DNA of 64,000 bases from Sphingomonas astaxanthinifaciens DSM 22298. GTDB lineage: Bacteria; Pseudomonadota; Alphaproteobacteria; Sphingomonadales; Sphingomonadaceae. The stretch spans positions 2,080,485 through 2,144,484 of the forward strand of contig NZ_JONN01000001.1 in the NCBI RefSeq assembly GCF_000711715.1. Reading direction: 5' to 3'. Numbering within the stretch: the stretch's first letter is position 1; each line of letters begins with the position of its first letter. The position numbers and the translations under genes are program-made. Shown here in pieces: positions 1-64,000 of the stretch. The notes under the pieces are model-generated. The model saw only the letters and a list, made by a program, of their open reading frames with translations. It ran no database searches and had not been told where the DNA came from.

Positions 1-663
1 GCCGCCAGCCCGTTCGACTATGCCGCGAGCGCCGAAGTGCTGGTCGTCACCGACGTCAAGCAGGGGGACCTGGCGGCGCTCGCCAATGCCTATGCCCGGC
101 TGATCGCGGCCGCCGAGGGGGGCACGCTCGGCCTGTTCACCGCGATCCAGCGGCTGAAGGCGGTGCAGGCGCGGATCGCCGACCGGCTGGCGCGCGACCG
201 GCTGCCGCTCTTGGCCCAGCATGTCGATCCGATCGACACGGGGACGCTGGTCGACATGTTCCGCGCCGATCCGCGCGCGAGCCTGCTCGGCACCGATGCC
301 TTGCGCGACGGGGTGGATGTTCCGGGTGAGAGCTTGCGGCTGGTGGTGATGGAGCGGGTGCCCTGGCCGCGCCCGACCGTGCTCCACGCGGCGCGGCGAC
401 TGGCGGGGGGCGGCTCGGCCTATGACGACCGGGTGGTCAAGGCGCGGCTGGCGCAGGCCTTCGGGCGGCTGATCCGGCGGCAGGGCGACAGGGGCACGTT
501 CGTGATCCTCTCGGCCGCCTGCCCGTCGCGGTTGCTGACGGCCTTTCCCGAAGGGGTGAAGGTCAGCCGGGTGCCGCTCGACGAGGCGGTCGCGCGGGTG
601 GCGTCGGCGCGCGTCGCCAAACCGGATTCGATCCGCGTCAGCGAAGTCGCAGGGCGCCGCTGA
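1..663 (+). CDS. DinG-like ATP-dependent helicase, C-terminal part
   Basis: The reading frame is open from the first base, so the 5' end lies outside the window and 220 residues are visible. The visible part looks like the second RecA-like domain of a superfamily 2 DinG/XPD-type DNA helicase: LLGTDALRDGVDVPGESL, then VMERVPWPRPT, then the motif VI-like QAFGRLIRRQGDRG at about residues 151-164. This family unwinds DNA 5' to 3' in repair and in resolving R-loops or replication conflicts. The Walker A and iron-sulphur regions are not in the window, so DinG proper cannot be separated from other family members. The gene converges on the merR-like gene across a 59 bp spacer. Confidence 0.8.
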   Translation, partial: AASPFDYAASAEVLVVTDVKQGDLAALANAYARLIAAAEGGTLGLFTAIQRLKAVQARIADRLARDRLPLLAQHVDPIDTGTLVDMFRADPRASLLGTDALRDGVDVPGESLRLVVMERVPWPRPTVLHAARRLAGGGSAYDDRVVKARLAQAFGRLIRRQGDRGTFVILSAACPSRLLTAFPEGVKVSRVPLDEAVARVASARVAKPDSIRVSEVAGRR

Positions 664-679
664 GGCGGTCGATCATCCG

Positions 680-705
680 TCCTTCGACGGCGCTCAGGAC
701 GAACG
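680..705. repeat. intergenic repeat element, sphingomonad type
   Basis: The short spacer between the convergent helicase and merR-like genes contains TCCTTCGACGGCGCTCAGGA followed by CGAACG. Variants of CTTCGACnnGCTCAGGACGAnCG recur between genes in many Sphingomonadales genomes (from memory, not checked). Only one copy of this type is seen in the window. Confidence 0.5.
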
Positions 706-722
706 AGGGTCTTGCGACCGGC

Positions 723-1064
723 TCAGGAAATCGCCGCTTCCAGCTCGGCCCGAACCCGCTTCAGGGCATCGACCAGCCCTTCCTCGACCAGCGCCGGCTC
801 AGGTAGCGGCTCCTTGCTTCGCAGCAGCTGCTGAACCCCGCGAACGGTATAGCCCTGGCGATTGAGCAGGCTGTCGATCTGCCGGACCAGCGCGACGTCC
901 TCGGGGCGATAGTAACGGCGATTGCCGGCGCGCTGGAGCGGCTTCAGCTGGGGAAAGCGCGTTTCCCAGTAACGCAGGATATGCTGGGCAATGCCGAGTT
1001 CGGCGGACACTTCGCCGATGGTCCGGAAGGCGTCGGGGTCCTTGCCGGCCGAAACGCCAGGCAC
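723..1064 (-). CDS. MerR family transcriptional regulator
   Basis: This 113-residue protein has an N-terminal MerR winged helix-turn-helix: FRTIGEVSAELGIAQHILRY at residues 13-32, then NRRYYRPEDVALVRQI. A short helical tail follows. The usual C-terminal cysteines for metal sensing are absent, so the signal is unknown. It starts with GTG 4 bp after the ihfA stop and is the last gene of the rpmF-plsX-fabH-ihfA-merR run, an arrangement common in alphaproteobacteria. Its target has not been inferred. Confidence 0.88.
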   Translation of the reverse strand: MPGVSAGKDPDAFRTIGEVSAELGIAQHILRYWETRFPQLKPLQRAGNRRYYRPEDVALVRQIDSLLNRQGYTVRGVQQLLRSKEPLPEPALVEEGLVDALKRVRAELEAAIS

Positions 1065-1068
1065 GTCC

Positions 1069-1404
1069 TCAGCCGCGCGCGATACGGTCGCGCATCGTCT
1101 GACTGGCGCGGAAGGTCATGACGCGGCGCGGCGCGATCGGCACCTCGACCCCGGTCTTGGGATTGCGGCCGATCCGCTCGCCCTTGTCGCGCAGGATGAA
1201 GCTGCCGAAGCCCGAAATCTTGACGTTCTGACCGTCGGAGAGGGCGGCGCACATGTGGTGGAGGAGGCGCTCGACCATCGAGGCCGACTCGGCCCGGCTC
1301 AGCCCGAGCTTGCGGTGAACGACGTCACCGAGGTCCGCCCTGGTAAGGGTCCCCGCGTGCATTTCCGTCTTCTGCCCGCCACGCGGGACGCCTGCATCGG
1401 CCAT
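1069..1404 (-). CDS. ihfA: integration host factor subunit alpha
   Basis: This is a 111-residue HU/IHF-family protein that bends DNA as one half of the IHF heterodimer. It supports recombination, transcription and replication. The beta-arm region is clear: GFGSF at residues 65-69 and GRNPKTG at 79-85. The alpha-specific opening [17 protein letters not shown] follows a 15-residue extension. The start used here (ATG at 1404) has a good GGGAG ribosome site about 7 bases upstream. An internal ATG at 1362 would give the more usual length of 97 residues. It follows fabH by 116 bp. Confidence 0.93.
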
Positions 1405-1520
1405 CCGTCACTCCCGCCCCTGTTGCGGCGCGTCCCCTTGCGCCTTGCTGAGATGCATACTCAAATTGCGGACCGTCGGCAAACAGACAATCACGGAAAA
1501 TTCCGTTCCGCGCCCGCTCG

Positions 1521-2483
1521 TTAAACGGAAAGTACCGCGGCGCCCCAGGTGAAGCCGCCGCCCATCGCCTCGAGGACGATGGTGTCGCCCCGCTTGATCC
1601 GCCCGTCCTTGACCGCGACGTCGAGCGCCAGGGGCACGGACGCGGCCGAGGTATTGGCGTGGCGATCGACCGTCAGCACCACCTTTTCGGCCGGAAGGCC
1701 GAGCTTGCGCGCGGTCGCGTCGATGATCCGGGCATTGGCCTGGTGCGGCACGACCCAGTCGACGTCGGCCGGGGTCAGGCCGGCCGCTTCGAGCACCTCG
1801 GAGAGGACGTCGGCGAGGTTGACCACGGCGTGGCGGAAGACCTCGCGCCCCCTCATCCGCAGCTTGCCGACGGTGCCCGTGGTCGAGGGCCCGCCGTCGA
1901 CATAGAGCATTTCGTTGTAGCGCCCGTCGGCGTGGAGCCGGGTGGCGAGGATGCCACGTTCCTCGGTTTCCTCGGCGCGCAGCACGAGCGCGCCGGCGCC
2001 GTCGCCGAACAGGACGCAGGTCGTGCGGTCCTCCCAGTCGAGGATCCGGCTGAAGGTCTCGGCGCCGATCACCAGCGCGACCTTGGCATTGCCCCCGCGC
2101 AGCATCGCGTCGGCGGTGGTCAGCGCGTAGAGGAAGCCCGTGCAGACGGCGTGGACGTCGAAGGCGATGGCATCGGTAATGCCGAGCGCGTGCTGGACCT
2201 TGGTCGCCGAGCTCGGGAAGGTCTGGTCGGGCGTTGCGGTCGCAAGCACGATCAGGCCAACATCGGCGGGCTCGAGCCCGGCATCGGCCAGCGCCTTGCG
2301 GGCGGCCTCGGTGGCCAGCGTCGCGGTGGTCTCGCCCTCGCCGGCGATATAGCGCGAGCGGATTCCGGTCCGTTCGACGATCCACTCGTCCGAGGTGTCG
2401 ACCTGGGCGGCCAGTTCGGCATTGTCGACCCGCCGGGCGGGCAGGGCCGAGCCCACGCCGAGGAAAACGCTACGCAGCGGCAT
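1521..2483 (-). CDS. fabH: beta-ketoacyl-ACP synthase III
   Basis: FabH condenses acetyl-CoA with malonyl-ACP and so starts type II fatty acid synthesis in the cytosol. At 320 residues it has the normal family length. The catalytic triad is visible: Cys114 in HAVCTGF, His in [10 protein letters not shown] and Asn in [10 protein letters not shown]. The C-terminal glycine-rich [11 protein letters not shown] is also typical. It starts 3 bp after the plsX stop, so the two are probably co-transcribed and translationally coupled. Confidence 0.97.
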
Positions 2484-2486
2484 GGG

Positions 2487-3530
2487 TCACTCACTGGCTC
2501 CGGCAAAGGCATGGGCGCGGAATTCGTCGAGGTCGGTGGTGACCTGGTTGACGATGTCGCCGCGGACCATCCGCGCGGCGACCGCAATGGCATTGGCGAT
2601 GCCCTTGGCACTGGCGCCGCCGTGGCTCTTCACCACGAGGCCGTTCAGCCCGAGGAAGACCGCGCCATTGTGGTTGTTGGGGTCGAGATGGACCTTGAGC
2701 ATGTGCAGCGCGGGCTTGGACAGCGCGAAACCGGCCTTGGAGCGCAGCGACGAGGTGAAGGCGCGGCGCAGGAGATCGGTGACGAAGCGTGCCGTCCCTT
2801 CCGCCGTTTTCAAGGCGATATTGCCCGAGAAGCCGTCGGTGACGACCACGTCGACATTGCCGCGCGACAGCTGGTCGCCCTCGGTGAAGCCGTCGAACTT
2901 CAGGGGCAGATAGTCGGCCTCGCGCAGGATCGCGGCGGCTTCCTTGATCTCGTCGGTGCCCTTCAGCTCCTCGGTCCCGATGTTGAGCAGCTTCACCCGT
3001 GGGCGCTTCAGCCCAAGCACGGTGCGGGCATAAGCGGCGCCCATGACGGCGAACTGGACGAGGTTCTGGGCGTCACTCTCGGTATTGGCGCCGAGGTCGA
3101 GCATGACGCAGTCGTGGCTGCCGAGCGTCGGCAGCAGCGCGGTCAGCGCGGGCCGGTCGATGCCCGGCATGGTGCGCAGCGCAAGCTTGCTCATCGCCAT
3201 CAGCGCGCCGGTATTGCCGGCGGACAGGGCCGCGTCGGCCTGCCCTTCCTTCACCGCGTTGATCGCGAGGCCCATCGAGGTGGTGCGGGCGCGGCGCAGC
3301 GCCTGGCTCGGCTTTTCGTCGCCGGCGATGCTGTCGGGCGCGTGGAGGATGGTGGCGCTGCCCGCGGGGAGCGCCATCCGGTCGAGCTCGGGGGCGAGGA
3401 TGGCCTCGTCGCCGACGACGATGAAGCGGAGCGAGGGGTCGGCCTTGAGGGCGCGCTCGATCCCGCCCAGCATCGCTGCCGGACCGCCGTCTCCCCCCAT
3501 CGCATCCACTGCAATCCGCGGAGCGCTCAT
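2487..3530 (-). CDS. plsX: phosphate acyltransferase PlsX
   Basis: PlsX makes acyl-phosphate from acyl-ACP, the acyl donor for the first step of phospholipid synthesis. The chosen start (ATG at 3530, 347 residues) opens with [15 protein letters not shown], matching the usual PlsX N-terminus. A GTG at 3560 would add ten residues and sits closer to the rpmF stop, but neither start has a clear ribosome site. Family motifs include [10 protein letters not shown] and [17 protein letters not shown], and the C-terminal [15 protein letters not shown] is typical. It lies between rpmF and fabH, the standard order. Confidence 0.95.
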
Positions 3531-3573
3531 GGCTGAGGCGCTGGCGTTTCCGCGATTCACGTCAGGGTTGCTC

Positions 3574-3753
3574 TTAGGCCTCGGTCGAAACGATCTCGCG
3601 GCCGTTGTAGTGGCCGCAGGCCTGGCAGAGATTGTGCGGGAGCTTGAGCTCGCCGCAGTTCGGGCATTCCTGGAAGCTCGCCGGGGTCAGCGCGTGGTGG
3701 CTGCGGCGCATGTTGCGCTTCGAGGGCGAGGTCTTTCTCTTGGGGACGGCCAT
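3574..3753 (-). CDS. rpmF: 50S ribosomal protein L32
   Basis: This 59-residue gene is easily missed because of its size. The translation begins [20 protein letters not shown], the hallmark of bL32. It carries two CxxC pairs (CPNC and CQAC), so it is probably the zinc-binding form. It ends with a TAA at 3574. L32 is part of the large ribosomal subunit near the exit tunnel. It is the first gene of the rpmF-plsX-fabH run, so the promoter should lie in 3754-3898. Confidence 0.96.
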
Positions 3754-3779
3754 TGCGGCACCTGTTCTAAACGGTTGCG

Positions 3780-3833
3780 GTCAAAAAAGAAGGCGACGAA
3801 CCTGTGCCGGGCTCACCGGGTGCTGACACCCGG
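3780..3833 (-). terminator. possible terminator between MBL gene and rpmF
   Basis: CCGGGTG-CTGA-CACCCGG at 3816-3833 forms a 7 bp GC stem. On the minus strand a T-rich run (CTTCTTTTTTG) follows about 25 bases later near 3780-3793. The distance is too long for a textbook intrinsic terminator. The position, after the MBL hydrolase stop and before rpmF, fits one. The rest of 3754-3898 presumably holds the rpmF promoter, but I see no convincing boxes. Confidence 0.3.
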
Positions 3834-3898
3834 GGCGGCGACAAGATCATCGCGAACGGATGGGGCCTATAGCGGAAAGTCGGCGGGAAGCAAGGGAC

Positions 3899-4564
3899 CT
3901 AGGCCAGCACCGCATCGCCGACGAAGGGATTGCTCGCCCGTTCGCGCTCAAAACTGCTCATCGGGCCGTGGCCGGGAATGAAGATCGTCTCGCTGCCCAG
4001 CGGCCAGAGCTTGGTCCGGACCGAATCGAGCAGCGCCTGGTGGTCCGACAGCGGAAAGTCGGTGCGGCCGATCGATCCGGCGAACAGGACGTCGCCGACC
4101 AGCGCGAGGGCCGAGGGCGGATGGTGGAAGATGACGTGGCCCGGCGTGTGCCCGGGCGTGTGGTAGACGTCGAGGACGAGGTCACCCACCGTGACCTGCT
4201 CGCCGTCGGTCAGCCAGCGATTGGGCTCGAACGGCGAGGCGTCGATCCCATAGGCCGCGCCGTCGTCCGCCAGCCGGGCGATCCAGAAGAGGTCGTCGAG
4301 ATGCGGACCCTCGATCGGCACCTTGAGCTCCGCCGCAAGCTGCCCCGCCTGCCCGCAATGGTCGATGTGGCCGTGGGTGAGGATGATCTTCTCGACCGTG
4401 ACCCCGGCCTGCGCCACCGCGGCCTTGATCCGGGGCAGGTCGCCGCCCGGATCGCACAGCGCGGCCCGATTGGTCGCGGTGCACCACAGGAGGGTGCAGT
4501 TCTGCTGGAGCGGGGTCACCGGAATGACCGCCGCCTTGAGCGGGGGAACAGCGCTGTCGGTCAC
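3899..4564 (-). CDS. MBL-fold metallo-hydrolase, glyoxalase II-like
   Basis: This 221-residue protein has the metallo-beta-lactamase metal motif THGHIDH at residues 63-69. Further ligands are TPGHTPGH, LVGDVLFAG (bridging Asp) and IPGHGP near the C-terminus. Length and motif spacing resemble the YcbL/type II glyoxalase-like hydrolases, which cleave thioesters such as S-lactoylglutathione. The true substrate is unknown. The GTG start at 4564 overlaps the upstream peptidase stop by 4 bp (GTGA), so it is probably coupled to that gene. Confidence 0.85.
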   Translation of the reverse strand: MTDSAVPPLKAAVIPVTPLQQNCTLLWCTATNRAALCDPGGDLPRIKAAVAQAGVTVEKIILTHGHIDHCGQAGQLAAELKVPIEGPHLDDLFWIARLADDGAAYGIDASPFEPNRWLTDGEQVTVGDLVLDVYHTPGHTPGHVIFHHPPSALALVGDVLFAGSIGRTDFPLSDHQALLDSVRTKLWPLGSETIFIPGHGPMSSFERERASNPFVGDAVLA

Positions 4565-6489
4565 TTGAGCAGGGTCTGTTGCCAGAATTGCAGGGTCGAC
4601 CAGAACAGATAGTCCTGGTTTTCCTTCTTGCCGAAGCCGTGGCCCTCGTTCTCGCCGACCATGTACCAGACGGGCGTGCCCTGCGCGCGGACCTTGGCGA
4701 CCAGCTGGTCGGCCTCGGACTTGGGCACGCGCGGATCGTTGGCGCCCTGGACGACGAACAGCGGCTCCTTGATCTCGTTGATCCGGCGAAGCGGCGAGAT
4801 CTCCTCGAGCTTGGCGCGCTGCGTGGGATCGCGCTCGTCGCCATACTCGACCCTGCGCAAGTCGCGGCGATAGCTTTGCGTATTCTCGAGGAAGGTCACG
4901 AAGTTGGAGATGGCGACGTTGCACAGCGCGCCCTTGAAGTCGGCGGCATAGCGGATCGCCGAGGCATAGCACATGTAACCGCCATAGCTTCCGCCGGTGA
5001 CCGCCATGCGATTGGCGTCGATCGCCGGGTCGGCCTTCAGCGCGGTCAGGAAGGCGCCGATGTCCTTGACCGAATCCTCGCGCTTGAAGGGGCCGTTGTC
5101 GAGGCTGACGAAGCGCTTGCCGAAGCCGGTCGAGCCGCGGACGTTGGGCAGGAAGACCGCGATTCCGAGTTCGTTGATGAGATAATTGTCGCGGCCCATG
5201 AAGCCCGGGCGTTCCTGCCCCTCGGGCCCGCCGTGGATGTCGACGATGACCGGGCGCTTGCCGGGGAATTTTGCGGGGTCGGGGCGATAGAGGAAGCCCG
5301 AGACGCGCTCGCCGTCGAAGCTCTTCACCTCGAACAGCTGGGCTTCGGGATTGGCCGAGAAGTCGAGCCCGCCGGTCTCGCTCCTCGTCCAGCGGGTGAG
5401 CTTCGCGGTGGCCGGATTGTAGGACCAGGCGTCGGCCGTGCCCTTGGCCGAATTGAAGGTGAAGCCGAGCTCGCCCCACGGCGCCCATTCGATGCCGCCG
5501 GCAACCCCCACGGGCAGCGCCGCGACCCGGGTCGAGCGGCCGCTGGCGGTATCGAGGATGTAGAGGCGACTGATCCCGGCCTCGTTGGTCAGATAGGCGA
5601 TCCGGCGGCCATCGTCGGAAATGTCGAACTCCTCGACGTCCCAGCGCCCGGCATTGGCGACGGGCGTGAAACGGCCGGTCGCGGGGTCGAGCGTGCCGAG
5701 GCGCTGGACGTCGCTGTCCTCGTCCGACAGCACCCACAATTTGCCGTTGGGGGCGAATTCCGCCCCGCCAATAGCGATGTCCTTCTTGAGATCGCCGATC
5801 GGGGTCAGCCGGCCGCTGGCGACGTCGAGCAGATAGGGGTCGCTATTGGTGACCTGCTGGTAGTTGAGCACCAGCGCACGGGCATTGCCGGGGGCGAAGG
5901 CCGCGATGCTCCAGCCGCCGCCCTTGACCTCGGCGACCCGGCGGTCGCTCGCGGGGTTGCGCGGATCGACGACATAGAGGTCGGTGTCGGTCCCGTTGCG
6001 GCGGGTGCTCGAATAGCCGAGCAGCTTGCCGTCCTTGCTCCAGGCGCCGCGCTCGTTCCGGCTCTTGCCGTCGGTGAGCAGGGTGAGGCGGCCGCCATCG
6101 AGGCGATAGAGCTGGAAGAATTCGTCGCCGCCGCGATCCTTCTGGACCGCGAGCACGTCGCCCGAGGGCGCCCAGCTGCCCGAGACGGGCTCGGCCTCGA
6201 AGCTGATCTGCTGGCGGTCCATCAGCGGCCCGGCGACGCGGTGCAGCTGGGGGACGTTGCCGAAGCGGGTGCGGATCAGCATCGAGCGATCGCGCTTGTT
6301 CCAGCCGGCAAAGGCCGCGCTGCGCAGCTCCTGATAGGGCCGGGTGCGGGCGGCGAGCGCGGCCGGGACCGGCGGGACCCCCTGAACCGTCAGCGCGGCG
6401 GGCTTGGGCACGGTGTCGGGGGCCTGCGCCGAAGCGACGCCGGCAAGGGCGGAGGTCGCGGCAAGCGCGAGGCTGAAACGGATGAGCAT
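4561..6489 (-). CDS. S9 family prolyl oligopeptidase-type serine peptidase
   Basis: This is a 642-residue secreted peptidase. A signal peptide (MLIRFSLALAATSALAGVASA) is followed by a WD40/TolB-like beta-propeller over about residues 80-390. A C-terminal alpha/beta hydrolase domain then carries the nucleophile Ser near residue 500 in GGSYGGYM, Asp in QGANDPRVP and His in NEGHGFGKK. The family cleaves short peptides, often after proline or small residues. It probably acts in the periplasm. It lies 9 bp after a secreted M19 dipeptidase gene, suggesting joint peptide degradation. Confidence 0.93.
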   Translation of the reverse strand: MLIRFSLALAATSALAGVASAQAPDTVPKPAALTVQGVPPVPAALAARTRPYQELRSAAFAGWNKRDRSMLIRTRFGNVPQLHRVAGPLMDRQQISFEAEPVSGSWAPSGDVLAVQKDRGGDEFFQLYRLDGGRLTLLTDGKSRNERGAWSKDGKLLGYSSTRRNGTDTDLYVVDPRNPASDRRVAEVKGGGWSIAAFAPGNARALVLNYQQVTNSDPYLLDVASGRLTPIGDLKKDIAIGGAEFAPNGKLWVLSDEDSDVQRLGTLDPATGRFTPVANAGRWDVEEFDISDDGRRIAYLTNEAGISRLYILDTASGRSTRVAALPVGVAGGIEWAPWGELGFTFNSAKGTADAWSYNPATAKLTRWTRSETGGLDFSANPEAQLFEVKSFDGERVSGFLYRPDPAKFPGKRPVIVDIHGGPEGQERPGFMGRDNYLINELGIAVFLPNVRGSTGFGKRFVSLDNGPFKREDSVKDIGAFLTALKADPAIDANRMAVTGGSYGGYMCYASAIRYAADFKGALCNVAISNFVTFLENTQSYRRDLRRVEYGDERDPTQRAKLEEISPLRRINEIKEPLFVVQGANDPRVPKSEADQLVAKVRAQGTPVWYMVGENEGHGFGKKENQDYLFWSTLQFWQQTLLK

Positions 6490-6498
6490 GGGCCGAGC

Positions 6499-7758
6499 CT
6501 ATTGCGCCGCCGGCTTGACCTCAAGCGTGGCCATCGACGGGGGGATGTCCTTCATCGAACGGGCGGTCGCCTCGGCCCCGCGCAGCGCGCGCAGGATGTT
6601 GCCGCCGGCCAGCTTGGCGAGGTTGGCGTCGGACCAGCCGCGGCGGATCAGCTCGGCGAAGAGGAGCGGATAGGTCTCGACCCCCTCGAGCCCGGTCGGG
6701 GTGTAGGGAATGCCATCGAGATCGGCGCCGATCCCGACATGATCGTAGCCGGCGACCCGGACGACATGCTCGATATGGTCGGCCACTTCCCTGACTCCGG
6801 TCGCCGGGCGGGGGTGGGCTGCGTCCCAGGCCTTGAGGCCGGCGTCGACCGCGGCCTGGCTCGAACGGTGGATCGCCTTCAGCCGCGCTTCCTCGCCCGC
6901 GCGGTCGGCAGTCCACGTCCAGACGGGCTGGCTGATGAAGCCGGGCACCCAGTTCACCATCACCACACCGCCATTGGCGGGAAGCAGGCGAAGCACGTCG
7001 TCGGGGACGTTGCGCGGATGCCCGACCACGCCGGCGGCAGAGCTGTGCGAGAAGATGACGGGCGCCTTCGACAGGCCGATCGCTTGCCGCATGACGTCGG
7101 GCGAGACGTGGCTCAAGTCGACCAGCATGCCGAGCCGATTCATCTCGGCGACGACCTCGCGGCCGAACGGAGAGAGACCGTTCCACTTGGGCTGGTCGGT
7201 CGCACTGTCGGCCCATTCGGTGGTCTGATTGTGGGTCAGCGTCATGTAGCGCGCGCCGGCGTCGTAGAAGAGGCGCAGCGCGGCCAGGCTCCCGCCGATC
7301 TGCCGCCCGCCCTCGATCCCGATCAGGCTGGCGACCTTGCCGCTCTTGTGAATGCGGACGATGTCGTCGGCTGTCGAAGCAAAGGCGAGATCGTTGGGAT
7401 AAGCGCGGACCAGGCGGTGGACGGTGTCGATCTGCTCGATCGTGTCGCGGATCGCCTCGTCACCGGTGATGGTGCCGTCGATATAGACCGACCAGAATTG
7501 TGCTCCGACCCGGCCTTGGCGAAGACGCGCCATGTCGGTCATCAGCGGGTTTGCACGCGCCGCCCCGCCGCTGGCGAGACCAGCGACATCGAGCTTGTAA
7601 TTCTCGCGGAGCTGCTCTGGCAGGTCGTTGTGGCCGTCGATCAGCGGGGTCGCCTTGAGGATTCGGTCGATCCGCTTGGCGACGGCGGGATCGATGCCCT
7701 GGGCGCCGGCGGGGGCGGCGAGGAGGGCGGCGGCGAGGGCGATGGAAGCGGTGCGCAT
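6499..7758 (-). CDS. membrane dipeptidase, M19 family
   Basis: This 419-residue secreted enzyme resembles renal dipeptidase, a zinc enzyme hydrolysing dipeptides, including some with a D-residue. The signal peptide is [20 protein letters not shown]. Metal ligands are visible: His43 and Asp45 in DGHNDLPEQ, Glu in [10 protein letters not shown], and His in [11 protein letters not shown] and [17 protein letters not shown] near the C-terminus is also typical. It heads the three-gene M19-S9-MBL operon. Its 5' end lies 46 bp from the divergent pabBC gene, so the two share a promoter region. Confidence 0.94.
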
Positions 7759-7804
7759 GAGCCCACTTTACGAAGCGGTTCGCGGGCAGGCAAACGGCAG
7801 CGTA

Positions 7805-9520
7805 ATGACCACGCCTTTCCTCCTGTTCGACGATGCAAGGCCGGGCGGCCGCGCGCGCCGCTACGCCGATCCGGTCGGCGAGATCCGCGCGGACCGGATG
7901 GAGGAAGTGGTCCCGGCGCTCGAGCGGCTGCAGGCGGCGGTGCGCGGCGGGAAGCATGCGGCGGGCTATCTCGCCTATGAGGCGGGCTATGCGCTCGATC
8001 CGGCGCTGGCGGGAGCTGCGCGGCAGGGGCCGGGGCCGCTGCTCTGGTTCGGTCTGTTCGAGCGCTTCGAGGAGATCGCGGTGGAGCAGGTGCTGCCCGA
8101 TCCGGCCGGCGCCTTCGCGTCGGCACCCGTACCGCGGATCTCGCGCTCCGACTATCTCGCCGCGGTCGCGCGGGTTCAGGAGCAGTTGCGCGCCGGTGAC
8201 TATTATCAGGCGAACCTCACCTTCCCCTGCATCGTCAGGACCGCCGGCAGCCCGGCGGCGCTCTACGCGCGGTTGCGGGCGGCGTCGGGGGCGGGGTGGG
8301 GGGCGCTGATCCGGCATCCCGGCGGCTGGCTGGCGAGCCTCAGTCCCGAGCAGTTCTTCACCATCCGCGATCGGATGCTTGAGGCCAAGCCGATGAAGGG
8401 CACCGCCGGGCCGGAGGCGCAGGCGAGCGTGCTCACCGACGATCCCAAGAGCCGCGCCGAAAACCTCATGATCGTCGACCTCCTCCGGAACGACCTCGCG
8501 CGGGTGGCGGAGACGGGGAGCGTCGCGGTGCCCGAGCTGTTCGCGGTCGAGCGCTATCCCACCGTCAGCCAGATGGTCAGCCGGGTGACCGCGCGGCTGA
8601 AGGACGGGCTCGACGCGGTCGATGTCCTGCGTACCATCTTTCCCTGCGGATCGGTGACTGGCGCGCCCAAGGTCGCGGCGATGCTCGCGCTCAGCGAGCT
8701 CGAACCTTCCCCTCGCGGCGCCTATTGCGGAGCGGCCGGATGGATCGAGCCGGGCGGCGACGCGGCGTTCAGCGTGCTCATCCGGACGCTTGAATTCGAA
8801 TGCGATGTCGACAAAGCGACTCTTGGCCTGGGGTCGGGGCTTGTGGTCGACTCCAAGGGCGGGGATGAGTGGGCCGAGTGCCTGTCCAAGGGAGCCTTCG
8901 TGACGCGTGATTTGCCCGCCATCGACCTCATCGAGACCATGCGGTTCGATCCGCACGAAGGGGTGGTGGAGCTCGACCGGCACCTCGACCGGCTGAAGAG
9001 TTCGGCCGAGGCCCTGGGCTTTCACTTCGACCGGCACGCGGCGCGCAACGAATTGCAGGCGGCGACCTTTGGCCGCAGGGTACCGGGTGCGGCGCGGCTG
9101 CTGCTGTCGCCGACGGGGATGATGGCGGTCGAAGTCCGCGCCTTGCCAACCCACCGGCGCGAGGAACTGCAGGTGAAGCTCGTGCCGCTGCCGGTCGCCG
9201 AAGAGGACTACCGGCTCCGCTTCAAGACCACCGACCGCGCCTTCTACGACGATGCGCGACTCGCCAGCGGGGTGGACGAGGTGGTGTTCGTGGACCGTGA
9301 AGGGAGGCTCACCGAAGGCAGCTTCACCTCGGTCTTCGTCGAGCGCGATGGCCGGCTCCTGACCCCGCCTTTGTCTCGCGGGCTGTTGCCCGGGGTGCTT
9401 CGCGACAAGCTCATCAGCGAAGGGCAGGCGGTCGAGCACGACCTCACCGAAGCCGACCTCGCCGGGGGCTTTGTTGTCGGCAACATGCTGCGCGGGCTGA
9501 TGAAGGCGCGGCTCGCCTAG
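7805..9520 (+). CDS. pabB: fused aminodeoxychorismate synthase component I / 4-amino-4-deoxychorismate lyase
   Basis: This 571-residue protein joins two steps of p-aminobenzoate synthesis for folate. Residues about 90-360 form the chorismate-binding domain: MKGTAGPEA, then NLMIVDLLRNDLARV and FPCGSVTGAPK. From about residue 378 comes a PabC-like fold-type IV PLP domain: VELDRHLDRLKSSAEALGF, then DEVVFVDREGRLTEGSFTSV and RGLLPGVLRDKL. The frame is open further upstream, but ATG at 7805 gives a normal PabB N-terminus. No glutamine amidotransferase (PabA) gene is adjacent. The stop is shared with the convergent pdeM at CTAG. Confidence 0.93.
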   Translation: MTTPFLLFDDARPGGRARRYADPVGEIRADRMEEVVPALERLQAAVRGGKHAAGYLAYEAGYALDPALAGAARQGPGPLLWFGLFERFEEIAVEQVLPDPAGAFASAPVPRISRSDYLAAVARVQEQLRAGDYYQANLTFPCIVRTAGSPAALYARLRAASGAGWGALIRHPGGWLASLSPEQFFTIRDRMLEAKPMKGTAGPEAQASVLTDDPKSRAENLMIVDLLRNDLARVAETGSVAVPELFAVERYPTVSQMVSRVTARLKDGLDAVDVLRTIFPCGSVTGAPKVAAMLALSELEPSPRGAYCGAAGWIEPGGDAAFSVLIRTLEFECDVDKATLGLGSGLVVDSKGGDEWAECLSKGAFVTRDLPAIDLIETMRFDPHEGVVELDRHLDRLKSSAEALGFHFDRHAARNELQAATFGRRVPGAARLLLSPTGMMAVEVRALPTHRREELQVKLVPLPVAEEDYRLRFKTTDRAFYDDARLASGVDEVVFVDREGRLTEGSFTSVFVERDGRLLTPPLSRGLLPGVLRDKLISEGQAVEHDLTEADLAGGFVVGNMLRGLMKARLA

Positions 9521-10179
9521 GCGGCGAGCGGAAAGCGCAGCAGGCGGTCCTTGACCGGGACCAGCGCCGCGGCGGGCGCGCCGACCTTCTTCATGATCTC
9601 GCGGTGACCGGCGTCGAGCCCGCCCGTCAGCGCCCCGAAGGCGGGGAAGATGAGCTTCGAACCGCTGGCGACGAAGCAGCGGCGGCTGACCGACTTGCCG
9701 CGCAGCTGGAGCCGCAGCTTGGGGTGGTAATGGCCCGACAATTCGGGCCGCGGATCGGCGGGATCGGCTTCGTGGCGAAGGACCAGGCCCTCGACCTCGA
9801 CCTCTTCCCTCAGCACGCCGCCGCAATGGTCGGCGAAGCCGGGATCGTGATTGCCGAGGATCCAGGTCCAGTCGAGCCGGCCGGTCAGGGCGAGCAGCAT
9901 CGCCCGGGCCGCTTCGGGCAGACGGTCGCAGCCATGCTTGTCGTGGAAACTGTCGCCGAGGCAGTAGAGCCGCTCCGCCCCGGTGCGATCGACCAATTCG
10001 GTCAGCGCCGCCAGCGTCGCCTGGCTATCGTAGGGCGGCAGGAACTGGCCGAGGCGCGCATACCAGCTCGCCTTCTCGAGATGGAGGTCGGCGACCAGCA
10101 ACGCGCGCCGGGCCGGCCACCACAGGGCGCCCTGCGGATCGGCGAGAAAATCCTGTCCGGCGAACGAAAGGGGAACCAT
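9517..10179 (-). CDS. pdeM: ligase-associated DNA damage response endonuclease PdeM
   Basis: This 220-residue calcineurin-like phosphoesterase has all the metal motifs in order: DLHLEK (31-36), GDSFHDKHG, GNHD (109-112) and SGHYHPK. The subfamily is named for its co-occurrence with an Lhr-like helicase, an MBL exonuclease and an ATP-dependent DNA ligase in bacterial repair clusters. The helicase and exonuclease are nearby at 12.5-16.2 kb. I chose ATG at 10179. An ATG at 10230 would extend it by 17 residues and overlap the upstream nuclease gene. It ends within the shared CTAG with pabBC. Confidence 0.9.
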   Translation of the reverse strand: MVPLSFAGQDFLADPQGALWWPARRALLVADLHLEKASWYARLGQFLPPYDSQATLAALTELVDRTGAERLYCLGDSFHDKHGCDRLPEAARAMLLALTGRLDWTWILGNHDPGFADHCGGVLREEVEVEGLVLRHEADPADPRPELSGHYHPKLRLQLRGKSVSRRCFVASGSKLIFPAFGALTGGLDAGHREIMKKVGAPAAALVPVKDRLLRFPLAA

Positions 10180-10207
10180 CAGAATCGCCAATGCCTTAGC
10201 GGGCGTC

Positions 10208-10663
10208 TCAATCCAAGGGGGAAATGACATGATCGCGCAGTGCCCGCGCGTCGTGCAGCGCGTTGTGCGGGACCTTGCTGTGCCGGTTGGCGGAGAAACC
10301 GGCGAGATTCATCAGCTGGAAGGTGAGGTGGGGCACGGTCACCATCTGGCCGGGCCCGGTCATCAGGACCCGGCAGAAATAGGCGATGTCGTCGGGCCAG
10401 TCGGCGACAATCTCGACGTGCGGCAGGCCCGACAGCCAGTCGGCCAGTTCGTGCGAGACCTGGCCGGCGGGCTGCGGGCGGCGCTTCAGATTGTCGGGGA
10501 CCATGTCGAGGAAGGGCGCGACGTGCCGCTCGACCCAGTCGCACCAGGGCCGCGGCGTATCGAGGACGGCATAGAATTCCTCGCTGCCGTCTTCGGGGAC
10601 CAGCGCGAGGCTGATCAGCGGACCGCCGAAGCCGTCGAACTCGCAATCGAGGAAATAGCGCAT
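10208..10663 (-). CDS. DnaQ-like 3'-5' exonuclease family protein
   Basis: This 151-residue protein has the DEDD nuclease pattern. MRYFLDCEFDG supplies Asp6 and Glu8. ADWPDDIAYF supplies a central Asp and HNALHDARALRDH supplies the last His and Asp (DEDDh type). The family trims nucleic acids from the 3' end, and small members act on RNA or DNA. It has no polymerase or other domain. It is 28 bp upstream of pdeM on the same strand and divergent from the M20 gene, so a role in nucleic acid processing with PdeM is possible but unproven. Confidence 0.8.
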   Translation of the reverse strand: MRYFLDCEFDGFGGPLISLALVPEDGSEEFYAVLDTPRPWCDWVERHVAPFLDMVPDNLKRRPQPAGQVSHELADWLSGLPHVEIVADWPDDIAYFCRVLMTGPGQMVTVPHLTFQLMNLAGFSANRHSKVPHNALHDARALRDHVISPLD

Positions 10664-10737
10664 GGGGAGCGCTCTGGACGAGGAGCGGCGGCTGCGCCAG
10701 TCTCGCCGCATCTTTTGGTAACCTGAGGGGGCGAGTG

Positions 10738-12231
10738 ATGCGATCGATCGGACTGGGCCTGGTGCTGGCACTGGCGGCGACAGGGGCAAATGCGCAGACT
10801 CCCGGACGCGAGGCGATGGCGAAGGTGATCGCCGGCCAGCACGACCAGAACGTCAAGTCGCTCCAGGACTGGATCGCGCTCCCCACCATCGCCGCCGAGA
10901 AGCGCAACGTCTCCGAGGGCGCCGCCTACATGCGCCAGCTCGCGCTGGACGCCGGCTTCCAGCAGGCGCGGATCGTCGAATCGGGCGGGGTCCCGGGCGT
11001 GTTCGCGACGCTCGACGCGGGCGCGCCGGTGACGCTCGGCGTCTATTTCATGTATGACGTCAAGCAGTTCGACCCCAAGGAATGGACCAGCCCGCCGCTC
11101 GCAGGCCAGCTCTATGACCGGCCGGGCGAGGGCCAGGCGATCCGCGGCCGCGGCGCGGTCAACCAGAAGGGGCCCGAGACCGCGTTCCTCGCGGCCTTGC
11201 GGGCCTTCAAGGCGAGCGGGCGCAAGCTTCCGGTCAACCTCGTGCTGGTGGCCGAGGGCGAGGAAGAGATCGCCAGCCCCAATTTCCCCCGCATCGTCGC
11301 CGACCCGCAAGTTGCCGCCGCGCTCCAGAAGACGGTCGGCGTGTTCATCCCCTCGGCCAGCCAGGACGAGAGCGGGCTCGGCGACATCCTGCTCGGCGCC
11401 AAGGGCGCGGTCGAGTTCCAGCTGATCGTCGGCGGGGAGACCAGCGACAAATATCCCAGGAAGGACGTCCACTCGAGCAACTATGCCCGGGTCGAGAGCC
11501 CGGCATGGCGGCTGGTCAAGGCGCTCGACACGCTCGTCGCCGACGACGGGCACACCCCCACCATCGATGGCTTCATGGACAATGTCGCGCCGCTCACCGC
11601 GCGCCAGAAGGAGCTGATCACCCAGCAGGTGAAGGCCTCGAACGAAGCCGAGGTGAAGAAGGGGCTGGGCATCGGCCGCTGGATCAACGACGAGGACTAC
11701 CAGACCAGCTCGGAGCGCTTCCTCAGCCAGCCGACGGTCAACATCCAGGGCCTCGTCAGCGGCTACACCGGGGTCGGCGGCAAGACCGTGCTGCCCGGCC
11801 GGGCCGAGGCCAAGCTCGAGTTCCGGCTCGTCCCCAACATGACCAAGGACGAGGTCGTCACCAAGTTGAAGGCGCATCTGGCGAAGCGCGGGTTCGACGA
11901 CGTGAAGGTGGTGGTGTCGGGCGGCTACGGCCCCAACCAGACCGACGAGAACAGCGCCTTCATCCAGGCCCAGAAGCGGGTGTTCGAGCGCAACAAGGTG
12001 CCCTTCACCATCACCCCGCGCAGCGCCGGCAGCTGGCCGGGCGTGGTCTTCAATGGTGCGCCGCTGAACCTGCCCACCGGCCAGTTCGGGATCGGCCGCG
12101 GCGAGGGCGCGCACGCGCCCGACGAATGGTTCATCGTCCGCTCGAGCAACCCCAGGGTCGCCGGGCTCGACGAAGCGGCGCTGTTCTTCGTCGACTATCT
12201 CTACGAAGTGGCGAAGCTCGGCCGGAAATAG
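10738..12231 (+). CDS. secreted M20-family protein with altered metal ligands
   Basis: This 497-residue protein has a signal peptide (MRSIGLGLVLALAATGANAQ) and an M20 dipeptidase-like fold. In the family, HxD supplies a zinc ligand; here the site reads FMYDVKQFD, with Met105 in place of His. The bridging Asp in GRGxxDxKG is Asn142 in GRGAVNQKG. The glutamate pair (AEGEEEIASP), the HSSNY histidine near 245 and His459 in GAHAPDEW remain. So it may bind metal differently or be catalytically unusual. ATG at 10738 has GAGGGG 7 bases upstream, so I prefer it over GTG at 10735. Confidence 0.85.
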   Translation: MRSIGLGLVLALAATGANAQTPGREAMAKVIAGQHDQNVKSLQDWIALPTIAAEKRNVSEGAAYMRQLALDAGFQQARIVESGGVPGVFATLDAGAPVTLGVYFMYDVKQFDPKEWTSPPLAGQLYDRPGEGQAIRGRGAVNQKGPETAFLAALRAFKASGRKLPVNLVLVAEGEEEIASPNFPRIVADPQVAAALQKTVGVFIPSASQDESGLGDILLGAKGAVEFQLIVGGETSDKYPRKDVHSSNYARVESPAWRLVKALDTLVADDGHTPTIDGFMDNVAPLTARQKELITQQVKASNEAEVKKGLGIGRWINDEDYQTSSERFLSQPTVNIQGLVSGYTGVGGKTVLPGRAEAKLEFRLVPNMTKDEVVTKLKAHLAKRGFDDVKVVVSGGYGPNQTDENSAFIQAQKRVFERNKVPFTITPRSAGSWPGVVFNGAPLNLPTGQFGIGRGEGAHAPDEWFIVRSSNPRVAGLDEAALFFVDYLYEVAKLGRK

Positions 12232-12234
12232 CCC

Positions 12235-12498
12235 TCAGCGGGCCGGGCAGACGTCTTCGGGGCGGGCCCGGCCCTTGCGGCAGCGCTCCTCGAGCTCGCG
12301 GCGCTCACGGCCGAGCCGTTCCTCTTCCTTGCGCAGTTCGCGGCCGCGCTTCTCGTCGGCCTCGGACTGGCTGGTGATGGCAAGGTCGACGCCCTTGGAC
12401 ACGGCTTTCACCGGCAGGGTGACGACATTGACCGCGGTGCTGGCGACGGCGCAGCCGCCGATGGCGGTGGCGAGGAGGAGGACGGGCAGGAAGCGCAT
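12235..12498 (-). CDS. small lipoprotein of unknown function
   Basis: This 87-residue protein opens with a lipoprotein signal peptide and lipobox, LLLATAIGGC, so Cys16 is the likely lipidated residue. After a short hydrophobic stretch, residues 45-75 are highly charged and probably form a helix (EADEKRGRELRKEEERLGRE). Two further cysteines lie near the C-terminus. It converges on the M20 gene with 3 bp between stops. I do not recognise a characterised family. Confidence 0.7.
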   Translation of the reverse strand: MRFLPVLLLATAIGGCAVASTAVNVVTLPVKAVSKGVDLAITSQSEADEKRGRELRKEEERLGRERRELEERCRKGRARPEDVCPAR

Positions 12499-12542
12499 GG
12501 GGGGAGTGTAGCCCGCTCGACCTGAATGAACAGCGTCGTTCC

Positions 12543-14969
12543 TCAGTCCTCGCGCATCGCCAGTTCGGCGAGCACTTCCTCGGCTTCCATCAGCAGCGCG
12601 TCCTCGGCGCCCGATCCGGCGGGGAGCGCCTCGCGGCCGATGACGACCATCAGCGGCACCGCCATCGGGGTCACGCGGGGCAGGTCGACATGCACCATCT
12701 GCGCGGCGGCGCGCTCGACCAGCCGGGCAAGGCGGCCGAGCTCGGTCATCCGGGCGCGGGCATCGTCCCAGGCCGCGCGCATGAGCAGGTGCTCCGGCTC
12801 ATATTTGCGCAGCACGTCGTAGATGAGGTCGGTCGAGAAGCTGACCTGCTTGCCGGTCTTGCGCTTGCCGGGGTGCTGGCGCTCGACCAGCCCGCCGATC
12901 ACCGCCACCTCGCGGAAGGCGCGTTTCAACAGCATCGACTGCTCGACCCATTCGACGAACTCGTCCTCGAGGATGTCGGGGGAGAGCAGGGGCGCGGGGT
13001 CGGTGATCGGCTCGAGGCCGTAGACCGACAGCGCATAATCGTTGGCGACGAAGCCCAGGGGCTTCAGCCCCATCTTCTCCATCCGCTTGGTCACCAGCAT
13101 GCCGAGGCTCTGGTGAGCGTTCCAGCCCTCGAAGCTGTAGATGACGAGGAAGTGGCGGCCTTCGTGGGGGAAGGTCTCGACCAGCAGCTCGTCGGGCTGC
13201 GGCAGCCGCGAGCGGCGCTGCTGCACCTCGAGCCACTCGCGCACGTCGGGGGGAAAGCGCGACCATTCGTCGGGATGTGCGAGAAAGCCTTTCACGCGGT
13301 CGGCGAGGTGCGTGCTCATGCTCATCCGCTGGCCACCGTAGGTGACCAGGCGCGCTTCCTTGGTCGCGGCGCGGACGATGATGTCGCTGTCCTTCATTCG
13401 CTCGACCTCGAGGCTGAGGCCGGCGAAAAAGATATGGTCGCCGATCGTGAGGGTCGAGGCAAAGCCTTCCTCGACCCGGCCGAGCATCCGCCCGTTCTTG
13501 AAGCGGACATCGAGCATCGGATTGTCGACGATGATCCCGGCGTTCATCCGGTGCTGGACCGCGACCGCGGGGCGGGTGATCCGCCAGTGGCCCGACCCTG
13601 CCGGTTCCTCGACCAGCCGGCGAAACTTGTCGTAGGCCCGAAGCGCGTAGCCACCGGTCGCGATATAGGCGAGCACGCGCTCGAAGACCTCGTCGGTCAG
13701 CCCGGCATAAGGCGCGGCCGAGCGGATCTCGGCCAGCAACGCTCCCTGCTCGAAGGGCGCGGCGCAGGCGCAGGCGAGGATGTGCTGGGCGAGCGTGTCG
13801 AGGGTGCCCGGCCGGAAGATTTCGGGGTCGAGCTCGCGCGCGTCGACCGCGTCCAGGGCCGCGCGGGCCTCGAGATATTCGAAGCGGTTGCCGGGCACGA
13901 TCAGGCCTTGGCTCGGCTCGTCGAGGCGGTGGTTGGCGCGGCCGATCCGCTGCAGCAGGCGCGAGCTGCCCTTGGGCGCGCCCATCTGGATGACCAGCTC
14001 GACATCGCCCCAGTCGATCCCGAGGTCGAGCGAGCTGGTGCAGACCAGCGCGCGCAGCCGGCCCGCCGCCATCGCCGCCTCGACCTTGCGCCGCGCTTCG
14101 AGCGCAAGACTGCCGTGGTGGACCCCGATCGGCAGGCTCTGCTCGTTCACCTTCCACAGGTCCTGGAAGATGAGTTCGCACAGGCCGCGCGTGTTGCAGA
14201 AGACGAGCGTCGTCTTGTGCTGCTCGATCTGCGCCATGACCTGCCTGGCGGCATAGCGGCCCGAATGGCCCGACCAGGGGACGCGGTTTTCGGGGAGGAG
14301 GATGTCGAGCACCGGCTCTGCCCCGAGCTCGCCCAACACCACATCGACCTCGTCCATGTCCGCATCCGGCGCGAGCCAGCTGCGATAGGCGTCGGGGTCG
14401 GAGACGGTTGCGCTGAGGCCGACCCGGCGAAGGCCGGGGGCGATCCTCTGCAGCCGCGCCAGGGCGAGGGCGAGGAGGTCGCCGCGCTTGTCGCGGGCGA
14501 AAGCGTGGATCTCGTCGAGGACGATGGTCTTCAGCCCCGAGAACATCAGGAAGCTGTCTGGATAGGAGAGGAGTAGCGACAGGCTCTCTGGCGTGGTCAG
14601 CAGCACCTGCGGCGGCCTGGCGCGCTGGCGGGCCTTGCGGTCCGAGGGCGTGTCGCCGGTGCGGGTCTCGACCCGGATCGGCAGGCCCATCTCGCCGATC
14701 GGATCGAGGAGGTTGCGCTGGACGTCGACTGCCAGCGCCTTCAGCGGCGAGATGTAGAGCGTGTGCAGGCCCTCGGCCGGATTGTCCGCGAGCTCACAGA
14801 TGGTCGGCAGGAACCCCGCCAGCGTCTTGCCCGCCCCCGTCCCCGCGACCAGCAGCGCGTGCCGCCCGGCGCGGGCGCGCTCGAGCATGTCGAGCTGGTG
14901 CCGGCGCGGCCGCCAGTCCCGGCGCTCGAACCAGTCGGCGACGACCGCGGGAAGGTCATGCTTGCTCAG
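12543..14969 (-). CDS. ligase-associated DNA damage response DEXH-box helicase (Lhr-like)
   Basis: This is an Lhr-type superfamily 2 helicase: Walker A GTGAGKT, DEIH box in VLDEIHAF, LSATVSDP (motif III) and QRIGRANHRLDEPS (motif VI), then an Lhr-core C-terminal region. The frame extends upstream of the first ATG (14888) with sequence that looks like the family's N-terminus, AVVADWFERRDWRPRRHQLD. No ATG, GTG or TTG occurs there. A CTG at 14969 overlaps the stop of the upstream small gene by 4 bp (CTGA) and gives 808 residues. The ATG start would give 781 and lose this region. It probably works with PdeM and the MBL exonuclease in repair. Confidence 0.9.
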   Translation of the reverse strand: MSKHDLPAVVADWFERRDWRPRRHQLDMLERARAGRHALLVAGTGAGKTLAGFLPTICELADNPAEGLHTLYISPLKALAVDVQRNLLDPIGEMGLPIRVETRTGDTPSDRKARQRARPPQVLLTTPESLSLLLSYPDSFLMFSGLKTIVLDEIHAFARDKRGDLLALALARLQRIAPGLRRVGLSATVSDPDAYRSWLAPDADMDEVDVVLGELGAEPVLDILLPENRVPWSGHSGRYAARQVMAQIEQHKTTLVFCNTRGLCELIFQDLWKVNEQSLPIGVHHGSLALEARRKVEAAMAAGRLRALVCTSSLDLGIDWGDVELVIQMGAPKGSSRLLQRIGRANHRLDEPSQGLIVPGNRFEYLEARAALDAVDARELDPEIFRPGTLDTLAQHILACACAAPFEQGALLAEIRSAAPYAGLTDEVFERVLAYIATGGYALRAYDKFRRLVEEPAGSGHWRITRPAVAVQHRMNAGIIVDNPMLDVRFKNGRMLGRVEEGFASTLTIGDHIFFAGLSLEVERMKDSDIIVRAATKEARLVTYGGQRMSMSTHLADRVKGFLAHPDEWSRFPPDVREWLEVQQRRSRLPQPDELLVETFPHEGRHFLVIYSFEGWNAHQSLGMLVTKRMEKMGLKPLGFVANDYALSVYGLEPITDPAPLLSPDILEDEFVEWVEQSMLLKRAFREVAVIGGLVERQHPGKRKTGKQVSFSTDLIYDVLRKYEPEHLLMRAAWDDARARMTELGRLARLVERAAAQMVHVDLPRVTPMAVPLMVVIGREALPAGSGAEDALLMEAEEVLAELAMRED

Positions 14970-15160
14970 AGGCCGCTGTTGCCGTCGCGCTCATGGGCGC
15001 GCTTTTCCTCGGCATAAAGTTCGCGGGTCGCGCGCTCGGTCACCTCCGGGGGAACGTCGCTCTTCCGGTTGCGGTTGAAGGCGTAGAACAGCACGCCGAG
15101 GAGCACGAAGGCCCCGACCAGCACCAGCCACCAATAATGAACGTCGCTACCTTCGGCCAT
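14966..15160 (-). CDS. small single-pass membrane protein
   Basis: This 64-residue protein has one hydrophobic segment (WWLVLVGAFVLLGVLFYAF, about residues 10-28). A basic stretch NRNRK and a charged cytoplasmic tail rich in Glu and Arg follow. Its TGA overlaps the proposed CTG start of the helicase, so it may serve to couple translation of that gene. I do not recognise a family. Its 67 bp separation from the divergent exonuclease suggests a shared promoter region. Confidence 0.6.
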   Translation of the reverse strand: MAEGSDVHYWWLVLVGAFVLLGVLFYAFNRNRKSDVPPEVTERATRELYAEEKRAHERDGNSGL

Positions 15161-15227
15161 GCTGCTTCACCTATCGTGTTTGTTAAGGCGGCGGAACCGC
15201 TCGCCCGTTCGCTAGCTATAAGCCCGC

Positions 15228-16229
15228 ATGGCCCGCCTCGGTTCCTGGATCGAACCCCACCCTACCGGGATCTACGTGCGTCCCGCCGACGCCTGGGTCG
15301 ACCCGTCGCAGCCGCAGGCGCGCGCGCTCGTCACCCACGGCCATGCCGACCATGCCCGCGGCGGGCACGGCACCGTCTGGGCGACGCCCGAGACATTGGC
15401 GATCATGGGCGTACGCTATGGCGAGCAGAACGGCTGCGAGGTCGCTTATGGCCAGAGCGTCACCGTCGGCGAAGTCGAGGTCACCTTCGTTCCCGCCGGG
15501 CACGTGCTTGGGTCGGCCCAGATCATCCTCGACTGGAAGGGCGAACGGGTAGTGGTCTCGGGCGACTACAAGCGCCGGCCGGACCCGACCTGCGAACCCT
15601 TCCTGCCGGTCAAGTGCGATATCTTCATCACCGAGGCGACCTTCGGGCTGCCGGTCTTCCACCATCCCGAGACGGGAAGCGAGATCGACAAGCTGCTCAC
15701 CCGCCTCGCCGACAATCCCGATCGCTGCGTGCTGGTCGGCGCCTATGCGCTGGGCAAGGCGCAGCGGGTGATCGCCGAGGTCCGGCGGCGCGGCCACCAT
15801 CAGCCCATCTACCTCCACGGCGCGCTCGAGCGATTGTGCACCCTCTACCAGGAGCAGGGAATCGACCTCGGCGAACTGCGGCTGGTCGCCGGCACCGAAA
15901 AGGCGGAGATGGCGGGCCATCTCGTCCTCTGCCCGCCGGGCGCGCTCAACGATCGCTGGAGCCGGCGGCTGCCCGACCCGATCACCTCGGCGGCGAGCGG
16001 TTGGATGCGGATCCGCCAGCGCGCGCGGCAGAAGAACGTCGAACTGCCGCTGATCATCTCGGACCATGCCGACTGGGGCGAACTCACCGACACCATCCTC
16101 GAGATCGCGCCGAAGGAAGTGTGGATCACCCACGGCCGCGAGGACGCGCTGATGCACTGGTGCATGACCCGCCAGATCAAGGCGCGCGAGCTGAACCTCG
16201 TCGGCTACGAGGACGACGACGAGGATTAG
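15228..16229 (+). CDS. ligase-associated DNA damage response exonuclease (MBL/beta-CASP-like)
   Basis: This 333-residue metallo-beta-lactamase protein has THGHADHARGG at residues 36-46, PAGHVLGSAQ, VVSGDYKRRPDP and a later DHADWGEL. The pattern resembles SNM1/CPSF-type nucleases. In bacteria this subfamily sits with PdeM, the Lhr-like helicase and an ATP-dependent DNA ligase. Here the helicase is just divergent upstream, but the expected ligase gene does not follow; methylmalonyl-CoA epimerase comes next on the other strand. The C-terminus is acidic (EDDDED). Confidence 0.92.
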   Translation: MARLGSWIEPHPTGIYVRPADAWVDPSQPQARALVTHGHADHARGGHGTVWATPETLAIMGVRYGEQNGCEVAYGQSVTVGEVEVTFVPAGHVLGSAQIILDWKGERVVVSGDYKRRPDPTCEPFLPVKCDIFITEATFGLPVFHHPETGSEIDKLLTRLADNPDRCVLVGAYALGKAQRVIAEVRRRGHHQPIYLHGALERLCTLYQEQGIDLGELRLVAGTEKAEMAGHLVLCPPGALNDRWSRRLPDPITSAASGWMRIRQRARQKNVELPLIISDHADWGELTDTILEIAPKEVWITHGREDALMHWCMTRQIKARELNLVGYEDDDED

Positions 16230-16239
16230 GCTCGCCGGC

Positions 16240-16659
16240 TCAGTGGGCCTGCTTCGGGCTTTCCATGATCTCGGTCAGCATGCCGCCCATGTCCTTCGGG
16301 TGCAGGAAGAAGATCGGCGTCCCGTGCGCGCCGATCCGGGTCGGCCCGAGGATGCGCGCGCCGAGCCTTTCGAAATGGGCGCGGGCGGTTTCGATGTCGG
16401 GGACCTCGAAACAGACGTGATGCTGCCCGCCCTGCGGGTTCTTCTCGAGGAACCTGGCAATCGGGCTGTCGGGACCGAGCGGCTCGATCAGCTCGATCTG
16501 GCTGTTGGGCGCGTCGACGAAGCATACCTTCACCCCCTGCGCGGGGAGGTCGAAGGCGGGCGACGATGGCTCGGCACCGAACAGGCGGCGGTACATGGCG
16601 AGGCTCTGCTCGATCGACGGGGTGGCGACCCCGACATGGTTCAGACGTCCGAGTTTCAT
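16240..16659 (-). CDS. mce: methylmalonyl-CoA epimerase
   Basis: This 139-residue VOC-fold enzyme interconverts (2S)- and (2R)-methylmalonyl-CoA. It has the family opening LGRLNHVGVATPSIEQS and QHHVCFEVPD, which supply the histidine metal ligands, and FLHPKDMGGMLTEIME at the C-terminus. It links propionyl-CoA carboxylase to the B12-dependent mutase encoded at 41864-43996. The ATG at 16659 overlaps the stop of the upstream small membrane gene by 4 bp (ATGA). It belongs to an operon with pccB. Confidence 0.95.
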   Translation of the reverse strand: MKLGRLNHVGVATPSIEQSLAMYRRLFGAEPSSPAFDLPAQGVKVCFVDAPNSQIELIEPLGPDSPIARFLEKNPQGGQHHVCFEVPDIETARAHFERLGARILGPTRIGAHGTPIFFLHPKDMGGMLTEIMESPKQAH

Positions 16660-16916
16660 TGCGCGATACCTACCAATAACATTCCGAAGGCTGTCAGCCC
16701 GGCGGCCAACCACGGCACAGCCCGAAGCAGCATCAGTTCATGTGCGAAGCGAACCGGATCATCCGACCGAAGAATGGTCTGCTCGCCGAAAAGCCCGCGG
16801 ACATGGAAGCGAAGCTCCCCGCTAGCGTCGGCCTTCGCGGCAGCGTCGTGCGCACGAAGCGCAATGAGGGCGAGACAGGCAATGCCGCCGAGGACGATTC
16901 CGATGAGGGCTGTCAC
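16656..16916 (-). CDS. small two-helix membrane protein between pccB and mce
   Basis: This 86-residue protein has two predicted membrane segments: near the N-terminus ([18 protein letters not shown]) and at the C-terminus ([20 protein letters not shown]), with a polar loop between. I chose GTG at 16916 because it overlaps the pccB stop by 4 bp (GTGA); a GTG at 16943 would overlap more. Its stop overlaps the mce start by 4 bp. The family is not recognised. A different small membrane gene sits in the pccA operon at 43993. Confidence 0.65.
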
Positions 16917-18445
16917 AGCGGGATGTTGTCGTGCTTCTTCCACGGGTTTTCGAGCTGCTTGTCGCGCAGCTTGCGGAGGCCCAGTGCGACTTTGCGGCGG
17001 GTTTCGCGCGGCTGGATGACGTCGTCGATGAAGCCCATGCTCGCCGCTACGAACGGGTTGGCGAAGCGCTCTTCATATTCCTTGGTGCGCTGGGCGATGG
17101 CGTCCGCGTCGCCGATGTCCTTGCGGAAGATGATCTCGACCGCGCCCTTGGCCCCCATCACCGCGATTTCGGCGGTCGGCCAAGCGTAGTTCAAGTCCCC
17201 GCGCAAGTGCTTGGACGCCATGACGTCATAGGCCCCGCCATAGGCCTTGCGGGTGATGACGGTGATCTTGGGCACGGTCGCCTCGGCATAAGCGAAGAGC
17301 AGTTTCGCACCGTGCTTGATGATGCCGTTATGCTCCTGGCCCACGCCGGGCAGGAAGCCCGGCACGTCGACGAAAGTCAGTAGCGGAATCTCGAAGGCGT
17401 CGCAAAAGCGGACGAAGCGCGCGGCTTTCTTTGACGAATTGATGTCGAGCACCCCCGCCAGCACCATCGGCTGGTTGGCGACGACCCCGACCGTGCGGCC
17501 CTCGATCCGGCAGAAGCCGATGATGATGTTGCCGGCGTGGGCGGGCTGGAGCTCGAAGAAGTCGCCCTCGTCGGCGACCTTCCGGATCAGCTCGTGCATG
17601 TCGTAGGGCTGGTTTGCGCTGGGCGGGATCAGCGTATCGAGGCTGTCCTCGGTCCGGTCCCACGCATCCTCGGTCGGGCGCTCGGGGACGGGCACCCGGT
17701 TCGACAGCGGAAGGAAGTCGAAGAACTCGCGTGCGCCCAGCAGCGCGTCGATGTCGTTCTCGAAGGCGAGGTCGGCGACGCTGCTCTTGGTCGTGTGGGT
17801 GATCGCGCCGCCCAGTTCCTCCTGGGTGACGACCTCGTTGGTGACGGTCTTCACCACGTCGGGGCCGGTGACGAACATGTAGCTCGAATCCTTCACCATG
17901 AAGATGAAGTCGGTCATCGCGGGCGAATAGACCGCGCCGCCCGCGCAGGGACCCATGATCAGGGAAAGCTGCGGCACGACGCCGCTGGCGAGCACGTTCC
18001 TTTGGAACACCTCGGCATAGCCCGCGAGGCTGGCGACGCCTTCCTGGATGCGCGCGCCGCCGCTGTCATTGAGCCCGATGACCGGCGCGCCGACCTTCAT
18101 CGCCGCGTCCATGATCTTGCAGATCTTCTGCGCATGGCGCTCGGAGAGCGAGCCGCCGAACACGGTGAAGTCCTGCGCGAAGACATAGACCAGCCGGCCG
18201 TTGATCGTGCCCGAGCCGGTCACGACGCCGTCGCCCGGAAAGCGCTGCTCGGCCATGCCGAACTCGGTCGCATTATGTTCGACGAAAGCGTCGACTTCCT
18301 CGAAGCTGCCCTCGTCGAGCAGCACGGCGAGCCGCTCGCGCGCGGTCAGGCGGCCCTTGGCATGCTGGGCGTCGATGCGCTTGCTGCCCCCGCCCATCCG
18401 GGCGGCGTCGCGGCGGCGTTCGAGTTCGGCGATGGTGCTGCTCAT
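16913..18445 (-). CDS. pccB: acyl-CoA carboxylase beta subunit (propionyl-CoA carboxylase)
   Basis: This 510-residue carboxyltransferase moves carboxyl from biotin to propionyl-CoA. Typical segments are [24 protein letters not shown] ([17 protein letters not shown]), the oxyanion motif [12 protein letters not shown] and [17 protein letters not shown], and the C-terminal [11 protein letters not shown]. Length and adjacency to methylmalonyl-CoA epimerase favour propionyl-CoA as substrate. The alpha subunit is at 44204. The 5' end lies 253 bp from the divergent glycan cassette. No obvious pathway regulator gene is adjacent. Confidence 0.95.
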
Positions 18446-18530
18446 GGGGTTCGCCTTTCGCGCCGCCCCGTCGGCGCGTCAACTCGCCGCCAATCCGCGA
18501 GGGTGAGATCATAACATAAGTTACAGGGCC

Positions 18531-18556
18531 GGAACCATCGCTTCGGGCGAACCGTT
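18531..18556 (+). promoter_or_regulatory. EcfG-type general stress response promoter
   Basis: GGAAC at 18531-18535 and CGTT at 18553-18556 are separated by exactly 17 bases. This is an exact match to the alphaproteobacterial EcfG (sigma-EcfG) consensus GGAAC-N16/17-CGTT. It points toward the gene starting at 18699, giving a 5' leader of roughly 130-135 nt. I inspected the other main intergenic spacers by eye and found no other exact match. The assignment rests on sequence and known consensus only. Confidence 0.8.
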
Positions 18557-18698
18557 GAGCGTCATGAACTGCGGGGTGGGAGGAGATTTGCCAGCCCGCG
18601 GCCTCACCTGTGCCGGCGCGCCCGCCTGTGGCTGCGGACAAGCTCGGCACCCGTTGTCTGTCTGATTCAATTACTCTTTCGAGAGAGGTTCACCACGC

Positions 18699-21071
18699 AT
18701 GTTCGAGAAAGTCGGCGTTCACGACCAGGGTCATCCCAATGCTCCGTCGTCCTCGAACAAGCCAACCACCCTTTTGTGCTTCTCGCACCTTCGCTGGGAC
18801 TTCGTGTTCCAGCGCCCGCAGCACCTGATGTGCCGCTTCGCCAAGGACATGCCGGTGACGGTGTGGGAAGAGCCGGTCCCGGCCGCGGCGGGAGAAGGGC
18901 CTTCGCTCGACATCCGCGCGGCGAAGGATTGCGAGGGCGTCACGATCGTCACGCCGCATCTCCCCGAGGGCCTCGAAGTCGACGCGCAGCGCACCGTCTT
19001 GAAGGGCCTGCTCGACAATTATGCCGCGACGCTCGAGGGGCGGCTGATCCGCTGGTATTACACCCCGATGATGCTGCCGTTCTCGCGGCATCTCGACTCG
19101 GTCGCAACCGTCTATGACTGCATGGACGAGCTGTCGGCCTTCCGCTTCGCCCCGGCCGAGCTGCTCGATCTCGAGCGCGAACTGCTCGACGCGGCCGACG
19201 TCGTCTTCACCGGCGGCTATTCGCTCTACGAGGCGAAGAAGAAGCGGCACGGCAACGTCCATCCCTTCCCCTCGTCGGTCGACCGCGCGCATTTCGGCGC
19301 CGCCCGCGCCGGCATCGCCGACCCCGCCGACCAGGCCGGGATCGCCCGCCCGCGCTTCGGCTTCTACGGCGTGATCGACGAGCGGCTCGACATCGAGCTG
19401 CTCGACAAGGTCGCCGAGGCCCGTCCCGACTGGCAGCTCATCATGGTCGGCCCGGTGGTGAAGATCAGCCACGACGACCTGCCCAAGCGGCCCAACATCC
19501 ATTATCTCGGCGGCAAGACCTACGACGAGCTCCCGGCCTATCTCGGCAACTGGGACGTGGCGATGATGCCCTTCGCCATCAACGACGCGACGCGCTTCAT
19601 CTCGCCGACCAAGACCCCCGAATATCTCGCCGCCGCCAAGCCGGTGGTCTCGACCCCGATCCGCGACGTCAAGCGCCATTACGAGAAGCTCTCGGGCGTG
19701 ATGATCGCCGGGACGGCCGAGCAATTCGTCGAGGCCTGCGAGCGCGCGCTGTCGCTCACCCGCGGCGACAATGAGTGGCTGGCCGAGGTCGACCTCGCGC
19801 TCGCCGACATGAGCTGGGACACCACCCAGGCGCGCATGGCGGCACTGCTCGCCGAGGTGACCGAGCAGGGCCAGAAGATCGAGCGCCCGGCCTTCGGCCA
19901 GGGCCACTACACCCACAGCAGGAACCGCAAGTACGACTATCTGGTGGTCGGCTGTGGCTTCGCCGGTTCGGTCCTCGCCGAGCGTCTCGCCAGCCAGCAT
20001 GGCGCCCGCGTGCTGATGATCGACAAGCGCGATCACGTCGGCGGCAACGCCTATGACGAATATGACAAGAACGGCATCCTCTACCACAAGTACGGGCCGC
20101 ACATCTTCCACGCGAACTCGGACGAGATCGTCAGCTATCTCTCGCAGTTCACCCAGTGGCGTCCCTACGAGCACCGGGTGCTGGCCAGCGTCCGCGACCA
20201 GTTGGTGCCGATTCCGATCAATCGCACCACGCTCAACAAGCTGTTCGACGCCAACCTCACCACCGACGAAGAGGCCGCCGCCTTCCTCGCCGCGCGGGCC
20301 GAGCCGGTGGCCGACATCCGCACCAGCGAGGACGTGGTCGTCAACGCCGTCGGTCGCGAGCTCTACGAGCTCTTCTTCCAGGGCTATACCCGCAAGCAGT
20401 GGGGCCTCGACCCGAGCGAGCTCGACAAGCTGGTGACGGCGCGGATCCCGACCCGGACCAACACCGACGACCGCTATTTCACCGACACCCACCAGATCAT
20501 GCCGCTCGAGGGCTATACCCGGATGTTCGAGCGGATGCTCGACCACCCGCTGATCGACAAGTCGCTCGGCACCGACTTCCGCGAGGTGCGCAACGACATC
20601 GACGCGGCGCACATCATCTACACCGGCCCGATCGACGAATATTTCGACTGGAAGTTCGGCAAGCTGCCCTACCGGTCCTTGCGCTTCGTCCACTCGACGA
20701 TCGACAAGGAGTGGTTCCAGGAAGTGGGAACGGTCAACTATCCCTCGACCGACATCCCCTACACCCGGATCAGCGAATACAAGCACCTCACCGGGCAGGA
20801 GCATCCGCAGACCTCGATCACGCTCGAATATCCGAGCGCCGAGGGCGATCCTTATTATCCGATCCCCCGGCCCGAGAACCAGGCCCTGTTCAAGCGCTAC
20901 GAGGCGCTGGCGGACTCGACCCCCGGCGTGACCTTCGTCGGCCGGCTGGCGACCTACCGCTATTACAACATGGACCAGATCGTCGGGCAGGCGCTCGCGA
21001 CCTTCCGGCGGATGGACGAGGCCCGCGCGCGTATCGGTGCGAGTAGCCAGGAACTGCGCCTGGCCATCTAG
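18699..21071 (+). CDS. glycosyltransferase fused to UDP-galactopyranose mutase
   Basis: This 790-residue protein has two parts. Residues about 20-395 form a GT-B glycosyltransferase like TuaH/GT4 enzymes: WDFVFQRPQHLMCRFA, a central YDCMDELSAFR and the sugar-nucleotide site SPTKTPEYLAAAKPVV. From about residue 409 comes a Glf-type FAD enzyme that converts UDP-galactopyranose to UDP-galactofuranose: DYLVVGCGFAGSVLAE, DHVGGNAYDE and YTRKQWGLDP. Galactofuranose is a surface glycan sugar in bacteria. The fusion may channel UDP-Galf to a linked transferase (inference). It heads a cassette downstream of an EcfG promoter. Confidence 0.9.
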   Translation: MFEKVGVHDQGHPNAPSSSNKPTTLLCFSHLRWDFVFQRPQHLMCRFAKDMPVTVWEEPVPAAAGEGPSLDIRAAKDCEGVTIVTPHLPEGLEVDAQRTVLKGLLDNYAATLEGRLIRWYYTPMMLPFSRHLDSVATVYDCMDELSAFRFAPAELLDLERELLDAADVVFTGGYSLYEAKKKRHGNVHPFPSSVDRAHFGAARAGIADPADQAGIARPRFGFYGVIDERLDIELLDKVAEARPDWQLIMVGPVVKISHDDLPKRPNIHYLGGKTYDELPAYLGNWDVAMMPFAINDATRFISPTKTPEYLAAAKPVVSTPIRDVKRHYEKLSGVMIAGTAEQFVEACERALSLTRGDNEWLAEVDLALADMSWDTTQARMAALLAEVTEQGQKIERPAFGQGHYTHSRNRKYDYLVVGCGFAGSVLAERLASQHGARVLMIDKRDHVGGNAYDEYDKNGILYHKYGPHIFHANSDEIVSYLSQFTQWRPYEHRVLASVRDQLVPIPINRTTLNKLFDANLTTDEEAAAFLAARAEPVADIRTSEDVVVNAVGRELYELFFQGYTRKQWGLDPSELDKLVTARIPTRTNTDDRYFTDTHQIMPLEGYTRMFERMLDHPLIDKSLGTDFREVRNDIDAAHIIYTGPIDEYFDWKFGKLPYRSLRFVHSTIDKEWFQEVGTVNYPSTDIPYTRISEYKHLTGQEHPQTSITLEYPSAEGDPYYPIPRPENQALFKRYEALADSTPGVTFVGRLATYRYYNMDQIVGQALATFRRMDEARARIGASSQELRLAI

Positions 21072-21076
21072 GCCGG

Positions 21077-23236
21077 GTGCAGCGCCTCTCGATGGCCAGG
21101 CCCATTTCTCCGCTTGAGCTGTGGGGCGGAGTCGAATGCTCGGTCGTGCGCGTGCACGACCAGCATCGCGACCAGCTGGTCGAAACGGGTCACCAGACGC
21201 GCCTGTCGGACATCGACGCGCTCGCCGACCTCGGCATTCGCGCGGTCCGCTACCCGATCCTGTGGGAGAAAGTGGCGGCGGCGGGTGCCGGCACGCTCGA
21301 CTTCGCCTGGCACGACGAGCGGCTCCGCCGGCTGCGGGATCGCGGGGTCGAGGTCATCGCGGGCCTCCTCCATCACGGCACCGGCCCGGAGGGGGTCGAG
21401 CTCACCGATCCCGACTTTCCCGAGAAGTTCGCCGCCTTCGCCGGCGAGGTCGCCCGGCGCTACCCGTGGATCACCCGCTGGACCCCGGTCAACGAGCCCT
21501 TCACCACCGCCCGCTTCTCCTATCTGTACGGCATCTGGCATCCGCACCGCACCAGCTTCGACGAGGCGCTGCGGGTGCTGGTCGCCGAGATCGAGGCGAC
21601 CGCGCTCGCCATGGCGGCGATCCGGGCGATCAATCCCGCCGCTCTGCTGGTCGCGACCGAGGACCTCGGCAAGACCTTCTCGACCGCCGAGCTCGCCTAT
21701 CAGGCGGCCCATGAGAACCACCGCCGCTGGCTGACCTTCGATTTGATGACCGGACGGGTCGGTCCGAAGCACCCGTTTTACAACTGGCTGGTCAAGGCGG
21801 GAGTCGCGCCCGAGCGGCTGGCCGCGCTGCGTGAGGGCGGCGCGCGGCCCGACCTGCTGGCGATCGACCATTATCTAACCAGCGAGCGCTATCTCGACCA
21901 CCGGATTGAGAAATATCCCGGCGTCGAACCCGGGGACAATGGCCGGCACCGCTATGTCGACGTCGAGGCGGTGCGGGTCCCGCATCTTCGGTCCCGGCTG
22001 GGTCCAAAACGCCGCCTGATGGAGGCGTGGCGCCGCTACCGCCTGCCGATGGTGGTCGGCGAGGTCCATCACGGCTGCAGCCGCGAGGAGCAGACCCGCT
22101 GGCTGGCGCAGGTCTGGCGCGAGACCGAGGAGGCGCGGGCCGAGGGGGCCGACGTTCGGGCGATCACCCTCTGGGCGTTGTTCGGCGCGGTCGACTGGCG
22201 TTCGCTCATGACCCGCCGCGAGGGCAACTACGACACCGGGGCCTTCGAGACCCGCGGGCCCGAGGCGCGGCCGACGCTCGTCGCCAAGGCTGCCGCGACC
22301 CTCGCCGAGACCGGCCATTTCGACCATCCGGCGCTCGACGGCGCCCCCTGGTGGCGGCGGCCGGGCCGGGTCTATCGTCCGGGCGCAGGACTAAGGGAGG
22401 GCCCCATTGCCGGGCGTCCCCTGCTCGTGACCGGTCGCGGCGGAACGCTTGGGCAGGCCTTCGCGCGCCTCTGTCATCATCGCGGCCTCGCGCATGTCCT
22501 GACCGACCGCCGCCGCCTCGACATCACCGATGCCACGCAGATCGAGCAGGTCCTCGACGCGGTCGCGCCCTGGGCGCTCATCAACACCGCCGGCTTCGTC
22601 CGCGTCCCCGAGGCCGAGCAACAGCCCGAGGATTGCTTCCGGATCAACGCCACCGGCCCCGAGCTGCTCGCCGCGGCCTGCCGCCGGCGGGGCATCCCCT
22701 TCGTGACCTTCTCGTCGGACCTCGTGTTCGACGGCCAGCTCGGCCGGGCCTATGTCGAGCCCGATCCGACCAGCCCCGCGACGGTCTACGGCCACAGCAA
22801 GGCGGCGGCCGAGGAGCGGGTGCTGGCACTCGACCCGGAGGCGCTGATCGTCCGCACCAGCGCCTTTTTCGGGCCGTGGGATCGCGCCAATTTCCTCGCC
22901 ACCACGCTCGCCAGCCTCCACCGCGGCGAGGAAGTGGCGGCGAGCGACAACGCCTTTGTCACCCCGACCTACGTTCCCGACCTCGTCCATGCGACGCTCG
23001 ACCTGCTGCTCGATGGCGAGCACGGACTGTGGCACCTCGCCAATGCCGGCAGCATCAGCTGGCACGGCCTCGCCCGCGAGATCGCCGACCGGCGGGGAAT
23101 TGCGGCGCGGCGGATCGTCGACAGTGGGGGACCCCGGACCGACACGAGCCTCGCGACCAGCCGCGGCCAGATCCTCCGCCCGCTCGACCATGCCCTCGAC
23201 GATTATGTCCGCTTCGCCGAGGCGGTGCTAGGCTGA
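21077..23236 (+). CDS. GH1-like glycosidase domain fused to RmlD-like reductase
   Basis: This 719-residue protein has an N-terminal GH1-like (beta/alpha)8 domain. TPVNEPF near 135 fits the acid/base motif. The putative nucleophile lies in VVGEVHHG near 326, unlike the usual TENG. From about residue 449 comes an RmlD/SDR domain: VTGRGGTLGQAF, SSDLVFDG and YGHSKAAAE with the Tyr-Lys pair near 570. RmlD makes dTDP-L-rhamnose in its usual setting. Whether the GH1 part hydrolyses or transfers sugar is unknown. GTG at 21077 is used; ATG at 21092 is the alternative, and neither has a strong ribosome site. Confidence 0.85.
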   Translation: MQRLSMARPISPLELWGGVECSVVRVHDQHRDQLVETGHQTRLSDIDALADLGIRAVRYPILWEKVAAAGAGTLDFAWHDERLRRLRDRGVEVIAGLLHHGTGPEGVELTDPDFPEKFAAFAGEVARRYPWITRWTPVNEPFTTARFSYLYGIWHPHRTSFDEALRVLVAEIEATALAMAAIRAINPAALLVATEDLGKTFSTAELAYQAAHENHRRWLTFDLMTGRVGPKHPFYNWLVKAGVAPERLAALREGGARPDLLAIDHYLTSERYLDHRIEKYPGVEPGDNGRHRYVDVEAVRVPHLRSRLGPKRRLMEAWRRYRLPMVVGEVHHGCSREEQTRWLAQVWRETEEARAEGADVRAITLWALFGAVDWRSLMTRREGNYDTGAFETRGPEARPTLVAKAAATLAETGHFDHPALDGAPWWRRPGRVYRPGAGLREGPIAGRPLLVTGRGGTLGQAFARLCHHRGLAHVLTDRRRLDITDATQIEQVLDAVAPWALINTAGFVRVPEAEQQPEDCFRINATGPELLAAACRRRGIPFVTFSSDLVFDGQLGRAYVEPDPTSPATVYGHSKAAAEERVLALDPEALIVRTSAFFGPWDRANFLATTLASLHRGEEVAASDNAFVTPTYVPDLVHATLDLLLDGEHGLWHLANAGSISWHGLAREIADRRGIAARRIVDSGGPRTDTSLATSRGQILRPLDHALDDYVRFAEAVLG

Positions 23237-23279
23237 GCCGCGTTGGACCCGCCGGGCGGCTCGTGCTTTGAACGAGCGC

Positions 23280-24059
23280 ATGGAACGAGATTCGCCCGCC
23301 GCCGGCCGCTGGCCGCAGCGCCTCTACCTGGTCCGTCACGGGCAGAGCCAGGGCAACGTCGCGCGCGACAAATCGGAGGCGGCGGGCCTCGCCACCATCG
23401 GCATCGACATGCGCGATGTCGACGTGCCTTTGTCCGAGCTCGGCCATCGCCAGGCCGCCGCGACCGGCCGCTGGTTCGCGAGCCGGCCCGACGACGAACG
23501 GCCCGAGGTGATCCTTTCCTCGCCCTATCTGCGCGCGCGCCAGACCGCGCTCGCCATCTGCGAAGCCGGCGGACTGGCCGGCGGGCGGGCCCGGACCGTG
23601 GTCGACGAGCGATTGCGCGAGCGCGAATTCGGGGTGTTCGACGGCCTCACCACGCTCGGCATCCGCCAGCGTTTCCCCGAGGAAGCCGCGCATCGCGCCC
23701 GACTCGGCAAATTCTACCACCGCCCGCCGGGGGGCGAGAGCTGGGCCGACGTCATCCTGCGCCTGCGCTCGGCGATGAACTCGATCAACCTCCAGTATAG
23801 CGGCCGGCGGGTGCTGATCGTCTGCCACCAGGTCGTAGTGCTGTGCATGCGCTACATCCTCGAGGAGCTGGACGAGGCGCAGATCCTCGCGATCGACAAG
23901 TCGTCCGAGGTGCTGAACTGCGGCATCTGCGCGTTCGACTTCGACGGCAGCCAGCTCGAGGCCGCGCCACGGCTCGCCCTGTGGAACCAGGCCGCCCCGC
24001 TCGAGGAAGAGGGGGCTCCGGTCACCGCCGCTCCCGACCGGATGACCGGCAGCCGGTGA
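23280..24059 (+). CDS. histidine phosphatase family protein
   Basis: This 259-residue protein has the phosphoglycerate mutase-like RHG motif, LVRHGQSQGN (His20), an SSPYLRARQTA Arg motif and the second His in IVCHQVVV. Members remove phosphate from sugars, nucleotides or proteins. The second catalytic His is followed by Gln rather than the more common Gly. The ATG at 23280 is preferred to an upstream TTG. The substrate is unknown. It is the third gene of the EcfG-linked cassette and overlaps the next gene by 4 bp. Confidence 0.88.
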   Translation: MERDSPAAGRWPQRLYLVRHGQSQGNVARDKSEAAGLATIGIDMRDVDVPLSELGHRQAAATGRWFASRPDDERPEVILSSPYLRARQTALAICEAGGLAGGRARTVVDERLREREFGVFDGLTTLGIRQRFPEEAAHRARLGKFYHRPPGGESWADVILRLRSAMNSINLQYSGRRVLIVCHQVVVLCMRYILEELDEAQILAIDKSSEVLNCGICAFDFDGSQLEAAPRLALWNQAAPLEEEGAPVTAAPDRMTGSR

Positions 24060-24937
24060 ACGCGCCTGCTCCACTGGACGCGGAGCTCCTGGCCCGGCAC
24101 CCGCTTCCCCCGGTCGGCGCGGGCGACAAGGACGAGCGCGGCAGCATTCTCGTGATCGCCGGCAGCCGCGAGGTCGCGGGCGCGGCGCTGCTCACCGCCC
24201 TGGGCGCGATGCGGGCCGGCGCAGGACGGCTCCAGATCGCCACCGTCACCAGCGCCGCCATGGGCCTGTCGGTGTCGATGCCCGAAGCGATGGTGCGCGG
24301 CGTCGACGAGGGCGAGGATGGCGGCTTCGCGCCGGCCTCGACCGAGGCGTTGACCGAGCTTGCCAAGAAGGCGAGCGTGGTGGTCGCCGGACCGGGCATC
24401 CGCGGCAACGGCTCGACCGCTGCGCTGGCCGCCGCGCTTGCCGAGCGCTGCCCGCGCCTCGTCCTCGACGCCGCCATGCTCCACGCGCTTCCCCAGCGCG
24501 AACGGCAACTGGCCGATAAGAAGGAGCCCGCGGTGCTCCTTCCCCATGCCGGCGAAATGGCCAGCCTCTTGGGTCGCGACGAAGTCGAGGTCGAGGCCGA
24601 TCCCGTTGGTGCGGGCCGTCGCTGCGCCGAGCGCTACGGTGCGCTGACCCTCGTCAAGGGCGTCGCCAGCCATGTCGTCAGTCCCGAGGGCGACGTCTTC
24701 CGCTACCAAGGCGGCGGGCCCGGCCTCGGAGTCTCGGGATCGGGCGACACGCTGGCCGGGATTGTCGGCGGGCTGCTGGCGCGCGGCGGCGATCCGCTGT
24801 CGGCCCTGTTATGGGCGGTCTGGTGCCATGGCGAGGCCGGCCGCCGGCTGGGACAACGCGTCGGCACCCTCGGCTATCTCGCCCGCGAAATTCCGGACGA
24901 AGTGCCCGCCATCCTGCGCGACGGCGGCCAGCTCTAG
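24056..24937 (+). CDS. nnrD: ADP/ATP-dependent NAD(P)H-hydrate dehydratase
   Basis: This 293-residue ribokinase-like enzyme repairs hydrated NAD(P)H. Typical motifs are GDKDERGSILVIAGS at the N-terminus, PHAGEMASLLGR and the catalytic GVSGSGDTLAGIV near residue 227. The YjeF-type epimerase domain that is often fused N-terminally is absent. The GTG at 24056 overlaps the histidine phosphatase stop by 4 bp (GTGA), so translation is likely coupled. It is the last gene of the cassette and ends 3 bp from the convergent pyruvate kinase. Confidence 0.93.
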   Translation: MNAPAPLDAELLARHPLPPVGAGDKDERGSILVIAGSREVAGAALLTALGAMRAGAGRLQIATVTSAAMGLSVSMPEAMVRGVDEGEDGGFAPASTEALTELAKKASVVVAGPGIRGNGSTAALAAALAERCPRLVLDAAMLHALPQRERQLADKKEPAVLLPHAGEMASLLGRDEVEVEADPVGAGRRCAERYGALTLVKGVASHVVSPEGDVFRYQGGGPGLGVSGSGDTLAGIVGGLLARGGDPLSALLWAVWCHGEAGRRLGQRVGTLGYLAREIPDEVPAILRDGGQL

Positions 24938-24940
24938 CCT

Positions 24941-26407
24941 TTAGCTGACCCCGTAATCGTCGAGCTCGTCGCCGGCGACGCGGACGACGTGGAGCACGTT
25001 GGTCGAGCCCGACGTGCCGAACGGCACGCCCGCCAGCACGATGATCCGGTCGCCGCCATCGGCAAGCTTGTGGCGCAGGACCATCCGCTTGGCCTTGCCG
25101 ACCATCTCCTCGAAGCTGGCGACGTCGCGGGTGTGGACCGCGTGGACGCCCCAAACGAGGCCCATCCGCCGGGCGACGGTCTTGCTCGCGGTCATCACCA
25201 AGAGCGGCACCGGCCCGCGCTCGCGGGCGATGCGGCGCGCGGTCGAGCCGGTCGAGGTGTAGCAGACCATCGCGGCGACACTGACCGTATTGGCGATCTT
25301 GCCCGCGCTCTCGGCGAGCGCGTCGGCGGTGGTCGGCTCGGCCGGAGTGGCGGTGAAATGTACCCGCGCGGCATAATTGGGATCGGCTTCGACCGAGCGT
25401 CCGATCCGGTCCATCATCGCCACCGCCTCGACCGGGAACTGGCCCGCGGCGCTCTCGGCCGAGAGCATCACCGCATCGGCGCCGTCGTAGATGGCATTGG
25501 CGACGTCGCTCACCTCGGCCCGGGTCGGGGTCGGCGAGGTAATCATGCTTTCGAGCATCTGGGTCGCGACCACCACCGGCTTGCCGAGCTCACGGGCGCG
25601 GGCGACGATCATCTTCTGCAAGGGCGGCACGGCTTCGGCGGGAAGCTCGACCCCGAGGTCGCCGCGCGCCACCATCACCGCATCGGCATGCTCGAGGATC
25701 CCCTCGAGCCGCTCGATCGCGGCGGGCTTCTCGATCTTGACCATCAGCGCGGCCTTGTCGCCGATCAGTTCGCGCGCCTCGATCACGTCCTCGGCCCGCT
25801 GGACGAACGACAAAGCGATGAAGTCGGCCTTCTGCGACAGCGCGAACTGGAGGTCGTCGCGATCCTTCTCGGTCAGCGCGGGGATCGGGACCAGCACGTC
25901 GGGGACGTTAACCCCCTTGTTGTTGCTGACCTTGCCGCCGACCTCGACGATGGTCTCGATCCGGCCCGGCGCGACCGCGGCGGCGCGCAGCCGGATCTTG
26001 CCGTCGTCGATCAGCAGCTGGTCGCCCTCGCGAACCGCGGCGAACAATTCGGGGTGGGGGAGCTCAACCCGCTCGGCGGTCCCCGGCTCGGCGCTGTCGT
26101 CGAGCTGGAAGCGCGCACCCGTCTCGAGCATCGCGGTGCCGCCGGCGAACTTGCCGACCCGGAGCTTGGGGCCCTGGAGGTCGAACAGGATCGTCGTCGG
26201 CCGCTTATATTCTTCCTCGAGGCTGCGGATGGTCTCGACCAGCTGCGCCTTCGCCGCCTGGTCGCCATGGCTCATGTTGATGCGGAAGGCGTCGGCCCCG
26301 CAATGCATCAGCTTGGCGATCATCTCCCGGGTGCCCGAGGCGGGCCCGAGGGTGGCGAGAATGCGGACCTTGCGTTCGCGGGGACCGACCGGCTTCGACA
26401 CGTTCAT
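24941..26407 (-). CDS. pyk: pyruvate kinase
   Basis: This 488-residue enzyme turns phosphoenolpyruvate and ADP into pyruvate and ATP. The family signature appears as [20 protein letters not shown] with the catalytic Lys, followed by [13 protein letters not shown] and [20 protein letters not shown]. The N-terminal [12 protein letters not shown] and INMSHGD are also typical. ATG at 26407 is preceded by AGGAG but at a short distance; ATG at 26431 would add 8 residues. No gene forms an obvious operon with it. It is divergent from gapR across 115 bp. Confidence 0.96.
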
Positions 26408-26522
26408 CAACTCCTGTTGCCCCGCCGCCATAGCGGCCGACGCCCTTTCTTCAACCGCTTGGCGGGGTCGGCCCACTGGCCTAAGGCGCGCGCCGCATAC
26501 CTATTCACCGGGAGAGGGAATC

Positions 26523-26765
26523 ATGTCCGACGGCAACGTCGCCGCCGATCAGCTGCGTCTCTTCATCGAGCGCATCGAGCGGCTCGAGGAAGAAAAGAAG
26601 GGCGTCGCGGACGACATCAAGGATGTCTACGCCGAGGCCAAGGCCAATGGCTACGACACCAAGACGATGCGCAAGGTGGTGGGCCTTCGCAAGATGGAGA
26701 AGCATGCCCGCGACGAGGCCGACGCGCTCCTCGAAACCTATCGCAACGCGCTCGGTCTGCATTAA
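26523..26765 (+). CDS. gapR: GapR family nucleoid-associated protein (DUF2312)
   Basis: This 80-residue, highly charged and largely helical protein matches DUF2312: [34 protein letters not shown] and [10 protein letters not shown]. In Caulobacter the family member GapR binds overtwisted AT-rich DNA ahead of forks and polymerases and helps chromosome replication. The function here is inferred from the family. The ATG at 26523 follows GGGAGAGGG 3-12 bases upstream. It is followed by ybjQ- and DUF1003-type genes on the same strand. Confidence 0.9.
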
Positions 26766-26792
26766 GATGGGCGGACCAGGCAGGGGGCATCC

Positions 26793-27113
26793 ATGATCAT
26801 CACCACCACCTCGACGCTCGAAAGCCGGCCGATCCGCGACTATCTCGGCCTCGTCGGGGGCGAGGTGATCGTCGGCGCGAACGTCTTCAAGGACATCTTC
26901 GCCTCGGTCAGCGACTTCTTCGGCGGCCGCTCGGGCGCCTACGAAAGCTCGATCCAGGAAGCCCGCGCGCAGGCGATGCACGAGATGGAGGGCTCGGCCC
27001 GCCGCCTCGGCGCCGACGCCATCGTCGCGGTCGACTTCGACTATGAGGTCATCGGCAAGAACGGCTCGATGCTGATGGTCTGCGTCTGCGGCACGGCGGT
27101 GAAGCTGGGCTGA
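26793..27113 (+). CDS. YbjQ family protein
   Basis: This 106-residue protein matches the YbjQ/UPF0145 family, a pentamer-forming fold of unknown exact role once called heavy-metal-binding. Characteristic pieces are [37 protein letters not shown] and [14 protein letters not shown]. It lies 27 bp after gapR and 2 bp before the DUF1003 gene, so the three are probably co-transcribed. No role in metal handling is supported by neighbours. Confidence 0.9.
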
Positions 27114-27115
27114 CG

Positions 27116-27670
27116 ATGGCGGAGCCGGGCTCCCCTTCGGTCCTCGCCGAGCGGCTGCTCGACCGCTCGGACATCGACATCGGCGAGGAGGAACGGCGGG
27201 TCCTCGCGGCGATCGCGGCGGGCACCGCCAGCAGCCGCGACGTCAATGACGAGGCGACCGCGCAGGCGAGCTTCGGCGATCGCCTCTCCGACCGGGTCGC
27301 CGCGGTCGGGGGCAGCTGGAGCTTCATCATCGCCTTCGCGCTGGTGCTGTTCGGCTGGATGCTGCTCAACAGCGAAATCCTCAAGCGGGTCGGGCTCGCC
27401 TTCGACCCTTATCCCTACATCTTCCTCAATCTGATGCTCTCGACGCTCGCCGCCATCCAGGCGCCGATCATCATGATGAGCCAGAATCGGCAGGCGTCCA
27501 AGGACCGGCTGGCGGCGCAGCTCGACTATGAGACCAACCTCCGCGCCGAGCTCGAGCTGCTGCGCCTCCACCACAAGGTCGACGAACTGCTTGCCGCGCG
27601 GGCGCAGAGCGAGCTCAGGGAGCTTCACGACAAGATTGACCGCCTGCTCGCCGACAAGGGGCCCGATTGA
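27116..27670 (+). CDS. DUF1003 inner-membrane protein
   Basis: This 184-residue protein has the DUF1003 core: DRLSDRVAAVGGSWSFI, two membrane segments (FIIAFALVLFGWMLLN and YIFLNLMLSTLAAIQAPIIM), then MSQNRQASKDRL. The C-terminal third is an amphipathic, probably coiled-coil helix. Function in the family is unknown. It is co-directional with ybjQ across 2 bp and followed by yebC after 55 bp. Confidence 0.9.
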   Translation: MAEPGSPSVLAERLLDRSDIDIGEEERRVLAAIAAGTASSRDVNDEATAQASFGDRLSDRVAAVGGSWSFIIAFALVLFGWMLLNSEILKRVGLAFDPYPYIFLNLMLSTLAAIQAPIIMMSQNRQASKDRLAAQLDYETNLRAELELLRLHHKVDELLAARAQSELRELHDKIDRLLADKGPD

Positions 27671-27725
27671 GCCCGGGGCTCCAACTGGCTAGAGGCGCGG
27701 GCGAACCTTTCCAAGCGGGACACCC

Positions 27726-28469
27726 ATGGCCGGCCATTCCAAATTCAAGAACATCATGCACCGCAAGGGCGCGCAGGACAAAAAGCGCTCGGGCATGTTC
27801 TCCAAGCTGAGCCGCGAAATCACCGTCGCGGCCAAGATGGGCCTGCCCGATCCCGACATGAACCCGCGCCTGCGCGCCGCGGTCAACGCCGCCAAGGCGC
27901 AGTCGATGCCCAAGGACAATATCCAGCGCGCGATCGATAAGGCGAGCAAGGGCGACGCGGAGAATTACGAGGAAGTCCGCTACGAGGGCTATGGCCCCAA
28001 TGGCGTGGCGATCATCGTCGAGGCGCTGACCGACAACCGCAACCGCACCGCGACCAATGTCCGCACCGCTTTCTCCAAGAACGGCGGCAACCTCGGCGCC
28101 AGCGGCAGCGTCTCCCACGGCTTCGAGCGGCTCGGCCTGATCGAATATCCGGCCAGCGTCGGTGACGAGGACAAGGTCATGGAAGCCGCGATCGAGGCCG
28201 GCGCCGACGACGTGCAGAGCGACGAGGACGGCCACCAGATCTGGACCCAGACCGACGGCATGCACGATGTCGCGAAAGCGCTCGAGGCGGCGCTCGGCGA
28301 GGCCTCGGCGGTCAAGCTGGCGTGGAAGCCGACCCTCACCACCGAGGTCACCGGCGATGCGGTCGCCAGCCTGATGAAGCTGGTCGACGCGCTCGAGGAC
28401 GATGACGACGTCCAGACCGTCTGGGGCAATTACGACATCTCGGACGACGAGCTGGCGAAGCTCGGCTGA
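27726..28469 (+). CDS. yebC: YebC/PmpR family protein
   Basis: This 247-residue protein begins with the family hallmark [18 protein letters not shown]. It continues with [20 protein letters not shown] and [14 protein letters not shown]. YebC proteins were first described as DNA-binding regulators and have more recently been linked to ribosomes stalled at proline-rich sequence. Proline-rich proteins such as TolA are encoded nearby. It stands 11 bp upstream of ruvC, the common yebC-ruvC order. Confidence 0.96.
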
Positions 28470-28480
28470 GCGCCCAAGCA

Positions 28481-28966
28481 ATGATCATCCTCGGCCTCGA
28501 TCCGTCCCTGTCCTCCTGCGGCTGGGGCGTGATCCGGGCCGAGGGCAACCGGCTGACCCATGTCGCCAACGGGCAGGTCAAGACCAAGCCGAGCGCGCCG
28601 ATGCCCGAGCGGCTGGCGGAAATCGCGCGGGCGATCGACGCGATCCTCGCCGAACATCGCCCCGTCGCGGCCGCGGCCGAGGAAGTGTTCGTCAACCAGA
28701 ACCCCGCTTCTACCCTCAAGCTCGCGCAGGCGCGCGGGGTGGTGCTGATGTGCATGGGCCGCGCCGGGCTCGCGGTCGGCGAATATGCGCCGAGCCTCGT
28801 CAAGAAGGCGGTGGTCGGCACCGGCGGCGCGTCCAAGGACCAGGTTCACGCGATGGTGAAGATCCTGCTTCCCGGCACGAAGATCGCCGGCGAGGACGCC
28901 TCCGATGCCCTCGCCGTGGCGATCACGCATGCGCATCATCTGGCCACGGCGAGGCGCGTCGGCTGA
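28481..28966 (+). CDS. ruvC: Holliday junction resolvase RuvC
   Basis: RuvC cuts Holliday junctions as a dimer. This 161-residue protein has the catalytic acidic residues in [12 protein letters not shown] (Asp7), [12 protein letters not shown] (Glu) and [16 protein letters not shown] (Asp pair). It follows yebC. In many alphaproteobacteria ruvA and ruvB come next directly; here an antisense hydrolase gene lies between ruvC and ruvA, so ruvC is separated from ruvAB by about 1 kb. Its stop is 3 bp from that convergent gene. Confidence 0.97.
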
Positions 28967-28969
28967 GGC

Positions 28970-29845
28970 TCAGGCCTCGGCGTCGGCCAGCTGGGCGTGG
29001 CGCTCGCCCACCTCGCGGCCCTCGACAAAGGCGAGGAGGTCGGCGTTGATCACGTCGGCGTGGGTGGTCGCCATGCCGTGCGGGAAGCCCGGGTAGATCT
29101 TGATCCGGCCGTCCTTGAGCATCGTGATCGAACGCAGCGCCGAGATCCGGTAGGGCACGATCTGGTCGTCGTCGCCATGCATGACGAAGACCGGCACCTC
29201 GATCTTCCTGAGGTCGTCCGAGAAATCGGTCTCCGAAAAGGCCTTGATGCAGTCATACTGGGCCTTGATCCCGCCCATCATGCCCTGCCGCCACCAGTTG
29301 CGGATGACGCCTTCGATCGGCTGCACGCCCTCGCGGTTGAAGCCGTAGAACGGCCCCGAGGCGACATCGAGATAGGTCTGGGCGCGATTGGCCGCGACGC
29401 CCGCGCGATAGCCATCGAAGGCCTCCATCGGGACGCCCTCGGGATTGTCCTCGCCGACCAGCATCCGCGGCGGCACCGCGCCGAGGATCGCCGCCCTCGC
29501 GACCCGCCCCGGCTCGGCCCGAGCGACATAATGGACGACCTCGCCGCCGCCGGTCGAATGACCGACATGGACGGCGTTGCGAAGATCGAGATGCGCGGCC
29601 AGCTCGATCAGGTCGGCGGCATAGGTGTCCATCTCGTTGCCGTGGGACGTCTCGTCCGACCGGCCGTGCCCGCGACGGTCGTGGGCGATCACCCGGTAGC
29701 CCTTGTTCAGGAAGAACATGACCTGCGCGTCCCAGTCGTCGGCGCTGAGCGGCCAGCCGTGATGGAAGGCGATCGGCTGGGCGTCCTTGGGCCCCAGGTC
29801 CTTGAAGAAGATGCTCGTCCCGTCGCTGGTCGTGAACCTCGGCAT
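28970..29845 (-). CDS. alpha/beta hydrolase, chloroperoxidase-like
   Basis: This 291-residue protein matches the non-haem chloroperoxidase group of alpha/beta hydrolases: [20 protein letters not shown] at the N-terminus, the nucleophile in [10 protein letters not shown], Asp in [10 protein letters not shown] and His in [10 protein letters not shown]. Members act as esterases or perhydrolases on unknown substrates. ATG at 29845 has AAGGAG 6-12 bases upstream. It sits on the opposite strand between ruvC and ruvA, an unusual place, and ends 3 bp from the ruvC stop. Confidence 0.9.
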
Positions 29846-29977
29846 GACATGCTCCTTTCGCTTGGGCCCCACCCCGGCGACTCGTCGCTCAAGCACCATA
29901 ACATGTCGGGCACCGAACATTGTGACAGATGCCGTGGGGCCTCGACGACATGGGGGACAGCCCGCTACGAACCGCTG

Positions 29978-30574
29978 ATGATCGCCCGCCTCGCCGGCAG
30001 CCTCGTCGAAACCCATGCCGACAGCGCCGTCATCGACGTGCGCGGGATCGGCTATCTCGTGCTCGCCAGCGGCAAGACGCTGTCCGCGCTTCCGGCGGTG
30101 GGCGGCGAGGTCGTCCTCCTCACCGAGCTCCAGGTGCGCGAGGATTCGATGACGCTGTTCGCCTTCGGCTCGGCGGGAGAGCGCGAGGCCTTCCGCCAGC
30201 TCACCAACGTCCAGGGCGTCGGCGGCAAGGTCGCGCTGGCGATCCTCTCGATTCTCGCCCCCGACGAGCTCGCCCGCGCGGTCTCGGCCGGCGACAAGGC
30301 GATGATCGCGCGCGCCAATGGGGTGGGTCCCAAGCTTGCCCAGCGGATCGCGCTCGAACTCCAGGGCAAGCTCGGCCTCCCCGCCGCGCTCGGCCCCGCG
30401 ACCGGCGCCGCGGCGGGCAATCCGGCGACCAACGACGCCATGTCCGCGCTCGCCAATCTCGGCTTCAAGCCCGCCGAAGCCAGCGCCGCCGTCGCCGCCG
30501 CCGCCGAGGAACTCGGGCCATCGGCGACCCTCGACGCCCTCGTTCGCCTCGCCCTCCGAAAGGCCGCCAAATGA
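29978..30574 (+). CDS. ruvA: Holliday junction branch migration protein RuvA
   Basis: RuvA binds four-way junctions and loads RuvB. This 198-residue protein starts [13 protein letters not shown] and has the helix-hairpin-helix segments [14 protein letters not shown] and [19 protein letters not shown]-terminal RuvB-binding domain ([15 protein letters not shown]) follows after an Ala/Gly-rich linker. The stop overlaps the GFA-family start by 4 bp (ATGA), so ruvA, the GFA gene and ruvB form one transcription unit. Its promoter should lie in 29846-29977, shared with the divergent hydrolase. Confidence 0.97.
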
Positions 30575-30984
30575 CCGAGCATCGTGCCTCCTGCCGCTGC
30601 GGACAGCTCGTCGCGATCGCGTCGGGCGATCCGGTTAGGGTGTCCGTCTGCCATTGCCGCAACTGCCAGAAGCGGACGGGGAGCGCCTTCGCGGCGCAGG
30701 CCCGCTGGCCCGGCGACCGCGTGGCAATCAGCGGCTCGTCCGGCACGTTCGAGAAGGCCGGCGACAGCGGCAGTACGGCGACCTTCCACTTCTGTCCCGA
30801 GTGCGGGTCGGACGTCTATTTCGTGAACGGCGGTTCGTCGGTGCACGTCGCCGTCGCCGACAGCATCGCGATTCCGATCGGCGCCTTCGACGATCCGAGC
30901 TTCGCCACCCCGCAATTTTCGGTGTGGGAAAGCCGCAAGCACGAATGGGTTGAGATTCGCGGGCCCGGGATTGATCACGACTGA
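30571..30984 (+). CDS. GFA family zinc protein inserted between ruvA and ruvB
   Basis: This 137-residue protein matches the GFA (glutathione-dependent formaldehyde-activating enzyme-like) family. Zinc-binding cysteines appear in [21 protein letters not shown] and [11 protein letters not shown]. The family name comes from a proposed role in S-hydroxymethylglutathione formation; most members have no proven function. It overlaps ruvA by 4 bp and ruvB by 1 bp. A glutathione-dependent formaldehyde operon is elsewhere in the window at 47357-49711. Confidence 0.92.
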
Positions 30985-32009
30985 TGGCCACCGACCCCGA
31001 CCGCATCACCACGCCCGAACGGACCAGCGAGGACGTCGACGCCGCGCTTCGCCCGAAGCATCTCGACGAGTTCGTCGGCCAGCAGGGGGCGCGCGAGAAC
31101 CTGCGCGTGTTTATCGCCGCCGCCAAGGCGCGCGGCGAGGCACTCGACCATGTCCTCTTCTTCGGGCCCCCGGGCCTCGGCAAGACCACGCTGGCGCAGA
31201 TCGTCGCGCGCGAAATGGGGGTCGGCTTCCGCGCCACCTCGGGACCGGTGATCGCCAAGTCGGGCGACCTCGCCGCGCTTCTCACCAATCTCGAGGACGG
31301 CGACGTGCTCTTCATCGACGAAATCCATCGCCTCAATCCGGCGGTCGAGGAAGTCCTCTATCCGGCGATGGAGGACCGCGCGCTCGACCTCGTGATCGGC
31401 GAGGGTCCCTCGGCGCGCTCGGTCCGGATCGACCTGCCGCGCTTCACCCTCGTCGGCGCGACCACCCGCCAGGGGCTGCTGACCACCCCGCTGCGCGACC
31501 GCTTCGGCATTCCCGTCCGGCTCAACTTCTACACCGTCGACGAACTCGAACGGGTGGTCCGCCGCGCCGCCAGCCTGCTCGGCGCCCCGGTCAGCGAGGA
31601 TGGCGCGCACGAGATCGCCCGCCGCAGCCGCGGCACCCCGCGAATCGCCGGCCGCCTGCTCCGCCGCGTCCGCGACTTCGCCCATGCCGCGGGGGCCGAG
31701 ACGATCGACGCCGCCACCGCCGACCGCGCGCTCGGCCGGCTTGAGATCGACAGCCTCGGCCTCGACGCCATGGATCGCCGCTACCTCCACATGATCGCCG
31801 ATCTCTACGGCGGCGGCCCGGTCGGGGTGGAGACGCTTGCCGCGGGCCTCAGCGAGCCGCGCGACACGATCGAGGACGTGATCGAGCCCTATCTCATTCA
31901 GCTCGGCCTCATCGCCCGCACCGCACGCGGGCGCTGCCTAAACGGCAAGGCCTGGACCCATCTCGGCCTGACTCCGCCCGCGGGGACCGCCAACGGCCTG
32001 TTCGACTAG
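30984..32009 (+). CDS. ruvB: Holliday junction branch migration helicase RuvB
   Basis: RuvB is the AAA+ motor that drives branch migration with RuvA. At 341 residues it has the normal length. The Walker A is GPPGLGKTT, Walker B is [10 protein letters not shown], and sensor residues lie in GATTRQGLL. The C-terminal winged helix ends [10 protein letters not shown]. It starts in a TGATG junction with the GFA gene. Together with ruvC it completes the RuvABC resolvasome in this window. Confidence 0.98.
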
Positions 32010-32022
32010 GGAGAAAACCAGC

Positions 32023-33135
32023 TTGTCGCTTCTGTTCGCTCTTGCCCTTCAGGCTGCCACCCAGCCGGCCGCCGCAATCGCGCCCGACTACGCCAAGGAC
32101 GCCGACTGGCTCTGCCTGCCCGGCCGCCGCGACGTCTGCTCGACCCCGCTGCCGACCACCGCGCTCAGCAAGTTCGGCTATGGCTCGACCGGGCTCAGCA
32201 CGGTGGCCAAGAACCCGAAGGTCGACTGCTTCTACGTCTATCCGACGGTCAGCCAGGACCGGGCGATGAACAGCGACCTCAAGGTCGCCGAGGAGAATGG
32301 CGCGGCGATCACGCAGCTCGCCCGCTTCACGGGCGTGTGCCGGACCTTCGCCCCCATCTACCGGCAGATGACCACCGCCGCGATCGGCGCGGCGGCGCTC
32401 GGCCAGGACCCGAAGCCATGGTTCGAGCTCGCCTATGGCGACGTCCGCTCGGCCTTCCGCAACTTCCTCGCCACCCGCGCCAAGGGGCGGCCCTATGTCC
32501 TCATCGGCCACAGCCAGGGGAGCTGGCTGCTCCAGACGCTGATCGCGCGCGAGATCGAGGGCCAGCCGGCGGCGAAGCAGATGGCGCTGGCGATCATTCC
32601 CGGCTTCAACGTGCTGGTCCCCGAGGGCAAGTTCGTCGGCGGCACCTTCCAGTCGACCCCGCTCTGCACCCGGCTCGGGCAGAAGGGCTGCGTCGTCAGC
32701 TACGTCAGCTACCGCACCAACAATCCGCCGCCCGCCGGCGCCCTGTTCGGCATGGCCCCGGCCAAGGGCATGACCGTCGCCTGTACCAATCCCGCCGCGC
32801 TCGGCACCAAGGGCTGGGCGCCACTCGACAGCTACTGGTACACTCGCTCGCAGCTGCCGGTGCCGGGCGGGCCGATCCGCTGGTCGAGCGAGGGCAGCCC
32901 GCCGTCACCCTTCCTGCGCACCGAGGGCCTCGCCTCGGCCCGCTGCGTCAACGACGGCCAGCGCGGCTATCTCGAGATCCGCACCAACGTCACGCCGGGC
33001 GCGAAATGGACCGACCGGATCGGCGGCGAGGTCGGGATCGGCGGCATGTTTATCCCCGGCTGGGGGATGCACCTCTCAGACGTCCCCGCCGCGCAGGGCG
33101 ACCTGATGCGGCTGGTCGAGGCGGTGGCGCGCTAG
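32023..33135 (+). CDS. DUF3089 alpha/beta hydrolase-like protein
   Basis: This 370-residue protein carries the DUF3089 pattern: DCFYVYPTVSQDR, CRTFAPIYRQMT and the lipase-like nucleophile LIGHSQGSWLL. Four or more cysteines suggest disulphides and export. The N-terminus is hydrophobic and short (SLLFALALQAATQPAAA), consistent with a signal peptide. It starts with TTG 13 bp after ruvB. Substrate unknown. The stop shares a CTAG with the convergent regulator gene. Confidence 0.87.
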   Translation: MSLLFALALQAATQPAAAIAPDYAKDADWLCLPGRRDVCSTPLPTTALSKFGYGSTGLSTVAKNPKVDCFYVYPTVSQDRAMNSDLKVAEENGAAITQLARFTGVCRTFAPIYRQMTTAAIGAAALGQDPKPWFELAYGDVRSAFRNFLATRAKGRPYVLIGHSQGSWLLQTLIAREIEGQPAAKQMALAIIPGFNVLVPEGKFVGGTFQSTPLCTRLGQKGCVVSYVSYRTNNPPPAGALFGMAPAKGMTVACTNPAALGTKGWAPLDSYWYTRSQLPVPGGPIRWSSEGSPPSPFLRTEGLASARCVNDGQRGYLEIRTNVTPGAKWTDRIGGEVGIGGMFIPGWGMHLSDVPAAQGDLMRLVEAVAR

Positions 33136-33338
33136 TCGGCCAGCCAGAACAATTCCTCCACCGGCCGCTCGAGCGCGGCGGCGAGCCGCAGCGCCAGCAC
33201 GGTGGAGGGGACGAACACCCCGTTCTCGACCGTGTTGATCGTCTTGCGGCTGACCGCGCAGCGCTCGGCGAGCTCGGCCTGGGTCAGGCCAAGCTCGCTC
33301 CGCCGCTCCTTCAGCCGGTTGCCGAGCTTGTCGCTCAT
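33132..33338 (-). CDS. XRE family transcriptional regulator
   Basis: This 68-residue protein is little more than a helix-turn-helix: RLKERRSELGLTQAELAERC followed by VSRKTINTVENG. It resembles the small regulators paired with membrane proteins. Its ATG overlaps the stop of the upstream membrane gene by 4 bp. Two matching palindromes lie just upstream of the operon, so it probably represses its own transcription. Family members of this size act as dimers. Confidence 0.92.
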   Translation of the reverse strand: MSDKLGNRLKERRSELGLTQAELAERCAVSRKTINTVENGVFVPSTVLALRLAAALERPVEELFWLAD

Positions 33339-33871
33339 GCCTCGAGCCCGCGCTGCGCGGCGCGCTCCAGCATGAGGAAGTGGAGGAGGCCGATGCCGAG
33401 GCTGAGGCTGATCACCAGGTGCAGCGCGCCGCGCACGCTGATCGGGGCCACCGGCAGCATCGTGTAGACGAGCGCGCCCAGCCCGACCGCGGCGATGAAC
33501 GCGCTGCGGATCGCGAGCAGCCGGTTCATCCGGGTCGCCTCGTCGTCGATCATGTCGCGAAGGGCCTTCGGCGAGAACCAGAAGCCGCGGGTGACGAGCA
33601 GCAGCATCATCAGCAGCGTCAGCACCGCCCAGGCCCCGATCTTGACGTGATCGACCGCCCGGTCGCCATCGGCCGCCGAGAAGTAGATCGCCTGCTGCGA
33701 AAGATAGATCACCAGCACCGCGGGCAGCATCCGCATCCGCCGCTGCGCATAATGCTCGGCCTGTTCGCTGAGGCTTCCCTTGGGCCGGCGACGGTCGCGC
33801 AGCTTGGCGATGAGAAGCAGCAACAGCCCGAACCCGACGCCGACCAGCAGCCCCCACGAATAATCACTCAC
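33335..33871 (-). CDS. multi-pass membrane protein paired with XRE regulator
   Basis: This 178-residue protein has four or five hydrophobic segments: near the N-terminus (WGLLVGVGFGLLLLLIA), about 50-65, 78-95, 120-138 and 148-165. A basic RDRRRP follows the first. GTG at 33871 has AGGAG about 8 bases upstream, and that ribosome site touches the first operator. The family is not recognised. The pairing with a small XRE regulator resembles other bacterial membrane protein-regulator pairs whose roles are mostly unknown. Confidence 0.75.
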   Translation of the reverse strand: MSDYSWGLLVGVGFGLLLLLIAKLRDRRRPKGSLSEQAEHYAQRRMRMLPAVLVIYLSQQAIYFSAADGDRAVDHVKIGAWAVLTLLMMLLLVTRGFWFSPKALRDMIDDEATRMNRLLAIRSAFIAAVGLGALVYTMLPVAPISVRGALHLVISLSLGIGLLHFLMLERAAQRGLEA

Positions 33872-33883
33872 GAACCGTCTCCT

Positions 33884-33917
33884 GTAACCTGTGAGTTACA
33901 TGTAACCTTCACGTTAC
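33884..33917 (-). promoter_or_regulatory. tandem palindromic operators upstream of membrane protein-XRE operon
   Basis: Two copies of GTAAC-N6-GTTAC lie at 33884-33899 and 33902-33917, 18 bp apart centre to centre. The first reads GTAACCTGTGAGTTAC and the second GTAACCTTCACGTTAC. They sit 13-46 bp upstream of the GTG start of the membrane protein, overlapping its likely promoter and ribosome-site region. The spacing (under two helical turns) suits cooperative binding of two dimers, most simply by the XRE regulator of the same operon. Confidence 0.65.
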
Positions 33918-33982
33918 TTGCCTGTCAAGCAGGGTCCGCGTGGGGTTCCGTCGCGAGTCCGGCACGGCTAGAGGCTCGGACC

Positions 33983-34447
33983 ATGGCGTCATCCTTCGAC
34001 CAGCCCTATCGCGGCGGCTTCGTCGGGCCGGAGCATCGCTTCGCGCTCACCGTCTATTTCGAGGACACGGACACCGCCGGCATCGTCTATTACGCCAACT
34101 ATCTGAAGTTCATGGAGCGCGCCCGCTCGGACATGCTGCGCGCGGCCGAGGTCGACCAGCGCGGCGCGCTCGAGGCCGGGACCGGGGTCTATGCCGTCGC
34201 CGAGGCCCATGTCCGCTACCTTCGCCCGGCCAAGCTCGGCGACGACCTTGTCATCGTCTCGACGCTCGAGGAAGTCCGCGCCGCCTCGGTCCGGATTCAG
34301 CAGCGAGTCATGCGCGGAGCCGAATGTTGCGCCGAGGGGCGCATCACCGCCGCCTTCCTGACCCCCGACGGCCGGCCGACCCGCCAGCCGCGGGAGTGGG
34401 TCGCGCGGTTCCAGCAGATCCAGTCCCAGACGAAGGAGCAGGCATGA
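33983..34447 (+). CDS. ybgC: tol-pal-associated acyl-CoA thioesterase YbgC
   Basis: This 154-residue hot-dog-fold thioesterase has the catalytic FEDTDTAGIVYYANYLKFME, close to the family consensus with its catalytic Asp. It hydrolyses short acyl-CoA esters and is usually the first gene of the tol-pal operon, as here. ATG at 33983 is chosen. The stop overlaps tolQ by 4 bp (ATGA). Confidence 0.95.
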   Translation: MASSFDQPYRGGFVGPEHRFALTVYFEDTDTAGIVYYANYLKFMERARSDMLRAAEVDQRGALEAGTGVYAVAEAHVRYLRPAKLGDDLVIVSTLEEVRAASVRIQQRVMRGAECCAEGRITAAFLTPDGRPTRQPREWVARFQQIQSQTKEQA

Positions 34448-35130
34448 CGGCGCCGGAAGCCGCCAATCTGATGAGTCCACTCGCCCTCTTCCTCCACGCC
34501 GACGTGGTGGTGAAGGCGGTCATGATCGGCCTGCTGCTCGCCAGTGTCTGGACCTGGGGGATCATCCTCACCCACGGCGCCCGGCTGCGGCGGATCAACG
34601 CCGCGACCAATGCCTGGGAGCGCGATTTCTGGGCGGCCAAGGACATTGACGCCTTCCACGAAGCGCGCGGCAAGGACGACTTGCCCAGCGCCCGGATCGT
34701 CACCGCCGGGCTGACCGAATGGCGCCGTTCGGTCGGGCTCGGCAGCGCCGACCGGAGCGGCGCGCGCGAGCGGCTGACCACGGTGATGAGCGCCGAGGTC
34801 GAGCAGGAACTCGACCGCCTCTCGGACCGGCTCAACATCCTCGCCACCGTCGCCAGCGCCGCGCCCTTCATCGGCCTGTTCGGGACCGTCTGGGGGATCA
34901 TGCGCAGCTTCACCGCCATTGCCGGCGCCAACAACACCAGCCTGGCGGTGGTCGCCCCGGGCATCGCCGAGGCGCTGTTCGCGACCGCGATTGGCCTGTT
35001 CGCCGCCATCCCCGCGCTGATCGCCTACAACCGCCTGACCCATGGGCTCGACCGGCTGGAGGCCAGGCTCAACCGCTTCGCCGACCGGTTTCACGCGACG
35101 CTGAGCCGCGAGCTCGAGCGGGACGGCTGA
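34444..35130 (+). CDS. tolQ: Tol-Pal system protein TolQ
   Basis: TolQ is an inner-membrane proton-channel subunit with three membrane segments, powering TolA. This 228-residue protein shows VVVKAVMIGLLLASVWTWGI near the N-terminus. The family core follows: LATVASAAPFIGLFGTVWGI, then PGIAEALFATAIGLFAAIPA. Expected Thr/Ala pore residues are in the last helix. Overlaps: 4 bp with ybgC and 1 bp with tolR (TGATG). Confidence 0.96.
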   Translation: MTAPEAANLMSPLALFLHADVVVKAVMIGLLLASVWTWGIILTHGARLRRINAATNAWERDFWAAKDIDAFHEARGKDDLPSARIVTAGLTEWRRSVGLGSADRSGARERLTTVMSAEVEQELDRLSDRLNILATVASAAPFIGLFGTVWGIMRSFTAIAGANNTSLAVVAPGIAEALFATAIGLFAAIPALIAYNRLTHGLDRLEARLNRFADRFHATLSRELERDG

Positions 35131-35564
35131 TGGGCGCGTCGGTGGGCAAGCGCCGCCGCGGCGGGCGCCGGGCGCCGATGGCGGAGATCAACGTCACCCC
35201 GTTGGTGGACGTGATGCTGGTGCTGCTGATTATCTTCATGGTGACCGCACCCCTGCTGGTTGCGGGGGTTCCGGTCGACCTGCCGCAGAACCGCGCCGCG
35301 CCGCTCGACCAGCAGGCGCAGCCGGTCCAGGTCAGCCTCGACGGCACGGGCGCGATCTTCATCGACGACCAGCCGGTGGCCGAAGCCGCGCTACCCCAGA
35401 AGCTCGCCGCCATCGCCGCCCAGCCGGCTCCGCCCGAGGGTCGCCGCATCTACCTGCGCGCCGACCGGGGCCTCGACTATGGCAAGGTGATGCGGGTGAT
35501 GGGTGAGCTCAACCGCGCCGGCCTCAACCGCGTCGCGCTGGTCAGTGTGGGCGAGGGCCAGTGA
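35130..35564 (+). CDS. tolR: Tol-Pal system protein TolR
   Basis: This 144-residue ExbD/TolR protein has one membrane segment after MAEINVTPLVDVMLVLLIIF, with the proton-path Asp in PLVDVML. A periplasmic domain follows with LRADRGLDYGKVMRVMGEL. It forms the proton-driven complex with TolQ and TolA. It overlaps tolA by 4 bp (GTGA). Confidence 0.96.
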   Translation: MGASVGKRRRGGRRAPMAEINVTPLVDVMLVLLIIFMVTAPLLVAGVPVDLPQNRAAPLDQQAQPVQVSLDGTGAIFIDDQPVAEAALPQKLAAIAAQPAPPEGRRIYLRADRGLDYGKVMRVMGELNRAGLNRVALVSVGEGQ

Positions 35565-36358
35565 GGGTCGACCGGGGCGAAGCGCGGGGAACGGGGCTTG
35601 CCCTTGCCCTACATGTCGCCCTGGTGGCGCTCCTGACCACCAGCCTCGCGCGGATGCCCAAGCCGCCCGAGCCCGCCCCGGTCGAGGTCGAGTTCGTCGA
35701 CAGCGACGAGGTGGCGCTGACCGCTGCCGCGCCGCAGCAGGCAACCCCGCCGCCCGCCGCTGAGGCTCCGGCCGAAAGCCCGCCGGCACCGACCCCGCCA
35801 GCGCCACAACCCGCTCCGGCCCCGCCGCTTCCGACGCCGATCGCGCCGCCGACCCCGTCGCCGCGCGTCGAGCAGGTCCGCGCGACGCCGCCGCGCCCCG
35901 CGCCGCCGCGTCCTGCGCCCCCAAAGCCCGCTCCGCCGCGCCAGAGCCGGATCGGCGACGATTTCCTCAAGGGCATTCCCAATCCCAATGCCGACCTTGC
36001 GCCCAAGCCCGCGCAGCAGGGTGCCGCGACCTTCAGCGCGGCGGCCAAGGCCAGCGTCGACGGGGCGATCAAGCGCCAGATCCAGCCCTGCGCCGACCGC
36101 CAGCCGACCCTCGGCCCCGACGCCGACGGAATCCGCGTGGTGGTCAACCTGCGGCTCGACCGCTCGGGCCGGCTGTCGCGCCCGCCGACCTTCGTCCGCT
36201 CCAATGCAAGCGGCGACAAGGCCCGCTTCGAAGACCTCGCCTTTGATCAGGCCGTGGCCGTTTTCCGCGCCTGTTCGCCCTTGCGCCTGCCGCCCGAACT
36301 GTACAGCACAGCGCAAGGTGGCTGGGGTAACATCAATCTTACCTATGCCGCGAAGTGA
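35561..36358 (+). CDS. tolA: TolA-like envelope protein with proline-rich linker
   Basis: This 265-residue protein has an N-terminal membrane anchor (GLALALHVALVALLTTSLA), a long Pro/Ala-rich linker over about residues 30-130 with PxP repeats such as PRPAPPRPAPPKPAPP, and a C-terminal TonB/TolA-like domain of about 110 residues. TolA links the inner-membrane motor to Pal at the outer membrane. The classical Ala/Lys-rich helical domain II is missing; the linker is TonB-like. Its position between tolR and tolB supports TolA. Confidence 0.88.
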   Translation: MRVDRGEARGTGLALALHVALVALLTTSLARMPKPPEPAPVEVEFVDSDEVALTAAAPQQATPPPAAEAPAESPPAPTPPAPQPAPAPPLPTPIAPPTPSPRVEQVRATPPRPAPPRPAPPKPAPPRQSRIGDDFLKGIPNPNADLAPKPAQQGAATFSAAAKASVDGAIKRQIQPCADRQPTLGPDADGIRVVVNLRLDRSGRLSRPPTFVRSNASGDKARFEDLAFDQAVAVFRACSPLRLPPELYSTAQGGWGNINLTYAAK

Positions 36359-36365
36359 GGAACGG

Positions 36366-37673
36366 ATGGTGCGTGTTTTCCTGATGGGTCTGACCGCGCT
36401 GGCAGCATCGCCGGCGCTCGCGCAGGAGAGCGACCCGCCGCCCGTCGACGTCGAGGTCACCAGCGGCGGCGTCAACCAGTCGATTAGCATCGCGGTCCCG
36501 CCGATGCCGGTCGAGGGCGCCGAGCTCGCACTCGGTCGCAACATCGCGGGCGTGATCGCCTCGGACCTTCGCGGCACCGGCCGCTTCGCGCCGCTGGGGC
36601 CGGGCGGCCTGCCCAATTACAGCCTTGCCCAGGCCGATGCGCCGGCATGGGGCGACTGGCGCGGGCTCGGCAGCCAGCAGCTCGTCACCGGCTTCGTCCG
36701 CGCGACCGGCCCCGGCCAGGTCACCGTCGGCTGCTACCTCTACGACGTCGGCGCCGGCCGCGAGCTCGTCCGCCAGGGCTTTGCGGTGACCACCGACAAC
36801 TGGCGCCGGGCCGCGCACAAATGCGCCGATGCCATCTATGCCCGGCTCACGGGGGAGGGGGCCTTCCTCGACACCCGCGTCGTCTTCGTCGCCGAGACCG
36901 GGCCCAAGAACCAGCGCCAGAAGCGCATCGCGATCATGGATTCGGACGGCGCGAACCTTCGCTACCTGACCGAGGGCGAGGCGACCGTGGTCACCCCGCG
37001 CTTCTCGCCCGACGGTCGCCGGCTCGCTTATGTCAGCTACGCGGGCCGCCGCGCCCGAGTCTGGGTGCTCGACATCGCGAGCGGGCAGAAGCGCCTGCTC
37101 GTGCCCGGCCTTGCACTCACCAGCGCGCCGCGCTTCTCGCCCGACGGCAACCGCATCGCCTATGCGCTGTCGGCCAATGGCAATACCGACATCTGGATCG
37201 CCAATGCAGATGGCTCGGGCGCGCCCCAGCGGCTGACCAGTGCGCCCGGCATCGACACCGCGCCGAGCTTCTCCCCCGACGGCCGCCGGATCGTGTTCGA
37301 AAGCGATCGCTCAGGGTCGCAGCAGCTCTACGTGATGGACGCCGACGGTTCGAACCAGCGGCGGATCAGCTTCGGCGGCCCGGCCGGCTCGCCCTCGTGG
37401 AGCCCGCGCGGCGACAAGATCGCCTTCGTCCGCATCGGCGCCTTCCGCGTCGGCGTCATGAACGCCAATGGCGGCGGCGAGCAATTGCTGACCGACGGCT
37501 GGCAGGACGAATCCCCGAGTTGGGCCCCCAACGGCCAGTTCGTGATGTTCAACCGCTTCACCCGCGACGGCCGCTCGAGCCTCTATGCGGTCAACGTCAA
37601 TGGCGGCGCCGCCCGCCGCCTACCCACCCCGCAGGACGGCTCGGACCCGAGCTGGTCGCCCCTGCAGCGCTGA
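36366..37673 (+). CDS. tolB: Tol-Pal system beta-propeller protein TolB
   Basis: TolB is a periplasmic protein that binds Pal and helps pull the outer membrane inward at division. This 435-residue protein has a signal peptide (MVRVFLMGLTALAASPALAQ), an N-terminal domain with GFVRATGPGQVTVGCYLYDV, and a six-bladed propeller. Its repeated blades read PRFSPDGRRLAYVS, PRFSPDGNRIAYAL, PSFSPDGRRIVFES and PSWSPRGDKIAFVR. It follows tolA by 7 bp. Confidence 0.97.
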   Translation: MVRVFLMGLTALAASPALAQESDPPPVDVEVTSGGVNQSISIAVPPMPVEGAELALGRNIAGVIASDLRGTGRFAPLGPGGLPNYSLAQADAPAWGDWRGLGSQQLVTGFVRATGPGQVTVGCYLYDVGAGRELVRQGFAVTTDNWRRAAHKCADAIYARLTGEGAFLDTRVVFVAETGPKNQRQKRIAIMDSDGANLRYLTEGEATVVTPRFSPDGRRLAYVSYAGRRARVWVLDIASGQKRLLVPGLALTSAPRFSPDGNRIAYALSANGNTDIWIANADGSGAPQRLTSAPGIDTAPSFSPDGRRIVFESDRSGSQQLYVMDADGSNQRRISFGGPAGSPSWSPRGDKIAFVRIGAFRVGVMNANGGGEQLLTDGWQDESPSWAPNGQFVMFNRFTRDGRSSLYAVNVNGGAARRLPTPQDGSDPSWSPLQR

Positions 37674-37686
37674 CAAGGAGAAGAAG

Positions 37687-38208
37687 ATGCGCAAGTCAGT
37701 CACCGTTGCGGGCCTCGCCCTGGCGCTTGCCCTCAGCGCCTGCGGCCGCAAGCCCGCGCCCGAGAGCACCCCCACCGCGCCGGTCACCGGCACCGAGACC
37801 GGCTCCGAGGGCGCGAACAGCGACGATGTCGGGCTGGTCGAGCTGCCCGGCAGCCAGTCGGCGCTGGTCGCCGCGGCGGGCTCGGACACCATCTATTTCG
37901 GGACCGACCAGTCGGACATTTCGGCCGACGCGCAGGCGACGCTCCGGGCGCAGGCCAAGTGGCTGATCGCCAATCCCAATGTCCGTGCCTCGGTCGAGGG
38001 GCATGCCGACGAGCGCGGCACCCGCGAATATAATCAGGCGCTGGGCGAGAAGCGCGCCCAGGCCGCCAAGCAGTTCCTGATGGCGCAGGGGGTGCCGGAG
38101 AACCGGCTGCTGACGATCAGCTGGGGCAAGGAGCGCCCGGTCGCGACCGGCTCGGACGAAAGCGCCTGGGCGCAGAACCGCCGCGCGGTCACCGTGGTGG
38201 TCAAGTAA
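37687..38208 (+). CDS. pal: peptidoglycan-associated lipoprotein Pal
   Basis: This 173-residue lipoprotein has a signal peptide with lipobox ALALSAC (Cys20). A disordered Thr/Pro linker leads to an OmpA-like domain, with TIYFGTDQSDISADAQATL and the peptidoglycan-binding VEGHADERGTREYN. It anchors the outer membrane to peptidoglycan and is the last gene of ybgC-tolQRAB-pal. The intergenic inverted repeat that follows may end transcription. Confidence 0.97.
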   Translation: MRKSVTVAGLALALALSACGRKPAPESTPTAPVTGTETGSEGANSDDVGLVELPGSQSALVAAAGSDTIYFGTDQSDISADAQATLRAQAKWLIANPNVRASVEGHADERGTREYNQALGEKRAQAAKQFLMAQGVPENRLLTISWGKERPVATGSDESAWAQNRRAVTVVVK

Positions 38209-38213
38209 GGATC

Positions 38214-38290
38214 CGTCGCCCCGGCGAAGGCCGGAGCCTCATCGAGGGAAGTGCGGACGGCCCGAGGTCCCGGCCTGCGCCGGGACGACG
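38214..38290. repeat. imperfect 27 bp inverted repeat in convergent spacer
   Basis: Arms 38214-38240 and 38264-38290 are inverted repeats with about 4 mismatches in 27 bp. They begin CGTCGCCCCGGCGAAGG and end CCGGGACGACG. The element fills the spacer between pal and the convergent Sel1-repeat gene, and could act as a bidirectional terminator. Its outer sequence resembles that of the repeat at 46247-46330, so both may belong to one family of sphingomonad intergenic repeats. Confidence 0.65.
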
Positions 38291-38293
38291 GGA

Positions 38294-38602
38294 TCAGGCC
38301 GCGTAGCGGACGCCGCTGTGGCCGGTCATGGCGAGCCAGGCGCGCGCCGACTTCTGCGCTTCGGCGATCTCGCGGGCGGTCATCTCGACGCTGATCTCGG
38401 CACGGCAGGCCTGCCCGCGGGTGCAGCCGTTCAAGGCCGCGAGGTTGAACCACTTGTGCGCCTCGACGAGATCGACGGTGACCCCGCCGCGGCCGGTCGA
38501 ATAGGTCACGCCAAGCTCGAACAGCGCATTGACGTCGCCGCGCTCGGCGTCGGCGAGACGGCTGCGGATCAGGAATTCGGCACCTTGCTGGCTGATGGCC
38601 AT
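38294..38602 (-). CDS. Sel1-like repeat protein
   Basis: This 102-residue protein has one or two Sel1/TPR-like repeats: RGDVNALFELGVTYSTGRG followed by VTVDLVEAHKWFNLAA. There is no signal peptide. Sel1 repeats mediate protein interaction. Two cysteines lie in NGCTRGQACRAE. The gene stands alone on the minus strand between pal and panC. A near-palindrome GGTAATTACC (38666-38675) lies upstream, of unknown use. Confidence 0.8.
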   Translation of the reverse strand: MAISQQGAEFLIRSRLADAERGDVNALFELGVTYSTGRGGVTVDLVEAHKWFNLAALNGCTRGQACRAEISVEMTAREIAEAQKSARAWLAMTGHSGVRYAA

Positions 38603-38670
38603 GTCACTTACTCCCCTGTGTGTGGAAGCAGGTTCGTCCCCAGCAGGTCACCGAATGGTTAACGTGGTAA

Positions 38671-39531
38671 TTACCAGCTTACCTGTTGCTCCGAAGTGAC
38701 AGGTATATTGTCGATCAGGCGGACCGTCCCGAGCTTCGCCGCGACCAGCAGCCGCATGTTTTCGCCCACGGTTTCAAGCGGTTCGAGCGAAGCGCCGTCG
38801 ACCAGGGCCAAATAATCCACTCCGGAGAATCCAGCGGCGAGCAGGCGCGCTTTTCCGTTGGCGAGGCTCGCCGCGACCGATTCGCCGGCAAGGATTTGCC
38901 GCGCAATCTCGCCGAGCACTTGCGGAATGGCGACCGCCTGTGCCCGCTCGTCCGTGCCGAGCAGCGCGTTGCGCGACGACATCGCCAGCCCATCGGCCTC
39001 GCGAACGGTGGGATGGCCGAGGATGCCGATGCCAAGCCCAAGGTCGGTCGCCATCCGTCGGATCACCGCCAGCTGCTGCCAGTCCTTCTCGCCGAAGATC
39101 GCAATATCGGGCCGCACCGCCAGCAGCAGCTTGGCGACCACCGTCGCGACGCCGTCGAAATGGCCGGGACGATGCTCGCCTTCCCAGCGCTCGCTCACCC
39201 CCCTGACCGAAATGCTGGTGGCGAAGCCGGCCGGATAGAGCTGGTCGGGGGTCGGCAGCCAGACGAGGTCGCAGCCCGCCGCCTCGAGCTTGGCGAGATC
39301 CGCCTCCTCGGTCCGCGGATATTTTTCCAGGTCCTTGGGATCGTTGAACTGCAGCGGATTGACGAAGATCGTCGCGGCCACCCGGTCGGCGACGCGCCGC
39401 GCCTCGGCGATCAGCGCGAGGTGCCCGTCGTGCAGCGCCCCCATCGTCGGGACCAGCGCCAGCGTGTTTCCGTGCTGGCGGACCATCGCCACACCCAGCT
39501 CCAGCCCGTCGAGCGCACGGATGATTTGCAC
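38671..39531 (-). CDS. panC: pantothenate synthetase
   Basis: PanC joins pantoate and beta-alanine using ATP to make pantothenate, on the route to coenzyme A. This 286-residue protein has the nucleotide motif VPTMGALHDGHLALI. Further motifs are IFVNPLQFNDPKDLEKYPR, FGEKDWQQLAVIRRM and GLAMSSRNALL. GTG at 39531 is chosen: it gives the usual N-terminus and AAAGGGA lies 6-12 bases upstream. It is divergent from mipZ across 70 bp. Confidence 0.96.
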   Translation of the reverse strand: MQIIRALDGLELGVAMVRQHGNTLALVPTMGALHDGHLALIAEARRVADRVAATIFVNPLQFNDPKDLEKYPRTEEADLAKLEAAGCDLVWLPTPDQLYPAGFATSISVRGVSERWEGEHRPGHFDGVATVVAKLLLAVRPDIAIFGEKDWQQLAVIRRMATDLGLGIGILGHPTVREADGLAMSSRNALLGTDERAQAVAIPQVLGEIARQILAGESVAASLANGKARLLAAGFSGVDYLALVDGASLEPLETVGENMRLLVAAKLGTVRLIDNIPVTSEQQVSW

Positions 39532-39601
39532 CGTTGATTCCCTTTGGTTTACTGATGATCCCAACAGGAGGCGCTTAGGCGCGAGGCGGGGAAGAAACCA
39601 A

Positions 39602-40384
39602 GTGAGCCAGCCACATTTCATCGTCTTCGCCAACGAAAAGGGCGGGACGGGCAAGTCGACCACCGCGGTCCACACCGCCGTCGCGCTCGCCGCGGCCGGC
39701 CACCGGGTCGCCGCGCTCGACCTCGACCATCGCCAGCGGACCACCACCCGCTATCTCGAGAACCGCGCCGCCTTCCAGCGCCGGACCGAGACCGAGCTGC
39801 CCCAGCCGGGCTTCGCGGTGCTCGAGGACCAGCGCGAGGAAGCGCTCGAAGCGGCGATCGCCGCGCTCGGGCAAGAAGCCGACATCCTCGTCATCGACAC
39901 GCCGGGCCGCGACGATGCCGTCGCCCGCGCCGCGATCCTCAAGGCCGACACGCTCGTCACCCCGATGAACGACAGCTTCGTCGACCTCGACCTCATCGGG
40001 CAGGTCAATCCCGACACCTTCAAGGTCACCCGCCCGAGCTTCTATGCCGAGCTCATCTGGAACAGCCGCACCGCGCGCGCCAAGACCGCGGGCAAGAGCG
40101 TCGACTGGGTGGTGCTGCGCAATCGCCTCCAGCATATCGGCAGCCACAACCAGCAGCGCGTCGGCGCGGCGATGGACGAGCTTGCCCGCCGGGTCGGCTT
40201 CCGGGTCATCCCCGGCCTGTCCGAACGCGTCATCTACCGCGAGCTCTTCCCCAAGGGACTGACCCTGCTCGACCTCAAGCAGATCGGCGAAGCCGGCATC
40301 GCCCACATCGCCGCTCGGCAGGAGTTGCGCGAAATGGTCGCTGGCCTGGGGCTTCCCGGCGCGGAAACCGCCAAAGCGGCGTGA
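39602..40384 (+). CDS. mipZ: division plane positioning ATPase MipZ
   Basis: This 260-residue ParA-family ATPase matches MipZ: FIVFANEKGGTGKSTTAVH is the deviant Walker A, and DILVIDTPGRDD is Walker B-like. The alphaproteobacterial segment NSRTARAKTAGKSVDWVVLRN is also typical. In Caulobacter, MipZ forms a polar gradient with ParB and inhibits FtsZ away from midcell. GTG at 39602 is used. It lies 52 bp before the phosphomutase gene on the same strand. Confidence 0.94.
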   Translation: MSQPHFIVFANEKGGTGKSTTAVHTAVALAAAGHRVAALDLDHRQRTTTRYLENRAAFQRRTETELPQPGFAVLEDQREEALEAAIAALGQEADILVIDTPGRDDAVARAAILKADTLVTPMNDSFVDLDLIGQVNPDTFKVTRPSFYAELIWNSRTARAKTAGKSVDWVVLRNRLQHIGSHNQQRVGAAMDELARRVGFRVIPGLSERVIYRELFPKGLTLLDLKQIGEAGIAHIAARQELREMVAGLGLPGAETAKAA

Positions 40385-40436
40385 TCCCCCGCGCGATCTC
40401 GCAACCAACTGACGCTCCCTCCGTTCAGGCGCCGTA

Positions 40437-41816
40437 ATGACTCATCGCTTCGATCCCACCATCCTCCGCGAATATGACATCCGCGGCATCGTCGGCCGCA
40501 CCCTCCACGAACAGGACGCCTATGCGCTCGGGCGCACCTTCGCCGCCGAGGGCCGCGACCAGGGGGCGAAGCGCCTCGCAGTGGGGCGCGACGGGCGCGA
40601 GCACAGCCCGTTGCTCGAGGCGGCGCTGGTCCGCGGCCTGACCGAAGGCGGGATCGATGTCGTCCGGGTCGGGCAGGGGCCTTCGCCCATGCTCTACTGG
40701 GCGGTCGCCGAGCTCGACGTCGACGGCGGGATCCAGATTACCGGAAGCCACAATCCGGCCGACTATAACGGCTTCAAGATGCTGCTTCCGGGCGGCTCGG
40801 TATTCGGCGCTGCGATCCAGGCCCTCGGGGCCCGCGCCGCCGAGGGCCGCTGGAGCGAGGGCCAAGGCAGCGTCGAAGACGTCGACATCATCGACCGCTA
40901 CGTCGATCGCCTCGTCAAGGACTATCGCGGCGGCGCGTTCAGGATCGGCTGGGACGCCGGCAACGGCGCGGCCGGCCCCGCGCTCGAGAAGCTGGTGGCC
41001 AAGCTCCCGGGCGAGCATCACACCATCTTCACCGACGTCGACGGCCGCTTCCCCAACCACCATCCCGACCCCACGGTCGAGAAGAACCTCGAACATCTGA
41101 AGGCGCTGGTTCGGGACAAGGGCCTCGACTTCGGGATCGCCTTCGACGGCGACGGCGACCGGATCGGCGCGGTCGACGGGCAGGGCCGCGTGATCTGGGG
41201 CGACCAGCTGCTGATGATCCTCGCCGGCCCGGTGCTCGAGGAGCAGCCGGGCGCGACCATCATCGCCGACGTCAAGGCCAGCCAGACCCTGTTCGACGGC
41301 ATCGCCGCACTCGGTGGCAGCCCGCTGATGTGGAAGACCGGCCATAGCCTCATCAAGTCCAAGATGAAGGAGACGGGCGCGCCGCTCGCGGGCGAGATGA
41401 GCGGCCACATCTTCTTCAAGCACCGCTGGTACGGTTTCGACGACGCGCTCTACGCCGCGGTCCGGTTGATCGAGGCGGTGGCGGCATCGGGCAAGAGCCT
41501 GACCGAATTGCGCGATTCGATGCCCGAGAGCATCGCCACCCCCGAAATGCGCTTCCCGGTCGACGAGGCGCGCAAGTTCGCCGTGGTCGAGGAAGTCCGC
41601 GACCGCCTCACCGCCGAAGGGGCGAAGGTCGATGCGACCGACGGCGTCCGCGTCAGCACCGGCGACGGCTGGTGGCTGCTGCGCGCGTCCAACACCCAGG
41701 ACGTGCTGGTCGGCCGCGCCGAGGCGAGGGACCCGGTGGGCCTCGAACGCCTGCTCGAGACCATCGACGCCCAGCTCGCCCAAAGCGGGATCGAGCGGAC
41801 CGAGGCCGACCACTAG
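40437..41816 (+). CDS. pgmG: phosphomannomutase/phosphoglucomutase
   Basis: This 459-residue alpha-D-phosphohexomutase moves phosphate between C1 and C6 of mannose or glucose. All four loops are visible: [10 protein letters not shown] (phosphoserine), FDGDGDRIG (metal), GEMSGHIFF (sugar) and LRASNTQDV (phosphate). It supplies sugar nucleotides for polysaccharide, as PgmG does for gellan-type sphingans in Sphingomonas. No sphingan cluster is adjacent. Confidence 0.92.
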
Positions 41817-41863
41817 GCCCCCGCGGGGCTGGACCTCGGCTGTGCCCGGAGTAGAGGGGGCGC

Positions 41864-43992
<2,129 letters not shown>

Positions 43993-43996
<4 letters not shown>

Positions 43997-44203
43997 TTTG
44001 GCGGCGGGCGGCGATCTTTGCGCTTTGGGCAGTTGTATGTTTTTTCGGTTTCTTCGTTGCGGTCTTCTTGACGCAGATGGGCGATTGTTTCGACGTTGCC
44101 GAATGCAAGCAGTTCAAGAATAGCGCGATGCATTATATTCTGATCGGCGCGCCTTCGATCTGGATCGGCGGCTCATTGCTGATGACTTATCGGTGGAGCC
44201 GGA

Positions 44204-44214
<11 letters not shown>
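43993..44214 (+). CDS. small two-helix membrane protein between mutase and pccA
   Basis: This 73-residue protein has two hydrophobic segments: [20 protein letters not shown] at the N-terminus and [19 protein letters not shown] near the C-terminus. A short loop with Cys-containing [13 protein letters not shown] lies between. GTG at 43993 overlaps the mutase stop by 4 bp (GTGA), and its stop overlaps pccA by 11 bp. Base composition is visibly lower in GC than its neighbours. No family recognised. Confidence 0.65.
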
Positions 44215-46231
<2,017 letters not shown>

Positions 46232-46246
46232 GTAAAACGGGAAGCG

Positions 46247-46330
46247 CGTCATCCCGGGCTTGACCCGGGATCCCGCTTCTTCGCTTCTTCACATGACCAA
46301 GCGGGACCCCGGATCACGTCCGGGGTGACG
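46247..46330. repeat. imperfect 32 bp inverted repeat in convergent spacer
   Basis: Arms 46247-46278 and 46299-46330 are inverted repeats with about 5 mismatches in 32 bp, containing CGTCATCCCGGGCTTGACC and its partner. The spacer lies between convergent pccA and SDR genes. The sequence matches a well-known class of alphaproteobacterial intergenic repeats (from memory) and probably folds as a bidirectional terminator-like hairpin. Confidence 0.7.
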
Positions 46331-46338
46331 AAAGACCG

Positions 46339-47097
46339 TCAGGCGCTCGTGCCCCCGTCGATCGTCACGCAGGCCCCGTTGACTCCGCTGGCGTCGGGGT
46401 GGAGCAGCTGCACCACGCTGTAAGCCACTTCGTCCGCCGTGATCAGGCGGCCGTTGCCGTTGGTCTTGGCCAGCATCGCCCGCGCTTCCTCGACGCTGCG
46501 GCCGGTCGCGCCCGCGATCCGCTCGGCGCTCGCATCGACCATCGGCGTGTCGACGAAGCTCGGGCAGATGGCGTTCACCGTCAGGCCGGTGCGTGCGAAT
46601 TCGAGCGCGAGGCTTCGCGCAAGCCCCACCGCGCCATGCTTGGAGGCGACATAGGGAGCCGCCATCGCGCCGCCCTTCAGCCCGGCGACCGAAGCGACGA
46701 TCACCAGCCTCTTGCCCGGCGCCTGGAGGTCGGGGAGGGCGAGCTGCGCGCCGTCGAACAGGGCAGTGAGATTGGTCGCCAGAATCGCGTCCCAGGTTTC
46801 GCGCTTGGTCCGCAGGAACGGCCGGCTGTCGCCGATGCCCGCATTCAGCACCACATAGTCGAACGCCCCATGTGCCGCGCGCGCGGCGGTGAAGGCCCGG
46901 CTTTGCTGCTCGGGATCGGTGACGTCGGCGACAAAGGCCGAACCGCCCGTTTCCCGCGCCACCGCCTCGATCAGGTCGGCGCGCCGTCCGATCAGCGAGA
47001 CGGTCGCGCCCGCCGCGGCGAGAGCCCGCGCGACGGCGGCACCGATGCCCGTGCCGCCGCCAGTGATGAGTGCATGCTTGCCAGTCGCCCAGGTCAT
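46339..47097 (-). CDS. SDR family oxidoreductase
   Basis: This 252-residue protein has the classical short-chain dehydrogenase motifs: ALITGGGTGIGAAVARAL (cofactor), VVLNAGIG (NNAG-like, with LNAG), Ser in VASVAGLKG, and YVASK with catalytic Tyr and Lys. The C-terminal VNGACVTIDGGTSA is typical. An Arg after the cofactor motif (IGRRAD) favours NADP. The physiological substrate is not evident. It stands alone between pccA and the formaldehyde operon. Confidence 0.93.
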   Translation of the reverse strand: MTWATGKHALITGGGTGIGAAVARALAAAGATVSLIGRRADLIEAVARETGGSAFVADVTDPEQQSRAFTAARAAHGAFDYVVLNAGIGDSRPFLRTKRETWDAILATNLTALFDGAQLALPDLQAPGKRLVIVASVAGLKGGAMAAPYVASKHGAVGLARSLALEFARTGLTVNAICPSFVDTPMVDASAERIAGATGRSVEEARAMLAKTNGNGRLITADEVAYSVVQLLHPDASGVNGACVTIDGGTSA

Positions 47098-47130
47098 GCT
47101 CGCGATCCTAACGGCGGCGCGGGCAAAGAG

Positions 47131-47160
47131 AAGGGCGACCCGGCCGCCCGGGCCGCCCTT
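47131..47160. other. strong hairpin in the divergent SDR-frmA spacer
   Basis: AAGGGCG-A-CCCGG-CCGC-CCGGG-C-CGCCCTT folds into a 12 bp stem with one mismatch. It lies only 34 bp upstream of the SDR start, in a divergent spacer of 259 bp that holds no recognisable gene. It has no T-run on the plus strand and a weak one on the minus strand. It might be a leader structure or the remnant of a terminator from a lost gene. The rest of the spacer presumably contains the frmA promoter. Confidence 0.4.
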
Positions 47161-47356
47161 CCTACCCCTGGCAGTTCTTAGTGAACGCCGAGACGACGCT
47201 GGAAAAATGGTGCTCGCCCCGTAGCCTACGGGTCGCTGACAATCTTGCAAGCACGTTTCGGGCGGCAAAATCGCACGGTTCACCGTTACCGGCGAGGGCT
47301 TTGCCAAGGGTCCCGTCCTGTGCCACGAGGCCGCTTCATAGGAGCAGCCCGAAACC

Positions 47357-48469
47357 ATGAAGACCAGAGCCGCCGTCGCCTTTGCCCCCAAGCAGCCGCT
47401 CGAGATCGTCGAGCTCGACCTCGAGGGCCCCAAGGCCGGCGAGGTGCTGGTCGAGATCAAGGCGACCGGCATCTGCCACACCGACGCCTACACGCTCGAC
47501 GGCCTCGACAGCGAGGGTCTCTTCCCCTCGGTCCTCGGGCACGAAGGCGCGGGCATCGTCCGCGAGGTCGGCGCCGGGGTCACCTCGGTCAAGCCCGGCG
47601 ACCATGTCATCCCGCTGTACACGCCCGAGTGTCGCCAGTGTAAGTCGTGCCTCTCGGGCAAGACCAACCTCTGCACTGCCATCCGCGCGACGCAGGGCAA
47701 GGGGCTGATGCCCGACGGGACCAGCCGCTTCTCCTACAAGGGGCAGACCATCTTCCACTACATGGGCTGCTCGACCTTCTCGAACTTCACCGTCCTCCCC
47801 GAGATCGCGGTAGCGAAGATCCGCGAGGACGCGCCGTTCCAGACCAGCTGCTACATCGGCTGCGGGGTCACCACCGGGGTCGGCGCGGTGGTCAACACCG
47901 CCAAGGTCCAGGTTGGCGACAATGTCGTGGTGTTCGGTCTCGGCGGGATCGGCCTCAACGTTGTCCAGGGCGCGCGGCTGGCGGGCGCCAACCGGATCAT
48001 CGGCATCGACCTCAATCCCGACCGCGAGGAATGGGGCCGCCAGTTCGGCATGACCCACTTCCTCAATACCAAGGGCATGAGCCGCGACGAGATCGTGGCG
48101 AAGGTGGTCGAGCTGACTGACGGCGGCGCCGACTACAGCTTCGACTGCACCGGCAACACCGAGGTCATGCGTACCGCGCTCGAATGCTGCCACCGCGGCT
48201 GGGGCACCAGCGTCATCATCGGCGTTGCCGAGGCCGGAAAGGAGATCGCCACGCGCCCCTTCCAGCTGGTCACCGGCCGCAACTGGCGCGGGACGGCCTT
48301 CGGCGGCGCCAAGGGCCGCACCGACGTGCCCAAGATCGTCGACTGGTACATGGACGGGAAGATCGCGATCGACCCGATGATCACGCACGTCCTCAGCCTC
48401 GAGGAGATCAACAAGGGCTTCGACCTCATGCACCGGGGCGAGAGCATCCGCGCCGTCGTCGTCTACTAG
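47357..48469 (+). CDS. frmA: S-(hydroxymethyl)glutathione dehydrogenase
   Basis: This 370-residue class III alcohol dehydrogenase oxidises S-hydroxymethylglutathione, the spontaneous adduct of formaldehyde and glutathione. The catalytic zinc ligands lie in [14 protein letters not shown] and GHEGAGIV, and the structural zinc cysteines in [15 protein letters not shown]. The NAD site is [13 protein letters not shown]. It heads the frmA-VOC-fghA operon. AGGAG lies about 12 bases before ATG 47357. Confidence 0.97.
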
Positions 48470-48485
48470 GAAAAGGGGAACCACC

Positions 48486-48875
48486 ATGTTCAGTCACGTC
48501 ATGATCGGCTCGAACGACATCGAGCGCTCGAAGAAATTCTACGATGCCCTGTTCACCGCCATCGGCGGCCGCGAGGGCCGGGTCGATCCCAAGGGCCGCG
48601 TCATGTATCTGAAGGACGGCGGCATCTTCATCATCACCAAGCCGATCGACGGCCAGCCCGCCACCCACGGCAACGGCTGCACCCTGGGCTTCAAGGTCGA
48701 CAATCCCGAGCAGGCCCATGCCTGGCACGAGGCCGGCATTGCCGCCGGTGGCACCCCGATCGAGGACGCGCCCGGAGTCCGTTCGGGCATGGGGGTCGAC
48801 CTCTACCTCGCCTATCTGCGCGACCCCGACGGCAACAAGATCTGCGCCATGCACCGGATGCCGCAGCCCGCCTGA
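48486..48875 (+). CDS. VOC family protein in formaldehyde operon
   Basis: This 129-residue protein of the glyoxalase/dioxygenase superfamily starts MFSHVMIGSNDIERSKKFYD and ends with a YLRDPDGNKICAMH segment. It lies 16 bp after frmA and overlaps fghA by one base (TGATG), so it is part of the formaldehyde operon. Its role there is unproven; one option is handling a glutathione adduct, as glyoxalase I does. Confidence 0.9.
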   Translation: MFSHVMIGSNDIERSKKFYDALFTAIGGREGRVDPKGRVMYLKDGGIFIITKPIDGQPATHGNGCTLGFKVDNPEQAHAWHEAGIAAGGTPIEDAPGVRSGMGVDLYLAYLRDPDGNKICAMHRMPQPA

Positions 48876-49711
48876 TGGTCGAAGTCGTCAGCGAAGCCCG
48901 AAGCCACGGCGGTCGCCAGCTCGTCCTACGGCACGACAGCCGGGCGACGGGCACGCCAATGACCTTCTCGCTCTTCCTGCCCCCGCAGGCGGAGCAGGGG
49001 CGGGTGCCGCTGGTGACCTATCTGTCGGGGCTGACCTGCACCCACGCCAATGTCACCGACAAGGGCGAATATCGCGCCGCCTGCGCCGAATTGGGCCTCG
49101 CCTTCCTCGCGCCCGACACGTCCCCACGCGGCGACGGGGTCGCGGACGAGGAGGGCTGGGACATCGGGCTTGGCGCGGGCTTCTACGTCGATGCGACCGA
49201 GGCCCCCTGGTCCGCTCATTACCGCATGTGGAGCTACGTCACCGAGGAGCTGCCGGCCCTCGTCGCGGCCGAGTATGCAGCGCTCGACATGTCGGCGCAG
49301 GCGATCACCGGGCACAGCATGGGCGGGCATGGCGCGCTGACCGTCGCGCTCCGCCATCCCGGCCGCTTCCACGCGGTCAGCGCCTTCGCGCCGATCGTCG
49401 CCCCGTCCGAGGTACCGTGGGGCGAGAAGGCCTTTTCGCGCTATCTCGGTCCCGACCGCGCCGCCTGGCGGGCCCACGATGCCGTTGCGCTGATCGAGGA
49501 TGGTGCGCGGGTTCCGGCGATCCGCATCGACATCGGCGCCGCCGACCCGTTTCTCGAGCGGGAATTGCGTCCGGAACGGATCGAAGCCGCGGCCGCCGAC
49601 GCCGGGATCGAGCTGATCCTCGAGCGCCGCTCAGGCTACGATCACAGCTACTTTTTTATCTCGACCTTCCTTGCCGAGCACCTCCGCTGGATGAAGTCGC
49701 GGCTCGGTTAA
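48875..49711 (+). CDS. fghA: S-formylglutathione hydrolase
   Basis: This 278-residue esterase hydrolyses S-formylglutathione to formate and glutathione. The nucleophile Ser is in ITGHSMGGHGAL, with LSGLTCTHANVTDKGEYR (oxyanion/Cys region), DIGAADPFLE (Asp) and GYDHSYFFISTFL (His). It completes formaldehyde oxidation with FrmA. It is the last gene of the operon. ATG at 48875 overlaps the VOC stop by one base. Confidence 0.96.
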   Translation: MVEVVSEARSHGGRQLVLRHDSRATGTPMTFSLFLPPQAEQGRVPLVTYLSGLTCTHANVTDKGEYRAACAELGLAFLAPDTSPRGDGVADEEGWDIGLGAGFYVDATEAPWSAHYRMWSYVTEELPALVAAEYAALDMSAQAITGHSMGGHGALTVALRHPGRFHAVSAFAPIVAPSEVPWGEKAFSRYLGPDRAAWRAHDAVALIEDGARVPAIRIDIGAADPFLERELRPERIEAAAADAGIELILERRSGYDHSYFFISTFLAEHLRWMKSRLG

Positions 49712-49883
49712 TCGCGCGGTTTCTCTAAAACCGATCAATAAAATGTAGCGTAGCTGCAACACTCTCCTGCTTTGTCCGGACGCCTGGCAACCGTGCGCAT
49801 TTCTCCTCGTTGAGGGGGCGCCGAATTGTCCGAGTAATGGGAAACGGCATGTGCGCATGCCTTCCCGAACAGGGGAGTAAAGA

Positions 49884-52800
49884 GTGATCACACGTACAAA
49901 GCTTGCGCTGCTTGGCAGCGCCTCCGTCGCCGCCTTCACCTTCCTCCTTCCTGCCAGCGCTTCGGCCCAGAGCAGCACCTGCACCCTCCAGGCCCTCAGC
50001 ACGACGGTCTTCAACTGCGTCAACGGCGCGACGCCGGTCTCGACGGTCACCGTCACCGGGGGCACTTTCGTCGGCACCGACCCGCTGACCGTCAGCAGCC
50101 TCACCGGTGACATCACCGTCACCGCCGTTCCCGTCAGCGGCGGCGTGCTCCAGAATACGAGCAACGTGCCGGGCACCAACGCCCTCACCCTCACCAACGG
50201 CTTTCTTGGCGGGGCGATCACGCTCACCGCGCCGGGCCAGGCGATCAGCACCACCGGAACCGACGTCGACGCGCTCCAGTTCAGCGCGAACGGCGGACCC
50301 GTCTCGCTGACCGTCGGAAACCTCACCACCACCGGCGACAACAGCTATGGCGTGCTGGGCGGCGGCGGGACCACCACCACCATCACCACCGGCAATATCT
50401 CGACCCTCGGCAACGGCTCCTACGGCGCCTCGGTCGGCTCCGACGGCAACCTGTCGCTGACCACGGGCACGATCCAGAGCGGCGACGTGGGCGCCAGCCT
50501 CTTCAGCAACACCGGATCGGTCAGCCTCAACAGCGGTCAGATCACCACCGCCGGCAATTCGGTCAGCCTGTCGGGCGCGACCGGCGCCAGCCTGACCGCC
50601 GCGGGCATCACCAGCAACGGCGGCAATGCCGTCTCGATCGCCTCGCCCGCCGGCCCGATCACGCTCAGCACCGGCGCGGTCCTTGCCGCCGGCAGCGGGA
50701 TCGACATCAGCGGCGGCACCGGCGCGGTGTCGGTCACCAATTGCCCGTCGGTCACGGCCAATGCCGGGACCGGCATCGGCGTGACCACCAGCTCGGGCGC
50801 GATCGCCGTCAATTGCGGCACCGTCACCGCAGAAGGTGGCGACGCGGTCAATCTCGCCAGCACCTCGGGCAATGTCTCGGCGACCCTCGGCAATGTCCTC
50901 GCGAACGGCGCGGACGCCGATGGCGTGATCATCGCCACCGATGGCACCGTCACCACCGCGTTTGGCACTGTCACCGCCACCGGCGCTGATTCGATCGGCC
51001 TCGGCATCACTGGCGGCGCGGGCAACGTCCAGGCCGGCTTCGGCAATGTCACCACCGCCGGCACCGGCGCCAGCTATCCGGTCAACATCACGACCACCAC
51101 CGGGAACATTGCGGTTGCGGGCGGCAACGTGATCGCCAGCGGCGCCGGCCAGATCGGCGTCAACCTCGCCTCCACCTCGGGCAACATCAGCGGCACGGTC
51201 GGCACCATCAGCGCCAACGGCCTCGGCAGCCGCGGCCTCGTCGCCTCGACCGGCGGGACGATCGCCCTCACCGCGGGCGCCATCACCAGCAATTACGAAG
51301 GCGTCATCCTGACCGGCAACGGCGTGTCCTTCACCGGCAACGGCGTGACCTCGACCAACGAAGGCGCGGCCGTGGTACTCAATGGCGGGACCGGCAACGT
51401 CCTCGCCCGGACCGGCAACATCACCGCCAACAGCGGCAATGGCATCGAGGCCACCGCGCAAGGCTCGGTCGACATCGGCAACTGCGGTTCGGTGACGGCG
51501 CTGGGCCTCGTTCCCAGCGCGTCGGTCATCCCCGCCAGCGGGGTGCTCGCCAGCTCGACCGGCGGGGGTGACGTGACGGTCAGCTGCGGCGTCATCAACG
51601 TCGCCGGGACCGGCGTGTCGGCGACCTCCAACGGCGGCGACATTGCCGTCACGACGACATCGGTCACCTCGGGCGGCCGCGGCGTCGCGATCTCCACCAG
51701 CGGCACCGGCACGGTCACCACCAATCTCGGGCCGATCACCACGGCCTCGGCCAGCGGGATCGGCCTGTCGATCACCAACGGCACGGGTGCGGTCGATGCG
51801 GGCTACGGCAACATCACGACCAATGCCTTCGCTGATATCGGCGGGACGCCTTACGCCCTGCAGATCAATTCGGGCGGGACCGTGAACCTGCGCGGGACGG
51901 GCGCCACGCTGCGCACCAACGGCGCCGGGGTCACCGCCGCCATCGTCAACGGCGCTGGGATCACCGGCAACCTCGGCAACGTCACCACCACCGGCGCGGG
52001 CTCGGCGGGCGCGGTCATCACCTCGACCGCCCCGGTCAACCTCACCGTCGGCACGGTCAACACCACCGGCAATGCGCTGACGGTCAATGCCGGCGCCAAC
52101 AACGTCACCCTCACCACCGGCGCGGTCACCGCGACGGAAGCGGGGGCGACCGGCACGGTCATCAATTCGACCGGCGCGGTGACCTTCACCGGCGGTCTCC
52201 AGCGCGCCAATGCGGCCGACGCGCTGCAGATCAACGGCGGGGCAGGGGCGATCAACGCCACCGTCGCGGGAGCCACCACCACCGGGGCGGGCGCCAACGG
52301 CGTCCAGATCACCGGCAGCGGAGCGGTGACCTTCAACAACACTGGCACGATCAGCACCTCGGGCGCAGGTTCGGCCGGTGTCACCATCACCGGCGTCACC
52401 ACCGCGGCGGTGACCTGCGGCAACATCTCGACCACCGGCGCCAACTCGCCGGCGTTCGACCTTGCGGCCAATGGCAACACCAGCGTCACCTGCGGCACGA
52501 TCAGCACCACCGGTGCGGCGTCCGACGGGATCAACATCACCAACGCCAGCGGCACCACCACGGTGACCGGCGGCACGACGACCGTCTCGGGCGCCGACTC
52601 GATCGCGATCGACGTCGCCACCCAAGGCACGGGTGCGGTCACGGTGAACACCGGCGTGGTCACCTCGACCGCGGCCAATGCCGCCGCGGTGCCGAGCTTC
52701 GCCGCGGTTCGGGTGGTCGGTGCGGGCGCGGCCCCGGTCACGGTCAATGCCACGGGCAATGTCTCGGCGACGGCCGGCTCGGCGATCTGGGCCCAGTCGG

Positions 52801-54557
52801 CGGGGACCGCGACGGTCAACGTCAACTCGGGCGTCACCGTCCAGGGCCCGACCGCGGTCACCCTCGGCGGCGCCACCGGCAACACCCTAGTCATCAACGG
52901 CACCATCCGCAGCACGACCTCGGCCACCACGCCGGCCTATGTCCTCGCCGGGGCCGGTCCCCTCACCCTGACGCTTGGGTCGACCGGGTCGATCCAGGGT
53001 CCGCTGACCTTCACCGCGGGCAATGACATCTTCAACAATGCCGCGGTCTACACCCAGTCGGGGACGATCGACTTCCTCGCCGGCAACGACACCTTCAACA
53101 ACAGCGGCACCTTCAACCACGCCGGCATCGTCCAGTTCGGGGCGGGCGCCGACGTGCTCAACAACAGTGGCCGCCTCAACCTCAGCTCGGCCGCGGCGTT
53201 CGAATTCGGCGCCGATGCCGACGTCTTCAACAACACGGGGACGCTGGCGCTGGTGAACGGGGCGCAGAGCCTCGCCAATCTCGAGCTGTTCAACAACAAT
53301 GGCGGTCTGATCGACCTGCGCGACGGCGCCGCCAATGACGTGCTGACCATCCCCGGCAACTACGCCGCGACCGGCACGGCGCGCTTCGGCATCGACGTGG
53401 TCGGCGCCGGGCTCGTCAACACCGCCGACCGGCTGGTCATCGGTGGCACCACCAGCGGGACCACCACGGTGCTCGCCAATTACGTCAACCCGGTGGTCGA
53501 TCCGACCGGCGCGCTGATCGTCGATTCGACCGGCAACAACATCGCTTCGGGCGCCTTCGTCCTTGGCGGTGCGACCAGCGCCGGGCTGATCAACTTCGGG
53601 CTCGAGACCCGCGGCGGCGACGTCTACCTGGTCTCCAACCTGAACGCCATCGGCTTCGACCAGCTGTTCGTGAACCGCATGGGCAGCGACATCTGGTACC
53701 AGTCGGCCGAGGCCTACCAGGCCTATGCCATGAGCCGCCGGGTCGACTACGGGAACGAGCGCAAGCATCCGCTCGGCATCTGGGGTCAGCTCTACGGCTC
53801 GCGTGACCGCTACGGCGATCGCAACCGGCAGGTGACCGCCTTCGGGACCAGCTTCACCACCAACAACCGCTTCGAGGCGCATCGCCGCGGGGCGCAGGTC
53901 GGGCTCGACGTCGGCTTCTCCAACTTCATCGTCGGCGCGACCGCCGGCTATGAACATGCCAAGGGCGATTCCGACCTCGGTACCGACATCGACGTCGAGG
54001 GCTACAACTACGGTGCCTATGCCCAGTTCGGGGCCAAGCAGGGCCTCTACGCCGGCCTGCTGTTCAAGCGCGACAATTACGACGTCCGCATCGTCAACAG
54101 CAGCGTCGGGGCCGGGCTCGTCCGTCCCGAAGGCAAGAGCACCGGTCTCGACGGCGAGGTCGGCTTCCGCTTCGGCAATCCGGGCGGGCTGAACTTCGAT
54201 CTCGGTGCGGGCCTCAGCTACGTCCGCAGCAAGATCGACGACTACAGCTTCGGCAACGTGCTGTTCGACAACGACCGCTACAAGAGCACCCGTGGCCGCC
54301 TCCAGGCGCGGGCGACCTTCGCGGGCACGATCGCACCGTTCGTCGACGCCAAGCTCTTCCACGAGTTCGGCAAGGCCAATGACCTGACCCTCGTCTCGGG
54401 CAGGTCGGTCACCACGCTCGACGACGCCAAGCGCGGCACCTGGGCGCGGCTTGAGGCCGGCATCGGCGGCGGCGTTGGCGGCGGCCCGCTGCTGTCGGGC
54501 TGGGTCGACCTCGGCGACACCCGTGGCTGGGGCATCCGCGGCGGCTTCCGCTTCTAA
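49884..54557 (+). CDS. autotransporter with outer-membrane beta-barrel domain
   Basis: This 1557-residue protein has a signal peptide (ITRTKLALLGSASVAAFTFL, cleaved after ASASA) and a passenger of about 1230 residues rich in Gly, Thr, Asn, Ala and Val. It contains repeated strands such as GNVTTTGAGSAGAVI. Three degenerate GNDxFNN/GADxxNN-type repeats lie at about 1046-1118. A C-terminal barrel from about residue 1290 starts GIWGQLYGSRDRYG and ends GIRGGFRF with the expected terminal Phe. The passenger has eight Cys, mostly in recurring xCGxI/V strands, unusual for this class. It is probably surface-exposed; a role in adhesion is inference. GTG 49884 follows GGGGAG. Confidence 0.9.
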   Translation: MITRTKLALLGSASVAAFTFLLPASASAQSSTCTLQALSTTVFNCVNGATPVSTVTVTGGTFVGTDPLTVSSLTGDITVTAVPVSGGVLQNTSNVPGTNALTLTNGFLGGAITLTAPGQAISTTGTDVDALQFSANGGPVSLTVGNLTTTGDNSYGVLGGGGTTTTITTGNISTLGNGSYGASVGSDGNLSLTTGTIQSGDVGASLFSNTGSVSLNSGQITTAGNSVSLSGATGASLTAAGITSNGGNAVSIASPAGPITLSTGAVLAAGSGIDISGGTGAVSVTNCPSVTANAGTGIGVTTSSGAIAVNCGTVTAEGGDAVNLASTSGNVSATLGNVLANGADADGVIIATDGTVTTAFGTVTATGADSIGLGITGGAGNVQAGFGNVTTAGTGASYPVNITTTTGNIAVAGGNVIASGAGQIGVNLASTSGNISGTVGTISANGLGSRGLVASTGGTIALTAGAITSNYEGVILTGNGVSFTGNGVTSTNEGAAVVLNGGTGNVLARTGNITANSGNGIEATAQGSVDIGNCGSVTALGLVPSASVIPASGVLASSTGGGDVTVSCGVINVAGTGVSATSNGGDIAVTTTSVTSGGRGVAISTSGTGTVTTNLGPITTASASGIGLSITNGTGAVDAGYGNITTNAFADIGGTPYALQINSGGTVNLRGTGATLRTNGAGVTAAIVNGAGITGNLGNVTTTGAGSAGAVITSTAPVNLTVGTVNTTGNALTVNAGANNVTLTTGAVTATEAGATGTVINSTGAVTFTGGLQRANAADALQINGGAGAINATVAGATTTGAGANGVQITGSGAVTFNNTGTISTSGAGSAGVTITGVTTAAVTCGNISTTGANSPAFDLAANGNTSVTCGTISTTGAASDGINITNASGTTTVTGGTTTVSGADSIAIDVATQGTGAVTVNTGVVTSTAANAAAVPSFAAVRVVGAGAAPVTVNATGNVSATAGSAIWAQSAGTATVNVNSGVTVQGPTAVTLGGATGNTLVINGTIRSTTSATTPAYVLAGAGPLTLTLGSTGSIQGPLTFTAGNDIFNNAAVYTQSGTIDFLAGNDTFNNSGTFNHAGIVQFGAGADVLNNSGRLNLSSAAAFEFGADADVFNNTGTLALVNGAQSLANLELFNNNGGLIDLRDGAANDVLTIPGNYAATGTARFGIDVVGAGLVNTADRLVIGGTTSGTTTVLANYVNPVVDPTGALIVDSTGNNIASGAFVLGGATSAGLINFGLETRGGDVYLVSNLNAIGFDQLFVNRMGSDIWYQSAEAYQAYAMSRRVDYGNERKHPLGIWGQLYGSRDRYGDRNRQVTAFGTSFTTNNRFEAHRRGAQVGLDVGFSNFIVGATAGYEHAKGDSDLGTDIDVEGYNYGAYAQFGAKQGLYAGLLFKRDNYDVRIVNSSVGAGLVRPEGKSTGLDGEVGFRFGNPGGLNFDLGAGLSYVRSKIDDYSFGNVLFDNDRYKSTRGRLQARATFAGTIAPFVDAKLFHEFGKANDLTLVSGRSVTTLDDAKRGTWARLEAGIGGGVGGGPLLSGWVDLGDTRGWGIRGGFRF

Positions 54558-54582
54558 GCGGGACCGTCCGGTCCAAACGAAG

Positions 54583-54613
54583 AAGGGCGCCAGGAGCAAT
54601 CCTGGCGCCCTTT
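54583..54613. terminator. bidirectional intrinsic terminator
   Basis: AAGGGCGCCAGGA (54583-54595), loop GCAA, and TCCTGGCGCCCTT (54600-54612) form a perfect 13 bp stem. A T-run follows on both strands (TTTCTC on plus, CTTCTTCG on minus). It lies between the autotransporter and the convergent 6-phosphogluconolactonase gene and can end both transcripts. Confidence 0.85.
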
Positions 54614-54642
54614 CTCGTGGCCGCTCGGTCGGATGCCCGGGC

Positions 54643-55344
54643 TCAGGGGGCCCAGTGAATGTCGATCGGCTGCTCGGCCTCGGCCAGCAGGCGCCCGATC
54701 GGAAGCCGGCTCGACTGGCCGTCGGAGATCGCCTGCTCGAGCAATTCCTTCTTTTCCTCGCCCTGGATCGTGATGATCAGTGTGCGCGCCGACAGCAGGG
54801 CGGCGCGGGTCAGCGTCACGCGCGCGACCGGTGCTTCGGCCGGGAGCGGATCGGGGCGCACGCCGACGGCGCGGCGGGCATTGGGGGCGTCGAGCGCCTT
54901 CTGCATGTCGGGGCCGGCGAAGATCGAGGCGGTATGCCCGTCCGCACCCATTCCCAGCCAGACGAGATCGGGCGGCCACGGCAGGTCCTGCAGCCGCGCA
55001 TCGGCGATATTCCCGGCCGCGTCGACATCGTCATTCTCGCCGCCGATCGGGATCACCCGGGCGCCCGCGCGCATGAAGCGCTGCGCCAGCATTCGCGCGT
55101 TGCTGAGCTCGTGGTCGACCGCCACCAGCCGCTCGTCGGTCGGGATGATGGTGACCTTCTTCCACGGCCGCTTGGCTGCGACCAGCTTGTCGAAGATCGG
55201 CAGCGGGGTCTTGCCGCCGGGCAGCGCCAGCAGCGAAGCGTCGCGCGCGTCGATCGCGCTGTCGATGATGAAGCCCACGTCCCCGGCGACGGCCTCGGCC
55301 ATCTCCTCGACGCTGTCATATTCCCACCATTCGGCTTCGATCAT
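54643..55344 (-). CDS. pgl: 6-phosphogluconolactonase
   Basis: This 233-residue enzyme hydrolyses 6-phosphogluconolactone in the oxidative pentose phosphate and Entner-Doudoroff routes. Motifs are ALPGGKTPLPIFDKL, TIIPTDERLV and LGMGADGHTASIF. It stands alone: zwf and edd, its usual partners, are not in the window. ATG at 55344 has GGGAG at good distance; an upstream alternative adds eleven residues. Confidence 0.94.
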   Translation of the reverse strand: MIEAEWWEYDSVEEMAEAVAGDVGFIIDSAIDARDASLLALPGGKTPLPIFDKLVAAKRPWKKVTIIPTDERLVAVDHELSNARMLAQRFMRAGARVIPIGGENDDVDAAGNIADARLQDLPWPPDLVWLGMGADGHTASIFAGPDMQKALDAPNARRAVGVRPDPLPAEAPVARVTLTRAALLSARTLIITIQGEEKKELLEQAISDGQSSRLPIGRLLAEAEQPIDIHWAP

Positions 55345-55443
55345 CACACACTCCCGGAGTTGCGGCCCGCAATCCACTTCCCGCCGAAGCGGGTCAAGCG
55401 CCCTTATCCCGCGAAGCGGGGGGTGCGCGACCAGATTGGAAGA

Positions 55444-55518
55444 TGGTGACCCCTACGGGACTCGAACCCGTGTTTCAGCCGTGAAAGGGCCGCGTCCTAA
55501 CCACTAGACGAAGGGGCC
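55444..55518 (-). tRNA. tRNA-Glu (anticodon TTC)
   Basis: Read on the minus strand, 75 bases start GGCCCCTTCGTCTAGTGGTT and end GGGTCACCA, with CCA encoded. The T arm contains GGGTTCGAGTCCC, and the anticodon loop CTTTCAC gives TTC for glutamate. The D arm has TAGTGGTTAGGA. The acceptor stem pairs GGCCCCT with AGGGGTC. It lies between pgl and recJ on the same strand. Confidence 0.95.
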
Positions 55519-55561
55519 ATGCTTGAAGCCGGGCGCTGCCTAGGCGAGGCGAGCGGAACGG

Positions 55562-57313
55562 TCAAGCGAGTGCGGCATCCTCGAGATGCAGTTCGGCCTT
55601 GTCGCCCCCGTTCCACGTGTCGCGGTGGACCGTTCCGGCCAGCCACAGTTTCTGGTCACCCGACATCGACAGCAAGGCCGCGCCCAGCGGGGTGTCGGCC
55701 GCGCGGAAGGCGATCCACTTGAACCGCGCCCCGTCGGCCCCGAGCGCGAGCCCGCGGACATGACCGTTCCCGACCACGCCGACCCCCATCAGCCGCGCCT
55801 CGCCCGCCGCCACCCGCGGCTGCGGCCAGCCGACGCCATAGGGTCCGGCCGCGTCGAGCGCGTCGCACAGGCCCCCCGCGACCCCGCGCGGCGCGCAGAG
55901 GGTATCAAGCAGCAGCGCCCGGTTGGCGGTCGCTGCGGCGACGTCCTCGGCGAGCCGGTCGGAGAGATAGCGGCGTAAGGGCTCGACCCCGCCGGGCGCG
56001 ACGGTGACGCCCGCTGCCATCGCATGGCCGCCGCCGCCCACCAGCAGGCCTTCGTCCTTGGCCGCGAGCACCGCCGCGCCGAGGTCGACTCCAGTGATCG
56101 ACCGGCCCGAGCCCTTGCCGATCCCGTCGTCGCCGACCGCGATCACCAGCGACGGCCGGCCATATTGTTCCTTGAGCCGCCCGGCGACGATCCCGATCAC
56201 GCCGGGATGCCAGCCCTCGGCCGCGACCGTCACCACCGGCTCACCCGCCTCGGCCCGCGCCGCCTCGAGCGCCTGGTCGAGCACCGCCTGCTCGATTGCC
56301 CGCCGCTCCTCGTTCAGCCGGTCGAGCTCCTGGGCGATTTGCCGCGCTTCCTCGGGATCGGTGGTGGTCAGCAGCCGGACGCCGAGATCGGCGCGCCCGA
56401 CCCGGCCGCCGGCGTTGATCCGGGGGCCGAGCGCGAAGCCGAGGTCACGGCAGGTCGGCGCGGCCGTCAGCCGGGCCGCCTCGGCCAGCGCCTTGAGGCC
56501 GACATTCTGCCCGTGCGCCATCACCTTCAGCCCTTGGGCGACGAAGGCGCGGTTGAGGCCGTGGAGCTTGGCCACGTCCGCCACCGTCCCCAGCGCGACG
56601 AGGTCGAGCAGCTCGATCATCCTCGGCTCGGGCCGGCCGGCGAAGAAGCCGCGCTGGCGCAGCGTCCGGACCAGCGCAACGCCCAGCAGGAATGCCATGC
56701 CGACCGCCGCGAGATGGCCGTGGGCGAGCCCGATCTCGCCCTCGTCGAGGCGGTTGGGATTGACCAAAGCGTGGACCAGCGGAAGCGCCGCCGCGCACTG
56801 GTGGTGGTCGACCACCACCACGTCGAGCCCGACCGCCCGCGCCCCGGCCAGTGGCTCGAACGCCTGCGCCCCGCAGTCCACGGTGACGATCAGCCCCGCG
56901 CCCCGTTCCTTGAGCGCGAGGAGGGCGGGGAGGTTGGGCCCATAACCCTCGGCCTGGCGGTCGGGGATATGGATGAACGGCTCGGACCCGAGCTGGCGCA
57001 GCAACAGCGTCAGCAGCGCGCTGCTGGTCGCGCCGTCGACGTCATAGTCACCGAAAATGGCGATCCGCTCGCCCGCCATGATCGCCGCGGCGACGCGCTC
57101 GGCGGCCGCGTCCATGTCGCGAAAGGCGCTCGGATCGGGCAGCAGGTCGCGGATCGTGGGCGCGCGGTAGCGGTCGAGCTCGTGCGGCGCGACCCCCCGG
57201 CCGAGCAGCAGCTCGTCGACCAGGGTCGTCCCCATCTTCTCTTCCGATTGCGGCCGCCGCCAGCGCCATGGCTGTCCGGACAGCGACCGTTCCACCCCAA
57301 GCGCCGCACTCAT
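55562..57313 (-). CDS. recJ: single-stranded-DNA-specific exonuclease RecJ
   Basis: RecJ degrades single-stranded DNA 5' to 3' in recombination and mismatch repair. This 583-residue protein has the DHH-family motifs IFGDYDVDGATSSALL, VTVDCGAQA and VVVDHHQC, and DLVALGTVADVAKLHG. The DHHA1 segment GINAGGRVGRAD-like (PRINAGGRVGRAD) and GGGGHAMAAG follow. It starts at ATG 57313, overlapping the upstream PH-domain gene by 4 bp, so the two PH genes and recJ are one unit. Confidence 0.96.
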   Translation of the reverse strand: MSAALGVERSLSGQPWRWRRPQSEEKMGTTLVDELLLGRGVAPHELDRYRAPTIRDLLPDPSAFRDMDAAAERVAAAIMAGERIAIFGDYDVDGATSSALLTLLLRQLGSEPFIHIPDRQAEGYGPNLPALLALKERGAGLIVTVDCGAQAFEPLAGARAVGLDVVVVDHHQCAAALPLVHALVNPNRLDEGEIGLAHGHLAAVGMAFLLGVALVRTLRQRGFFAGRPEPRMIELLDLVALGTVADVAKLHGLNRAFVAQGLKVMAHGQNVGLKALAEAARLTAAPTCRDLGFALGPRINAGGRVGRADLGVRLLTTTDPEEARQIAQELDRLNEERRAIEQAVLDQALEAARAEAGEPVVTVAAEGWHPGVIGIVAGRLKEQYGRPSLVIAVGDDGIGKGSGRSITGVDLGAAVLAAKDEGLLVGGGGHAMAAGVTVAPGGVEPLRRYLSDRLAEDVAAATANRALLLDTLCAPRGVAGGLCDALDAAGPYGVGWPQPRVAAGEARLMGVGVVGNGHVRGLALGADGARFKWIAFRAADTPLGAALLSMSGDQKLWLAGTVHRDTWNGGDKAELHLEDAALA

Positions 57314-58734
57314 CGCTGCGACGATAGCAGCTCCGCCTGCAAAAGACTCGCCTCTTTTCGCGGCAGCGAGGGGAGGCGATGCCCGCCCGATCCGCTGCCC
57401 GCGACGTCGATCAGCAGGCTGGCGATGCCGAACCGGCGCGACAGTCCATTTTCGGTCAGGTCGATGCTCTGGATGTTGGCGAGCGGGATGATCACCGTCC
57501 GCCGCCGCCACCAGCCGGTGCGGATCAGCAGCCGGTCGCCTTCGCGGACAAAGGCCGTGCCCCGCCACTCGAGCCAGCGCAGCGGCCCAAGCACCAGCAG
57601 CAGCGGAAAGACCGGCAGCAGGGCGAGGCAGAAGAGCGTGACATGCGCCCTGTCCACCCGCTGCCAGGCCGTGGCCTCGGACGGAAGCGACCAGCCGAGC
57701 TCGCCCGCCACCGGCGCCAGCTCGTCCCAAGTCGCCAGCGGCGCCAGCACATGGTCCCTGGCGTCCTTTCCCTCGCTGGTGTCGCTCGCCAGGCTCTCGA
57801 CCGCGAACCGGTAATAGCCCAGCCGCTGGCGGATCGGCCCGGTCGCGATGACCCCGGCCTGGATCCGCCGGAGCGGCAGCGAGACGTCGGTCCTGGTCAA
57901 TAGCCCGCGCCGCCGCCGGAGCGCGCGGCCGCTGCGGGTCAGGGTGAAGCCCCATTCGCGCGGCAAGGTCCGGACCACCCCCGTCGCGATCCCGACCAGC
58001 ACCAGCACCAGCAGGCCCCAGGTCGCCACGCCGAAGCGATGCGACAGCACCCACGTGCCAAGCCCGCCGTCGGACAGGATCGGACGCCAGAACCTGCGGC
58101 TGAAGGGGTCGACATCGAGGACATTGCCGAGCGTCTGGCTGGCACCGAACAGCGCCGCGAACAGCGCCAGGCTGAAGCTCAGGAAGCCAAGCGTCACCAC
58201 CCGCCGCACGTCCATCGCGAACAGGGGCGCGGGCTCGGCCTCGGCCTCGCCTTCCGCGACGGCCGAGGGCACGGCCCCGCCGCTGCGCCGCGCCCGGACC
58301 AATGCGCGCAAGGCCTCGGCACGGGCCAGCGACACCGCCTCGAGCACGCCTTCCTCCTTGCCCGCGGTCGAGCTTCCGGTCTCGAGCGTCACCCGCGCGA
58401 CCCCGAGCAGCCGTTGCAACAGGGGCTGGGCGATGCTGACGTCCTGCACCCGGTCGAAGGGGATGGTGCGGTGGTTGCGGTGGAGGATCCCGCTGTCGAT
58501 CCGGATCGCGTCCTCGCCCACCCGGAAGGAGAAGCGCCACCAGTGGAGCAGCACGGCCGCCAGCGTCACCGCCACGATCCCGCCCAGCATCACAAACGCG
58601 ACGAAGGTCTGGCCCTTGAAGGCGAAATAGCCGCCCGCGGCGATCCCGCCGAACAGGTTGCGCGCCGCCGCCCCCAATCCGCTCAGGAGCGCGACCGGGT
58701 GGAGATGTTCGGCCGGTGCCTGGTCGGCGGTCAC
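57310..58734 (-). CDS. membrane protein with repeated bacterial PH domains (YdbT-like)
   Basis: This 474-residue protein has several membrane segments and three PH-like (DUF304) parts. The markers are IRIDSGILHRNHRTIPFDRVQDVSI-like (HRTIPFDRVQDVSIAQP), LLTRTDVSLPLRRIQAG and RTVIIPLANIQSIDL, each with a hydrophobic core. This architecture is seen in the YdbS/YdbT type pairs. GTG at 58734 overlaps the upstream PH gene by 4 bp (GTGA). The function is uncertain; an envelope role is possible. Confidence 0.85.
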   Translation of the reverse strand: MTADQAPAEHLHPVALLSGLGAAARNLFGGIAAGGYFAFKGQTFVAFVMLGGIVAVTLAAVLLHWWRFSFRVGEDAIRIDSGILHRNHRTIPFDRVQDVSIAQPLLQRLLGVARVTLETGSSTAGKEEGVLEAVSLARAEALRALVRARRSGGAVPSAVAEGEAEAEPAPLFAMDVRRVVTLGFLSFSLALFAALFGASQTLGNVLDVDPFSRRFWRPILSDGGLGTWVLSHRFGVATWGLLVLVLVGIATGVVRTLPREWGFTLTRSGRALRRRRGLLTRTDVSLPLRRIQAGVIATGPIRQRLGYYRFAVESLASDTSEGKDARDHVLAPLATWDELAPVAGELGWSLPSEATAWQRVDRAHVTLFCLALLPVFPLLLVLGPLRWLEWRGTAFVREGDRLLIRTGWWRRRTVIIPLANIQSIDLTENGLSRRFGIASLLIDVAGSGSGGHRLPSLPRKEASLLQAELLSSQR

Positions 58735-59231
58735 GCGGCGTCCGGATCGGCCTGGATGTGACCGCGGATCACGCCCGCCAGTTCGGCGGCGCGGGCAGGG
58801 CTGAGGCCGGGGAGGGTGACCGTGCTGTTCTGCGTGCCCGCCGTGTGGACCACCAGGCTCGCAGTCCCGAACATCTTGTCGAGCGGCCCGCGGGCGATGT
58901 CGAGATGCTGGACCCTCGTCAGCGGCACCAGCGTGTCGGTGTGGAACATCCAGCCGCGCACCACCCGCAGCAGCGCGGGCTCGAGCGCATAGCCCAGCCG
59001 CCGCCACACCCGCTGGGGCGCAATCACCACCGTCATCAGTGCGAGCAGCGGGACCAGCACCATCAGCAGTCCCCCGAACGGGGTCTCGGCCAGGACCAGC
59101 CGGTCGAGCACCACCGAGCCGACGACCAGCGGCAGCCAGATCAGCAGGTTGTGGATCCGCAGCACCTGCCGGTAGCCGGGCTCGACCCGCTCCAGACCCG
59201 GGGTCGTCTCGCCATCGTCATCGACTGTCAT
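58731..59231 (-). CDS. PH domain-containing membrane protein (YdbS-like)
   Basis: This 166-residue protein has two hydrophobic segments (LLIWLPLVVGSVVLDRLVL and LLMVLVPLLALMTVVIA) and one bacterial PH domain: VRGWMFHTDTLVPLTRVQHL followed by MFGTASLVVHTAGTQ. It probably pairs with the larger protein encoded next, as in YdbS-YdbT. It is the first gene of the PH-PH-recJ unit. It lies 30 bp after glpX on the same strand. Confidence 0.88.
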   Translation of the reverse strand: MTVDDDGETTPGLERVEPGYRQVLRIHNLLIWLPLVVGSVVLDRLVLAETPFGGLLMVLVPLLALMTVVIAPQRVWRRLGYALEPALLRVVRGWMFHTDTLVPLTRVQHLDIARGPLDKMFGTASLVVHTAGTQNSTVTLPGLSPARAAELAGVIRGHIQADPDAA

Positions 59232-59261
59232 AGACGCATAATACAGCGCGCCTGACCGGCG

Positions 59262-60233
59262 TCAAACGTCCTTGCGATGCTCGCCGGAAATCCGCCGCAC
59301 CGTGCCCGAGCTCGCCCGCATGACGATGCTCTCGGTGGTGATCATGCTCTTGCGGCGCTTGACGCCCTTGAGCAGCGACCCGTCGGTGACGCCGGTCGCA
59401 GCGAAGATGCAGTCGCCCTTGGCCATGTCGTCGAGCTTGTAGATCCGGTCGAGGTCCTCGATCCCCCAGCGATGCGCGCGGGCGCGCTCGTCGTCGTTGC
59501 GGAACAGCAGCTTGCCCTCGATCTGCCCGCCGACGCAGCGCAGCGCCGCGGCCGCCAGCACGCCCTCGGGCGCGCCGCCCGAACCCATGTAGATGTCGAC
59601 CGTGGTCTCGGGATCGGTGGTCGCGATCACGCCCGCGACGTCGCCGTCGGGGATGAGCATGATGCCGCAGCCGAGCGCGCGCAGTTCGGCGATGATCTCG
59701 GCATGGCGCGGCCGGTCGAGGACGCAGGCGATGATCTCGTGCGGTTCCACGCCTTTGGCCGCGGCGAGGCTGCGGACATTCTCGGTCGGCGAACGTTCGA
59801 GGCTGACCGTGCCCGGCGCATAGCCCGGCCCGATCGCCAGCTTCTGCATGTAGACGTCGGGTGCGTTCAAGAGGCACCCGGCCTCCGCGATCGCCAGCAC
59901 GGCGAGCGAATTGGGCCCGGCCTTGGCGGTGATGGTGGTGCCTTCCAGCGGATCGAGCGCGATGTCGATCTTGGGGCCGGTGCCCTGCTCGGAGCCGACC
60001 TTTTCACCGATGTAAAGCATCGGCGCCTCGTCGCGCTCGCCCTCGCCGATCACCACGGTGCCGTCCATCGGCAGCTCGTTCAGCGCCGCGCGCATCGCCT
60101 CGACCGCCGCCGCATCGGCCGCCTTCTCGTCGCCGCGCCCGACCAGCGCGGAAGCGGCGATCGCCGCGGCCTCGGTCACCCGGACCATCTCGAGGACGAG
60201 TACTCGGTCGAGCACATGGGACGCGTTGATCAC
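59262..60233 (-). CDS. glpX: class II fructose-1,6-bisphosphatase (GlpX)
   Basis: This 323-residue enzyme removes phosphate from fructose-1,6-bisphosphate in gluconeogenesis. Family motifs are VVIGEGERDEAPMLYIGEKV (metal), IALDPLEGTTITA and GSGGAPEGVLAAAALR. In many alphaproteobacteria glpX lies beside recJ, with hom upstream; here hom is not seen, though an aminotransferase of the AlaC type is 2.3 kb away. GTG at 60233 has AGGAGG 11 bases upstream. Confidence 0.96.
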   Translation of the reverse strand: MINASHVLDRVLVLEMVRVTEAAAIAASALVGRGDEKAADAAAVEAMRAALNELPMDGTVVIGEGERDEAPMLYIGEKVGSEQGTGPKIDIALDPLEGTTITAKAGPNSLAVLAIAEAGCLLNAPDVYMQKLAIGPGYAPGTVSLERSPTENVRSLAAAKGVEPHEIIACVLDRPRHAEIIAELRALGCGIMLIPDGDVAGVIATTDPETTVDIYMGSGGAPEGVLAAAALRCVGGQIEGKLLFRNDDERARAHRWGIEDLDRIYKLDDMAKGDCIFAATGVTDGSLLKGVKRRKSMITTESIVMRASSGTVRRISGEHRKDV

Positions 60234-60329
60234 GGGCTGGATATCCTCCTGTTGGCGCCTCGGCTCCTAGGCGCGGCAGGCCCGGTGGGCAACATGGCGC
60301 CGATGTCGCCGATCCGGCGTTGGGGGACC

Positions 60330-60743
60330 ATGCGCTTCGCCATTTGCCTGCTCCCGCTCTGCCTCGCCGCCTGCGGCGGGTCCGACAATGTCGCCGATAA
60401 CGTCGTCGGGCCCCCGATCTCGGTCACCAGCGAGACCCCCGGCGACTGGTCTGCGCTTGCCGGCATGATCGGCCGCCGCCCGTCCGAAAGCGGGCTGATC
60501 GAAAACAGTCCGATCAGTGTCGATCTCGCTGCCCGCCTCGGACCCGATTCCGCCGCCTATCGTGACGCGATGATGCGCGCGGGACCGCTGGTGCGCGACG
60601 GCGCGCTGATGGTCTCGCGCGGACCCGATGCCTGGCTCGTCATCCAGCCCGCCGAGCACGCCTTCCGCGCCGGCCTCCTTCGCAACGGACGCTGGCAGGA
60701 CTGGCAGACCCCGGGCGCCAGCGTGCCGCGCCCCGCCGCCTGA
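60330..60743 (+). CDS. small lipoprotein of unknown function
   Basis: This 137-residue protein has a lipoprotein signal with lipobox, ICLLPLCLAAC, then GGSDN, so Cys15 is likely lipidated. The rest has a DWSALAGMIGRRPSESGL segment and no recognised domain. ATG at 60330 is preferred; ATGs at 60294 and 60303 lie upstream. It is convergent with the DUF2721 gene at its 3' end (stop 60743 and 60744) and divergent from glpX. Confidence 0.7.
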   Translation: MRFAICLLPLCLAACGGSDNVADNVVGPPISVTSETPGDWSALAGMIGRRPSESGLIENSPISVDLAARLGPDSAAYRDAMMRAGPLVRDGALMVSRGPDAWLVIQPAEHAFRAGLLRNGRWQDWQTPGASVPRPAA

Positions 60744-61228
60744 TCATTCGTCGCCGGCGGCCTCGTCGACCTCGACCTCGTGCGCGAGCAGGGTCTTGCG
60801 GACGCGAATCGCCCTTGCCGCCACCCGGGTCTCGATCAGGAAGATGCTGAGACCGGCCGCCAGCGTCACCATCGAGCCGATGAACAGCAGTGCGATGGCG
60901 GTTCCGACGTGAAGATTGGTGAGCGATGCGGCGAACAGCAGCACCACGACCGCGCAGACCAGCACCGCCGAGGCGACGGTCGCGGTGATCGCGGTGCTGA
61001 CCAGCCGCATCCGCCGGTCGACGATCCTGAGTTCGCGGATCAGCCGGTCGTGCTCGTCGCCCCGGCTGGCGAGGATCATTGGCTCGAGCGCGCGCCCGCG
61101 ATCGACGATCCGCGCCAGCCTCGAGGCGCAGACGTTGAGGAAGGCGCCGACCCCGGCGAGCAGGAACACCGGCGCTACCGCCAGCTGGATGATCCGTGCG
61201 ATCGCGGTCGCGCTGTCGGTCGTGTCGA

Positions 61229-61232
<4 letters not shown>
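60744..61232 (-). CDS. DUF2721 family membrane protein
   Basis: This 162-residue protein has three hydrophobic segments: [38 protein letters not shown] and [17 protein letters not shown], around a basic stretch with [11 protein letters not shown]. The pattern matches DUF2721, of unknown function. GTG at 61232 overlaps the upstream DUF2256 stop by 4 bp (GTGA). Confidence 0.88.
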
Positions 61233-61378
<146 letters not shown>

Positions 61379-61458
61379 GGAACAGGTCATGCGAAACGCG
61401 GGCCCCCTAGTCAAACCGCGCCCTTGTCATTCCGGCCCCGCCACCCCTAGTCGGACCC

Positions 61459-62520
61459 ATGTCTTCCGCAACCGCCCGGGCCAGCGACGCCGCGCCCATC
61501 GTCGCGGCGCTGGTCGTCGCCCTGCAGTTCGCCGGCCTCTCCTGGTGGGGCCTGTCGGCGCTGGTCCTTGGCGCGACCGTGCTCGCCGCGGTCCATCATG
61601 CCGAGGTGGTGGCCGAGCGGGTGGGGGAGCCGTTCGGGACGCTCATCCTCGCGCTCGCGGTAACCGTGATCGAGACCGGGCTGATCGTCAGCCTGATGCT
61701 CGCCGCGCCCGAGGGCGCCTCCGCGCTTGCCCGCGACACGGTGATCGCGGCGAGCATGATCATCCTCAACCTGCTGCTCGGCCTGTGCCTGATCGCCGCC
61801 GGCCGCCGCGCCGACCAGCAGCGCTTCATCCGCACCGGGGCCAATGCCGCCTTGAGCACCATCGCCGCCTTGCTGGTGCTCAGCCTCGTCCTGCCGAACT
61901 TCACGACAAGCGCGCCCGGGCCCGTCTACAACAACGCCCAGCTCGCCTTCGTCGCGGGCTTCGCGCTGATCCTATACCTGACCTTCGTCTTCGCCCAGAC
62001 CGTCCGCCACCGCGACTATTTCGTCCGGCCCGAGAGCGGCACCGACGACGGCCACGGCCCCAGCCGCAATGCCGCGCGGCGCTCGATGGCGCTGCTGGTC
62101 GTCTGCCTGTTCGCGGTGGTCCTGCTCGCCAAGGGCCTGTCCAAGCCGCTCGAGACCGCGATCGCCGCCGCCGGCCTGCCGCGCAGCCTGGTCGGCATCG
62201 TCATCGCGGGAATTGTCCTCCTCCCTGAGGGACTCGCCGCGGTGAAGGCGGCGCGGATCGGCCGGCTTCAGACCAGCCTCAACCTCGCTTTGGGCTCGGC
62301 GCTCGCGACCATCGGCCTGACCATTCCCGCGGTCGCCATGGTCTCGTTCCTGCTCGGCCTGCCCCTGGCGCTCGGGCTCGACCCCAAGGGCATCGTGCTC
62401 CTTGCGCTGACCCTGTTCGTCGCCAGCCTGAGCCTCGCGCGCGGCCGGGTCACCGTGCTTCACGGCGCCGTCCACCTCGCGATCTTCGCCGCCTACATCC
62501 TGGTGACGATCGTCCCCTAA
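61459..62520 (+). CDS. chaA: Ca2+/H+ antiporter, ChaA type
   Basis: This 353-residue inner-membrane protein has about 11 hydrophobic segments with the two CaCA alpha-repeat motifs: GEPFGTLILALAVTVIETG and GIVLLPEGLAAVKAARIGR. Each contains the acidic residue expected for ion exchange. Homologues exchange sodium, potassium or calcium for protons. The stop overlaps that of the convergent aminotransferase gene by 3 bp. Confidence 0.9.
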   Translation: MSSATARASDAAPIVAALVVALQFAGLSWWGLSALVLGATVLAAVHHAEVVAERVGEPFGTLILALAVTVIETGLIVSLMLAAPEGASALARDTVIAASMIILNLLLGLCLIAAGRRADQQRFIRTGANAALSTIAALLVLSLVLPNFTTSAPGPVYNNAQLAFVAGFALILYLTFVFAQTVRHRDYFVRPESGTDDGHGPSRNAARRSMALLVVCLFAVVLLAKGLSKPLETAIAAAGLPRSLVGIVIAGIVLLPEGLAAVKAARIGRLQTSLNLALGSALATIGLTIPAVAMVSFLLGLPLALGLDPKGIVLLALTLFVASLSLARGRVTVLHGAVHLAIFAAYILVTIVP

Positions 62521-63695
62521 GCCCCCTTGAGGAGCTTCTTCACGCCGCGTGCGGCCTGGCGCAGGCGCTGCTCGTTCTCGACCATCGCGATCCGGACGAA
62601 GCCCTCGCCCTCCTCGCCGAAGCCGACGCCCGGCGCCACCGCCACGCCCGCCTCGACCAGCATCTTCTTGGCGAATTCCATGCTGCCCATGTGCCGGAAG
62701 GGCTCGGGGATCGGCGCCCAGGCGAACATCGACGCCTGCGGCACCGGAATGTCCCAGCCCGCCCGGCCGAAGCTCTCGACCAGCACGTCGCGCCTTTTCT
62801 TGTAGAGCGCGCGGGTCTCCGCAACGCAGTCCTGCGGCCCGTTCAGCGCCGCCACCGCCGCCGCCTGGATCGGCGTGAAGGCGCCATAATCGAGATAGGA
62901 CTTCACCCGCGTCAGCGCGGCGATCAGCTTGGCGTTGCCGACCGCGAAGCCGATCCGCCACCCCGCCATCGAATAGGTCTTGCTCATGGACGTGAACTCG
63001 ACCGCCACCTCCTTCGCGCCGTCCACCGCGAGGATCGAGGGCGTCGGCTCCTCGCCGAAATAGATTTCCGCATAAGCGAGGTCGGAGATGATCCAGATCT
63101 CATGCTCGCGCGCGAAGGCGACCAGCTGCTCGTAAAAGGCCTTGTCCGCGACATAGGCAGTCGGGTTCGACGGATAGCCGATCACCAGCGCCTTGGGCCT
63201 GGGCACGGTGTAGCGCATCGCGAGCCGCAGCCGCTCGAAGAAGTCGGGCCCGGGCGCCGCGGGGATCGAGCGGATCGCCGCGCCCGCGATGATGAAGCCG
63301 AAGCTGTGGATCGGATAGCTGGGATTGGGGGCGAGGATGACGTCGCCCGGCGCGGTGATGGCCTGCGCGAGGTTCGCCAGCCCCTCCTTCGAGCCCAGGG
63401 TCACGATCACCTCGCTCTCGGGGTCGAGTTCCACCCCGAAGCGCCGCTGGTAATAAGCCGCCTGCGCCTTCCGGAGGCCCGCAATGCCCTTGGACGCCGA
63501 ATAGCCATGCGCGTCGGGCTTGGCCGCGACTTCCGCCAGCTTGGCGATGACGTGCGGCGGCGGCGGGCTGTCGGGATTGCCCATGCCGAGGTCGATCACG
63601 TCGCGCCCTTCTGCCCGCATCGCCGCGCGCATCCCGTTCACTTCGGCGAAGACGTAAGGCGGCAGCCGCTCGATGCGGTAGAAGTCGGTGTGCAT
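62517..63695 (-). CDS. alaC: AlaC-like/LL-diaminopimelate aminotransferase family protein
   Basis: This 392-residue class I PLP aminotransferase has DLGMGNPDSPPPPHVIAKL, GYPSNPTAYVADKAFYEQL and the PLP Lys in TSMSKTYSMAGWRIGF, with GFGEEGEGFVRIAMVENEQR near the end. The alpha group containing this family is often annotated as LL-diaminopimelate aminotransferase; AlaC-type enzymes make alanine from pyruvate and glutamate. Which substrate is used cannot be told. ATG at 63695 is chosen over upstream alternatives. Confidence 0.92.
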   Translation of the reverse strand: MHTDFYRIERLPPYVFAEVNGMRAAMRAEGRDVIDLGMGNPDSPPPPHVIAKLAEVAAKPDAHGYSASKGIAGLRKAQAAYYQRRFGVELDPESEVIVTLGSKEGLANLAQAITAPGDVILAPNPSYPIHSFGFIIAGAAIRSIPAAPGPDFFERLRLAMRYTVPRPKALVIGYPSNPTAYVADKAFYEQLVAFAREHEIWIISDLAYAEIYFGEEPTPSILAVDGAKEVAVEFTSMSKTYSMAGWRIGFAVGNAKLIAALTRVKSYLDYGAFTPIQAAAVAALNGPQDCVAETRALYKKRRDVLVESFGRAGWDIPVPQASMFAWAPIPEPFRHMGSMEFAKKMLVEAGVAVAPGVGFGEEGEGFVRIAMVENEQRLRQAARGVKKLLKGA

Positions 63696-63733
63696 GGGCC
63701 CGTTGTGACGCCCCTGCTGCACTGCGGCAAGGG

Positions 63734-64000
63734 TCAGAGCAGGCGAGTGGGCGAGGGGTCGCCACGCTCCGCCACCAATTGCCGCCGCGCCTCGGCGCGA
63801 CATGCGGTGTAGCGCTCCTGAAGGTCTTCTCCGTGCCGCTCCGCGAGGGCCGCCAGCACCCCCGCATCGTCGCGCCGGGCGACCAGCGCCGCCACCGCGT
63901 CCGGCTCCTCGCCGAGCGCCGCCGCCAGCAGGCGAAAGGTCCGCACCCGCAGGCGAAACTCGAAATCGGCCAGCCGCGCCGATTCCGTCTCGCCCTTCTT
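63734..64000 (-). CDS. truncated hypothetical protein, C-terminal part
   Basis: The frame is open to the right edge of the window, so the start lies outside. The visible 88 residues are largely helical and charged, with repeated Ala/Arg-rich stretches (ERHGEDLQERYTACRAEARR). No family recognised. The gene ends 38 bp upstream of the aminotransferase start on the same strand. Codon use is like its neighbours. Confidence 0.6.
   Translation of the reverse strand, partial: KKGETESARLADFEFRLRVRTFRLLAAALGEEPDAVAALVARRDDAGVLAALAERHGEDLQERYTACRAEARRQLVAERGDPSPTRLL

What the first reader, a model, noticed from the sequence alone, without database searches (positions are those of the whole stretch)
18531..24937. 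EcfG-driven four-gene cassette with two rare fusions, a candidate stress-glycan system
An exact EcfG promoter precedes a co-directional run of a GT-UGM fusion, a GH1-RmlD fusion, a histidine phosphatase and an NAD(P)H-hydrate dehydratase. The last two overlap by 4 bp. The first two are 5 bp apart and the second and third about 43 bp apart. UGM and RmlD belong to activated deoxy- or furanose-sugar synthesis, and GT and GH1 domains transfer or cut sugars, so an EcfG-controlled surface glycan or glycolipid is a plausible product. I know of no described pathway with this composition.
Basis: partly seen in the sequence, partly recalled or inferred. Interest (0 to 1): 0.78.

Follow-up and report, generated by a model that had tools for sequence, protein, structure and literature searches.

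The report
Stress-switched furanose-sugar gene module
A set of genes that probably builds an unusual galactose-containing molecule sits, in this and many related bacteria, behind the DNA signal used by their general stress switch, which suggests a stress-linked sugar molecule that could now be looked for.

Summary
The four genes and the GGAAC-N17-CGTT site are real. One exact site in 64 kb is no evidence (1.7 expected), but comparison makes it strong. Within 200 bp upstream of the same glycosyltransferase (GT) gene, the EcfG motif GGAAC-N17/18-GTT occurs in 22 of 22 loci of the genus, 14 of 17 from other Sphingomonadaceae and 9 of 11 from other Alphaproteobacteria, against 0 of 4 non-alphas. 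Loci fetched afterwards gave 18 of 31 (0.23 expected) and 0 of 5 mutase-only controls. It is absent in 4 of 4 relatives lacking the GT.

The conserved unit is GT-UGM (UDP-galactopyranose mutase) plus a GH1-like partner; RmlD is optional. All 24 genomes with GH1-RmlD (20) or only its GH1 half (4), of 249 Sphingomonadaceae, also carry GT-UGM. The module also occurs in Deinococcus, Gloeothece and Caballeronia. The histidine phosphatase and hydrate dehydratase are a separate pair, found at the same site in relatives without glycan genes.

Best reading: a general-stress-response module making a galactofuranose-containing glycoconjugate in the cytosol. Regulation is well supported; the product is inferred. 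No paper found links EcfG with this mutase.

The parts
18531..18556 (+). EcfG (general stress response) promoter-like site GGAAC-N17-CGTT, the distal of two sites seen in close relatives
   Evidence: Exact match; aligned and intact in the nearest relative L066; the motif is found upstream of the homologous gene in 22 of 22 genus loci
18634..18657 (+). Apparently decayed proximal EcfG site (CGGAC ... CGTTGT); relatives L051, L052, L053 and L065 keep an intact site at about -67
   Evidence: Alignment of upstream regions and site positions; coordinates read
18699..21071 (+). GT-UGM fusion: GT4-like glycosyltransferase (about residues 1-390) and UDP-galactopyranose mutase (about 411-770)
   Evidence: PF13692 1.7e-9, PF03275 2.8e-79; TIGR00031 390 bits, above its cut-off; best solved relative 3hdq, 543 bits
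21077..23236 (+). GH1-RmlD fusion: GH1-like barrel (about residues 10-415) and RmlD-like NDP-sugar reductase (about 448-719); start may be the ATG at 21092
23268..24059 (+). Histidine phosphatase (branch 1), start TTG 23268 or ATG 23280; neighbouring pair, not a constant part of the module
   Evidence: PF00300 125 bits; present without the glycan genes in relatives (L055-L058)
24056..24937 (+). Stand-alone NAD(P)H-hydrate dehydratase-like protein; a second, diverged homologue lies elsewhere in the genome
   Evidence: TIGR00196 174.5 bits, above cut-off 129.85; second match at G000:C1:780234
16913..18445 (-). pccB-like carboxyltransferase, divergent left border of the site in the relatives whose left border could be read
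   Evidence: PF01039 666 bits; synteny
24941..26476 (-). Pyruvate kinase, convergent right border of the site
   Evidence: PF00224 355 bits; synteny

Best explanation
A general-stress-response module that makes a galactofuranose-containing glycoconjugate, most likely a lipid-linked or small glycoside, in the cytosol. Under stress PhyR takes NepR off EcfG (established for the system, recalled), and EcfG RNA polymerase transcribes from the 18531 site (strongly inferred). The UGM half turns UDP-galactopyranose into UDP-galactofuranose (by family). The fused GT half transfers that sugar, or one tied to it, to an unknown acceptor (inferred). The GH1-like half trims, transfers or recycles sugar on the product inside the cell, since it is fused to a reductase of a cytosolic, NAD(P)-using family and shows no signal peptide by eye (inferred). 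The RmlD half reduces an NDP-4-keto sugar to give a second donor where it is present (inferred). The histidine phosphatase and hydrate dehydratase are a separate pair beside pyk that the stress operon now probably reads into (inferred).
For: Motif within 200 bp upstream of the GT start: 22 of 22 genus loci, 14 of 17 other Sphingomonadaceae, 9 of 11 other Alphaproteobacteria, 0 of 4 non-alphas; dinucleotide shuffles gave means of 0.16, 0.12, 0.09 and 0.01. GGAAC-N17/18-GTT was the commonest 5+3 dyad, in 23 of 29 windows outside the genus; the runner-up had 7. Loci fetched afterwards: 18 of 31, 0.23 expected; mutase-only controls 0 of 5. No motif where the GT is missing, 0 of 4, nor before operon-internal GH1 genes, 0 of 11, 0 of 2 and 0 of 5 in the three alpha groups. 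GSR locus present. All 24 genomes with GH1-RmlD or its GH1 half also have GT-UGM, 4.7 expected; 18 of 18 genera, 5.8 expected. Module in other phyla: L081, L083. UGM passes TIGR00031. Azospirillum and Skermanella add an ABC exporter.
Against: No expression, sugar or enzyme data. The GT half has no solved relative even as a profile, so its donor is unknown. 13 of 31 held-out GT loci lack an exact motif within 200 bp, 3 of 17 and 2 of 11 in the earlier groups, and only 8 of 26 GH1 genes that start a transcript in other Sphingomonadaceae have one within 130 bp. The same search gave one match in a non-alpha (D. ficus L093, 1 of 8). On the opposite strand the motif occurs in 1 of 22, 4 of 17 and 1 of 11 windows; several of the 17 lie between divergent GT and GH1 genes. 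The histidine phosphatase co-occurs with GT-UGM in 23 of 32 genomes (6.3 expected) and 18 of 23 genera (7.4 expected), which speaks for some link between the two modules. None of these co-occurrence counts is corrected for descent beyond the genus.
Confidence: 0.6

Rival explanations
1. All four genes form one pathway: the phosphatase and the hydrate dehydratase-like kinase fold act on a phosphorylated sugar intermediate of the same product.
For: Tight packing with a 4-bp overlap; GH1-RmlD, phosphatase and dehydratase lie in this order in 9 of the 11 genus genomes with GH1-RmlD, one of them with a gap of about 0.9 kb; phosphatase and GT-UGM co-occur in 23 of 32 genomes; in L155 the pair lies beside the module in another genus.
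Against: The phosphatase occurs at the same pccB-pyk site without GT, UGM or GH1 in four relatives, with the dehydratase in three. Of 30 phosphatase loci, the window included, only one (L175, 16-base spacer at -6) has the motif within 200 bp of the phosphatase start. The pair was not seen in the module loci read in other phyla. The dehydratase passes the NAD(P)H-hydrate dehydratase cut-off.
Confidence: 0.2
2. The module makes a soluble stress solute or storage glycoside rather than a surface or membrane glycan; the GH1 half reclaims the sugar after stress.
For: No clear membrane-spanning stretch by a crude hydropathy scan of the four proteins (highest 19-residue mean 1.67) and no exporter, flippase or polymerase directly beside these genes (for relatives). 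GH43 replaces GH1-RmlD in five genus genomes, with a second GH1-like protein in each.
Against: Azospirillum and Skermanella carry an ABC exporter in the run, and Rhizobium and Sinorhizobium add further and larger GTs, which fits a larger, exported glycan. UDP-galactofuranose is classically used for glycans (recalled).
Confidence: 0.25
3. The promoter site is a chance match and the genes are constitutive.
For: 1.73 exact matches are expected in 64 kb. The site lies 168 bp upstream, beyond the 100 bp within which sites gather in S. melonis Fr1 (PMC6599016, section 6 read).
Against: The whole comparative result; near relatives carry the same distal site or both sites.
Confidence: 0.05
4. GT-UGM and GH1 belong to an ordinary O-antigen or capsule locus that happens to be stress-controlled.
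For: UGM and RmlD families are common in such loci (recalled); one Caballeronia copy lies near capsule and ABC transporter genes.
Against: The genes stand between central metabolic genes in the genus; the unit recurs as two or three genes on plasmids in other phyla and classes. Five mutase-only loci lack the motif.
Confidence: 0.12

Closest known systems
EcfG (sigma-EcfG / RpoE2 / SigT) general stress regulon of Alphaproteobacteria
   Same: Motif GGAAC-N17-20-GTT as derived in S. melonis Fr1 (PMC6599016: passages, and section 6); PhyR-NepR-ECF sigma locus present here. A 'Glycosyltransferase' (#1750), 'Glycosidases' (#1751) and an 'Exopolysaccharide biosynthesis protein' (#3509) are EcfG-dependent there.
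   Different: 'mutase' has 0 occurrences in that main text; whether #1750/#1751 are related to these genes was not checked. Supplementary tables could not be read.
UDP-galactopyranose mutase (Glf), closest solved chain 3hdq (from D. radiodurans, organism recalled)
   Same: 543 bits, far above the next solved UGM at 294; passes TIGR00031.
   Different: Fused to a GT at its N-terminus and placed behind an EcfG motif.
GH1 beta-glucosidases (Thermotoga maritima type)
   Different: About 14% identity; Glu329 lies in an E-V/A-H motif, not the classical TENG (recalled); fused to an NDP-sugar reductase, so presumably cytosolic.
dTDP-4-dehydrorhamnose reductase (RmlD)
   Same: Best solved relative 1vl0, 104 bits; Rossmann glycines, Tyr571 and Lys575 invariant.
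   Different: Below the RmlD equivalog cut-off; the genome has another RmlD-like gene directly after RmlB.
TuaH-type teichuronic acid glycosyltransferases
   Same: Weak similarity over residues 114-376, 78.8 bits.
   Different: Far below the family cut-off of 550; no solved relative found by profile.

Membership tests
EcfG regulon | GGAAC-N16-20-GTT promoter conserved upstream of orthologues | tested here: met
   not exact in 13 of 31 held-out loci
EcfG regulon | Genome encodes PhyR, NepR and EcfG | tested here: met
   NepR above cut-off; PhyR NF006623 371 bits, above cut-off; the adjacent ECF sigma factor (best NF009199 192 bits, below its cut-off 219) is called EcfG by its position
EcfG regulon | Transcript depends on ecfG | not testable with these tools
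   Needs RNA from a deletion strain
UDP-galactopyranose mutase | Score above the curated equivalog cut-off | tested here: met
   TIGR00031 390.2 against 303.75 bits
UDP-galactopyranose mutase | Converts UDP-Galp to UDP-Galf | not testable with these tools
   No assay
Glycoside hydrolase family 1 | Family profile and fold | tested here: met
Glycoside hydrolase family 1 | Two catalytic glutamates | tested here: met
   Glu140 (NEP) and Glu329 invariant in 20 sequences; their roles are inferred by position, distance not measured
dTDP-4-dehydrorhamnose reductase (RmlD) | Score above the curated equivalog cut-off | tested here: not met
   TIGR01214 193.8 against 224.05 bits
TuaH glycosyltransferase | Score above the curated equivalog cut-off | tested here: not met
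   NF047676 78.8 against 550 bits
NAD(P)H-hydrate dehydratase (YjeF C-terminal) | Score above the curated cut-off | tested here: met
   TIGR00196 174.5 against 129.85 bits
Histidine phosphatase branch 1 | Family profile and RHG motif | tested here: met
   PF00300 125.4 bits; RHG read in the translation

The most novel reading that the evidence does not exclude
Alphaproteobacteria share a dedicated general-stress glycan: EcfG switches on a GT-UGM enzyme that makes a galactofuranose-containing lipid or glycoside, finished by a cytosolic GH1-like transglycosylase fused to its own sugar-nucleotide reductase. The module moves on plasmids and chromids between stress-hardy lineages and comes under the local stress regulator in each.
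Probability: 0.4. Interest if true: 0.82.

Novelty: new variant of a known kind. Interest (0 to 1): 0.62.

Why it matters
The general stress response of Alphaproteobacteria protects against several stresses, but much of its output is unassigned. A conserved target that points to one sugar, galactofuranose, gives a concrete chemical to look for, a small deletion to make and a reporter to test in genetically tractable species. The GH1-reductase fusion is also an odd enzyme pairing that places a glycosidase fold inside the cytosol, next to sugar-nucleotide synthesis.

Tried and rejected
Rejected: that the single exact site in the window is itself evidence. Rejected: that the fusions are very rare. 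Rejected: four genes as one obligatory unit. Led nowhere: paper searches for UGM with GH1 and RmlD (none), EcfG with UGM (none), UGM with general stress response (nine papers; judged from titles and abstract starts only, none on the alphaproteobacterial response), UGM with desiccation (seven, judged likewise), galactofuranose with Deinococcus or Sphingomonas (listings only), RpoE2 with UGM (none of the 15 listed of 52 papers holds the mutase term), bifunctional Galf enzymes (10 of 38 listed), EcfG with glf (none of the seven listed papers holds both). Main-text term searches in the R. etli and Sphingopyxis EcfG papers found no 'glycosyl', 'mutase' or 'polysaccharide'; passages on RpoE2 promoters in the S. 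meliloti TSS paper did not bear on these genes. The profile of the GT half against solved structures gave nothing. The sigma-70 and terminator scan found no + strand promoter or terminator in 18400-25100. The fold rows cover mainly residues 9-416.

Corrections found on checking: the scan of GT-less loci used over-long pccB frames and missed part of the gap in two loci, and the upstream test of the phosphatase was oriented wrongly for minus-strand loci; both were redone correctly with the same outcome. Four of the 24 'GH1-RmlD' genomes match over the GH1 half only, and one (G290) in two pieces on two contigs.

L192 and L193 are near copies and were both counted. The genus loci share descent and are not independent. 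Gene starts were extrapolated from alignments, not from annotated start codons. Held-out loci include one genus genome (G256) and second GT loci from genomes already used. The five-genome GH43 count rests on Pfam for four and similarity for the fifth.

Full report
Observation. The window encodes, all on the + strand, a GT-UGM fusion (18699-21071), a GH1-RmlD fusion (21077-23236), a histidine phosphatase (23268 or 23280 to 24059) and a stand-alone NAD(P)H-hydrate dehydratase-like protein (24056-24937). They sit between a divergent pccB-like and a convergent pyruvate kinase gene. A GGAAC-N17-CGTT site starts at 18531.

Is the promoter real? I read 22 genus loci with a usable GT start: 21 of the 22 GT-bearing genus genomes and one named metagenome assembly (L031). 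All 22 have GGAAC-N17/18-GTT within 200 bp upstream of the GT start; dinucleotide shuffles gave a mean of 0.16 and at most 2. In 20 of 22 it lies within 130 bp, at -63 to -72. The two exceptions are the window and its nearest relative L066, where it lies at about -170. Four near relatives (L051, L052, L053, L065) carry both sites, and the window's proximal copy looks decayed. Four genus genomes without the GT show no motif within 500 bp upstream of the phosphatase. These loci share descent, so I looked wider. Other Sphingomonadaceae, with the genes in different places and often divergent, gave 14 of 17; other alpha records and genomes, mainly Rhizobiales and Azospirillaceae, gave 9 of 11 (7 of 11 within 130 bp, 0.15 expected); non-alphas gave 0 of 4. 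EcfG is described as exclusive to Alphaproteobacteria (PMC3892343, abstract start in the listing). When every 5+3-base dyad was counted without a prior motif in the 29 windows outside the genus, GGAAC..GTT came first with 23; the runner-up had 7. GT loci fetched after this rule was fixed gave 18 of 31 against 0.23 expected, and five mutase-only loci gave none. GH1 genes that start their own transcript in other Sphingomonadaceae gave 8 of 26 against 0.1 expected, while GH1 genes inside the operon gave 0 of 11, 0 of 2 and 0 of 5 in the three alpha groups. Against this, 13 of the 31 held-out loci have no exact motif, one of eight GH1 genes in non-alphas (D. ficus) matched, and the opposite strand matched in 1 of 22, 4 of 17 and 1 of 11 windows. 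The genome has a PhyR-NepR-ECF sigma locus with the same motif 115 bp upstream of nepR. I take EcfG control as very likely though unproven by expression.

What is the unit? Among 249 Sphingomonadaceae genomes, 49 match GT-UGM and 24 match GH1-RmlD (20 over both halves, 4 over the GH1 half only). All 24 are among the 49 (4.7 expected; at genus level 18 of 18, 5.8 expected), although the genes are often not adjacent. GT, UGM and GH1-RmlD lie close together on plasmids of Deinococcus aetherius, Gloeothece PCC 7822, Sphingobium, Sphingomonas hankookensis and Caballeronia. Mesorhizobium and Ensifer have GT, UGM and a GH1-like protein without a full RmlD half. Runella has GT and GH1-RmlD; no UGM lies in the stretch read, which is cut at the start of the record. 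Many GH1-RmlD copies have no GT beside them: D. deserti, D. ficus and Deinococcus QL22 and, L082, L126, L127, L129-L135, L152 and L153. In five genus genomes the slot holds a GH43 protein instead, with a second GH1-like protein in each; the one in L052 is 46% identical to the GH partner in Skermanella. Azospirillum and Skermanella add an ABC exporter; rhizobial plasmids add further GTs, one of them a 1080-residue GT-oxidoreductase fusion.

The phosphatase and the dehydratase. Of 37 genus genomes, 22 have the GT or UGM, 11 have GH1-RmlD and 25 have the phosphatase. The phosphatase directly or closely follows GH1-RmlD in 10 of 11, and the dehydratase follows it in 9 of those 10. But in L055-L058 the phosphatase sits between pccB and pyk with no glycan gene (with the dehydratase in three; in L057 only a fragment was matched). 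In other genera the pair recurs, in L164-L166 and L181 beside pyk, and of 30 phosphatase loci, the window included, one (L175) has the motif within 200 bp of the start. So the pair looks like a separate neighbour. Against a complete separation, the phosphatase co-occurs with GT-UGM in 23 of 32 genomes (6.3 expected) and 18 of 23 genera (7.4 expected), and a nicotinate phosphoribosyltransferase gene lies near either module in several loci, so a shared stress or NAD-repair theme remains possible.

Literature. In S. melonis Fr1 the derived EcfG motif is GGAAC-N17-20-GTT and sites gather within 100 bp of starts; EcfG-dependent genes there include glycosyltransferases and an exopolysaccharide gene, but the main text has no 'mutase' (PMC6599016, passages and section 6). 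No paper found in the library links EcfG with UGM or describes this combination. Most subscription papers are not in the library and supplements could not be searched.

Verdict. What looks new is a widely conserved, probably stress-controlled GT-UGM module with a GH1-type partner.

Noticed in passing
L051, L052, L053, L054, L075: In five genus genomes a GH43 protein plus a second GH1-like protein (with a GFECS-type N-terminus where read) replace GH1-RmlD between UGM and the phosphatase; the GH1-like gene is on the opposite strand in four and on the same strand in L075.
   Followed up: partly
L155 10154-11044, L086 1288-2592, L095 1398-2702, L138 2171-3058, L184 547-1434, L190 2351-3238: A nicotinate phosphoribosyltransferase gene recurs near GT-UGM or near the phosphatase-dehydratase pair in several genera, which hints at NAD salvage and repair as a shared neighbourhood theme.
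   Followed up: partly
L192, L193, L195 (Sinorhizobium and Rhizobium plasmids): GT-UGM has an EcfG-like motif about 40 bp upstream of its inferred start and lies beside further GTs, in L195 a 1080-aa GT-oxidoreductase fusion; in L193 and L195 a PhnA-like gene, and in L195 a ferritin-like gene, lie nearby.
   Followed up: partly
L088 7097-9138 (S. daechungensis plasmid): GH1-RmlD is annotated in two pieces and the GT matches in two frames, next to a pccB that also matches in pieces, so this copy looks decayed or carries sequencing errors.
   Followed up: no
L064 5402-5818: The phosphatase of G023 matches in two pieces in different frames, a likely frameshift in an otherwise intact cluster.
   Followed up: no
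window 18634-18657: Turnover between two tandem EcfG sites: the window keeps the distal one and seems to have lost the proximal one, while related genomes keep both or only the proximal one.
   Followed up: yes
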